Shown here: in pieces, positions 1 to 39,089 of the stretch | Layout: each line of letters starts with the position of its first letter | How positions within the stretch are numbered: position 1 is the stretch's first letter | Origin: Clostridia bacterium | Lineage (GTDB): Bacteria > Bacillota > Clostridia > Oscillospirales > CAG-272 | Direction: 5' to 3' | NCBI GenBank assembly: GCA_017517745.1 | Contig: JAFWYJ010000008.1 | Location: 1-39,089 of the forward strand | Length of the DNA stretch: 39,089 nt | Notes under the pieces: generated by a model | The model's input: the letters and a program-made list of their open reading frames with translations, nothing else | What the model was told of the DNA's origin: nothing | Databases searched by the model: none | Translations under genes and position numbers: made by a program

Positions 1-391
1 CACGCAAAAAATGATGTTACTCGCCTTGCTCGTAAATGATGTTGCCCCTTCGTTGTTTATCAACGAAGGGGCAAATGATGTGATGTTTGCCTTCAAAATG
101 TGGCAAAGCCGCGCCTCGTTCGGCGAAGCCGTCATCATTTGGCGAAGCCAACATCTCTTGCCGAAGGCAAACATCGTTCGGCGTGCCTGCTATCGCAGGT
201 CGCCGCCGGCAGCGGGAGCGATTGATTGGTCGAGCGTAGGGAAAAAAACATACCTTTATACCCATGCGATAAAAGTTTTTGAAGAGTCCAGAGAAACTTT
301 TTGAAAAAAGTTTCTCTGGTCGCCGAAGGCAAAAAAGGGGTTGTGGGGGCTTCTTTCAAGAAGCCCCCACAAAGCGCGTCCTACGTAATTT
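1..391. repeat. Composite hairpin-repeat region downstream of the rhamnosidase gene
   Basis: No credible gene lies here. The stretch is a chain of palindromic modules. There is a perfect 14-bp hairpin at 42-55/61-74, then short repeated units around 'aaatgatgt' and 'ggcaaacatc'. Bases 140-237 recur inverted at the far end of the window. A 15-bp inverted repeat (288-302/305-319, arm CCAGAGAAACTTTTT) and a 13-bp inverted repeat (343-355/358-370, arm GTGGGGGCTTCTT) follow. The last hairpin sits just past the rhamnosidase stop codon and may terminate it, although it lacks a clean T-run. Open frames through these modules look like by-products of the repeats. Confidence 0.85.
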
Positions 392-2635
392 TTATTCCGC
401 GAAATGATAGCATCCGCCGGTGAGATCTGCGGAATATCCCGATGGCAGGGTGAGATATGCGGTGACACCTTCCGGAATTTCGATTTCGTAATAGACGGTG
501 TTTTCTTTATAATACCAGTGCATGCGCACCGTTCCGTTACGGGTATCGATGGAGGTGTCGACGAAGCCGAGGCGCTTGTCTGGCTTGGGCGCGATGGCGA
601 CCTCGCGGTAGGCGGGGGCGTGCTCCGTGGGAGTGATTCCGCATGCGACGCCGAAGATCCAATCAAAGACCGCACCGTAGGCATAGTGATTGAAGGAATT
701 CATCGTTTTGTCCCAAAACGTGCCGTCCTCGCGGATGCCGTTCCAATGCTCCCAGATCGTGGTGGCGCCGTGCGTGACCGAATAGAGCCACGAAGGGTTC
801 TTTTCCTGGAAGAGCAGCTCGTAGGCGACGTCGGTGTATCCGTTGTCGGAGAGGACGTGGAGCAGATAGGGTGTACCCACAAATCCCGTGGTCATGCGCA
901 TACCGTTCTCGCGAATCATTTCGACAAGCTTGGCGGCAAGCGCGGCACGCTCGTTGGCTTCGCAGAGATCAAAGTGCAAAATCAGAACCAACGCCGTTTG
1001 CGTCATGCCGAGACGTTGCCGGTTTTCTTGACGGGAGTTTTGCTTTTCATCAAATACGAAAGGAAAAGTTTCCTTCGGCATGCCGTTTTCCATAAAATAG
1101 GCGCGGAAGGCTTTTCGCACGTTGGTATAAAGCGCGCGGTATTCGCTCATATCCTTGCCAAGCACCTCGCCCGCCTTGATCAAAAGAGACGTGGAGTATG
1201 CAAAAAACGCGCTTGCAATCAAATCGTAGGCGGTCGCGCCGTAGCATTTTTCGGGATCTCCGTCCATGGCGAGCCAATCGCCGTAATGATTGCCGCCCAG
1301 CCACAAGAATTCCTCGGGTCCGACGCTGTGCAGATAGTCCACCCATTTTTTCATCATCGGGAAATGCTCGGAGAGAAGGGCTTTGTTTCCGTAGGCAAGG
1401 TAGATCTGCCAAGGCGCGATGCAGGCAACGTCTCCCCATGCGGCGGAGACGTAGGCGTTCTCTCCCTTGAGGCAGTGCGGGACGATTCCCGCCACGGCAC
1501 CCTCGGGAGACTGCTCGATCGCCACGTCACCGAGCCATTTGGTAAAGAATTTTTCCACGTCGTAGTTGATCGCGCCCGTGCGGCAGAAGACCTGTGTGTC
1601 TCCCGTCCAACCAAGGCGCTCGTCACGCTGAGGGCAATCGGTGGGAATGTCAAGATAGTTGCTCTTCTGTCCCCAGATGACGTTGTGATAAAGCTGATTG
1701 ATCTTCTCGTTGCCGCAGACAAAGCGTCCCGTGCGACGCAGTTCCGAGTGAACCGCGATGGCGCGGATGCCTTCGACGTCCACGGTGTCGAAGGGATACT
1801 CCTCCAAACGAATATAGCGGAAGCCTTGGAAGGAGTAGGTCGGTTTGAAAACGTCATCGCCGCCGCTGCAGACGAAGATATTCTCGTTGCGGGCTTTGCG
1901 ATAATTTTCATTGTAAAAGTTGCCGTCACGGTCCAGCACCTCTGCATGGTGGACAACGATCCGACTTCCTCGAGGCGCTTTGATGCGAAACTCCACGTAG
2001 CCCGTCATGTTTTGTCCGAAATCCACCACCGTCTCGCCCTTGGGCGTGCGGATGACCTCGATGGGCGCAAGACGCTCGTGCTCGGTGATCCATTCGCCCA
2101 CTTGCGGGATCAGCTCGACCGTAATATCTGCAAGCTCAGCCTTTCCAATCGACGTGATCGGCGCGGTCAGATCGACCGTCTCGCCGTGATAGATATCGGA
2201 AGAGGTTACGTGCGAGGTATAGACCTCCCAATCCCCGTCGGTGGCGATCACCTCCCGCGTGCCGTCGGCATAGGTCAGTGTCAACGCGGCGATCGCGGCT
2301 ACTTTGTCATGATAATAGTGATTGACGTGTCCCCAGCCCATAAACCCGACCGCCCAACCCGGACCGACGCCAATTTCAAGATGGTCGTCGCCTGTCAGAA
2401 GATCGGTCAGGTCATAGGTCTGATATTGCACGCGGGTGTTGTAGCTCGTCCAGCCGGGGGCAAGCACACCCTTTCCCACACGTGCGCCGTTGAGAAAGGC
2501 GGCGTAAACACCCAGCGCAGAGGCACAAAGCTCTGCTTTGGTGATCTTTTTTTCGGTGTGTACGTCACGTCGAAAGGTAACTGCGGCACTGCCCGTATCA
2601 AGCGGTGCAGAGATCCATTTTGCAAGTATGGTCAT
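392..2635 (-). CDS. Alpha-L-rhamnosidase, glycoside hydrolase family 78
   Basis: The enzyme should release terminal alpha-L-rhamnose from plant or bacterial glycans and flavonoid glycosides by an inverting mechanism. At 747 aa it is a compact GH78. An N-terminal beta-sandwich (about residues 25-180, GVYAAFLNG) precedes a second one (VDFGQNMTGYVEF), the six-hairpin barrel and a C-terminal beta domain. The GH78 signature DCPQRDERLGWTGD is at about 333-346 and contains the presumed general acid Glu. A second acidic motif, WEHWNG, lies near 625. There is no signal peptide, so it probably acts in the cytoplasm on imported glycosides. The start at 2635 follows a GGAGG site; a frame reaching to 2677 lacks one. 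It is divergent from an AraC regulator, its likely controller. Confidence 0.93.
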   Translation of the reverse strand: MTILAKWISAPLDTGSAAVTFRRDVHTEKKITKAELCASALGVYAAFLNGARVGKGVLAPGWTSYNTRVQYQTYDLTDLLTGDDHLEIGVGPGWAVGFMGWGHVNHYYHDKVAAIAALTLTYADGTREVIATDGDWEVYTSHVTSSDIYHGETVDLTAPITSIGKAELADITVELIPQVGEWITEHERLAPIEVIRTPKGETVVDFGQNMTGYVEFRIKAPRGSRIVVHHAEVLDRDGNFYNENYRKARNENIFVCSGGDDVFKPTYSFQGFRYIRLEEYPFDTVDVEGIRAIAVHSELRRTGRFVCGNEKINQLYHNVIWGQKSNYLDIPTDCPQRDERLGWTGDTQVFCRTGAINYDVEKFFTKWLGDVAIEQSPEGAVAGIVPHCLKGENAYVSAAWGDVACIAPWQIYLAYGNKALLSEHFPMMKKWVDYLHSVGPEEFLWLGGNHYGDWLAMDGDPEKCYGATAYDLIASAFFAYSTSLLIKAGEVLGKDMSEYRALYTNVRKAFRAYFMENGMPKETFPFVFDEKQNSRQENRQRLGMTQTALVLILHFDLCEANERAALAAKLVEMIRENGMRMTTGFVGTPYLLHVLSDNGYTDVAYELLFQEKNPSWLYSVTHGATTIWEHWNGIREDGTFWDKTMNSFNHYAYGAVFDWIFGVACGITPTEHAPAYREVAIAPKPDKRLGFVDTSIDTRNGTVRMHWYYKENTVYYEIEIPEGVTAYLTLPSGYSADLTGGCYHFAE

Positions 2636-2671
2636 AAAAGGAATCCTCCATAAAAAATTTGAAAAAACCTC

Positions 2672-2701
2672 TTGCATACAGTATAGCAGATATGCTATAA
2701 T
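2672..2701 (+). promoter_or_regulatory. Sigma-A promoter of the AraC regulator gene
   Basis: TTGCAT (2672-2677) and TATAAT (2696-2701) are 18 bp apart, about 40 bp before the AraC start at 2744. Its -10 lies inside the -10/-35 interval of the divergent rhamnosidase promoter. Confidence 0.7.
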
Positions 2702-2708
2702 AAATCAA
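2680..2708 (-). promoter_or_regulatory. Sigma-A promoter of the rhamnosidase gene
   Basis: On the minus strand a -35 TTGATT (2703-2708) and a -10 TATACT (2680-2685) are separated by 17 bp. The promoter points to the rhamnosidase start at 2635. It overlaps the oppositely directed promoter of the AraC gene almost completely. Confidence 0.7.
2682..2699. promoter_or_regulatory. Palindrome between divergent promoters, candidate operator
   Basis: TATAGCA-GATA-TGCTATA has perfect 7-bp arms around a 4-bp centre. It covers the -10 elements of both divergent promoters. AraC proteins often bind direct repeats, so the link to this regulator is an inference; the symmetry may partly reflect the two TATA-like boxes facing each other. 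Confidence 0.45.
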
Positions 2709-2743
2709 CCGATATTCTTTTGAAAACTGGGGGCATTTTTACG

Positions 2744-3619
2744 ATGAAAGGGAAAAAAGAGTTCCAATGGGAAACCATTATTCCATCGCTGACGGGGGAT
2801 AAATTCTATCTGACGCGCCACAGAGATGTCAAAGCTGTTTCGATGCACGATCACAGCTTTTTGGAGCTGACCTACATTTTGCGCGGCAAGGTCGAGCATA
2901 CGCTCGACGGACAGACCTCCGAGTTGAAGGTGGGAGATTATTTGATCGTGGATTACGGCAGCCGCCATTCCTATCGAGCGGTCGGTGCAGAGGGGTTCGA
3001 CAATCTTGATTGCTTGTTTCTGCCCGAACTGCTCGATCCCATTCTCAAAGGCACCAAAAGTCTGCGCACCGTTCTGGAGCATTATCTGATCCATTTCAAT
3101 CTGCAGGCGTTGGTGCAAAATCCCGCGCACATCGTTTTTCACGATGATGACGGCAGGATCGGCAAGCTGCTCTCCCTGATGCAAGTTGAGGCACAAACAC
3201 GAGAGGCGGGATACACCGAAATGATCCGTTGCTATCTGATCGAGCTGCTGCTTTTGACCATGCGCCGCCTCGATGACGCCCAATCCGCGGCAACCGGACA
3301 GGACATTAGCGCATTTTTGACAAAATACGTCTCCGAACATTATATGGAAGATATCAAACTGCAGGAGCTTGCCGCGAGGCTGAATTACAGCCTCCCCTAC
3401 ATCAGCAAACGTTTCAAGGACGACACGGGCGTTTCATTCGTCCATTATCTGCAGAATTATCGCGTGATGCAGGGCTGCCGATTGCTCTCCTCCTCCAACC
3501 GCACCCTCTCCGAGATCACCGAAATGGTGGGCTACCGTGACGTCAAATTCTTCTCGGCGCTTGTCAAGCGCATGACCGGTCTCTCCCCCTCGGATTTTAG
3601 AAGAAAACATAAAAAATAA
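2744..3619 (+). CDS. AraC-family transcriptional regulator
   Basis: This 291-aa one-component regulator has an N-terminal cupin-like sensor (about residues 20-120, with SMHDHSFLELTYILRG and a jelly-roll pattern) and a C-terminal AraC DNA-binding domain (about 190-290) with two helix-turn-helix motifs. The second HTH region includes MVGYRDVKFFSALVKRMTG. The divergent GH78 gene makes a role as a rhamnoside-responsive activator likely, but ligand specificity cannot be read from the sequence. The ATG at 2744 was chosen because GGGGG lies ten bases upstream. An in-frame TTG at 2720 is possible but lies just past the promoter. Confidence 0.9.
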   Translation: MKGKKEFQWETIIPSLTGDKFYLTRHRDVKAVSMHDHSFLELTYILRGKVEHTLDGQTSELKVGDYLIVDYGSRHSYRAVGAEGFDNLDCLFLPELLDPILKGTKSLRTVLEHYLIHFNLQALVQNPAHIVFHDDDGRIGKLLSLMQVEAQTREAGYTEMIRCYLIELLLLTMRRLDDAQSAATGQDISAFLTKYVSEHYMEDIKLQELAARLNYSLPYISKRFKDDTGVSFVHYLQNYRVMQGCRLLSSSNRTLSEITEMVGYRDVKFFSALVKRMTGLSPSDFRRKHKK

Positions 3620-3999
3620 ACCTTTTTGCCTGAAGGACGCGTTTTGTGGGGGGACGCGGTTTTTTGTGGGGGCGCTTTTTGAAAAAAGCTCCCCCACACC
3701 CCCGCAAAAACTTTTATTGCATGGGTGTAAAGGTATGTTTTTATCCCTGCGCAATTTTGCGCACCTTTCCGTGGCAAAACAAATATAAAAGCCATTTTGG
3801 GTTAGTGGTCCCAAAATGGCCGCGGGAGCGATTGAATCGTCGAGCGCACAGATAAAAGTTTATATGGATACCCTTGCGATAAAAGTTTTTGAAGAGTCCA
3901 GAGAAACTTTTTGAAAAAAGTTTCTCTGGTCGCCGAAGGCAAAAAAGGGGTGAGGGGGCTTCTTGAAAGAAGCCCCCTCAAATCGCGTTTTTTTAAAAA
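3620..3999. repeat. Composite hairpin-repeat region between convergent genes
   Basis: No gene is supported. Modules in order are: a hairpin with arms GTGGGGGCGCTTTTT/AAAAAGCTCCCCCAC (3666-3697, one mismatch) just after the AraC stop; a GCCATTTTGG...CCAAAATGGC hairpin near 3790-3825; the 15-bp CCAGAGAAACTTTTT inverted repeat (3898-3929), identical to the copy at 288-319; and a perfect 13-bp hairpin GAGGGGGCTTCTT/AAGAAGCCCCCTC (3952-3979). The last corresponds to the hairpin at 343-370 with one base pair inverted. Lying between convergent 3' ends, these hairpins may act as a bidirectional terminator. Confidence 0.85.
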
Positions 4000-5154
4000 T
4001 CAAACCTTTCTCACGCGGTAGATACCTTCGAGCGCGGCGATGTGAGCGAGCGCGGCGTCGGAGGGAACCGAAGAGACGTCGACCATGGTGTAGGCGTTGT
4101 CACCCTTGGACTTGTTGGTCATGTTTTCGATGTTCAGTCCCTCGTCGGAGAGAGCCGCGGTGATCTTGGTCAGCACGGCGGGAACATTCGCGTGAAGCAC
4201 GCAGATGCGCGCCTCGCCGGAGCGGGGCATCTCGACGTTGGGGAAGTTGACGCTGTTCTTGACGTTACCGTTCTTGAGGTAATCGTCAATCTCGCGAGCC
4301 GCCATGACGGCGCAGTTGTCCTCGGACTCCTCGGTGGAAGCACCCAGGTGAGGAATGGCAACGACGCCGGGGATCTCGAGGATCTCCTCGGTCGGGAAGT
4401 CGGTGACGTAAGCCGAAACCATACCGTCTGCCATTGCAGTCTTGAGGTCGGCCGCGCTGACGAGATCTGCGCGAGAGAGGTTGATGATCTTGACGCCGTC
4501 CTTCATCTTTGCGATGTTTGCGGTGCAGATCATGTTCTTGGTATCCTTGGTTGCGGGAACGTGCAGGGTAACATAATCAGCCTGCGCGAACACTTCGTCG
4601 TAGGTTGCGGCGTGAATGATGCTGCGGTCGAGATTCCATGCGCCCTCAACAGAGAGGAAGGGGTCGCAACCGATGACCTTCATGCCGAGCGCGATCGCGG
4701 TGTTTGCGATCATGCCGCCGATGGCACCCAGACCGATGACGCCGAGAGTCTTGCCCTTGAGCTCGGTTCCGGCGAACTTGCTCTTGCCCTTCTCGACCTG
4801 CTTTGCGACGTCCGCGGTACCCTTGAGCGACTTTGCCCACTCGATGCCGCCGATCACGTCACGAGCGGCGAGCAGGAGTGCGCAAACGGCAAGCTCCTTG
4901 ACGCCGTTGGCGTTGGCACCGGGGGTGTTGAACACCACGATACCTGCCTCCGAGCAACGGTCGATCGGAATGTTGTTGACGCCGGCACCGGCACGTGCGA
5001 TTGCCTTCAGCTCGGAGCCGAACTCCATCTCGTGCATGGCGGCGGAGCGAACCATGATGCCGTCGGGGTTCTGGACGTCCTCACCGACGTTGTATGCGTT
5101 TCCAAGCTCGGCGAGACCGACCTTGGCGATTTTGTTAAGCAGTTGAATATTCAT
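4000..5154 (-). CDS. serA: D-3-phosphoglycerate dehydrogenase (serine biosynthesis)
   Basis: The enzyme oxidises 3-phosphoglycerate to 3-phosphohydroxypyruvate with NAD+, the first step of serine synthesis, in the cytoplasm. The 384-aa protein has a split substrate domain and a Rossmann domain with GLGAIG at 141-146. The catalytic Arg, Glu and His appear to be R228 (NLSRAD), E257 and H269 (PHLGAST). A C-terminal ACT domain (about 314-384) usually binds serine for feedback inhibition. It lacks the extra intervening domain of long SerA forms, as is usual in Clostridia. It begins 13 bp after serC behind an AGAGGA site, so the two genes form an operon. Confidence 0.95.
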   Translation of the reverse strand: MNIQLLNKIAKVGLAELGNAYNVGEDVQNPDGIMVRSAAMHEMEFGSELKAIARAGAGVNNIPIDRCSEAGIVVFNTPGANANGVKELAVCALLLAARDVIGGIEWAKSLKGTADVAKQVEKGKSKFAGTELKGKTLGVIGLGAIGGMIANTAIALGMKVIGCDPFLSVEGAWNLDRSIIHAATYDEVFAQADYVTLHVPATKDTKNMICTANIAKMKDGVKIINLSRADLVSAADLKTAMADGMVSAYVTDFPTEEILEIPGVVAIPHLGASTEESEDNCAVMAAREIDDYLKNGNVKNSVNFPNVEMPRSGEARICVLHANVPAVLTKITAALSDEGLNIENMTNKSKGDNAYTMVDVSSVPSDAALAHIAALEGIYRVRKV

Positions 5155-5167
5155 AGCTTTTTTCCTC

Positions 5168-6259
5168 TTATTTCTTCGGATTGTTCTTTGCGAATTCCTT
5201 CATGAAGTCGACCAACGCGACCACGCCCTCGTAGGGCATTGCATTGTAGATCGAAGCTCTCATGCCGCCGACCGAGCGGTGACCCTTGAGGTTCTTCAGC
5301 CCTGCCTTTGCGGCTTCGCTTGCGAACTTCTTGTCGAGATCCGCATCGCCGGTGACGAAGGTGACGTTCATCATCGAACGGCTGTCCTTCTTGACGGGCG
5401 CGAGGTAGTAATCCTGGCTGTCGAGATAATCGTAGAGCACCTTTGCCTTCTTGACGTTCATTTCCTTCATGACGTCAAGTCCGCCCAGAGAGAGGATCCA
5501 CTCGTAGACCAGCTTTGCCATGTAGATGGTGTAGCAGGGGGGCGTGTTATACATCGAACCGTTCTCTGCCATGGTCTTCCATTCGAGCATGGTGGGCATC
5601 TTTTCCTCGGCATAATCGAGCAGGTCCTCACGGACGATGACGAGCGTCAAGCCTGCGGGAGCCATGTTCTTCTGCGCTCCTGCATAGATCACGCCAAACT
5701 TGGAAACGTCCACTGGCTCGGAGATGATGCAAGAGGAGAGGTCTGCGACCAGCGGGATATCGCCGGTGTCGGGGATATAGGAATACTTGGTGCCGTAGAT
5801 GGTGTTGTTGAAGCAGATGTGCAGGTAAGCCGCGTCGGGACGGATCATGTCGCGCGTGATCTGGGGAACGTGGTCGAAGTTATCGTCCTTGGTGGTGGCG
5901 ATGCACTTGACGTCGTAGCCGAGCTTCTGCGCTTCCTTGAACGCCTTGCCCGAGAACTGACCGCTGACCGCGTAGTCAGCCTTGCCGGTTCTCTTGATGA
6001 GGTTGAGCGGAACGGCAGCGAACTGCGTGGACGCGCCACCCTGCAGGAAGAGCACCTTGTAGTTGTCGGGGATGTTCATCAGCTTGCGGAGCATTGCCTC
6101 TGCGTCATTGATGATTGCTTCATAGTCCGGAGAGCGGTGAGACATCTCCATGACGGACATTCCCGATTCTCCGTACGCGACCATCTCGGATGCGGCTTTC
6201 TCAAGAACGGGAAGGGGAAGCATGGATGGTCCTGCCGAAAAGTTGTAAACTCTGTTCAT
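5168..6259 (-). CDS. serC: Phosphoserine aminotransferase
   Basis: This 363-aa class V PLP-dependent aminotransferase converts 3-phosphohydroxypyruvate and glutamate to O-phosphoserine, the step after SerA. The N-terminal VYNFSAGPSMLP motif is typical of SerC. The PLP-binding lysine is K197 in AGAQKNMAPAG, and the substrate-binding GHRSVGGMRASIYNA motif is near the C-terminus. The start at 6259 follows a perfect GGAGG site. It is the first gene of the serC-serA operon; no phosphoserine phosphatase gene is present in the window. Confidence 0.96.
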   Translation of the reverse strand: MNRVYNFSAGPSMLPLPVLEKAASEMVAYGESGMSVMEMSHRSPDYEAIINDAEAMLRKLMNIPDNYKVLFLQGGASTQFAAVPLNLIKRTGKADYAVSGQFSGKAFKEAQKLGYDVKCIATTKDDNFDHVPQITRDMIRPDAAYLHICFNNTIYGTKYSYIPDTGDIPLVADLSSCIISEPVDVSKFGVIYAGAQKNMAPAGLTLVIVREDLLDYAEEKMPTMLEWKTMAENGSMYNTPPCYTIYMAKLVYEWILSLGGLDVMKEMNVKKAKVLYDYLDSQDYYLAPVKKDSRSMMNVTFVTGDADLDKKFASEAAKAGLKNLKGHRSVGGMRASIYNAMPYEGVVALVDFMKEFAKNNPKK

Positions 6260-6316
6260 AATAAATTCCTCCGGAATTAAAATATACTTTCATTGAGTAA
6301 AGTGAAAGACAACATT

Positions 6317-6345
6317 ATTATATTCTTTTTGAAAGAAGTTGTCAA
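6317..6345 (-). promoter_or_regulatory. Consensus sigma-A promoter of serC-serA
   Basis: On the minus strand TTGACA (6340-6345) and TATAAT (6317-6322) are exactly 17 bp apart, about 60 bp upstream of the serC start. Both hexamers match consensus perfectly, implying strong basal expression. I see no T-box or riboswitch in the short leader. Confidence 0.85.
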
Positions 6346-6489
6346 GCGTTTTTTGAAAATAACCCCCCGTTTTTTGCGATTTCCACACATCCTCCTATTT
6401 TTTTGCGATTTTTCATTCGATTTTATGCATTTTTGTATGCAAACAAACAGATTATACAAGAATTCAAAAAAGACGCAGAAGGGGAGCCT

Positions 6490-6650
6490 TCCATAAAGCA
6501 GGTTTTACCTACCGCAACCTTGTAGGGCGGTGGCTTGCTGCCGCCGAAACGATATATGCAAAGAAAACGGCGGGAGATAACCCCCCGCCCTACAACAAAA
6601 GGAGTACGGACAATTTGTTCGTACTCCTTTTCACACGCCTTGCCTGCAAG
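6490..6650. repeat. Short hairpin repeats between serC and the accessory membrane gene
   Basis: Two palindromic modules are visible. One carries GGCGGG...CCCGCC within a 'tgtagggcggtggc'-type unit (about 6520-6595). The other is a strong hairpin with AAAAGGAGTACG (6597-6608) pairing with CGTACTCCTTTT (6620-6631), which can act as a terminator on either strand. No gene is supported. The stretch 6346-6489 is AT-rich leader DNA upstream of the serC promoter with nothing recognisable. Confidence 0.65.
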
Positions 6651-6884
6651 GTATAGTGTGTTACACCTCATAGGCGTACTGTCGGGCGTAGATGAGCCTC
6701 CCTTGTGTAAAGGGAGGTGGCTCGCGCAAGCGAGACGGAGGGATTGTTAAAATCAAAATTATACCGAAAACAATCCCTCAGTCACCTTCGGTGACAGCTC
6801 CCTTTACACAAGGGAGCCTTTCTTTATGTTCATCTATGCCTTGTCAATTTTCCTGACAAGCACTGCTTTTGTGGACACAAAAGC
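6651..6884 (-). repeat. Element E, copy 1: 234-bp repeat with 119-bp inverted-repeat core
   Basis: Read on the minus strand the element starts with a 9-bp-arm hairpin (6865-6884, GCTTTTGTG/CACAAAAGC). It then has a 119-bp core (6698-6816) bounded by CTCCCTTGTGTAAAGGGAG and its complement, and ends near a 'gtgttacacc' segment. The core's outer ~20 bp and inner AGGGATTGTT match in inverted orientation, while the inner hairpins differ. It has no coding capacity, as in a MITE. A second copy is at 38620-38856. The hairpin nearly touches the stop codon of the membrane-protein gene. Confidence 0.8.
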
Positions 6885-6887
6885 GTT

Positions 6888-7421
6888 TTAGCATATATAA
6901 AAACAAGAAATTAACTCAACTATAAAATAGATTGCGGATGCAGTAGCTGTAACAATCATTAAAGCTGATACAATCCAAACAAATACTTTTATCCACTTTG
7001 GCTTTGTTTCTTTCGTTGAATTTATAATTGACATCGCAATATAATCTATAACTGAAACAAATAGTATTAAAATAGCAATGGCAGATATTTTATCATTAAG
7101 AGTATTCGCATAAACAATAAATTTATTTGTTTCTATTCCCCAAGGTTCAATAGGCATATCCGGAATTATCAAGAAAACTATGTTTGTTATTAAAACAATT
7201 CCTATGCCGAGATAAAAAGGAATGCCACAAAAAGACATCTTGTTTTTGTCTTTCTTCAGGCGTCTGGTTCTTCCGTAAATCGACATACTGTCTAACAAAA
7301 CAATACTTAAAACGGTATTTTTGATGGAAATATATTTTCCTTTTTGATAACGGCTATCATATCCCGCTAAAAGTCGGACAAAAAATATTGATAAAGCAAA
7401 AACCAAATACACCATAACCAT
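6888..7421 (-). CDS. Small AT-rich membrane protein of unknown function
   Basis: I do not recognise a family. The 177-aa product is hydrophobic, with segments at about residues 1-20 (MVMVYLVFALSIFFVRLLAG), 70-92 (LGIGIVLITNIVFLIIP), 112-135 and 145-175, so about four membrane helices. A basic cytoplasmic stretch (RTRRLKKDKNKM) follows the first helix. Start 7421 follows AAAGGCGGTG; the longer frame to 7475 lacks a ribosome site and runs through the promoter. The gene is far more AT-rich than its neighbours. It has its own promoter, a hairpin upstream and a repeat element immediately downstream, which suggests acquisition by transfer. Confidence 0.75.
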   Translation of the reverse strand: MVMVYLVFALSIFFVRLLAGYDSRYQKGKYISIKNTVLSIVLLDSMSIYGRTRRLKKDKNKMSFCGIPFYLGIGIVLITNIVFLIIPDMPIEPWGIETNKFIVYANTLNDKISAIAILILFVSVIDYIAMSIINSTKETKPKWIKVFVWIVSALMIVTATASAIYFIVELISCFYIC

Positions 7422-7446
7422 AATTTTCACCGCCTTTCTTGGATAT

Positions 7447-7475
7447 ATTATATCATATTTTTCAGTGTTTTTCAA
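7447..7475 (-). promoter_or_regulatory. Promoter of the AT-rich membrane-protein gene
   Basis: On the minus strand TTGAAA (7470-7475) and TATAAT (7447-7452) are 17 bp apart, about 25 bp before the start at 7421. Confidence 0.7.
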
Positions 7476-7513
7476 TAATGAATAAATGCTTTGATTAAAA
7501 CGACTTTGGTATT

Positions 7514-7558
7514 AAAAAAATACCTTGGGGCACCTGCTTGATCGCAGGCACCCCAAGG
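7514..7558 (-). terminator. Rho-independent terminator after the truncated beta-mannosidase
   Basis: A stem formed by 7523-7537 and 7544-7558 (CCTTGGGG...CCCCAAGG, with ACCTGC/GCAGG inside) is followed on the minus strand by a T-run (7514-7520). It lies 11 bp beyond the GH2 stop codon. Its stem sequence closely resembles the hairpin after sigE at 37414-37445. Confidence 0.75.
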
Positions 7559-7568
7559 GGAAGACTTT

Positions 7569-9026
7569 TTATAGGTGATATTTTTCCATGAGGCGGCGGT
7601 ACGTTTCGAGATCAAATGGCGGATAGCCGCAGAGATAGTGGTTTATGCCGCGTTCTTCCCCGACGCTCCATTCAAAGATCAGGAGCTTATGCTCCGAATA
7701 AAAGACGGGTAGCTTTGCGATGAGAGTCGTCGCGTTGACCGCGGCGGCAAAGTCGGCATCCCAAAGGATCTCGTCGCTCTCGGCGTCTCTGACGGTGAAG
7801 CGTCCCGTGCGCGGTGTCAGGGTATCGTTGCAAGCATAGATCGGGAGCTTCCAATCCTTGATCTCTCCCGCGATGATCGCAAAGGGAGCTTGGGCGCGCT
7901 TGATGTATCCGTAAGCGACCTTTTTGGTGAAATAGTAATCGACCACGGCATCCGACATTTGCGGCCATCCGTCGAGCAGATTCCACCAGATGATGCCGGT
8001 CTTTTGCGGTCTGCCGACGCGGATGCGCTCGATGAAATATTTCTTTGCCTCGGCTTGGGAGATCTGCGAGGCGAGCACGTAGTCCTCGGGTGTTTCGGGC
8101 AGCTTTCCAAAGAGCTGGATCACCTGCTTTTCCATCAGCATCACGCGGCTGTCCTTCCCATTCTGATCGCTGGAGTGCAGGATCCATTCGGGATTGTTTT
8201 GGTAGGGCCACACCCTCTCGGGCGTGATAAAGCGGCGGATGGAATCGAGCGACGGACAGCCATGGTAGCCGATTTCACTGACGAAATGCGCGCGACTGTG
8301 CTTGTAAAAGTCACTTTTGAAATAATCCCTTGCGCCCCAAAGATGAAACTCGGGAGCATAGTCGTAGCTTTTGTGATTTTGATACAGCTCGCTCGAGAAA
8401 TAGGGAGAGCCGGCAAGGTAGGGTCTGCCGGGATCGTTCAGATGCACCGCCGGGGGCAGAACCTCTCGCGTCAGGACGTTTTTGCCGGGGTCGTCAAATT
8501 CCCTGTAGTTCAGATCGTTTTCGTTGTCGCCCGACCAAAGGATGAGCGAGGGATGGTTGCGGAGCTTGCGGATGACGGCGGTTGCCTCTTCGGTGAGAAG
8601 CCGCTTGAAGCGCTCGGTTTCGGGGTAGATGCGGCAAGCCATTGCGAAATCCTGCCACACCATGATGCCGTTTCGGTCGCAAAAATCGAAGAATTTGTGA
8701 TCTTCATAGACGTTTCCGCCCCAGCAGCGCAAAATATTGCAGCCGATATCCTTTACCAGTGCCAGTGCCCGATCGTAGCGCTCGGCATCTCGGGAATGAA
8801 AGGCGTCGAGCGGCACCCAGTTGGAGCCTTTGCAGAGAATTTCGACCCCGTTGATCAAAAAATGAAACTGTCCGCTTTCGCCATCGGTGGTTTCGGTTCG
8901 CTCCAGGACGATGCTTCGCAGACCGAAACTGTCCTTTTTCTCATGGATCAGCTCGCCGTCGCGGAAGATCTGTACCGTCACGTCATAGACGTTTGGCTCT
9001 CTTTCCAATTTTGGAGCGGTTTTCAA
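7569..9026 (-). pseudogene. 5'-truncated beta-mannosidase (GH2)
   Basis: The 485 residues match the C-terminal part of family 2 beta-mannosidases, which are usually about 800-850 aa. The remaining protein begins at the end of the Ig-like domain (EPNVYDVTVQIFRDG). It retains the barrel with the presumed acid/base Glu in LWSGDNEN and the nucleophile Glu in FVSEIGYHG, plus C-terminal domains. The sugar-binding N-terminal domain, about 300 residues, is absent. An in-frame stop lies at 9066-9068, and the mrnC promoter begins at 9117. The only start is a TTG at 9026 without a ribosome site. It is most likely a decaying remnant; an assembly join is the alternative. Confidence 0.8.
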
Positions 9027-9116
9027 AAAGCACTGCCGCGTGTCTCCGGGGGAATACCGACGAAATCATCAAAGAGACGTCGGACGCGTATCCGATGCGG
9101 TTGATAATTTCACCGA

Positions 9117-9145
9117 TTGACAAAAGAGGAAAAATATAGTATAAT
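9117..9145 (+). promoter_or_regulatory. Consensus sigma-A promoter of mrnC
   Basis: TTGACA (9117-9122) and TATAAT (9140-9145) are 17 bp apart, about 30 bp before the mrnC start. The position fixes the true start at 9177, because an in-frame TTG at 9117 is part of the -35 box. Confidence 0.85.
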
Positions 9146-9176
9146 AAAACACAACGAACGAAAGGGAGAGACGGAG

Positions 9177-9593
9177 ATGCAGCAAAACGAAGAGATTGAA
9201 AAATATACCGACGGGGACATGCCCGATCTGCGCGAGGTCTCCGTGCCTGCGTTGGCATATCTGGGCGACTGCGTGCTGGAGCTTTGCGTGCGCCGACATC
9301 TGATCGCCAAAGGGCTTTCCACCTCGGCGCATCTCAACGCCGCCGCGCTCGAATACGTGCGCGCGCCCGCGCAAGCCGAGGCGATGAAGCGTCTGCTCCC
9401 GCACCTCGACGAAACCGAAGCCGCCTATTTCCGCCGCGGCAGAAACCTCGGGCACGGCAACGTCCCCAAACGCGCCACCGTCAGCGAATACCGCTCCGCC
9501 ACCGGCATGGAGGTCCTCTTCGGCTATCTCCACCTCGCCGGTCGCCTCGACCGCATCAACGAGCTCTTCCGTCTGGCATATCCCGAGGAGTGA
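9177..9593 (+). CDS. mrnC: Mini-ribonuclease III
   Basis: MrnC is a homodimeric RNase III catalytic domain without an RNA-binding domain; in Bacillus it trims 23S rRNA precursors. The 138-aa protein has the family motif LAYLGDCVLELCVRRHL, with the catalytic Asp at 31, then FRRGRN and the conserved SEYRSATGMEVLFGYLHLAGR segment. The ATG at 9177 follows GGGAGAGACGGAG. It is usually found beside cysS and rlmB, but neither is here: the gene stands alone between the truncated GH2 gene and a bidirectional terminator. Confidence 0.93.
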   Translation: MQQNEEIEKYTDGDMPDLREVSVPALAYLGDCVLELCVRRHLIAKGLSTSAHLNAAALEYVRAPAQAEAMKRLLPHLDETEAAYFRRGRNLGHGNVPKRATVSEYRSATGMEVLFGYLHLAGRLDRINELFRLAYPEE

Positions 9594-9607
9594 CAATCAA
9601 AAATGAA

Positions 9608-9646
9608 GGGGCTGTCTCAAATTTACATTTGAGACAGCCCCGTTTT
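9608..9646. terminator. Bidirectional terminator between mrnC and the MBL lipoprotein gene
   Basis: A perfect 15-bp stem (9608-9622/9627-9641, arm GGGGCTGTCTCAAAT) with a 4-base loop is followed by GTTTT on the plus strand and a T-rich tract on the minus strand. It sits 14 bp after the mrnC stop and 6 bp from the convergent gene's stop codon. Confidence 0.85.
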
Positions 9647-9647
9647 C

Positions 9648-10490
9648 TCATTTTGCTCTTTTCAGTCCGCTTCCGTCGGAGACAAAGACGATCTCTCCTT
9701 CAAGGTCTGTGCGCAGGGTTGTGATGCCGTGTTTTTCCAGACGCGCCAGAACCTCGCCCATCGGGTGTCCGTAGGAGTTCCCCGCACCGACACCGATGAT
9801 GGCATATTGCGGTGTCAGCGTCGCCAAAAACCGATCGGAGCTCGAGGTGTTTGAGCCGTGATGCGCGACCTTCAAAAGATCGCAATCGAGCTGAGATTTT
9901 CCGTAGCGTTCCACAATCTTTTCCTCGCCGTCGCTTCCGACGTCACCCGCAAACAGCAGATCGATCTCTCCGAAATGCACCTTCAGCACAAGGCTTCCAT
10001 CGTTGCCTTCTGCCTCCGCAAAGGGAAAGGGGTGCAGGATGCTGAGCACCATTTCTCCGACGTGACGGATCTCGCCCGCGCGGACGACCCTCACGTCGAT
10101 CTCCCGCGCCCGGGCGGCGCGAAACAAAAATTCTGCCGATTCGTTGTCGGCAGTGTCATCCGCCACCCAGATCTCTCTTGTGGGGATCTGCGAAAGAACA
10201 CCGTCGGCACCGCCGATATGATCCTCGTCATTGTGCGAAAAAACCGCAAGCAAAAGCTCTTCAACACCCAACTGCGCAAGGCGCAGACAAAGAAGCTCCT
10301 GACTCTCCTCGGTGCCGGCATCAATGAGAATATCCCCCTCCGACGTCCGCAAGAGCGCGCAATCGCCCTGCCCCACGTCGAGAAAGCGGATCTCCAATCG
10401 GGGAGACCCGCTTTCATCATGATTCGCGCAAGACGTAAGACAAAACAGGCACAGCAACAGAACGCCTGCCACCTGACACAGATATTTCAT
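9648..10490 (-). CDS. ComEC/Rec2-like metallo-beta-lactamase-fold lipoprotein
   Basis: This 280-aa protein resembles the free-standing form of the ComEC beta-lactamase domain. A lipoprotein signal ends in LTSC (Cys21), so it should be anchored on the outer membrane face. It has FLDVGQGDCALL at about 36-47, the metal-binding HNDEDHIGG (H86 to H91), and LKVAHHGSNTSS near the C-terminus. Related proteins are annotated as hydrolases or possible extracellular nucleases. No competence membrane domain is present. It starts one base after the stop of the preceding gene, behind GGAGGGTGAC, and ends the pcrA operon. Confidence 0.88.
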   Translation of the reverse strand: MKYLCQVAGVLLLCLFCLTSCANHDESGSPRLEIRFLDVGQGDCALLRTSEGDILIDAGTEESQELLCLRLAQLGVEELLLAVFSHNDEDHIGGADGVLSQIPTREIWVADDTADNESAEFLFRAARAREIDVRVVRAGEIRHVGEMVLSILHPFPFAEAEGNDGSLVLKVHFGEIDLLFAGDVGSDGEEKIVERYGKSQLDCDLLKVAHHGSNTSSSDRFLATLTPQYAIIGVGAGNSYGHPMGEVLARLEKHGITTLRTDLEGEIVFVSDGSGLKRAK

Positions 10491-10491
10491 G

Positions 10492-11268
10492 TCACCCTCC
10501 CCTTTCTCGGTCGCCCGCGCCGCGCTTGAAGAACGCCATCGCTCGTCCGACAGGGGGAGCCTCGACGGTCAAGCCAAGTGCCAACAGCACGCGCGCCGCC
10601 GAATAGGCGTCGCGTCCGCGCAATCCCGTGTGGCGAGACAGCTCCTTGACGGTGAAATGTGTCGGAAGCGATTCGGGCAGAAAGATCGAAAAATCCGACG
10701 GCTCGTTGAAATCAAGCTCCTCCAAAAGTGAGAGCGGGAGGCGTTCGTAGAGCTTCGATCCCCGCTTGCGATCCCTTGAGCGTCCGTTCAAAAGTCGGAA
10801 ATCGTGCACCTCCAACAGCATCAGCCGAAACCGCAAGCGCGGATTTCCCAGATGCTCCGAGAGACAGTACAGCTCGGGAAGGAGCTGCTCGGCTCGCTCA
10901 CCCGCCACGCGGCGGCGCGGCGCGATCTCCATGCTGCCCGGCTCCACCCAAGACATCCACCGCAGCTTCGCGATCGGATGCACCACGGTCACGGTGCAGT
11001 CGGTATGCTCCATATAATACGCGATCTTCTTTTTCATCGGATAAAACGAACCCGTTTGCACCTCGACGATCTCGTTCCCCTGTCGGATATCCGAGACGAA
11101 TCTCGCCCCCTCAACGCCCACCTCGTGAAAGCTTTCGTCGTCGCACAGATACTTTTTGATCACGGCGTGCAATCGCTTTTCGGCAAGCGTGCCGAAGCCG
11201 TAAGCTCCCGCCGTTCTGCCCTGCATCGCCGCCTCCATGCAAAGACGTTCAAATCTTGCTCCGTTCAT
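10492..11268 (-). CDS. Unknown protein coupled to PcrA, nuclease-like N-terminal domain
   Basis: I cannot name this 258-aa family securely. The N-terminal half has GFGTLAEKRLHAVIK, then a strand pair with D60 and E69-V-Q71 (FVSDIRQGNEIVEVQTG). This spacing resembles the D...ExK/ExQ core of PD-(D/E)XK nucleases. The C-terminal ~60 residues (FTVKELSRHTGLRGRDAYSAA) look like a winged helix-turn-helix. A basic stretch RSRDRKRGSKLYERLP lies between. It follows pcrA by 4 bp and precedes the MBL gene by 1 bp, so a role in DNA processing is an inference from context and these residues. The ATG at 11268 has no strong ribosome site, consistent with translational coupling. Confidence 0.75.
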   Translation of the reverse strand: MNGARFERLCMEAAMQGRTAGAYGFGTLAEKRLHAVIKKYLCDDESFHEVGVEGARFVSDIRQGNEIVEVQTGSFYPMKKKIAYYMEHTDCTVTVVHPIAKLRWMSWVEPGSMEIAPRRRVAGERAEQLLPELYCLSEHLGNPRLRFRLMLLEVHDFRLLNGRSRDRKRGSKLYERLPLSLLEELDFNEPSDFSIFLPESLPTHFTVKELSRHTGLRGRDAYSAARVLLALGLTVEAPPVGRAMAFFKRGAGDRERGG

Positions 11269-11272
11269 GCGT

Positions 11273-13768
11273 TCAGAGCTTTTTGAGTCTGGCGTAGGTC
11301 GCCATCAGCTTCTTGGTTCCGACGCGATCGAACACGATCTCATAGAGCGTGTCGGCACCCATCGGCTTGACCGAGATGATCTCGCCCTCGCCAAAGGTGA
11401 GATGCCGCACGCGGTCGCCCGGAGCAAAGATCTCCTTTGGCGTCGCCTTGGGCGTCGAAAGATTTTTTCCGACGGTGATCCGCTCACCCGAGGGGGGCGC
11501 GGTCTGTCGGATCGGCGTGCGAGGCCGGGGCTCGGAATAATAGGTCTTTTTTTGCGTGACGGAGGACTCCGCGCCGCGTGCGCCCCAAACGGAGGTCTGC
11601 CGTCCAAAGCCGCCGCCAAAGCCGGAGCCCACACGGCTGCCAAAACCGCCGTGTCCGTCCTCGTCGGGGTTTTCCACCAGAGACGCGGGAATCTCGCTGA
11701 CAAAGCGCGAGACGGGGTTGTAGGCGGTCTGTCCGTACAGAAGTCTCGTGCGCGTGTGGATCATGTAAAGCGCCTTTTTCGCGCGTGTGATGGCGACGTA
11801 GGCAAGACGGCGCTCCTCCTCCATCTCGCTCTCCCCCGCCGTGATGGTCTGCATGCCGGGGAAAAGTCCGTCCTCCATGCCGGGCAGGAAGACGATCGGG
11901 AACTCCAAGCCCTTCGCGCTGTGGATCGTCATCATCACCACGGCGTCGGCGCTTTCGTCATAACGGTCGACGTCGGCAACCAATGCCGTCTCCTCCAAAA
12001 AGCCTGTCAACGTCGGCTCATCGTTTTCCTTCATATACTCCAGGATGCCCGACTTGAATTCCTCGAGGTTGTCGAGGCGATCCTTTTCCTCCTCGCCCGC
12101 GTCGATCAGCATCTGACGGTAGCCCGAGCGGTCGAGGACCGCGTCAAACAGCACGTCGAGCGTCACCTTTTGCGCAAGCTCGGAGAGCGAATTGATCAGC
12201 GAGGCAAAGCCCTCCAGCGTGGCGCGGCTGCGCTCAAGCGCGCCAAACGACGCGCATCTTTCGATGACGGAAAAACGGCTGCAGCCCTGCTCCTCGGCGA
12301 TCTGCGCGATCGCGTCGAGCGTTTTGGCTCCGATCTTGCGGCGCGGCTCGTTGATGATGCGCTCCAGGCGGACGTTGTCGTCGTGATTGTTGACCAATTG
12401 CAGATACGCCACCGCGTCGCGGATCTCCTTGCGATCGGTAAAACGCGTACCGCCCAGCACGCGGTAAGGCACCGCCGATCGTGCGAACGCCTTCTCAATG
12501 CTCTGTGCCTGCGCGTTTGTGCGGTAGAGGACGGCGAAATCGCGATAGGTCGCCTCGCCTCTTGCCACCGCGCGGTTGACGGTGTCGACCACAAAGCGCG
12601 CCTCGGTATTCTGATCGTCACAAAGGCGGAGGTGGATCTTCTCACCCTCTCCCGCCGCCGTCCAGAGCGTTTTTCCCTTTCGTCCCGCGTTGTGGGCGAT
12701 CACCGCGTTTGCCGCGTCGAGAATGGTCTGCGTGGAGCGGTAATTCTGCTCAAGCTTGATGACCGTCGCCGAGGGGAAGGTCTTGTCAAAGGTCAGGATG
12801 TTCTCGATGGTCGCGCCGCGGAATTTATAAATACTCTGGTCATCGTCTCCGACCACCATCAGGTTTTGATGCAAGCCGGACAACAGCACCGTCAGCTGCA
12901 TCTGCGCCACGTTGGTATCCTGAAACTCATCGACGCAGACGTACTTGAAGCGGCTTTGATACGCCTCGCGTACGGCGGGATGGTTCTTGAGCAGCAGCAC
13001 GGTCTGCATGATGATGTCGTCAAAATCAAGCGCGTTGGACTCGCGCAAAAGCTGCTGATATGCCTCATAAACGCGCGCGATCTGCTTCTGACGGAAATCC
13101 GATCCAGCCTCCATCGCGAAATCGTCCGGCGTGAGCAGACGGTCCTTCGCGCGGCTGATCGCGCTCATCACGCCCTTGACGGGCAGAAGCTTTTCGTCGA
13201 TATTACAACGCTTCATGGCGGCGGCGACGGTCTTTTTGCTGTCGTCGGTATCATAGATCGTAAAGCCCGGGCGATATCCTACCTTTTCGCAGTGCAGGCG
13301 CAAAATGCGCACGCAGACCGAGTGGAAGGTACCCGTCCAGATCTCGGACGCGGTTGCGCCGTCCTCGGGGAACATTTTCGCAAGTCGCTCCTTGATCTCG
13401 TTCGCCGCCTTGTTTGTGAAGGTGATGGCAAGGATGCGGTAGGGCTGACACGCCTGATTGGCGAACTCGGGCAGAATGCCGCTCTCAATCTCTCGGACGG
13501 GCAGATCCAACGCCCGCTCCAGCTCGCGCACGCGGCTTTCGTCGACGCCGTAAGGCACGTATTCGCTGAAATAGGCGTTTCCGTAGCGAATGATAAACGC
13601 GATGCGGCGGACCAGCACGGTGGTCTTTCCGCTTCCCGCCCCCGCAAGCACGAGCAGGGGATTATTGACGGTGAAAACCGCCTCGCGCTGACGCTCGTTG
13701 AGCGTCCCGTAGACCTTGTCAAACAGCGCGCGCTTGGCGGCAAGATAGCGTTCTTCGATGGTTTGCAT
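11273..13768 (-). CDS. pcrA: ATP-dependent DNA helicase PcrA (UvrD/Rep family)
   Basis: PcrA is a 3'-5' superfamily 1 helicase for DNA repair, replication-fork maintenance and clearing RNA polymerase. The 831-aa protein has Walker A AGAGSGKTT at 42-50, the DEFQDTN box, GDDDQSIYKFRGA, QNYRS and the late motif TIHSAKGLEFPIVFLPGMEDGLFP. The C-terminus holds a Tudor-like domain (FAPGDRVRHLTFGEGEI) known in PcrA to contact RNA polymerase. A Gly/Arg-rich linker (about 700-760) precedes it. Its start follows AAAGGA. It leads into two small genes spaced 4 and 1 bp apart. Confidence 0.95.
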   Translation of the reverse strand: MQTIEERYLAAKRALFDKVYGTLNERQREAVFTVNNPLLVLAGAGSGKTTVLVRRIAFIIRYGNAYFSEYVPYGVDESRVRELERALDLPVREIESGILPEFANQACQPYRILAITFTNKAANEIKERLAKMFPEDGATASEIWTGTFHSVCVRILRLHCEKVGYRPGFTIYDTDDSKKTVAAAMKRCNIDEKLLPVKGVMSAISRAKDRLLTPDDFAMEAGSDFRQKQIARVYEAYQQLLRESNALDFDDIIMQTVLLLKNHPAVREAYQSRFKYVCVDEFQDTNVAQMQLTVLLSGLHQNLMVVGDDDQSIYKFRGATIENILTFDKTFPSATVIKLEQNYRSTQTILDAANAVIAHNAGRKGKTLWTAAGEGEKIHLRLCDDQNTEARFVVDTVNRAVARGEATYRDFAVLYRTNAQAQSIEKAFARSAVPYRVLGGTRFTDRKEIRDAVAYLQLVNNHDDNVRLERIINEPRRKIGAKTLDAIAQIAEEQGCSRFSVIERCASFGALERSRATLEGFASLINSLSELAQKVTLDVLFDAVLDRSGYRQMLIDAGEEEKDRLDNLEEFKSGILEYMKENDEPTLTGFLEETALVADVDRYDESADAVVMMTIHSAKGLEFPIVFLPGMEDGLFPGMQTITAGESEMEEERRLAYVAITRAKKALYMIHTRTRLLYGQTAYNPVSRFVSEIPASLVENPDEDGHGGFGSRVGSGFGGGFGRQTSVWGARGAESSVTQKKTYYSEPRPRTPIRQTAPPSGERITVGKNLSTPKATPKEIFAPGDRVRHLTFGEGEIISVKPMGADTLYEIVFDRVGTKKLMATYARLKKL

Positions 13769-13822
13769 AGTTGTCCTTTCTTTGGGGGAACGTTTTTTCG
13801 ATTTTGTCGGATCAAAGGCTGA

Positions 13823-14680
13823 TTACGTTTGTGCTTTTGCGGCTTCATAAGCGCGCTTCATATACAGCGCGTCCTCCGCCTGCGTGCCGTCCGACTCGCA
13901 AATGATGCGCGGAGCCACACCCTCGCGCACGATCGCCTCGGCAAGCGGCTCAAATGCGGGGCCGAAGGTCTCGTCAGCAAACGTGAGGTGCTTTTTCTCC
14001 CCCGCGGAGGTATATTCGATCTTGGAAAAATGGCAGTGCAGATGCTTGGCAAACCCGTCGCCAAGCCCCACGGCGATCTCGTCAAAAATGCGGCGGTAGC
14101 TGTCCACGTCGGCAAACGCGCCGCCGATCGCACGCGCGTTCAGATGCCCGAAATCCACCACGGGAGCGTAGATCGGCGCCACGCGGCACTGCTCGATGAC
14201 CTCGGCAAGCGTGCCGAGCTGGTTGACCTTTCCCATGGTCTCGATGCCAAGCTTGATCGGGGTATCCCCCACCGCCTCGGCAACGCGCACCAGGGTATCC
14301 TTTGAAAGTGCCATCGCCTCCTCGCGGCTGATCTTCGCCGCGCTTCCGCTGTGAATGACGATGGTATCCGCCCCCAACAGCTCTGCCGCCCAAAGCGACT
14401 TTTGGATATATTCGATGCTCTTGAGCCTTTTTTCCTCCACAACGCCCGAAAGCGAGATGAAATACGGCGTGTGCAACGACATCTTCACGCCGTGTTCCCG
14501 CGCTTTTGCTCCAACTGCGCGCAGAGATGCCTCCCCCGCCGTCAGTCCGTTGCCCGCCTCGTATTCAAAGGCGTCCAGCCCGAACCGCTTCACCCAACCG
14601 GGGCTTTGCACAGTCGATTTGTTTCCTTCCTTGTAAAACAGATCCGAGTTTCCTCCCGGTCCAAACGTCGCAATGCTCAT
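13823..14680 (-). CDS. TIM-barrel protein related to endonuclease IV / sugar isomerases
   Basis: The 285-aa protein has the AP-endonuclease-2 (xylose-isomerase-like) barrel. Likely metal ligands are in SLHTPYF, VIHSG, GIETMGK, DFGHLNA, HCHFSK and ICESDG, in the order seen in endonuclease IV. Canonical Nfo motifs such as the DTCHAF type are altered, so AP-endonuclease activity is likely but unproven; a sugar-phosphate isomerase is the alternative. The start at 14680 follows AAAGGAAG, and the upstream frame runs into a repeat. It lies 54 bp before pcrA in the same direction, which favours a DNA-repair role. Confidence 0.75.
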   Translation of the reverse strand: MSIATFGPGGNSDLFYKEGNKSTVQSPGWVKRFGLDAFEYEAGNGLTAGEASLRAVGAKAREHGVKMSLHTPYFISLSGVVEEKRLKSIEYIQKSLWAAELLGADTIVIHSGSAAKISREEAMALSKDTLVRVAEAVGDTPIKLGIETMGKVNQLGTLAEVIEQCRVAPIYAPVVDFGHLNARAIGGAFADVDSYRRIFDEIAVGLGDGFAKHLHCHFSKIEYTSAGEKKHLTFADETFGPAFEPLAEAIVREGVAPRIICESDGTQAEDALYMKRAYEAAKAQT

Positions 14681-14699
14681 GTTTTCTTCCTTTCTTTGT

Positions 14700-14855
14700 G
14701 TTTCTCGTAAGGGCGTTTTTTGCCGTCGGCGACCGGAGAAACTTTTTGAAAAAAGTTTCTCTGGACTCTTCAAAAACTTTTATCGCATGGGTGAAAAGTT
14801 TTTGCGGGGGCGTGGGGGAGCTTTTCTCAAAAAGCTTCCCCACAAAAACGCGTCC
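14700..14855 (-). repeat. Composite hairpin repeat between yqeG and the TIM-barrel gene
   Basis: The repeat is inverted relative to the copies at 281-370 and 3891-3980. It holds the 15-bp CCAGAGAAACTTTTT inverted repeat (14733-14764, one arm with a single G for A change), then the 'tatcgcatgggt' unit. A GTGGGGGAGCTTTT / AAAAGCTTCCCCAC-type hairpin ends next to the yqeG stop codon. It separates two same-direction transcription units and may terminate the upstream one. Confidence 0.75.
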
Positions 14856-15389
14856 TTACCGGATCTTCCAAAATGCCATATAGGGTTGATAGCCGTGTTT
14901 TTTGGCGAACTTGCGGATGAAGGGGCGTTCGCAAAGGCGTTTGAAGCGGAAAAAGAGGTTGGTCTTATCCTTGATGGGGGGGACGATGATGGCGGGGAGA
15001 CCGATGTGTTTGCCCGCGAAGGCGTCGGTGAGGAGCTGGTCTCCCAGCATCGCGGTTTCCCCGATCGTCACACCCATTTCTTTCATGGCGCGGAGCAGGG
15101 TTTTCTTGCCCGGCTTGCCGCTGTCGGGATAGGCGCGCACGCCGAGGTCTTTGTTAAAGCGCTCGATGCGCGGCGCGTGGTTGTTTGAAACGAACGCCAC
15201 CTCAATGCCGTTCTCGCGCAAGCTTGCGAGCCATTTGACGATCCGCTCGTCGGGATCCTCCTGCTCGTAGGGCGCGAGCGTGTTGTCCACGTCACTCAGC
15301 ACCGCGCGCACGCCGATCGACTTGAGAAATTCCGGCGTGATCTCGTAGTAATGCCCGAACATATAGTCGGGCGTCAAGCAATCCTTCAT
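14856..15389 (-). CDS. YqeG-family HAD-type phosphatase
   Basis: The 177-aa protein is a HAD superfamily IIIA phosphatase. HAD motif I is VLSDVDNTLAPY, motif II is AFVSNNH, the motif III lysine is in GKPGKKTL, and motif IV is AMLGDQLLTDAFAG. The family is widespread in Firmicutes, usually beside the GTPase gene yqeH or aroE; its substrate is uncertain, with a role in phosphatidylglycerophosphate metabolism suggested for relatives. The start at 15389 follows AAGGAAACG. It lies 48 bp after the PBP2 gene and is probably the last gene of the cell-wall cluster. Confidence 0.9.
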   Translation of the reverse strand: MKDCLTPDYMFGHYYEITPEFLKSIGVRAVLSDVDNTLAPYEQEDPDERIVKWLASLRENGIEVAFVSNNHAPRIERFNKDLGVRAYPDSGKPGKKTLLRAMKEMGVTIGETAMLGDQLLTDAFAGKHIGLPAIIVPPIKDKTNLFFRFKRLCERPFIRKFAKKHGYQPYMAFWKIR

Positions 15390-15437
15390 TCTTTTCGTTT
15401 CCTTCAAAAAAGCAGTTTTTGGTTTTATCCGACCGAA

Positions 15438-17483
15438 TTATCCGACGGGAACCGCGTCGGTCTTGACACCGTAATACGCCTCCAAGATCTTTCCCGCCGT
15501 GTACGAGGCGTTACCTCCCGACTGTCCGTTCTCCAGCACGACCGAAATCACGACGTCGGGAGAATCGTAAGGCGCGGCGCAGACGAACAGCGCATTGTAG
15601 CTGTCGCCGCCAACCTGTGCCGTACCCGTCTTGCAGCCCACCGTCACAGGCAGACGCCTCATGCTCTCTCGCACCGCACCGTTTCCGCTCGTCGCCTGCC
15701 GCATGCCCTCCAGAATGTCGGCGCGGTCCGCGTCGGACAGCTCGACCGAGGACAGGACGGACGGGGTGTACTCATAGAGCGGCTCGTCGCCGCCAAACGC
15801 GTAGACGCTGTGCAACAGATGCGCCGCATAGCGCGTTCCGCTTCCCAAAAGCGTGGAAAGATAGGCGGTCAGTTGGATCGGCGTGGCGGTGTTATCCGAC
15901 TGCCCAATCGCGGCGGAGAGCACGTCGCCCTCCTGCCAGGGGTAGGGATGATGAATCTGCTGGCGGTATTCGGGACCCGCGACCGAACCGGTCGCGCCGC
16001 CCAACTCAAGCCCGGTCGATTGTCCGAAGCCGAGGCTTTCCATGTAAGCGTTCATGTTGTTGATCCCCAGCAAATAACCCATCTCGTAAAAATAGCAGTT
16101 GCAGGAATCTGCGATCGCCTCAATCAGATCTACGTTTTTCGAGGAGTGCAGATCGGAGGTCGAGCATCCGGGGCGGTGATAGCGGTTATAGACGCCGTTA
16201 CACGTCACCGCATCGGTCAACGAACCGTCGAGATTTGTCAACGCCGCGGCGGCAACGCCGAGCTTGTAGGTCGAGCCGGGTGCATAGACACCGTTGATCG
16301 CGCGGTTGAGCAAAGGCTTCGCCTCGTCTTCGGCAAGCTGATTGTAAAGCAGCTGATAGGTGGACAGATCGTAGGTCGGATAGGATGCGATGGCAAGCAC
16401 GGAAAAGTCCTTGGGATCCATCGCAACCGCCGCGCCGGCGTTACAGTCTCCGCCCACGCGCTCGACGTTTGCTCGGAGCGCGTTTTCCGCCGCCACCTGC
16501 AGATTGATATCGATCGTCAAATGCACGTCGTTCCCCGCGATCGGCTCGGAGAGAATCGTCGTCGAGATCACGTTTCCCGCCGCGTCCTCCACGATCTTCA
16601 TTTTTCCGTCAACGCCGCGCAGATAGGATTCAAACGCCGCTTCGCATCCCGATTTTCCCACGATGGCGTTCATTTGATAGCCCTGCTCGCTGTAATATTC
16701 CCACTCCTCGGAATAGATCGGGCCGACCGTGCCGAGGATGTGCGAGGCGTATCCGGGGTAGCGGTATTCCCTGGTCGCGTTGACCTTGAAGCTGACCGCC
16801 GACAAGGCGGATTCCTTGACGTAGGTCATCAGCTCCAGGCTGACGTCCTTCGCAACCGTATATTCCCCCGCCGCCGCGAACCGAACCGCGTCCATGTCAT
16901 AGCAGAATCGGAGCAAGCGATCAACCTCATCGTCATCGTACAAGCGTCTGCCGTTGGAATCGACGGCAAGCAGAGCGTGTGCCTTGGTGTAGTAATCGAC
17001 GATCTCGCCGATGCTCGCGTCATCCTCCAGCCCCACGTCGCCAAGCACGCGCTGCAGGCGGTAAAAGACAACCGAATCACCGTCTCGCGCCTCGGCGCTG
17101 AAAGAATAGTAGGGATACGCCCCTTCAAACGGAAAGAAACGCTCTTCGTGTCGGTCTGTCTCTCCGGTTTGCCGCATCGCGTCCCAAAGCTTCAGGCAGG
17201 TCTCGTTGGCATCGAACACCGACAGCTTCGAAAATCGATCGTAAGGAAGCGTCAGGTCATGCGTATTGTGATTGGCAACCAACACGGTGCCGTTACGGTC
17301 GCAGATCTCTCCGCGCACCGCCTGGATCGTGACCGTCCGCTCGGTGGTCCCGGTTTCGTGGTCGCCCACCCTGCCCGAGATCTGAATATAAAACAGTCTG
17401 CCGAGATAGATCACACAGACCAGGCAAAAGATCACCGCGATCCCCATATAGCGCCAGACCGGCGCCCGTTTTCGCGTCGCCAA
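15438..17483 (-). CDS. Class B penicillin-binding protein 2-type transpeptidase
   Basis: The protein cross-links peptidoglycan at the outer membrane face, likely within the elongation complex with MreB. The 681 aa start with one membrane anchor (about 12-33), then a pedestal domain with VRGEICDRNGTVL, and a transpeptidase domain. The catalytic Ser is in STYK (404-407), with SCN at 460-462 and KTG at 618-620. It is most similar in layout to PBP2/FtsI proteins with a short C-terminus and has no PASTA domains. The TTG start at 17483 is supported by AGGAGGGG six bases upstream. It lies in the mreB cluster, two genes downstream. Confidence 0.92.
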   Translation of the reverse strand: MATRKRAPVWRYMGIAVIFCLVCVIYLGRLFYIQISGRVGDHETGTTERTVTIQAVRGEICDRNGTVLVANHNTHDLTLPYDRFSKLSVFDANETCLKLWDAMRQTGETDRHEERFFPFEGAYPYYSFSAEARDGDSVVFYRLQRVLGDVGLEDDASIGEIVDYYTKAHALLAVDSNGRRLYDDDEVDRLLRFCYDMDAVRFAAAGEYTVAKDVSLELMTYVKESALSAVSFKVNATREYRYPGYASHILGTVGPIYSEEWEYYSEQGYQMNAIVGKSGCEAAFESYLRGVDGKMKIVEDAAGNVISTTILSEPIAGNDVHLTIDINLQVAAENALRANVERVGGDCNAGAAVAMDPKDFSVLAIASYPTYDLSTYQLLYNQLAEDEAKPLLNRAINGVYAPGSTYKLGVAAAALTNLDGSLTDAVTCNGVYNRYHRPGCSTSDLHSSKNVDLIEAIADSCNCYFYEMGYLLGINNMNAYMESLGFGQSTGLELGGATGSVAGPEYRQQIHHPYPWQEGDVLSAAIGQSDNTATPIQLTAYLSTLLGSGTRYAAHLLHSVYAFGGDEPLYEYTPSVLSSVELSDADRADILEGMRQATSGNGAVRESMRRLPVTVGCKTGTAQVGGDSYNALFVCAAPYDSPDVVISVVLENGQSGGNASYTAGKILEAYYGVKTDAVPVG

Positions 17484-17547
17484 GAGATCCCCTCCTTTCC
17501 TTCCGAATGATTGGTTTCATGCAAAAACCGATGTCAGCGTCAATGCG

Positions 17548-18597
17548 TTATCCAACGAATGAAAACAACACGATCAGCAACAAAAGCCAGACCGCCGGGT
17601 TGTTCAGACACACGTTGCAAAATTCTCTGCCCCGCAGCTTGACCTTGCCGCGGCGGAAGCGGATATGCTTCCAAGAAACCGCGACCATGATGGGCGCGAC
17701 GATAAAACACACGAAAATGAAGAACAGATACAAAAGATAGATCGCCACAACCGGTCCGTTTTGCGTAAGGAACTCTGCGGCGTTGTTGGCAAGCGCCCCG
17801 GCGTCCAATCGCTTGGAGATCTCAGCCATCAGCACGCCGCCGATCAGGTTGATCGCCATGTGCAGGATCACCGAATATCTCAGCCTGCCCGTGTGCAGAT
17901 AGACGTATCCGAGAATGAGACCGATGAAAACGGCGTAAAAGAATTGATAAAAGTTTCCGTGGATCAACCCAAACAGAATGCCCGACATCAAAACCGCCGT
18001 CAGATCGCCGTATCGGCGCAGACGGTCGATCACCATCTTGCGGTAAAAGATCTCCTCAAGGATCGGGGCGAGAATGCCGCAAAACAGAAGATTCGCCCAA
18101 AGCGGTGTATTCGTCGTCAGGGTTTGCAGATCGTTCACGGGGGGTTTTCCCGTAAACACGGAAATGACGAAATTGAGGATGGTTCCGAGCAGACTTCCCA
18201 CGTAGGTCAGCGCAAAGCAAAGCGCGATCAAGCCGCCCAGCGCAAGCGGGCTCAGCTTCTTCTTTTCGGTCGGCGGCTCTGCCTTGCCAAGACGAAACCA
18301 AAAGATCGACAACGGCATCGCGACGGCATACATCGGCAGCGTGGAAAGCGCGATGACGTACCAATCCTGCCGCGCCATCTGCGGCGCAACCGCACCGATC
18401 ACGGCAATCGCGACAAGCTGCACCAGCACCGCAAACAGCGTGATGAAAGAGACTCCCAGCGCAATCGAAGCAAACTGCCACCGTTCCCGAAGAAGATCCA
18501 CCGTCGGTTCGACCGGTGCCGCCATTGGCTCGGCGGTCGGCTCTGTCGGTGTCTCTTGCGGCACCTGCGGAACGTAGTCAAATTCAAAATCTTTCAT
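17548..18597 (-). CDS. CPBP-family intramembrane glutamic protease
   Basis: The 349-aa protein is a multi-pass membrane protease of the CAAX/ABI (CPBP) type. The catalytic motif EEIFYR is at 181-186, with conserved histidines H213 (FGLIHGNF) and H246 (LHMAIN). About eight hydrophobic segments are visible. A cytoplasmic N-terminal tail (about residues 10-35) is rich in Pro, Thr and Glu (PQETPTEPTAEPMAAPVEP). The start at 18597 follows AAGGAGAG. It stands between mreB and the PBP2 gene, where mreC and mreD often lie. The substrate is unknown. Confidence 0.88.
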   Translation of the reverse strand: MKDFEFDYVPQVPQETPTEPTAEPMAAPVEPTVDLLRERWQFASIALGVSFITLFAVLVQLVAIAVIGAVAPQMARQDWYVIALSTLPMYAVAMPLSIFWFRLGKAEPPTEKKKLSPLALGGLIALCFALTYVGSLLGTILNFVISVFTGKPPVNDLQTLTTNTPLWANLLFCGILAPILEEIFYRKMVIDRLRRYGDLTAVLMSGILFGLIHGNFYQFFYAVFIGLILGYVYLHTGRLRYSVILHMAINLIGGVLMAEISKRLDAGALANNAAEFLTQNGPVVAIYLLYLFFIFVCFIVAPIMVAVSWKHIRFRRGKVKLRGREFCNVCLNNPAVWLLLLIVLFSFVG

Positions 18598-18756
18598 GAA
18601 ATCTCTCCTTGTTTTTGGCAAAAATGCCTTCGGCGGCCTTTCTTCGAAACACTTTTCGCATGGGTATCGGCATCACGTTTGCCTTTCTCAAACCGCGTCC
18701 GGGGAAAAAGAAAGACAGACGATCCGATGCCGCTGCCTTTCCGTTGATGTAAAAAA

Positions 18757-19770
18757 TCACTTTACTTTATATCGCACGAACTCCGAGAAATCTCCGCCCG
18801 TGCTTTGCAGCATCCGCCCCAAGCCCACGCAAACACAATCGTGAGGTCTGGGTTTTTTGGGGATGATGACGCGAACGCCGGTGCGCTCGTGGATGGCTTG
18901 ATCCATTCCCGGCAGCATCGAGCCGCCGCCCACCATCACAATGCCGAAATCGAAAATATCCGCGGAAAGCTCCGGAGGGGTTTCCTCCAGCGTCATTTTC
19001 ACCATGCCGATGATCTCCGACAGCGGCTCACGGATCGCCTCGCGCACCTCGGCCGTCGTCACCTCGATGGTGATGGCAAGTCCGGTGTTGAGGTCGCGTC
19101 CGCACACCTCCATGCTGCCGCGATCGATTCCATCGATCGCCGTTCCGATTTGCAGCTTCAGCCGCTCGGCGGTGATCTCACCGATCAGAATGTCGCGCGT
19201 CGCCTTGAGATGGTTGACGATGGCGAGATCCAATTCGTCTCCCGCCGTTCTCAAGGAGTTGGATTGCACCACGCCGCCAAGGCTGATGACCGCCGCTTCG
19301 GAAACACCGCCGCCAAGGTCGACCAGCATCGCGCCGCGCGCCTTTGAGACCTGAATCCCCGCGCCAACCGCAGCCGCGATCGGTTCGTCGATCAATCCCA
19401 CGTTCTTCGCGCCCGCCTCAAACACGGCGTCCTCCACGGCACGGCGTTCGACCTCGGTGACACCATACGGAATGCAAACCAACGCCGAGGGGCGGTTGAA
19501 GACCGACGTCATGTCCAAGCGTTCAAAAAAATCGTGGAGCATCAGCGACGTGACCTCCAGGTCGGTGATCACACCGTCCTTGAGCGGACGAAGCGCCAGA
19601 ATGTTGCCGGGGGTCTTTCCCAGCATCCGCTTCGCCATCTTTCCCGAGGCAATGACCTCGTGTGTCATGCGGTCGATACTCACAACGGACGGCGCGCGCA
19701 ACACGATCCCCTTGTCCTTGAAAATCAAGGTTGTCGAGGTTCCGAGGTCGATTCCGATCTGCTTTGCCAT
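18757..19770 (-). CDS. mreB: MreB/Mbl-type rod-shape actin homologue
   Basis: MreB polymers guide lateral wall synthesis under the membrane. The 337-aa protein has the actin-fold phosphate-1 loop GIDLGTSTTLIF, the MreB segment MLGKTPGNILALRPLKDGVI, the second phosphate loop LVDLGGGVSEAAVIS, and the adenosine motif MVGGGSMLPGMD. The start follows GGAAGGGAG. A minus-strand TATAAT (19827-19832) lies upstream without a good -35. Maf sits upstream as in many Firmicutes, but mreC, mreD and minCD are not downstream. Confidence 0.93.
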   Translation of the reverse strand: MAKQIGIDLGTSTTLIFKDKGIVLRAPSVVSIDRMTHEVIASGKMAKRMLGKTPGNILALRPLKDGVITDLEVTSLMLHDFFERLDMTSVFNRPSALVCIPYGVTEVERRAVEDAVFEAGAKNVGLIDEPIAAAVGAGIQVSKARGAMLVDLGGGVSEAAVISLGGVVQSNSLRTAGDELDLAIVNHLKATRDILIGEITAERLKLQIGTAIDGIDRGSMEVCGRDLNTGLAITIEVTTAEVREAIREPLSEIIGMVKMTLEETPPELSADIFDFGIVMVGGGSMLPGMDQAIHERTGVRVIIPKKPRPHDCVCVGLGRMLQSTGGDFSEFVRYKVK

Positions 19771-19882
19771 GCGCGCTCCCTTCCGCGGCGTCCTGTCTTG
19801 CCGCTGTTTTTTTATAACTTATTTTAATTATATCATAAATAATTGTATTTGGCTACCCTTTGCTTGAAAATTTTCTCGATTT

Positions 19883-20470
19883 TTACAGAAATTTTTCGCC
19901 AAACGTCTCCTCATACAATCGACAAAGGCGGTGTACCGGCAGACCGACCACGTTGAAATAACAACCGTGAATGCCGCAGACGTACGCCGATGCCGCCCCC
20001 TGGATGGCATAAGCCCCCGCTTTGTCATAGGGCTGCTGCTCGCGCACGTAGCGCGCGACCGTCTCTTCGTCCAGCTCGTCAAATTCGACCTCGGTTACCT
20101 CGTGCGCCGTCCCGATTTTGCCCTGCCCGATCAGACAAACGCCGCTGACCACCTCGTGACGTCTGCCCGAAAGCTTTCTCAGCATACGCTTCGCGTCTTC
20201 TTCGTCACGAGGCTTGCCGAGGATCTCGCCGTCCACACAGACCACCGTGTCCGAAGAAATCACCACCGTGTCGCTCAATTCTCTCTCCTCGCGAAGCATT
20301 CGATCCCAAACCGCTTCTCCCTTTCGACGCGAAAGAAGCTCCACCAACTGTCGCGGATCTCTCTCCGCACTCGTCTCGTCTGTGTCGGCGGTCACAATCT
20401 CAAACACCACTCCCAAATTTTCTAAAATCTCGCGCCTGCGCGGAGATTTGGATGCCAATATGATCTTCAT
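19883..20470 (-). CDS. maf: Maf-family nucleotide pyrophosphatase
   Basis: Maf proteins hydrolyse dTTP, UTP or modified nucleotides to monophosphates, and in Bacillus Maf is linked to septum arrest. This 195-aa protein has the N-terminal SKSPRRREIL loop, SSDTVVCVDGEILGKP, and the YDKAGAYAIQGAAS motif, all normal for the family. The start follows CGGAGAG. It is located between the aroK-like gene (30 bp) and mreB (112 bp), keeping the maf-mreB order known from other Firmicutes. Confidence 0.94.
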   Translation of the reverse strand: MKIILASKSPRRREILENLGVVFEIVTADTDETSAERDPRQLVELLSRRKGEAVWDRMLREERELSDTVVISSDTVVCVDGEILGKPRDEEDAKRMLRKLSGRRHEVVSGVCLIGQGKIGTAHEVTEVEFDELDEETVARYVREQQPYDKAGAYAIQGAASAYVCGIHGCYFNVVGLPVHRLCRLYEETFGEKFL

Positions 20471-20500
20471 GTTTCTCTCTCCGGTTCGTTTTATACTTTT

Positions 20501-21013
20501 TTACAAGCCCTGCATCTCCAGTGCGTCGAGAAGCGCTCTCACCGAGCCTTCGATGTCAAAATCCGTGCAATCCAGCGTTACGTCGGCGTATTTTTGATAC
20601 AGCGGCAACCGCTCCTCAAAGACGGCGCGAAGATCGTTCGAGCCCTTGAACACGATGCCGCGGGTGGTGATGTTCCCAAGCCTCGACTCCAGCTCCTCGA
20701 ATGAAACCGCCAGATAAACCACCGTGCCGCTCCGCCGCAAGGACTCCATCGCGCGGTCGGAATAAACCACGCTGCCGCCCGTCGCAATCACACAGCCGTG
20801 CAGCTCCGCGCCGAGAACCGTCTCCTCCTCAATCTCCAAAAAGCGGTCGATGCCGTCGCTGTCGATGATCTGCTGCAGCAGCCTTCCCGTCCTTTGCTGG
20901 ATCAAAAGATCGGTGTCGGCAAACTGCTTTCCCAGTGCCTTGGCAAGTAGCACGCCCAGCGTGCTCTTCCCCGCCCCGGACATGCCGATCAGTACCACGT
21001 TTTCTCGCTTCAT
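20501..21013 (-). CDS. aroK: Shikimate-kinase-like P-loop kinase
   Basis: The 170-aa protein would phosphorylate shikimate at the 3-hydroxyl. It has a Walker A GMSGAGKST (10-18), D33/D35, R57, G79-G80, the lid R118 (ITTRGI) and R135 (EERLPLY), at positions expected for shikimate contacts. The usual GGG is GGS here, and the segment around the lid is unusual (LGNITTRGIVF). No other aro gene is near, so another small-molecule substrate is possible. The start at 21013 fits family length; the longer frame runs through a repeat and the promoter. Confidence 0.72.
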   Translation of the reverse strand: MKRENVVLIGMSGAGKSTLGVLLAKALGKQFADTDLLIQQRTGRLLQQIIDSDGIDRFLEIEEETVLGAELHGCVIATGGSVVYSDRAMESLRRSGTVVYLAVSFEELESRLGNITTRGIVFKGSNDLRAVFEERLPLYQKYADVTLDCTDFDIEGSVRALLDALEMQGL

Positions 21014-21056
21014 CCGCTTTCTCTCGCTTTCCTCAAAATAATATACTATATCATAT

Positions 21057-21085
21057 ATTCTATCACGATTCCCCTCACAAGTCAA
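21057..21085 (-). promoter_or_regulatory. Sigma-A promoter of the aroK-maf-mreB cluster
   Basis: On the minus strand TTGACT (21080-21085) and TAGAAT (21057-21062) are 17 bp apart, about 45 bp before the kinase start. A partial repeat unit lies directly upstream. Confidence 0.7.
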
Positions 21086-21180
21086 GGCGTTTTTTGTGGG
21101 GGCGTTTTGAAAAAAGCCACCCCCACGCCCCCTTTTTGCCTTCGGCGACCAGAGAAACTTTTTGAAGGACGCATCCCCCG
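21086..21180. repeat. Partial composite repeat upstream of the aroK-like gene
   Basis: The stretch holds a GTGGGGGCG...CCACCCCCAC hairpin (about 21098-21128), then 'gccttcggcgaccagagaaac'-type sequence. The CCAGAGAAACTTTTT arm is present, but its second arm is missing, so this is a truncated copy of the repeat seen at 281-380. Confidence 0.7.
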
Positions 21181-21221
21181 ACCAAAAAGGAGCGCCTCTT
21201 GGAAGAAGCACTCCTTTTGGT
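21181..21221 (-). terminator. Probable terminator after the transketolase operon
   Basis: ACCAAAAAGGAG and CTCCTTTTGGT form a long stem with one bulge, 10 bp beyond the transketolase stop. On the minus strand the T-tract is inside the 3' arm rather than after it, so it is a less typical terminator. Confidence 0.5.
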
Positions 21222-21230
21222 GGGATTTGA

Positions 21231-22172
21231 TTATTTTTTCATCGCGATGGCTTTTTTGGCGTTTTCCGCGATGTTGGCGGGCGTGAGGCCGTACTCCTCG
21301 AGGAGTGCGGGCACGCTGCCGGAATGACCGTAGGTATCCTTGACGCCGACGCGCACGACGGGAGCGGGGGCGGTATCGCAGACGACCTCGGCAACAGCGG
21401 CACCGAGTCCGCCGATGACGTTATGTTCTTCCGCCGTCACGATCGCACCGGTATCGGCAACGGCCTTGGCGATGACGTCGCGGTCGATGGGCTTGATGGT
21501 GTGGATGTTCACCACACGTGCGCTGATTCCCTCGGCAGCAAGCAGCTCGCGAGCCTCCAGAGCAAGAGAAACCATGAGTCCCGTGGCGATGATCGTCACG
21601 TCGGTTCCGTCGGCGAGCTGCACGCCCTTGCCAAGCTCAAATCGGTAGTCGGCGTTATCGTTGATGACCGGAACAGCGGCTCTTCCGAAGCGCAGATAGA
21701 AGGGACCGTCGGTGGTGAGAGCCGCCTCAAGCGCGGCTTTGGCTTCGACGTTATCGCTGGGGTTGACGATCGTCATGCCGGGGATGGTGCGCATCAGCGC
21801 GATATCCTCGTTGCACTGGTGGGTCGCGCCGTCCTCACCGACGGTAATGCCCGCGTGAGTTGCGCCGATCTTGACGTTGAGGTGGGGATATCCGATCGAG
21901 TTGCGGACCTGCTCGAATGCTCTTCCTGCGGCGAACATTGCAAAGGATGAGGCGACCACCGTCTTTCCGGTGGTTGCGATGCCGGCGGCGACGCTCATCA
22001 TGTTGCCTTCGGCAATTCCGCAGTCAAAGAAGCGCTCGGGATATGCCTTTTTGAATTTTACCGTCTTGGTCGCCTCTGCCAGATCGGCATCGAGGACGAC
22101 AAAATCATATTTTTCCGCCAGCTCGACAAGTCCGTTGCCGTAGCCTTCGCGTGTTGCAATCTTTTCAGCCAT
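21231..22172 (-). CDS. Transketolase, C-terminal subunit
   Basis: This is the pyrimidine-binding and C-terminal half of a split transketolase, 313 aa. It moves two-carbon ketol units between sugar phosphates together with the N-terminal subunit. The ThDP-activating Glu is in DCGIAEGNMMSVAAG, followed by ASSFAMFAAGRAFEQVRNSI and FYLRFGRAAVPV. A C-terminal domain begins near residue 190. The start follows GGGGGAGAG, 13 bp after the N-terminal gene. Split forms are normal in Clostridia and Archaea. Transaldolase or ribose-phosphate isomerase genes are not nearby. Confidence 0.93.
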   Translation of the reverse strand: MAEKIATREGYGNGLVELAEKYDFVVLDADLAEATKTVKFKKAYPERFFDCGIAEGNMMSVAAGIATTGKTVVASSFAMFAAGRAFEQVRNSIGYPHLNVKIGATHAGITVGEDGATHQCNEDIALMRTIPGMTIVNPSDNVEAKAALEAALTTDGPFYLRFGRAAVPVINDNADYRFELGKGVQLADGTDVTIIATGLMVSLALEARELLAAEGISARVVNIHTIKPIDRDVIAKAVADTGAIVTAEEHNVIGGLGAAVAEVVCDTAPAPVVRVGVKDTYGHSGSVPALLEEYGLTPANIAENAKKAIAMKK

Positions 22173-22185
22173 GTCTCTCTCCCCC

Positions 22186-23007
22186 TTACGCCTTCAGCTC
22201 GGCAATCGCGGCGGCGTACTGCTCGTCGTTGGGCGCCGTGCCGTGCCAATTTGTCTTGTTTTCCATGAACGAAACGCCCTTGCCTTTGACGGTCTTCGCA
22301 ATGATGGCAGTGGGCTTGCCCTTGACGGTCTTTGCCTCGTTGAAGGCAGTCTCGATCTGATCAAAGTCATGTCCGTCGATCGAAATGACGTGGAATCCAA
22401 ACGCCTTCAGCTTTTCGTCATGAGGCGTGGGATTCATGACCTCGGCAACGGGACCGTCGATCTGCAGACCGTTCCAGTCGATGACGACACAGAAGTTATC
22501 CAGCTTGTAATGAGCGGCAAACATGCACGCCTCCCAGACCTGTCCCTCTTCGCTCTCGCCGTCGCCGACTGCCGTGTAAACGCGGTAGTCCTTGCCGTCG
22601 ATCTTTGCGGCGAGTGCCATGCCTGCCGCCGAGCTGATGCCGAGACCGAGCGAGCCTGCGGACATATCCACACCGGGGGTGAGCGTCATGTCGGGATGTC
22701 CCTGCAGACGCGAGCCGAGCTTTCTCAGCGTCGTCAGTTCCTCCACGGGGAAAAATCCGCGATTGGCAAGGGTGGCATACAGCGCGGGAGCGCAATGTCC
22801 CTTGGAAAGCACGAATCGATCGCGATCCGCCATTTGAGGTGCGGCGGGATCGATGTTCATTTCCTCAAAATAAAGATAGGTTAATACGTCGGTAATCGAA
22901 AGCGATCCGCCGGGGTGTCCCGATTTTGCGGCGTGTGTTGCCTCGATGATTCCCATGCGGATCTTGCGCGCAAGCTCGCGCAGGGCATCCTTTCTTGCCT
23001 GTTCCAT
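22186..23007 (-). CDS. Transketolase, N-terminal subunit
   Basis: The 273-aa subunit binds thiamine diphosphate. The substrate-loop motif AAKSGHPGGSLS is at about 26-37, HPDMTLTPGVDMSAGSLGLGIS follows, and the ThDP/metal motif runs from GDGESEEGQVWEA to VVIDWNG. The length equals other split N-terminal subunits. The start follows GGGAGGAATGAC. It is the first gene of a two-gene operon with its own consensus promoter, and is divergent from the LRR lipoprotein gene. Confidence 0.94.
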   Translation of the reverse strand: MEQARKDALRELARKIRMGIIEATHAAKSGHPGGSLSITDVLTYLYFEEMNIDPAAPQMADRDRFVLSKGHCAPALYATLANRGFFPVEELTTLRKLGSRLQGHPDMTLTPGVDMSAGSLGLGISSAAGMALAAKIDGKDYRVYTAVGDGESEEGQVWEACMFAAHYKLDNFCVVIDWNGLQIDGPVAEVMNPTPHDEKLKAFGFHVISIDGHDFDQIETAFNEAKTVKGKPTAIIAKTVKGKGVSFMENKTNWHGTAPNDEQYAAAIAELKA

Positions 23008-23048
23008 GTCATTCCTCCCGAAAAAGACGATTTTTTCTGTTCCTCTAC

Positions 23049-23077
23049 ATTATACCGCATTTTTGCTTCTTTGTCAA
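23049..23077 (-). promoter_or_regulatory. Consensus sigma-A promoter of the transketolase operon
   Basis: On the minus strand TTGACA (23072-23077) and TATAAT (23049-23054) are 17 bp apart, about 40 bp upstream of the N-terminal subunit start. Both hexamers match consensus. Confidence 0.85.
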
Positions 23078-23183
23078 GGGATTTCGCGCCTGAAAAATCT
23101 TCGATCTTTCCTCCGCTTGAGATCAAAAAAGTTCTGTTCACCCAAAAATCAAAAAATATTTACAATACAATGCGAAAAATCTA

Positions 23184-23212
23184 TTGACTTTCTGCCTGTT
23201 TTCATGTATAAT
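23184..23212 (+). promoter_or_regulatory. Sigma-A promoter of the LRR lipoprotein gene
   Basis: TTGACT (23184-23189) and TATAAT (23207-23212) are 17 bp apart, with a leader of about 40 bases before the start at 23258. Confidence 0.82.
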
Positions 23213-23257
23213 GAAATACGTATATCAATTTGTTTGACTTTTTTGGAGGATCTGTTT

Positions 23258-24076
23258 ATGAAAAAGCTGTTAGTGCTCACGCTTGCCCTGCTTATGATCT
23301 TTGCTCTCTGTGCTTGCGCGAAAGAGGACGAGGTGAAGGCGGAAATGGAGGGTTTGAAGGACTATCTCCAGCAGGAAGAGATCGTTGACTCGATCACCAC
23401 CGAATCGGGCGACACCTTCTATTTCGATCTGGTCGACAGTGAGACCGTTGCCATTACAAAATTTGAAGGTGATGACAAGGCACATGCAATTGTGATTCCC
23501 GACAGTTTGGAGGGCAAAACCGTTGTGAAAATCGCGGATGAGGCGTTCTATTATTGCTCCAAGATCAGTGCCGTCACAATTCCCGCAAGCGTCACCGAGA
23601 TCGGTAAAAAAGCATTTGCAGGTTGCGAAATGCTCACCGAAATCGTCATCCCCAACACCGTGACCAAGATTGGTGAGGCTGCCTTCTACGGCTGCAAGTC
23701 TCTCGCCGCTCTGACGATCGGCACGGGCATTTCGGATATCCCGGCATACTGTTTCCAAGAATGCACCGCTTTGACCTCCGTCACGATTCCCGCCAACGTC
23801 AAGACCATCGCGCAGCGCGCGTTCTCCGAATGCTACTCTCTCAAGAGCGTGACCGTGGAAGCGGGCTGTGAGATCATCGGCGCGCAAGCGTTCCAGAATT
23901 GCACCGTGCTCGAAACCCTCTCGCTCCCCGAATCGGTCGTTTCGATCGGTCAATATGCCATCGCAAATTCTGACGCCCTCTATATCGAAGGCATCACGCT
24001 TCCCGAAAACACCGAATGCGAAGCGTACAAATATATTTACGAGGTCTTGAAGCCGAAACACAAGCCCGTAGCATAA
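23258..24076 (+). CDS. BspA-type leucine-rich-repeat lipoprotein
   Basis: The 272-aa protein has a lipoprotein signal with the likely acylated Cys20 (LCAC), so it should sit on the cell surface. About six to seven TpLRR (BspA-like) repeats of 22-23 aa follow from about residue 95, of the pattern IGxxAFxxCxxLxxVxIPxSV. A short N-terminal domain (about 22-90) includes a likely helix (EVKAEMEGLKDYLQQEE). BspA repeats mediate protein or host-surface binding in other gut and oral bacteria; the ligand here is unknown. The ATG at 23258 follows GGAGG. A strong terminator follows, so it is monocistronic. Confidence 0.9.
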   Translation: MKKLLVLTLALLMIFALCACAKEDEVKAEMEGLKDYLQQEEIVDSITTESGDTFYFDLVDSETVAITKFEGDDKAHAIVIPDSLEGKTVVKIADEAFYYCSKISAVTIPASVTEIGKKAFAGCEMLTEIVIPNTVTKIGEAAFYGCKSLAALTIGTGISDIPAYCFQECTALTSVTIPANVKTIAQRAFSECYSLKSVTVEAGCEIIGAQAFQNCTVLETLSLPESVVSIGQYAIANSDALYIEGITLPENTECEAYKYIYEVLKPKHKPVA

Positions 24077-24105
24077 AACCCTGCGGCAAAAAACCGAAAA
24101 GATCG

Positions 24106-24144
24106 ACAGCTCCGTGCAAGACCCTGCACGGAGCTGTGTTTTTT
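24106..24144 (+). terminator. Rho-independent terminator of the LRR lipoprotein gene
   Basis: A perfect 13-bp stem (24106-24118/24125-24137, arm ACAGCTCCGTGCA) is followed by GTTTTTT. It ends about 40 bases before the next gene's GTG start. Confidence 0.9.
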
Positions 24145-24186
24145 CTCTCTTCGATGCATATCCTTTCAAGAAACGAGGTGACACCC

Positions 24187-25866
24187 GTGAAGCGTTATCA
24201 AAATCACGAGGCAGTAAGATTTTCCACCCTGAAGGAGCTGTATCACGCAAGCGCCGAGCGCTTTGGTGACAAACCGCTCTTTTTCCAAAAACAAAATCAA
24301 ACCTATCAAGCCAAGAGCTTTCGGCAATACGCCGCCGACGTGGACGCGCTCGGCACCGCGCTTTGCGCCAAGGGGCTTGCCGGCAAACACTTCCTTCTCG
24401 TCGGTGAGAACCGTTGGGAATGGGCGATCGCATACATGGCGATCGCTTGCGGTGTGGGTACCGTCATTCCCGTCAATCCCAAGCTCTCTCCCGCCGCGCT
24501 GGCAAAACTGGCAAAAACCGCAAACGCCGACGTCATCGTCCACAACCTGCCGTCGGACGTGATTTCCACGCTTGAAGGCGAAACGCTTTGCATTTCCTTC
24601 GACGAGCTGGCGCACCTGATCCGCAACGGAAACGCGCGTTTGGCGGCCGGAGACCGCACCTTTTTGGAGACCGAGCCCGATGCCGATGCGGTGTGTACGG
24701 TGGTCTTTTCCTCCGTCGGTACCGATGCGCGCGGCGTGATGCTTTCTCAACGCAATCTCTGCTTCAACCTCTTTGAAACGAGCCGCATGGTGCGGATCGA
24801 TGAAAAGGATCGATTGCTCGCCGTCCTGCCCATGCACTACGCGGTGCAGACCGTCTGCGGCTTTCTTTGGCCGCTCTCGCGCGGATGCTCGGTGGTCTTT
24901 GGCGAAGGGCTTCGTCAACTCTCACGCAACTTGCGCGAAGCACGTCCCACGGTTTTGCTCGGCATCCCTTTGCTGTTGGAAACGATGTACGCGAAAATCC
25001 GGGCAAGCATCCGCCGCGAGAACGTGGAAAAGCAGATCCAAAAACGCATCGATTTTTCAAACGCCATCCCCAATCCCGATGCGGGAAGAGAGGCAAAAAA
25101 GCACCTGTTTTCCCCGCTTCTCAAAAGCTTTGGCGGCAATCTGAGGCTGTTGATCTCGATCGGCGCACTCACCGATCCCGACGTTCTCAAGGGTTGGCGC
25201 GACCTCGGGGTTTCGGCGATCCAAGCCTATGAAGTGACCGAGTGTGCCGCGCTCGCAGCCATCAACCGCGACGGCTTTTTCAAGGATCTCTCGGTGGGAA
25301 TGGCTTTCCCCGACTCCATCATTGACATTTTTGACATGAAGGAAGACGGTACGGGAGAAATCCGATTCCGCGGCGAAAACCTGATGAAAGGATATTATAA
25401 CCGCCCCGATCTGACCGAAAAGGTCTTGCGCGGCGGATGGCTTTATACGGGAGACGTCGGCTATCTCGACGAGGAGGGCTTCCTCTTCGTCATCGGAAAA
25501 AAGGAAAACGCCATCGTTCACAAGAGCGGCGAGGAGATCTATCCCGAAGAACAAGAATGGCTCTTGAACCGCTCCCCACTTGTCAAGGAGTCGATCGTCA
25601 TCGGCCGCGCAAACGCCACGAAAGACCAAGTCGAGCTTGTCGCCGTCCTCCATCTCGACCGCGAGGAGTGTGAGCGACGTCTGGGTAACAATCCTTCGGC
25701 GAAATTGCTCGATCTGGAGCTTCGCCGTTTGATCTCCTCGATCAACGGCAGCCTCCCCGCACACAAGCGCATTGACTCCTTTGTGATCTGTGACGAGCCG
25801 TTCCCGAAAACCGTCTCGCATCGCATCAAGCGCGACAAGATCACAGCAACGTTCGCTCAATGTTGA
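24187..25866 (+). CDS. AMP-binding (acyl-CoA synthetase-like) protein with altered catalytic motifs
   Basis: The 559-aa protein has the ANL adenylating fold, most like long-chain acyl-CoA synthetases. Recognisable motifs are YEVTECAAL (A5), YTGDVGYLDEEGF (A7) and KKENAIVHKSGEEIYPEE (A8). The phosphate loop, normally SGTTGxPKG, reads FSSVGTDARG (174-183), with Arg in place of Lys. The A10 catalytic Lys, usually in a TGK-I-K-R context, is Arg546 (SHRIKR). It may be inactive, or handle an unusual acid. The GTG at 24187 was chosen because GAGGTGA lies six bases upstream; an ATG at 24154 lacks a site. No obvious promoter is seen. Confidence 0.82.
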   Translation: MKRYQNHEAVRFSTLKELYHASAERFGDKPLFFQKQNQTYQAKSFRQYAADVDALGTALCAKGLAGKHFLLVGENRWEWAIAYMAIACGVGTVIPVNPKLSPAALAKLAKTANADVIVHNLPSDVISTLEGETLCISFDELAHLIRNGNARLAAGDRTFLETEPDADAVCTVVFSSVGTDARGVMLSQRNLCFNLFETSRMVRIDEKDRLLAVLPMHYAVQTVCGFLWPLSRGCSVVFGEGLRQLSRNLREARPTVLLGIPLLLETMYAKIRASIRRENVEKQIQKRIDFSNAIPNPDAGREAKKHLFSPLLKSFGGNLRLLISIGALTDPDVLKGWRDLGVSAIQAYEVTECAALAAINRDGFFKDLSVGMAFPDSIIDIFDMKEDGTGEIRFRGENLMKGYYNRPDLTEKVLRGGWLYTGDVGYLDEEGFLFVIGKKENAIVHKSGEEIYPEEQEWLLNRSPLVKESIVIGRANATKDQVELVAVLHLDREECERRLGNNPSAKLLDLELRRLISSINGSLPAHKRIDSFVICDEPFPKTVSHRIKRDKITATFAQC

Positions 25867-26502
25867 TTACCGTCCAGATATTGTGGAGGACGCGTTTTGT
25901 GGGGGTGCTTTTTGAAAAAAGCCACCCCCACACCCCTTTTTTGCCTTCGGCGTTTTTTTGTGGGGAAGCTTTTTGAGAAAAGCTCCCCCACACCCCCGCA
26001 AAAACTTTTATCGCATGGGTATCAACGTAATTGTTTATCTGTGCGCGTCACCCTTTCAATCGCTCTCGCGGCCATTTTGGGACCACCACCCAAAATGGCT
26101 TTTATTTTTGTTTTGCCACGGAAGGGTGGTCAAAATTGGGATTTGTCGGTGTCTCATTTCAACGAACAAATGAACGAAACAACGTAGGGGCGAGAGCAAT
26201 TGCTCATTCAAAGCGTACAGATCAAGGCTTTCCTTTTTCCCCTTACTCAAAAAGTTTTGCGGGGGTGTGGGGGTGGCTTTTTCAAAAGCGCCCCCACAAA
26301 AAACAAAAGCCATTTTGGGTTAGTGGTCCCAAAATGGCCGCGAGAGCGAATGCTCATTCGGAGCGTACAGATCAAGGCTTTCCTTTTTCCCCTTACCCGA
26401 AAAGTTTTGCGGGGGTGTGGGGGTGGCTTTTTCAAAAGCACCCCCACAAAAACGCATCCCCGAACAAAGCCGCGTCCCCCGCAAAAAACGCGAGCGGATT
26501 GG
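25867..26502. repeat. Dense composite-repeat region between convergent genes
   Basis: No gene is supported in these 636 bases. It begins with a GTGGGGGTG...CCACCCCCAC hairpin (about 25900-25930) and a second (about 25958-25990). A CCATTTTGG-type hairpin follows at about 26072-26098. Then come two near-identical 113-bp units at 26191-26303 and 26341-26453, exactly 150 bp apart with about seven differences. Each ends in a GTGGGGGTGGCTTTT/AAAAGC.CCCCCAC hairpin, and a CCATTTTGGG...CCCAAAATGG hairpin lies between them. The convergent position suggests bidirectional termination for the acyl-CoA-synthetase-like gene and the nine-gene operon. Confidence 0.85.
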
Positions 26503-27006
26503 TTATTTCTCGATGATCTCGATCTTATCGATGACGACGGGTGTCTTGGGGACGTCATCGTACCAGCCCATGCGGCCGGTCTTGACGCCTGCGATGGCGT
26601 CGAGGACGTCAAAGCCGTCGGTCAGCTTGCCAAATCCGGCATACTGTGCGTCGAGATAGGGCGCGTCCTGATGCATGATGAAGAACTGCGAGGACGCCGA
26701 GTTGGGATCCTGCGTGCGCGCCATCGAGAGGACGCCGCGCGTGTGGCGAAGGTCGTTCTGCATGAAGCCGTTTGCGATAAATTCACCCTTGATCGCATCG
26801 GCGTGTTGCTGTTCAAACGCCTCGTTAAAGCCGCCGCCCTGGATCATAAAGCCCTTGATGATGCGGTGGAAGATCATGCCGCAAAAGAAGTCCTTCTCGA
26901 TCAGAGAAAGAAAGTTCGCCACCGTGTTGGGTGCCTTGTCGGGATAAAGCTCGGCGGTCATTTCTCCGTAATCGCGAACGGTGATTTTGATGATGGGATT
27001 TTTCAT
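26503..27006 (-). CDS. Cyclophilin-type peptidyl-prolyl cis-trans isomerase
   Basis: The 167-aa protein catalyses proline isomerisation during folding. It contains the cyclophilin core FHRIIKGFMIQGGGF with the catalytic Arg, GVLSMARTQDPNSASSQFFIM, and YAGFGKLTDGFDVLDAI. There is no signal peptide, so it is cytoplasmic. The start follows AAAGGA. It is the last gene of the long operon, 60 bp after the CDF gene, and is followed by hairpin repeats. Confidence 0.94.
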   Translation of the reverse strand: MKNPIIKITVRDYGEMTAELYPDKAPNTVANFLSLIEKDFFCGMIFHRIIKGFMIQGGGFNEAFEQQHADAIKGEFIANGFMQNDLRHTRGVLSMARTQDPNSASSQFFIMHQDAPYLDAQYAGFGKLTDGFDVLDAIAGVKTGRMGWYDDVPKTPVVIDKIEIIEK

Positions 27007-27066
27007 GTTGTATATTTCCTTTCATTTTGTAATTTCTTTTTGTTTACTTGGGAAAGCGTCAAAGCA

Positions 27067-28236
27067 TTATTCCCGATCGATGGTCAGCACGACGAAGAAA
27101 GATTCGTCGATCTCGCGGACGTTACTTTCGATCTGTCGGCGGATCTCATCGTCCGAGAGCTTGATCTCGAAGGGAACGGCGACGTCGAAGATGAGATTCG
27201 AGTGAGTTTCACCGGGAACGAAGCGAAAATCGTGGATCCGCAGCTCGGGCGAGATTTTTTGCACTGCCGCCTCGACACGGGGGCGCAGGGCGTTGATTTT
27301 TTCGTCGTCGGTGACGATGGGGTCCATGTGGATCGTGGCTTCGACGTTACACTCCCGCCGCAGCCTGCGCTCGATGTTGTCGATCATGTCGTGCGTGCGG
27401 AAGATATCCTCCTTCCCGTCGACCTCGACGTGAAGTGCGACGATGACGTGACCGGGACCGTAGTTATGCACCACGAGATCGTGGATGCCGAGCGCACCGG
27501 GGGTGTTCTCGACAATTTCCTCGATCTGCTTGACGATCTCGTCGGAGGGTGCTTCTCCCAGGATTGAGTTTTTGGTTTCGTTCAGGATCTTGAAGCCCGC
27601 CACGAGGATCAGGATCGCGACCACCACGCCCATATAGGCGTCGAGATTGATCTTGACCGAGGGGAAGAGCAAGAGGATCAGCGTCGAGATCAGCACGGCG
27701 GAGGTCGAAAGCGCGTCCGAGAGGCAATCGGTTGCCGTGGCGCGCATGACAGAGGAGTCAATCCGCTTTCCGATCGTCTTGTTGAAGATCCCCAGCCAAA
27801 GCTTGACGAGGATCGAACCGCCCAAAACGGCGACGGCAACCCAACTGCGCTCGGGCAGCTCGGGGGAGAAGATCTTGGATACCGACTCCTTGAACAGCTC
27901 AACACCGATCAGAAGAACCAAGAAGGAAACGATCATCGACGCGACGTATTCGATGCGCGCGTGTCCGAACGGATGCTCGCGGTCGGCGGGCTTGGAGGAG
28001 ATGCGGAAGGAAATGAGCGAAATGATCTGCGAGCCGGCGTCCGAAAGATTATTAACGGCGTCAGCTGTGATCGAGACCGATCCAAACAGCACACCGACGG
28101 TGCATTTCGCGGCAAACAGAATGACGTTGAGCACGATGCCGACGATGCTGACGAGGCTTCCGTAGGCACTGCGCACGGCGGGACTTGCGGTGTCGGTATG
28201 GTTTTTGACGAAGATACGCGATAAAAGCTCTGTCAT
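27067..28236 (-). CDS. Cation diffusion facilitator (CDF) metal exporter
   Basis: The 389-aa protein has about six membrane helices (about residues 25-220) and a cytoplasmic domain. The metal site is seen as N-x-x-x-D in TM2 (ADAVNNLSDAG) and D-x-x-x-D in TM5 (ATDCLSDAL). This pattern is common in manganese-exporting CDFs, so Mn(II) is favoured over Zn(II), as an inference. The C-terminal ~170 residues are longer than the usual ~80-aa domain and seem to hold a second ferredoxin-like unit (from about residue 300). The start at 28236 has GGAG 13 bases upstream, a long spacing. Confidence 0.88.
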   Translation of the reverse strand: MTELLSRIFVKNHTDTASPAVRSAYGSLVSIVGIVLNVILFAAKCTVGVLFGSVSITADAVNNLSDAGSQIISLISFRISSKPADREHPFGHARIEYVASMIVSFLVLLIGVELFKESVSKIFSPELPERSWVAVAVLGGSILVKLWLGIFNKTIGKRIDSSVMRATATDCLSDALSTSAVLISTLILLLFPSVKINLDAYMGVVVAILILVAGFKILNETKNSILGEAPSDEIVKQIEEIVENTPGALGIHDLVVHNYGPGHVIVALHVEVDGKEDIFRTHDMIDNIERRLRRECNVEATIHMDPIVTDDEKINALRPRVEAAVQKISPELRIHDFRFVPGETHSNLIFDVAVPFEIKLSDDEIRRQIESNVREIDESFFVVLTIDRE

Positions 28237-28280
28237 GAGGACGCAAGAGCTCCTTTCTTTCAAAATGGATGGTGTTGCTA

Positions 28281-29825
28281 TCAACCCCAATATTTGCGGT
28301 CCAGGCTTCTCAGCTGGATCGCCTCGGCGATGTGTTGCGCGCGGATCAGCTCGGAGGCGTCGAGGTCTGCAATCGTGCGGGCAACGCGCAGGGTGCGGTC
28401 ATAGCCGCGCGCGCTCAACCCCATGCGGTCATAGGCGGTGCGAAGCAGCTCGCCCGCGCCGTCCTCCAGCTTGCAAAACGCATGAATGCTTGCCGTGTCC
28501 AGCTGGGCGTTGCAAAAGACCTTCTTTTCGCTGTTTTGCATCCGACGGCTCGCAAACTCGCGCGCGGCGGTCACGCGGGCGCGGATGACTTCGCTGGGTT
28601 CGGCGGTGGGATCGTGCTCCGAAATCTCCTCGTAGGAGAGCGACGGAAGCTCGATCTGAATGTCCATGCGGTCGAGCATCGGGCCGCTGATGCGCGAGAT
28701 GTATCGCTTGACGTCATCGGGACGGCAAGTGCAGGGATGGGTTGGATGCCCGAAAAAGCCGCAACGGCAGGGGTTCATCGCCCCCACGAGCATGAAAGAG
28801 CACGGGAAGGTCACGCGGCCGTTGGCGCGCGTGATGGTGACGACGCGATCCTCCAAGGGTTGGCGGAGCGCATCGGTGACCTGCTTGGGAAACTCGGGAA
28901 GCTCGTCGAGGAACAGCACGCCGTTGTCGGCAAGAGAGACCTCACCGGGCTGGGGATTGGCTCCGCCGCCGACCAGGCTGGCAGTGCTCATGGTGTGGTG
29001 CGGCGAGCGGAAAGGACGAACCGAGAGAAGCGACACCCCCTCGGGCAAAACGCCCGCCACCGAGTGTACCTTCGTGGTCTCGATCGCCTCGGCAAAGGTC
29101 AGGGGCGGCAGGATCGAGGGAAGCCGCTTGGCAAGCATGGATTTTCCGGTTCCGGGAGGACCGATGAGCAGAATGTTATGCCCACCCGCCGCGGCGATCT
29201 CCATGGCTCTTTTCGCCATGCGCTGTCCCCTGACGTCGATGAAATCGGCGGGATAGCGCCCGGTTGCCTCGTGAAAAGCCGCGCGGTCGCAAACGACCGG
29301 CTCGAGAAGATTCTCACCGTTGAAGTGCCGAACCAGCGCGCGCATATTCGGCACGGCATAGACCGTGATCCCCTCGACAGCCGCCGCCTCGGCGGCGTTC
29401 TCGGCAGGCGCGAAAAATTCGGTGAATCCGTTTTCCTTTGCGGCAACACACATACAAAGGATGCCTCTCACCCCGCGCAATTCTCCCGACAGAGACAGCT
29501 CACCGACGATGCATTTTTTCTCCAGAGAAACGTCTCGGCGGATGATCCCCGCGCCGTGAAGAATGGCGGTCAGGATCGCCGCGTCGAAGGCAGATCCCTC
29601 CTTTTTGCGATCGGCGGGGGCAAGATTGACGGTGATGCGAGAATACGGGAAAGGATAGCCGCTGTTTTGGCAAGCGGTGATGACGCGCTCCTTTGCCTCC
29701 TTGACGGCAAGGTCGGGAAGCCCCACCAGCTCAAAGCCGCTGAGATTGCTTCGTTGGTTGCATTCCACGGTGACGGGAAAGCCGTCAATGCCCAGGATTC
29801 CCGCGCTGTACGTTGCGGACAACAT
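28281..29825 (-). CDS. YifB/ComM-type Mg-chelatase-like AAA+ ATPase
   Basis: The 514-aa protein has an N-terminal Lon-like (S5-fold) domain, with FELVGLPDLAVKEAKERV and RITVNLAPADRKKEGSAFD. The AAA+ core has Walker A GPPGTGKS at 222-229, Walker B VLFLDELPEF and the Cys-rich NPCRCGFFGHPTHPC insertion. A helical C-terminal domain follows. In naturally transformable bacteria ComM is a branch-migration helicase; in Clostridia the role is assumed from homology. The start at 29825 follows AAGGAG and lies inside the last 41 bp of the upstream MATE gene. Confidence 0.93.
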   Translation of the reverse strand: MLSATYSAGILGIDGFPVTVECNQRSNLSGFELVGLPDLAVKEAKERVITACQNSGYPFPYSRITVNLAPADRKKEGSAFDAAILTAILHGAGIIRRDVSLEKKCIVGELSLSGELRGVRGILCMCVAAKENGFTEFFAPAENAAEAAAVEGITVYAVPNMRALVRHFNGENLLEPVVCDRAAFHEATGRYPADFIDVRGQRMAKRAMEIAAAGGHNILLIGPPGTGKSMLAKRLPSILPPLTFAEAIETTKVHSVAGVLPEGVSLLSVRPFRSPHHTMSTASLVGGGANPQPGEVSLADNGVLFLDELPEFPKQVTDALRQPLEDRVVTITRANGRVTFPCSFMLVGAMNPCRCGFFGHPTHPCTCRPDDVKRYISRISGPMLDRMDIQIELPSLSYEEISEHDPTAEPSEVIRARVTAAREFASRRMQNSEKKVFCNAQLDTASIHAFCKLEDGAGELLRTAYDRMGLSARGYDRTLRVARTIADLDASELIRAQHIAEAIQLRSLDRKYWG

Positions 29826-31212
29826 ATCGTGATCTCCTTTCTTCCGATGATGAAGCTGCTTTTGCGGCATTGATCCGCTCGTGATCCTGCCGGAGGAAGT
29901 AGATTGTGAACGGGATTGAGATCAAGCCCGTGATGCAATCCGAGAACGGCTGAGCAATTTGAATCCCCGTCAGATCGAACAGCGGTACCGCGATGAGTAA
30001 CGTGGGAATCAGAACGGCGCCAGAGCGAAGAATCGACAAGAAGGACGCCACACCCGCGCGGCGAATGCTTTGATAAAGCATATTGACGGGAACCGACAAG
30101 GGCAGGAACAAAAGCCCCACCGTGGCAAAGCGCAACGCGGGAACACCGACCTTGACGACCTCGTCGCTCTTTTGGAAAAGCAGAACGATCGGCTCTGCCA
30201 AGAGGAAGCCGAAGATCGAAAGCACGGCAACGGCACAAAAGCCGAAGACCATGGTAAAGATCAAGCCCTGCTTGACGCGTTTGTATTCTCTGGCTTGATA
30301 ATTGAACGATGCCACGGGCTGAAAGCCCTGTCCGATGCCGAGACCAACGCACATGACCAACATCGAGAAGCGGTTGACCACGCTCATCGCCGCGATCGCG
30401 GCGTCACCGAAGGGCTTGGTGAGGTTGTTCAACAGACCGCTCGAGATCGAGGTGAGACCTTGGCGGATCAAGGAGGGAAAGCCGACCTTGACGATGCCCC
30501 AATAAACGGCAATTTTGCGGCTGACGGCACGGATCGAGATCGTACTCTGCGCCATTTTCAGATAAAGCACCAGGAGAATGACGAAGCTGACGGACTGTGA
30601 GACGGCAGTGGAAAGCCCCGCGCCCCAAACACCCAAGCCGAGCTTGCCGACCAGCAGCCAGTCTCCGAAGATGTTCAGCACGCCGCCCGTGGTCAGACCG
30701 ATCATGGCATAAAACGCCTTTCCCTCGTAGCGGAGATTGTTGTTCAGCACGAGCGAGCAGACCATGAACGGACAGGACGCCAGCACCCAAAAGCCGTAGT
30801 CACAAGCATAGGGCAGAATGGTTTTGGTGCTGCCGAGCAGCAGCATAAAGGGTTCAAGGAAGATCAATCCCAGCACCGTGAGCAGCGTACCCGCGGCGCC
30901 TCCGACGAAAAAAGCGGAAGAGACGTAAGTCGTCGCTTCGTCGGTATCCTTGTCTGCAAGCGCCTTGGAAACAAAGCCTCCCGAGCCGTGACCGAGCATG
31001 AAGGCAATGGCTTGGATGATCGATTGCAGGGTAAAAAGAATTCCCGTTGCCGCTTGGGGGCTCTCTCCGAGCGCGCCGACGAAATAGGTGTCCGCGAGGT
31101 TATAGATTCCCGTGATCAGCATCGACACCGTGGTGGGAAGTCCCAGCGTCAGAATCAGCTTGGACACGGGGGTTTTTGTCATTTTGTCGTAGTAACGGTC
31201 CGCGGCGGTCAA
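29785..31212 (-). CDS. MATE-family multidrug/cation efflux transporter
   Basis: The 475-aa protein has about twelve membrane helices in two similar halves. Motifs include LPTTVSMLITGIYNLADTYFVG in helix 1 and GVPALRFATVGLLFLPLSV in the second half, typical of Na+- or H+-driven MATE pumps. Substrate is not predictable. The start is TTG at 31212, with GGAAGTG eight bases before it; no better ATG exists near. The hydrophilic C-terminal tail overlaps yifB by 41 bp, an unusually long overlap that suggests translational coupling. It lies 30 bp after the alpha/beta hydrolase gene. Confidence 0.92.
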   Translation of the reverse strand: MTAADRYYDKMTKTPVSKLILTLGLPTTVSMLITGIYNLADTYFVGALGESPQAATGILFTLQSIIQAIAFMLGHGSGGFVSKALADKDTDEATTYVSSAFFVGGAAGTLLTVLGLIFLEPFMLLLGSTKTILPYACDYGFWVLASCPFMVCSLVLNNNLRYEGKAFYAMIGLTTGGVLNIFGDWLLVGKLGLGVWGAGLSTAVSQSVSFVILLVLYLKMAQSTISIRAVSRKIAVYWGIVKVGFPSLIRQGLTSISSGLLNNLTKPFGDAAIAAMSVVNRFSMLVMCVGLGIGQGFQPVASFNYQAREYKRVKQGLIFTMVFGFCAVAVLSIFGFLLAEPIVLLFQKSDEVVKVGVPALRFATVGLLFLPLSVPVNMLYQSIRRAGVASFLSILRSGAVLIPTLLIAVPLFDLTGIQIAQPFSDCITGLISIPFTIYFLRQDHERINAAKAASSSEERRSRYVVRNVQRGNPGH

Positions 31213-31242
31213 GATTTTTTCACTTCCTTTTTCCGTTTTTGC

Positions 31243-32205
31243 TTATGGATGATCGTATTTCCCGTCAAGGCACGCCAGCTTGAACGCGGTGACCTCGCGG
31301 GTGTAGTGTTCGGTATCATAAAAATAGGCAAGACCGTGTCCCGCGTCGGGAACGGTAAGCATTCTTTTTTCGGACGCGATGGCATCCCAAATTTCGCCCG
31401 CCATCGAGAAGGGGACGAAATCATCCGCCTCGCCGTGCATCAGCATGATCGGCACCTTTGCGTGCTTCACCGACTCCACCGCGCTCTCGCCGTCAAGCGA
31501 AAAGCGGCCGAACAGACGCGCGCCGAGGCGCACGAAGGGATAGCCGAGCCGATCGGGGATCTTCATGTCGCGGCAGACCTTGCGGATGATCGCCTCGGGA
31601 GAGGAATAGCCGCAATCGGCGGTGATGCCGCAGACGTTTTCGGGGAGCGGGAGTGCCGACGCCATCAGAACCGTGGCGGCTCCCATCGAAATGCCACCCA
31701 GGAGGATGCGGACGTCGGGACCGAAACGCCCGATGGCGTAATTTACCCAATCGAGGCAGTCGAATTTCTCCTTGACGCCGAATGTGATGGTGTTTCCGTC
31801 GCTCCTTCCGTGCGCACGCTGGTCGACCACGAGCAGATTGTAGCCCGCGTCACGCGCAAGCCTCGCCCCTCCGCAGGCATCGCGGAAGGTGTTGCTCCGC
31901 CAGCCGTGAAAGAGGATCTCCAGGCGATTGGGATCGTCGGAAAAGCGATAATAGCGTCCAAACAAGGTGAGTCCGTCGTGCGATCGGATCGTGATCTCCT
32001 CACACGGGAGCGACTCGAGATCCTCCGCAAGAAGCTTCATCGAAGGCGAAGCGATCTCATCATGCACCTGCGCCAGCGAGGCGGCGGTGTCGATCTTTTT
32101 GTCCGCGTCGGAGAAATAAAACGCCTTGCGATAGCTCCAACGCATCGCGACAAAGGCAACGGCAACCACAAGCAAAAGCACCGCGCCGATGATCCAAAAT
32201 ATCAT
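31243..32205 (-). CDS. Membrane-anchored alpha/beta hydrolase
   Basis: The 320-aa protein has an N-terminal membrane helix (about residues 2-22) and an alpha/beta-hydrolase fold. The probable triad is Ser173 (GISMGAA), Asp261 (HGEADDFVP) and His290 (DAGHG); the oxyanion loop is FHGWRSN. Such proteins are often annotated as serine aminopeptidases or esterases; the substrate is unknown. The start at 32205 follows GAGAGG. The upstream extension lacks a ribosome site and lies in the small gene before it. It is part of the long operon, 10 bp after the 110-aa gene. Confidence 0.88.
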   Translation of the reverse strand: MIFWIIGAVLLLVVAVAFVAMRWSYRKAFYFSDADKKIDTAASLAQVHDEIASPSMKLLAEDLESLPCEEITIRSHDGLTLFGRYYRFSDDPNRLEILFHGWRSNTFRDACGGARLARDAGYNLLVVDQRAHGRSDGNTITFGVKEKFDCLDWVNYAIGRFGPDVRILLGGISMGAATVLMASALPLPENVCGITADCGYSSPEAIIRKVCRDMKIPDRLGYPFVRLGARLFGRFSLDGESAVESVKHAKVPIMLMHGEADDFVPFSMAGEIWDAIASEKRMLTVPDAGHGLAYFYDTEHYTREVTAFKLACLDGKYDHP

Positions 32206-32215
32206 GGCAAACCTC

Positions 32216-32548
32216 TCAACGATAATATACGTAATAGACGATGATGGTGCGTTCCCTTCCCTCGTGCTCGAGGTCGGGCGCGGTGATGACGACACCGTCC
32301 TTGGAAAGCAGCTCCCACGCCTGCATCTGTTCAATCTTGCAACGGAAGATCACGTCCGACGAGGCAAACACCAGCATTTCGTCGTCCTTGATGTTGAGCC
32401 CCCCGTTTTTGCCGATCACCTCGTCCACGCCGTCCACCTTTTCGGTGACGTAGCGAATGTGGTGGTTGCTCATTTTTCGTGCCATCTCCCAACGGTATTG
32501 CTTGCTGTTGGGATTTTTCGATTTTCTGGAAAAGAGTTTTTTGAACAT
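32216..32548 (-). CDS. Small conserved-looking protein of unknown function
   Basis: I do not recognise this 110-aa protein. It begins with a basic, Lys-rich segment (MFKKLFSRKSKNPNSKQYRW). A mostly beta-rich domain follows, with DVIFRCKIEQMQAWELLSKDGVVITAPDL, and the protein ends in IIVYYVYYR. No signal peptide or membrane helix is seen. The ATG at 32548 has AAAGGATT nine bases upstream. It lies 31 bp after the methyltransferase and 10 bp before the hydrolase, so it is likely co-transcribed; that is the main support for its being real. Confidence 0.75.
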   Translation of the reverse strand: MFKKLFSRKSKNPNSKQYRWEMARKMSNHHIRYVTEKVDGVDEVIGKNGGLNIKDDEMLVFASSDVIFRCKIEQMQAWELLSKDGVVITAPDLEHEGRERTIIVYYVYYR

Positions 32549-32579
32549 AGGAAATCCTTTCTGTTTGCTTTGCGCAGGC

Positions 32580-33752
32580 TTACAGTCCCAGCAAAAACCT
32601 TCTTGCCTCGGCGTATTCCTCGCGCAGACGCGCGGCGGAGGGAGAGGCGGGATCAAAATTGGGCATCCGCAGGGCGCGGAGCATGATATTCTTCGGCGTT
32701 TCCTCGGGATCGATCAGCTCAAGTGCCGAAACCGAATAGCCCTGTGACTCAAGCAGCTTGAGACGCAGCGCGTCGGTCGCGGCATCGCAAAGCTTTTGAC
32801 GCAGCATCGAATGCTCGGCAATGAAGCCGAGCGCCTGACAGTTGAGCGTATGATTCAGCTCGTGATGACAGCAGGGGGTGGAAAGAATGACTTCGGCACG
32901 CCAATCGACCGCTTTCGCAAGCACGAGATCGGTGGCGGTGTCGCAGGCGTGCAAAGAGATGACGAGATGCACGGGGCCCTCGGCTTGATATTTGGAAATA
33001 TCGCCGCAGAGGAATTCCAATCCGTCAAAGTGCAGCTTTTTCGCGACGCTGTTGCAATACCCGATGACGTCGGGCTTCAGATCGACACCCGTCATCGAAA
33101 CCTCGCGGCGGAGCACGTTGGCAAAATAATGATACGCCGCGAAGGAAAGATAGCTTTTTCCGCAGCAAAGATCGCAGATGCGAAGTCTCCCCTCGCTCGG
33201 CAGATGCGACAGGCAGTCGCGGATCATCTCAAGAAAGCGGTTGATCTGACGAAATTTCGATTGTTTTTTATCATAGACGCGTCCGTTTTCATCACTCACG
33301 CCCAACAGGCGCAGAAACGGCTCGGAGCCTCCGAGGATATATTGCTTTTGGCGGTTGTTGTCCGACACGGGCGCACTCGGCGCGTCCTCGGTTTGCATGG
33401 CGCGAAAGAGATTTTCCCCGCCGAGCAGGGTGTGGTTGCCCGACTTGGAGCGGCGAAGCTCACAGCTGCCCACCGTGGTGATCAGGTTGATCTGACCGTA
33501 GCTCGCCGTCAGCGCGGTCAGGCGCGCCACGTCTGTGACCTCGACGTTTTCATGGATCGCCTTGTTGTCGCAAAGCAGCGACTCGGCTTGCGCCATGATC
33601 CTGCCGCCGATGCGGCGCAGAGTGATGACGGTGCGCTGTACCGCCGCGTCATCCGGCTTCGAAAACACCGCCTTTTTCAGGCACTCCCGCACCGATGCCA
33701 GAGAGATCAGCTCCGCCATGCGCGCGGTGGGCGTGTGTTGCGCGTCCTTCAT
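32580..33752 (-). CDS. SAM-dependent methyltransferase, Methyltransf_32-like
   Basis: The 390-aa protein has an N-terminal ~170-residue domain of unknown role. A Rossmann methyltransferase domain follows, with the SAM-binding motif ICDLCCGKSYLSFAAYHY, the acidic second strand MTGVDLKPDV, and a PCCHHELNH motif that is characteristic of this family. The C-terminal helix region follows. Relatives include eukaryotic METTL25/GSTCD-like proteins, some acting on RNA or protein; the substrate here is unknown. The start ATG overlaps the plsY stop (ATGA), with GGAGGA upstream, so the two are coupled. Confidence 0.87.
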   Translation of the reverse strand: MKDAQHTPTARMAELISLASVRECLKKAVFSKPDDAAVQRTVITLRRIGGRIMAQAESLLCDNKAIHENVEVTDVARLTALTASYGQINLITTVGSCELRRSKSGNHTLLGGENLFRAMQTEDAPSAPVSDNNRQKQYILGGSEPFLRLLGVSDENGRVYDKKQSKFRQINRFLEMIRDCLSHLPSEGRLRICDLCCGKSYLSFAAYHYFANVLRREVSMTGVDLKPDVIGYCNSVAKKLHFDGLEFLCGDISKYQAEGPVHLVISLHACDTATDLVLAKAVDWRAEVILSTPCCHHELNHTLNCQALGFIAEHSMLRQKLCDAATDALRLKLLESQGYSVSALELIDPEETPKNIMLRALRMPNFDPASPSAARLREEYAEARRFLLGL

Positions 33753-34534
33753 TTCGGGTCCTCCGCAGGCGGGTCTTCCTCCGCCTCTTTTTTCTTTTTC
33801 TTTTTCTTGAATTTGGAAAAATCGATCTTGGCTTCCTGACGGTTCCAAATCCGCTTGAGATTCTCTCGGTGCATAAAGATCACAAAGCACATGGCGAGAA
33901 ACGCCATGAGCATATTGGGACCGTTGAGATGCTCGGTGCCGGTCATGGCTGCCGCCCAGCGGAACGCCATGGGATAGATCAGCGCCGCCATGACAGAGGC
34001 AAGCGAGACGAATCGCGTGCCGATCAGCACGATGAGGAACGTGCCGAGAATGAACAGAAAGGCAAGCGGATGGATGACGAGCGCGACGATGCCGAAGCAA
34101 GCGACGCCCTTTCCTCCGCGGAAGCGATAGTAGATCGGGAACATGTGTCCAAAGCCCACGAAAAAGCCCGCGATCGCCTGCCCCATAAAGCCGAACAGAA
34201 ACCTGCCCAGAAGGGTTGCGATCACAGCCTTTCCGAAGTCAAGCAGCAGCGTGACAACGGCGGCCTTGACTCCAAAGGTGCGGAGCATGTTGGTGGTTCC
34301 CGCGTTTCCGCTTCCGTGAGTGCGGATATCATCGCGATAGAACATGGTCGAGATGAGAATGGCGGGGTTGATGCTGCCGATCAGGTAGGGAATGACGATT
34401 GAGAGAAGTCCCGCGGCGAGCGTAAGGATCGCCGCCGTGGTTTCGCCGATCGAAAAGCGTTGAATCAGCCATTGAACAAGATTCCAATAGACGGGAATCT
34501 TCGGCGTTTCCGTCATAGCAAACAAAGAAAACAT
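33749..34534 (-). CDS. plsY: Glycerol-3-phosphate acyltransferase PlsY
   Basis: PlsY transfers acyl groups from acyl-phosphate to glycerol-3-phosphate, starting phospholipid synthesis at the membrane. The diagnostic motifs are GSINPAIL, HGSGNAGTTNMLRTFG and YRFRGGKGVA. At 261 aa it is longer than the usual ~200: there are about 45 extra residues before the first motif, with an extra hydrophobic segment, and a C-terminal tail with eight nearly continuous lysines (FKKKKKKKEAEEDPP). The start follows GGAGGAAAG. PlsX, its usual partner, is not in the window. Confidence 0.93.
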   Translation of the reverse strand: MFSLFAMTETPKIPVYWNLVQWLIQRFSIGETTAAILTLAAGLLSIVIPYLIGSINPAILISTMFYRDDIRTHGSGNAGTTNMLRTFGVKAAVVTLLLDFGKAVIATLLGRFLFGFMGQAIAGFFVGFGHMFPIYYRFRGGKGVACFGIVALVIHPLAFLFILGTFLIVLIGTRFVSLASVMAALIYPMAFRWAAAMTGTEHLNGPNMLMAFLAMCFVIFMHRENLKRIWNRQEAKIDFSKFKKKKKKKEAEEDPPAEDPK

Positions 34535-34546
34535 CCTTTCCTCCGA

Positions 34547-35629
34547 TCAAAAGAGCTCGAGCAGTTCCTTGGAACTGTTCGTGAAATCGTAAAAGCTTCC
34601 GTCGGGGCGCACACAGGCGAGATCCTCGATACGGCAGCCGTATTTTCCTTCCAGATAAATTCCCGGTTCAAAGGTGACCACGTGTCCTCTTTGGAGCGTG
34701 GCATCCTTGGGGGAAGCGGGAGAAAGACGCGGTCCCTCGTGGCACAACAGCCCCACGCCGTGACCGAGCGAGTGTCCGAAGCACCCCTTGTATCCCGCGC
34801 CGTCGATGATCGACCGTGCGATCGCATCGAGTCCGTGCAGGCTCGCCCCCTCGCAAGCCGCATCAAGCGCGGCTTGTTGCGCCGTGAGAACGGTGTTGTA
34901 AAGCTTTTTCATCTCGGCGTCGGCACGCCCGAGCACAACGGTACGCGTCATATCCGAGCAGTATCCGTCGACCGTCGCGCCGAAATCCAGTGTCAAAAAG
35001 CCCTTCTCGAGCTTTTGGCGGCGCGGTACGCCGTGCGGACGCGAGGAATTGCTTCCCGAGATCGCGATCGTCTCAAACGCCAAGCCGTCGGCACCGTTGC
35101 GGCGCATGAAAAACTCCAGCTCCAACGCAACCTCCAACTCGGTCATCTCGGGATGCAGATGCTCCACAATGTGAGAAAACGCGAGATCGGTGATGCTCTG
35201 CGCGCGCGCGATGGTATCCAGCTCGCGCTCGTCCTTGTAAGCTCTCTGTGCCGAGAGAAGCTCGGAAGCGCCGGGCTTGACCGTATAGTCGCAAAGCACC
35301 TCGGTATCGCGCAAAAAATCGGCGTGGGAAAGCGCCTTCTCCTCGACGGCGACCACTTTGCATCCGTGATCGGACAAGAGTCCCGCGACGGTGAGAAGCA
35401 TCCCGCCGTTCCCTGCGGTGAGGACGGTCATTTCACGCGTGGTTTGCACGCGCGCCGCTTCGACGTAGCGAAAATCGGTGATGAGATAAGACTCTCCTCG
35501 CGTGACCAGAACCAGCCCGTCATCAAATGGAAAGTCCGACAGATAACGCTGGTTGAGCTTGTCGGAAACGATGGCGGCGTCAAAGCCCTTGGCGACGAGA
35601 GATTCCTTGAAATTCGATAGATGTGACAT
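34547..35629 (-). CDS. M24-family Xaa-Pro aminopeptidase
   Basis: This 360-aa cytoplasmic metallopeptidase removes N-terminal residues before proline. It has a creatinase-like N-terminal domain (1-125) and a pita-bread catalytic domain. The five metal ligands are D215 (TLDFG), D226 (CSDMTRT), H290 (GHSLGHGVG), E321 (FEPGIYLE) and E335 (RIED). The ATG at 35629 follows GGAGG. It is the first gene of the nine-gene minus-strand operon; plsY follows by 12 bp. In Firmicutes this peptidase often precedes efp, but here it does not. Confidence 0.94.
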   Translation of the reverse strand: MSHLSNFKESLVAKGFDAAIVSDKLNQRYLSDFPFDDGLVLVTRGESYLITDFRYVEAARVQTTREMTVLTAGNGGMLLTVAGLLSDHGCKVVAVEEKALSHADFLRDTEVLCDYTVKPGASELLSAQRAYKDERELDTIARAQSITDLAFSHIVEHLHPEMTELEVALELEFFMRRNGADGLAFETIAISGSNSSRPHGVPRRQKLEKGFLTLDFGATVDGYCSDMTRTVVLGRADAEMKKLYNTVLTAQQAALDAACEGASLHGLDAIARSIIDGAGYKGCFGHSLGHGVGLLCHEGPRLSPASPKDATLQRGHVVTFEPGIYLEGKYGCRIEDLACVRPDGSFYDFTNSSKELLELF

Positions 35630-35671
35630 AAAACCTCCGTTGCACGTCGCAGTGCATATTATATCCATTAT

Positions 35672-35700
35672 ATTATACCATATCTTTCCGCAAAAGTACA
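35672..35700 (-). promoter_or_regulatory. Possible promoter of the pepP-led operon
   Basis: On the minus strand TATAAT (35672-35677) has TGTACT (35695-35700) 17 bp upstream. The -10 is good and the -35 weak. It is about 40 bases before the aminopeptidase start and divergent from the spoIIGA promoter. Confidence 0.55.
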
Positions 35701-35734
35701 GAGAATGAGAAAAAATTTTTCAGTGCTTCTTTAA

Positions 35735-35768
35735 TTTGACAAAATTATCCGCGGCGGTGCGATATAAT
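35735..35768 (+). promoter_or_regulatory. spoIIGA promoter with wide spacer and Spo0A box over the -35
   Basis: TTGACA (35736-35741) and TATAAT (35763-35768) are both perfect sigma-A hexamers but 21 bp apart. In Bacillus subtilis the spoIIG promoter likewise has a 22-bp spacer and needs Spo0A~P. The bases TTTGACAAA (35735-35743) match the reverse complement of a Spo0A box (TTTGTCRAA) and cover the -35. The match is in one box only, so Spo0A control is an inference. Confidence 0.7.
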
Positions 35769-35804
35769 GATAGCAACGACAGACTTTTGAGGAGGATTGA
35801 CGCG

Positions 35805-36665
35805 ATGCAGCAAGCGGTGTATATCGATCTTTACGTATTGGTGAATTTCAGCATGGATCTGCTCTGCCTGATGATCACGGCATCGCTTTTGCACCGCAAA
35901 GTGAGTCGCCTGCGTGCGATCCTCGGCGCGATCCTCGGCGGCGTTTACGCCGCGGCGGCACTGCTGCTCGGATGGAACGGACTTTGGGGTTTGACGGCAG
36001 ATGTTTTGGCGGCGTGTCTGATGTGCGCCGTCACCTTTGCCTCACGGCGACAATCGCCTTGGAAGATCCTGCAATGCGCGGCGGTGCAGACGTTGGTCTC
36101 GATGTTGCTCGGCGGCGTGATGACCGCGCTCTACGCGGCACTCAACCGCCTCAAGCTTCCCTTCGCGGCTCTGCAAGGAGACGGCATCTCGGTCTGGCTC
36201 TTTGCCCTGCTGAGCGCCGTGGCGGGCGTGGCAACGCTGCGCGGAGGCTCTTTCCTCGGACTTTCGCGCAAAACCAAGCACGTAACCCTTCACGCGGTGC
36301 TGTTTGGGCGCGAGATCACCCTCTCCGCCATGGTCGATTCGGGCAACCTTTTGCGCGATCCCGTGAGCGGAAAAAGCGTGATCGTGGCAGACACCGCACG
36401 TCTGTCCGCAGTCCTGCCCCCCGCCCTCCTCTCCGCCTGCCGAAGCGGCGACTGTACCTCGTGGCTCTCGCATCCCGAGCAGGCAAAAAGGACGCGCCCC
36501 ATCCCCGCGCATACCGCCGCGGGCGAGCGGTTGCTGCTCGCCATCGTTCCCGATCGGCTGCGCGTCACGGTCGGAAAGGATACGTACGACGCCGACTATC
36601 TCATCGCCCCCGCGCCGCTCGGTGACGCGGCGCAAGGCTTTGACGCCGTGATCTCCTTACACTGA
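35805..36665 (+). CDS. spoIIGA: Pro-sigma-E processing aspartic protease SpoIIGA
   Basis: SpoIIGA is the mother-cell membrane protease that cleaves pro-sigma-E after activation by SpoIIR from the forespore. The 286-aa protein has about five membrane helices (about residues 8-150) and a cytoplasmic aspartic-protease domain with the catalytic Asp178 in [11 protein letters not shown]. SpoIIGA residue Asp183 of B. subtilis is equivalent. The C-terminal AIVPDRLRV and [10 protein letters not shown] segments also fit. The ATG at 35805 follows GAGGAGG. It is followed 37 bp later by sigE, the conserved spoIIG order. This supports a spore-forming lineage. Confidence 0.9.
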
Positions 36666-36702
36666 TTCCAATATTGATTTTTTATTTTCGGAGGTGGTTT
36701 CT

Positions 36703-37398
36703 ATGAAGATTTTCATTCGCTTGCGGCTTTGGCTTGCCGCAAAAATGTCCAAAAAAGGGCTGTTCTACATCAACGGACCAGAAGTCCTCCCCGCTCCGCT
36801 CTCTCAGGAGCGCGAGGCGGAATACATATCCCGAATCGAAAACGAGGACGCCCGCGCCGTTCTGGTCGAACACAATCTGCGCCTGGTGGTCTACATCGCC
36901 AAACGCTTTGAAAATACGGGAACAGGCATCGAAGACCTGATCTCGATCGGCACGGTCGGACTCATCAAGGCAATCAATACCTTTCGCAGTGACAAAAGCA
37001 TCAAGCTCGCAACCTACGCCTCGCGCTGTATCGAAAACGAGATTCTTATGCACATCCGCAAAAACGGCGGTCAAAGATGCGAAATCTCGATCGACGAGCC
37101 GCTCAACGTCGATTGGGACGGCAACGAACTTCTGCTCTCCGACGTGCTCGGCAACGAGGAGGATAGCGTTACCTATGAAATCGAACAGCGCGAAGAACGT
37201 GACACCGTCCGCCGCGCCGTCGCCATGCTCGAACCGCGTGAGCGCGAACTCATCGAGCTTCGCTACGGTCTGCGCGGCGGCAATGAGCTTACCCAAAAAG
37301 AAGTCGCCGATCTCCTCGGTATCTCACAGTCCTATATCTCACGCCTCGAAAAACGGATCCTCTCTCGCCTCCGTGAAGAAATCGCAGGGAGAATATAG
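36703..37398 (+). CDS. sigE: Sporulation sigma factor sigma-E (pro-form)
   Basis: Sigma-E directs early mother-cell transcription in sporulation. The 231-aa protein has an N-terminal pro-sequence of about 25 residues, basic and amphipathic ([19 protein letters not shown]), ahead of the processing region [14 protein letters not shown]. Region 2 has [26 protein letters not shown] and [16 protein letters not shown]; region 4 has [13 protein letters not shown]. The segment [21 protein letters not shown] is nearly as in B. subtilis SigE. The ATG at 36703 follows GGAGGTGG. sigG, often next in other Firmicutes, is absent; a terminator follows. Confidence 0.96.
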
Positions 37399-37413
37399 AA
37401 AAAAGGACGCGGT

Positions 37414-37452
37414 TTGGCGTACCTGCGATAAAGCAGGTGCGCCAAGTTTTTT
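37414..37452 (+). terminator. Rho-independent terminator of spoIIGA-sigE
   Basis: TTGGCGTACCTGC (37414-37426) pairs with GCAGGTGCGCCAA (37433-37445) with one G-T wobble, loop GATAAA, followed by GTTTTTT. The stem resembles the hairpin at 7523-7558, and the CCTGCGATA...GCAGG core recurs in the composite repeats at both window ends. Confidence 0.88.
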
Positions 37453-37481
37453 ATATCAACCACAGTTTTATTTATTAAGTA

Positions 37482-37510
37482 TTGACTTTTGAATGATGTT
37501 GTGCTATAAT
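37482..37510 (+). promoter_or_regulatory. Promoter of the leader peptide-GNAT transcription unit
   Basis: TTGACT (37482-37487) and TATAAT (37505-37510) are 17 bp apart. Transcription should start near 37517, giving a leader of about 158 bases before the GNAT gene. Confidence 0.85.
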
Positions 37511-37547
37511 AAAAGTACAAAATTGATACTTAAAGGAGGTGGACAAA

Positions 37548-37598
37548 ATGACAAACTTAACACTGATAAAATCAATTGCCGTTTTGTCCGCAAACTAA
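37548..37598 (+). CDS. 16-codon leader peptide upstream of the GNAT gene
   Basis: A very strong site, AGGAGGTGG, lies seven to eight bases before an ATG, and the frame encodes MTNLTLIKSIAVLSAN before TAA. There is no domain; the likely function is regulatory. Bases 37539-37550, including the start codon, can pair with 37580-37591 (GGACAAAA/TTTTGTCC plus wobble pairs), which would hide the start codon and part of the ribosome site. Codons 6-10 contain GATAAAATCAA (37565-37575), the perfect complement of part of the terminator that follows. This layout is typical of ribosome-mediated attenuation. Confidence 0.72.
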   Translation: MTNLTLIKSIAVLSAN

Positions 37599-37621
37599 CT
37601 TATATTGTTACGTCTTGACTT

Positions 37622-37657
37622 AATGCTCTTGATTTTATCGAGAGCATTTTATTTTTT
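37622..37657 (+). terminator. Attenuator: leader terminator before the GNAT gene
   Basis: AATGCTCT (37622-37629) pairs with AGAGCATT (37641-37648) around an 11-base loop, followed by TTTTATTTTTT. It stands between the leader peptide and the GNAT gene. The loop region TTGATTTTATC (37629-37639) is perfectly complementary to 37565-37575 within the leader frame, so an alternative antiterminator pairing of 11 bp is possible and would disturb this stem. Confidence 0.78.
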
Positions 37658-37674
37658 AAGAAAGAGGTAGCAAA

Positions 37675-38589
37675 ATGAAAGAAATCGTTACAATTCAAAT
37701 CAGCAAATTCTTAACAAACGAATATGTGGAACAAATTGCTCAAAATCAATGGAAAGCATTAACCCCACAGTTTACAAACCGATCGAGACAGTATATCTTC
37801 GACGAGCTTGTCGATAGCAACGATTGCTTTGGGGTAATTGCCACCACTGCAAAAAATCAAGTCATCGGCAGAATTCATTGCGTGAAAAATGAAAACAATC
37901 CTCATCTTTGGTATTATGGTGACTTGTTTGTGATTCCGGAATACAGAAGAAGAGGAATAGCAAAACAAATGATTCACGCGGCGACAAATCACTTATCTGA
38001 AATGGGAGCAACAACACTTCGGTGTTATGTCAAGCCCGACAACATTCCAAGCCGCAACCTTCAAATGTCATTATGTTTTTTAGAAAAGCCATTTGAATCG
38101 TTTAATGATTTCACAAATGACGGTGAAATCATGTATGAATTAGACATTCCAAACTCTTTAACTATTATCCCGGCAACAAAAAACGAGGCATATTTTGTGA
38201 GAATTCTGTTTGCTCAAAACAAAGATATTTTGAATTCCGGAAATATATCTCTAAGCGAATGGAGGGAAATTCTTTCTGTCGAAGATCCGGATGAAAAGCA
38301 TTTTTTAGTTTGCAAGGGTGCGATGCCTATCGCTTACATGAAAATTAATGGATTGCTGAATACGGATATAGCCTGGGTATCTATGTTATTTGTTGCAAAA
38401 GATTTCCAACGCCAAGGAATTGGATCTTTTGCGCTGAATTATGCGGAGCAATATGTTAAGGGGCTCGGATTTAATACGATTAATATCCAAACCGATAAAG
38501 AAAATATTGCAGCCATAAATTGTTATTCCAATTCCGGATATCGCATTTATGAGCAAAATTCAAAAATCAAGTTTAGTAAACTGCTATAA
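37675..38589 (+). CDS. Tandem-GNAT acetyltransferase, AT-rich accessory gene
   Basis: The 304-aa protein has two GNAT acetyltransferase domains. The first (about 1-155) has the acetyl-CoA loop RRRGIAKQM at 91-99 after YYGDLFVIPEY. The second (about 162-304) has FQRQGIGSFALNYAE (from 244) after WVSMLFVAK, then NCYSNSGYRIYE. Many inducible resistance acetyltransferases are GNATs, but no specific substrate can be named. The start at 37675 follows AGAGGTAG. The gene is much more AT-rich than its neighbours, has an attenuator upstream and a repeat element downstream, and probably came by transfer. Drug-inducible expression is an inference. Confidence 0.88.
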   Translation: MKEIVTIQISKFLTNEYVEQIAQNQWKALTPQFTNRSRQYIFDELVDSNDCFGVIATTAKNQVIGRIHCVKNENNPHLWYYGDLFVIPEYRRRGIAKQMIHAATNHLSEMGATTLRCYVKPDNIPSRNLQMSLCFLEKPFESFNDFTNDGEIMYELDIPNSLTIIPATKNEAYFVRILFAQNKDILNSGNISLSEWREILSVEDPDEKHFLVCKGAMPIAYMKINGLLNTDIAWVSMLFVAKDFQRQGIGSFALNYAEQYVKGLGFNTINIQTDKENIAAINCYSNSGYRIYEQNSKIKFSKLL

Positions 38590-38619
38590 GTGCTTTTATT
38601 CCCCCATACGCGGGGCTTC

Positions 38620-38856
38620 GCTTTTGTGTCCACAAAAGCAGTGCTTGTCAGGAAAATTGACGGACTTTTGGAATGCACGAACCAAAGGCTCCCTTGTGTA
38701 AAGGGAGCTGTCACCGAAGGTGACTGAGGGATTGTTTTAGAATAAATTTTGCTTTCTTACAATCCCTCCGTCTCGCTTACGCGAGCCACCTCCCTTTACA
38801 CAAGGGAGGCTCATTTCCTCCCGACAGTAAAACTATAAGGTGTAACACACTATACC
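38620..38856 (+). repeat. Element E, copy 2: 237-bp repeat with 120-bp inverted-repeat core
   Basis: The element begins 31 bp after the GNAT stop with GCTTTTGTGTCCACAAAAGC (38620-38639), then the shared tract 'tgcttgtcaggaaaattgac'. A 120-bp core (38689-38808) bounded by CTCCCTTGTGTAAAGGGAG and its complement follows, and the end is at the 'gtgtaacacac' segment. It matches the copy at 6651-6884 along its length. In both copies the same end faces the 3' end of an AT-rich gene. There is no coding capacity. Confidence 0.8.
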
Positions 38857-38870
38857 TTGAAGATCAAGAC

Positions 38871-39089
38871 GTATGAAAAAGGACGCGATTGTGGGGGCTT
38901 CTTTTTTGCGGGGGAACTTTTTAAAAAAAGCTTCCCCCGCCCCCCCTCAAAAACTTTTCGGGTAAGAGGGAAAAGGAAAGCCTTTATCTCTGCGCTCGAC
39001 CAATCAATCGCTCCCGCGGCCGGCGGCGACCTGCGATAGCAGGCACGCCGAACGATGTTTGCCTTCGGCAAGAGATGTTGGCTTCGCCA
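38871..39089 (-). repeat. Composite hairpin repeat at the window end
   Basis: The region has a GCGGGGGAACTTTTT/AAAAAGCTTCCCCCGC hairpin (about 38909-38941), the 'aaaacttttcgggtaagagggaaaaggaaagcc' unit also present at 26200-26420, and a CCTGCGATAGCAGG hairpin. The last ~98 bases are the reverse complement of 140-237 with one visible mismatch. No gene is supported. Confidence 0.8.

Follow-up and report, generated by a model that had tools for sequence, protein, structure and literature searches.

The stretch analysed here, called the window throughout, comprises 39,089 nucleotides of contig JAFWYJ010000008.1 from Clostridia bacterium, a gut organism (assembly GCA_017517745.1). Near its downstream end lies a gene for a tandem-GNAT acetyltransferase, preceded by a promoter, a short leader frame and an intrinsic terminator, and contained in a unit of ~1.5 kb that recurs elsewhere. 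The features of this locus are listed below, all coordinates being those of the window.

37414..38884, no strand assigned: ~1.5 kb unit consisting of hairpin, promoter, leader, gene and 3' hairpin, which recurs in six Clostridia contigs
37482..37510, plus strand: sigma-70/A-type promoter TTGACT-17-TATAAT with TG before the -10, 11/12 matches
37532..37539, plus strand: Shine-Dalgarno sequence (SD) of the leader frame, AAAGGAGG, ending 8 nt upstream of the leader ATG
37539..37550, plus strand: 5' strand of helix P1 (last G of the SD, spacer, leader start codon), forming a 12-bp helix with 37580-37591
37548..37598, plus strand: leader frame of 16 codons, MTNLTLIKSIAVLSAN, with its ATG at 37548 and its stop TAA at 37596-37598
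37565..37575, plus strand: 5' strand of helix P2, the putative antiterminator, within leader codons 6-10 and starting at +18 of the frame
37580..37591, plus strand: 3' strand of P1, within leader codons 11-15, pairing with 37539-37550
37622..37648, plus strand: intrinsic terminator hairpin T, 12 bp with a TTT loop, then a U-rich tract to 37657
37629..37639, plus strand: 3' strand of P2, taking in part of the terminator 5' arm, the loop and the first bases of the 3' arm
37661..37667, plus strand: Shine-Dalgarno sequence AAAGAGG of the acetyltransferase gene
37675..38589, plus strand: tandem-GNAT acetyltransferase gene, 304 aa, matching Pfam Acetyltransf_1 in two stretches (E 5.6e-30)

An earlier note on this DNA had proposed the promoter, the 16-codon frame and the terminator, together with two pairings, one that would hide the start codon of the leader and one that is a perfect antiterminator of 11 bp. 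The first three are present at the positions given for them, as a direct reading of the sequence shows, and both helices are as described: P1 forms 12 of 12 pairs, two of them G-U, between 37539-37550 and 37580-37591, and P2 is a perfect 11-bp inverted repeat of 37565-37575 and 37629-37639. P1 overlaps the spacer and the start codon of the leader but, of the SD core, only the last G. The claim that the pairings are mutually linked needs one refinement, bases being common to P2 and T but to no other two of the helices; P1 and P2 have no common strand, and P1 just encloses the 5' strand of P2. The leader RNA (37517-37656, taking transcription to start 7 bases downstream of the -10) has a fold energy of -31.9 kcal/mol (z = -4.58), none of 200 shuffles reaching so low a value, and its P2 was beaten by none of 300 shuffles of the P1 loop. 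Conservation in relatives is stronger evidence for the leader structures than these shuffle statistics. Rfam 15 returned no match on the window at the gathering cut-off; the best sub-threshold match within 37400-37700 was AbsR28 (21.5 bits against a cut-off of 50), and the list was not credible.

Relatives were collected by protein similarity and by covariance models. A protein scan of one genome-contig collection gave six loci of 85-99% identity (numbered, like all loci below, with the prefix L), and the leader was present in all six. Protein searches at E <= 1e-40 in 295 genomes of the family, 394 of the order and 391 of the class found matches in 11, 9 and 2 genomes, respectively, each count including the window's own. 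The conserved leader that the earlier note expected in related genomes was found at 12 of the 14 new protein-homolog loci (L012-L025), the exceptions being L020 and L021, where no leader lies within 420 bases upstream of the gene. Among these homologs, the L022 protein is 47% identical to that of the window and its P1 carries a double compensatory change; in L023 and L024 (39-41% identical) both helices differ in their letters, yet P1 extends over 10 bp and P2 over 13 bp.

A first covariance model, built on P1 and T from 11 leaders, was run on the 394 order genomes, and 105 of them matched at E <= 0.1, mostly weakly. Reading 23 of the 25 new loci thus obtained (without L051 and L052) revealed 16 genuine leaders and 7 plain terminators; weaker places that became no locus stand outside these counts. 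The terminator-only matches, L043, L047, L048, L049, L053, L054 and L055, were set aside as not being leaders, and since L043 had nonetheless scored E 5.4e-7, model E-values are not a safe cut. At E <= 1e-4, a wider model found matches in 23 of the 260 genomes searched from the family and in 6 of 250 from the class, the window's own being included in both counts; 16 of its 18 new loci were genuine leaders, while L074 and L082 were again terminators only. The total came to 45 leaders of this design in Clostridia, the window's and 44 further ones, leaving out near copies of the window (L001-L004, L006) and L061, which is cut by the contig end. P2 was counted on 41 leaders, without L012, L042, L045 and L073, the 4 of 45 with no recognisable terminator at the expected place. 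The leaders were picked by eye for a P1 over the SD and ATG, so that P1 is partly there by construction; neither P2 nor the open frame belonged to the selection criteria, but the models do include sequence of the P2 region. The genomes are drafts, partly incomplete, and the 45 leaders are related in groups, their counts not being independent events. For the P2 tests, terminators were placed manually in L065, L066 and L040, and L040 then failed the loop-shuffle control described below.

Some single loci deserve mention. L012 (minus strand, before a GNAT gene) retains the leader, P1 and the 5' strand of P2, with a longer hairpin-rich stretch in place of the simple terminator, to which P2 now fits poorly. 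L045 and L073 have a P1-bearing leader without recognisable terminator before GNAT-like genes and are possibly decayed or rewired switches. Within the window itself, 6728-6827 matches the leader model very weakly (16.1 bits, E 0.19), probably by chance.

The helices covary. In an alignment of 26 leaders (A3) whose structure was P1 and T, not P2, 97.9% of cells were paired and 16 of 24 pairs showed changes on both sides; the score of 0.526 compared with 0.235 +/- 0.015 after shuffling, none of 500 shuffles being as high on any of five measures, and sliding the partners by 1-3 columns brought pairing below 50%. P2, examined on the same alignment, was paired in 90.4% of cells, against 17.6-55.0% in slid versions, with no shuffle out of 500 as high on all five measures; 9 of its 11 pairs had changed on both sides, the kind of compensatory change in the 11-bp pairing that the earlier note would have taken as confirmation. 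Both the shuffle and the slide controls leave relatedness among the leaders in place. On an early alignment of 11 leaders (A1), P1 and P2 had one pair changed on both sides, and 28-32 of 500 shuffles were as high on four measures and 500 of 500 on the fifth. The match between a leader and its own terminator was further assessed by swapping terminators among 25 divergent representatives, scored by nearest-neighbour energy: own terminators summed to -300.7, permuted ones to -203.7 +/- 13.7, and none of 20,000 permutations did as well, a result also obtained with 16 loci and with 13 divergent ones (0/20,000 each). Of the 25 representatives, 7 paired best with their own terminator and 14 had it among the best three; for L050 it came 13th. 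Taken singly, 33 of 41 leaders passed the P2 loop-shuffle control (<= 15/300), but 8 of 41 failed it (> 15/300; L017, L036, L040, L041, L044, L046, L050 and L063); at least 10 uninterrupted P2 pairs are present in 27 of 41. T and P2 are mutually exclusive, the 3' strand of P2 lying inside T, and both covary. At the level of sequence, comparative evidence backs P1, P2, T and the open frame, and supports the interpretation of the leader as a putative attenuator.

The leaders have an SD and an ATG, and in all 45 the frame stays open through the 3' strand of P1, as a translatable short frame would; frame +2 is open over the same stretch in 26 of 45 and frame +1 in none. A stop follows within 25 nt of P1 in 44 of 45 leaders (median 5 nt). 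The register of P1 is kept modulo 3 in 37 of 45 leaders, being one base out in L037, L069, L071, L073, L080 and L024 and two in L023, with L050 also out of phase. No peptide is common to the 45. Those of L023, L024, L044, L046, L075-L077 and L081 are unlike the rest; in the main group, xKS and xLSA-like stretches are common, all within the P2 and P1 strands, and 24 of the 45 peptides contain the tripeptide [IVM]KS, which may point to some peptide constraint in this group. P2 falls in different frame classes across leaders and is shifted by one base relative to the frame in L018. We read this as selection for translation and mostly not for amino acids. Given peptides that differ from group to group and a P2 that is not always read in one frame, the position of the ribosome seems to be what is sensed, and not a peptide. 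In L003 (2874-2996), codon 17 (2922-2924) is GAA where the window has its stop TAA, and the frame is thus 40 codons long and runs across the terminator.

The same data bear on two other ways in which a leader peptide might act. In the manner of erm, an antibiotic-bound ribosome could stall at the IAVL-like stretch or at another motif and so change the fold; IAVL in the window is similar to IAVV, the motif at which ribosomes arrest on the ErmA leader, and the [IVM]KS tripeptide recurs together with common LSA- or LSV-like endings. All these residues fall in the P2 and P1 strands, however, where RNA pairing can explain them, and the frame shift of P2 in L018, the displaced P1 register in 8 leaders and the unlike peptides of several others argue against such peptide-specific arrest, as does the prediction, from the folding described below, that P2 stays covered while the ribosome stands on codon 11 or 13 (formed in 0 of 41 leaders), which leaves the gene off. 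With no conserved arrest peptide in 45 leaders, and strands read in different frames, this set does not fit the erm-type class, and we consider the explanation improbable. A nutrient-type attenuator, in which scarce aminoacyl-tRNA slows the ribosome at particular codons and opens the gene as in trp, his and ilv, would likewise use a leader frame, an antiterminator and a terminator, all of which are there. The longest run of a single residue is 3, though, in 2 of 45 peptides (L035 and L042), and the downstream proteins that were tested are GNATs, ABC_ATPase and others rather than biosynthesis enzymes, making this the least credible of the explanations considered.

The effect of ribosome position was modelled by folding each leader with a mask covering -14 to +16 around the P-site codon, in an RNA ending just after the terminator loop, P2 being called at >= 7 pairs; folds were nested, without pseudoknots, and the P-site codons run were 1-7, 9, 11, 13, 15 and 16. 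With the ribosome placed on each of codons 1 to 7 in turn, P2 formed in 40, 39, 26, 6, 3, 2 and 1 of the 41 leaders, and on codons 9, 11 and 13 it did so in 1, 0 and 0; the masks became permissive again on codons 15 (23 of 41) and 16 (27 of 41), so that a ribosome lingering at the leader stop could, by this model, also yield P2. Without a ribosome, the nested model gave P2 in 15 and P1 in 25 of 41 leaders. In this modelling the predicted structure depends on ribosome position, as the earlier note proposed of ribosome occupancy, with P2 in 40 of 41 leaders for codon 1 and in 6 or fewer for the codons tested from 4 to 13. In the window, the mask of a start-arrested ribosome allows P2 at RNA 3' ends of 37640-37644 (-18.9), and at a 3' end of 37648 T takes over (-20.8); free RNA folds as P1 and T at -31.9, and in the full-length RNA P2 is replaced by T even with start arrest. 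Commitment to P2 must therefore be kinetic if the model holds.

Among the explanations, the most likely in our view, with about an even chance of being right, is that the leader is a transcription attenuator that senses ribosome position and is opened by start arrest and closed by elongation. Ribosomes elongating along the 16 codons would cover the 5' strand of P2, letting T form and keeping the acetyltransferase gene off. If a ribosome were held on codon 1 or 2, for instance by an antibiotic that traps initiating ribosomes, it would prevent P1, and its leading edge, at about +16, would halt just before the P2 strand at +18; P2 could then pair with the 5' arm of the terminator as the arm emerges, RNA polymerase would read through, and the gene would be on. 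On a ribosome-free leader, P1 would shut over the start codon and enclose the P2 strand, probably leading to termination again. In this scheme the ribosome positions that permit P2 are those predicted by the masks; we infer that P2 causes the readthrough, that antibiotics are the natural signal of the leader and that the GNAT may protect against an antibiotic. We favour start arrest because of the ribosome edge at +16 to +18 reported for toiL-topAI-yjhQ of Escherichia coli (PMC12121999) and because of the logic of vmlR in Bacillus subtilis, where lincomycin or retapamulin arrests ribosomes at initiation and induction depends on the start of the frame (PMC9226507). P2 begins at +17 or +18 of the frame in 23 of 33 leaders; as in vmlR, the antiterminator strand would thus lie just beyond a start-arrested ribosome. 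This coincidence makes the mechanism directly testable.

The arrangement of P1 and P2 lends itself to a further explanation, in which both helices together form an H-type pseudoknot that acts as the antiterminator on an empty leader. Since the frame runs from the 5' strand of P1 past its 3' strand, any ribosome on it would destroy the pseudoknot; the gene would be on when leader initiation fails, through a shortage of free ribosomes or through inhibitors of initiation, and translation of the leader would turn it off. The two helices have no strand in common, P1 enclosing the 5' strand of P2, and the order S1-L1-S2-L2-S1'-L3-S2' with a short L2, that of an H-type pseudoknot, is found in 33 leaders, in which the junction L2 is steady at 0-7 nt and L1 ranges from 10 to 31 nt; between L075 and L076 there is a difference of 9 nt in L1 and none in L2. 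The stop, a median of 5 nt after P1, lets the frame tile the pseudoknot. The energies of the window speak against it: with each helix computed alone with its own loop cost and no pseudoknot terms, P1 and T (-14.7, -14.4) lie well below P1 and P2 (-14.7, -7.5), and the free RNA folds, at the energy given above, with P1 and T. An 11-bp helix formed in a closed 29-nt loop with its tail held by RNA polymerase would, moreover, be topologically awkward, and in vmlR induction is lost once the SD or the start codon of the uORF is mutated (PMC9226507). We therefore regard an empty-leader antiterminator as unlikely, if a serious contender. The broader idea that Clostridia possess a transferable RNA device in which the same nucleotides are both frame and H-type pseudoknot, antiterminating only on ribosome-free leaders, is in our estimate similarly doubtful. 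If true, such an RNA would gauge whether initiation occurs, that is, the supply of free ribosomes, and turn on acetyltransferase, ABC_ATPase and other genes.

The leader and its gene belong to a larger unit. Six contigs contain all or part of window 37414-38884 at 87-96% identity, with no similarity to window 35001-39089 beyond the unit; in L002 the contig ends inside the unit, and in L005 and L006 the main match stops at 38707. The unit recurs at different chromosomal places. Its 5' hairpin lies at 37411-37448 and a short hairpin, GCTTTTGTGTCCACAAAAGC, follows the gene; the GNAT frame is the sole frame of at least 80 aa apart from one entering from upstream, and no transposase gene is evident among frames of that size. 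The whole looks like a non-autonomous mobile unit. At 38686-38811, an imperfect inverted repeat (AGGCTCCCTTGTGTAAAGGGAGCTG / CACCTCCCTTTACACAAGGGAGGCT) surrounds another palindrome, and this stretch varies among relatives, which suggests a repeat element nested in the unit. Since the window shares leader and gene with six near relatives as one moving unit of ~1.5 kb, the identity among these reflects common descent, and the structures might be passengers of the unit with no regulatory effect. That P1, P2 and T have changed on both sides among divergent leaders, with unrelated genes behind them, makes this very unlikely. No relative was found in plasmids by tblastn, or in viral contigs by protein search and one DNA pattern, and PADLOC gave no match. 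Against solved structures, the window GNAT had five weak acetyltransferase matches (best E 2.8e-4) that do not name a substrate, and its 23 matches to GNAT models of NCBIfam were all under the models' own cut-offs.

The proposed attenuator does precede a tandem-GNAT gene in the window, as the earlier note had it, but the device is not specific to such genes. Pfam, run on 27 downstream proteins including that of the window, matched GNAT domains in 19, and the switch is not tied to the tandem GNAT because other kinds of gene also lie downstream: NAT_N/GNAT_C behind L030 and L059 (in L059 a short frame comes first and this one second), ABC_ATPase PF09818 behind L036, L075, L076, L077 and L081, whose P1 letters differ among leaders, an ABC transporter behind L044 and an HflX-type GTPase behind L050, the last two leaders being weak members whose P2 is not significant. 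L035 and L079 precede double GNATs with a C-terminal part that Pfam leaves unnamed; its kinase-like look was not borne out by any Pfam kinase match at E <= 0.01. The L072 leader resembles that of L081, and no downstream gene was identified for it. Behind the leaders of L016 and L017 lies a gene whose match to the window protein is confined to the C-terminal GNAT half, and domains have therefore been lost or gained behind a constant switch. In L022 the gene encodes a further GNAT fused to the tandem GNAT, with a stop inside the reading frame. In the window's group the RNA architecture travels with the gene as one unit, and such leaders mark candidate members of a translation-stress response, for example acetyltransferases and ABC_ATPase proteins of unknown role.

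The earlier note had likened this design to the erm, cat and vmlR leaders, of which start arrest as in vmlR seems the best comparison, and peptide-specific arrest of the erm type is not favoured, the peptide being variable. As predicted for the window leader, erm and cat leaders combine a leader frame with ribosome-dependent RNA switching; what matters in them is a peptide or a stall codon, and it is mostly translation of the main gene that they regulate. The vmlR leader shares with the window a short frame in a 5' stem, an antiterminator and an intrinsic terminator (PMC9226507). Its anti-antiterminator is described there as overlapping the antiterminator, whereas P1 and P2 of the window share no bases; its frame is MIN, of three codons, against ~16 codons ending just after P1 in the leaders here; and its gene is an ABCF ATPase, whereas most downstream genes examined here encode acetyltransferases. 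As proposed for the present leader, toiL senses several classes of ribosome inhibitors with a short frame, partly through arrest at the start codon (PMC12121999); it acts on topAI translation with Rho-dependent termination, in contrast to the intrinsic terminator of the window. In Listeria, rli80-hflXr places a frame with an attenuator before a ribosome-rescue or resistance gene, and the weak member L050 is likewise followed by a gene of HflX type. There is an RLR arrest motif in rli80, whose likeness to our leaders is one of description only (PMC6310831). uORFC-6-1, mainly of Bacillales, likewise stands before hflX and is likened to the weak member L050 by description only (PMC8632094). For a candidate uORF before fthC, a response to the speed of uORF initiation has been suggested, and in a formyltetrahydrofolate-related motif termination may be blocked when the loop of the terminator pairs with the hairpin before it, as a possible pseudoknot. 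Of the published ideas considered, these two taken jointly come closest to the empty-leader pseudoknot, although the motifs are separate and, in the passages on them (PMC11109978), neither combines both features or has an acetyltransferase target. Among the titles and abstract openings covered, most subscription journals and preprints lying outside, there was no leader of this design and no attenuated tandem GNAT. Drug-sensing attenuators are usually described gene by gene; in Clostridia, a single RNA architecture that covariation makes recognisable lies before several kinds of gene.
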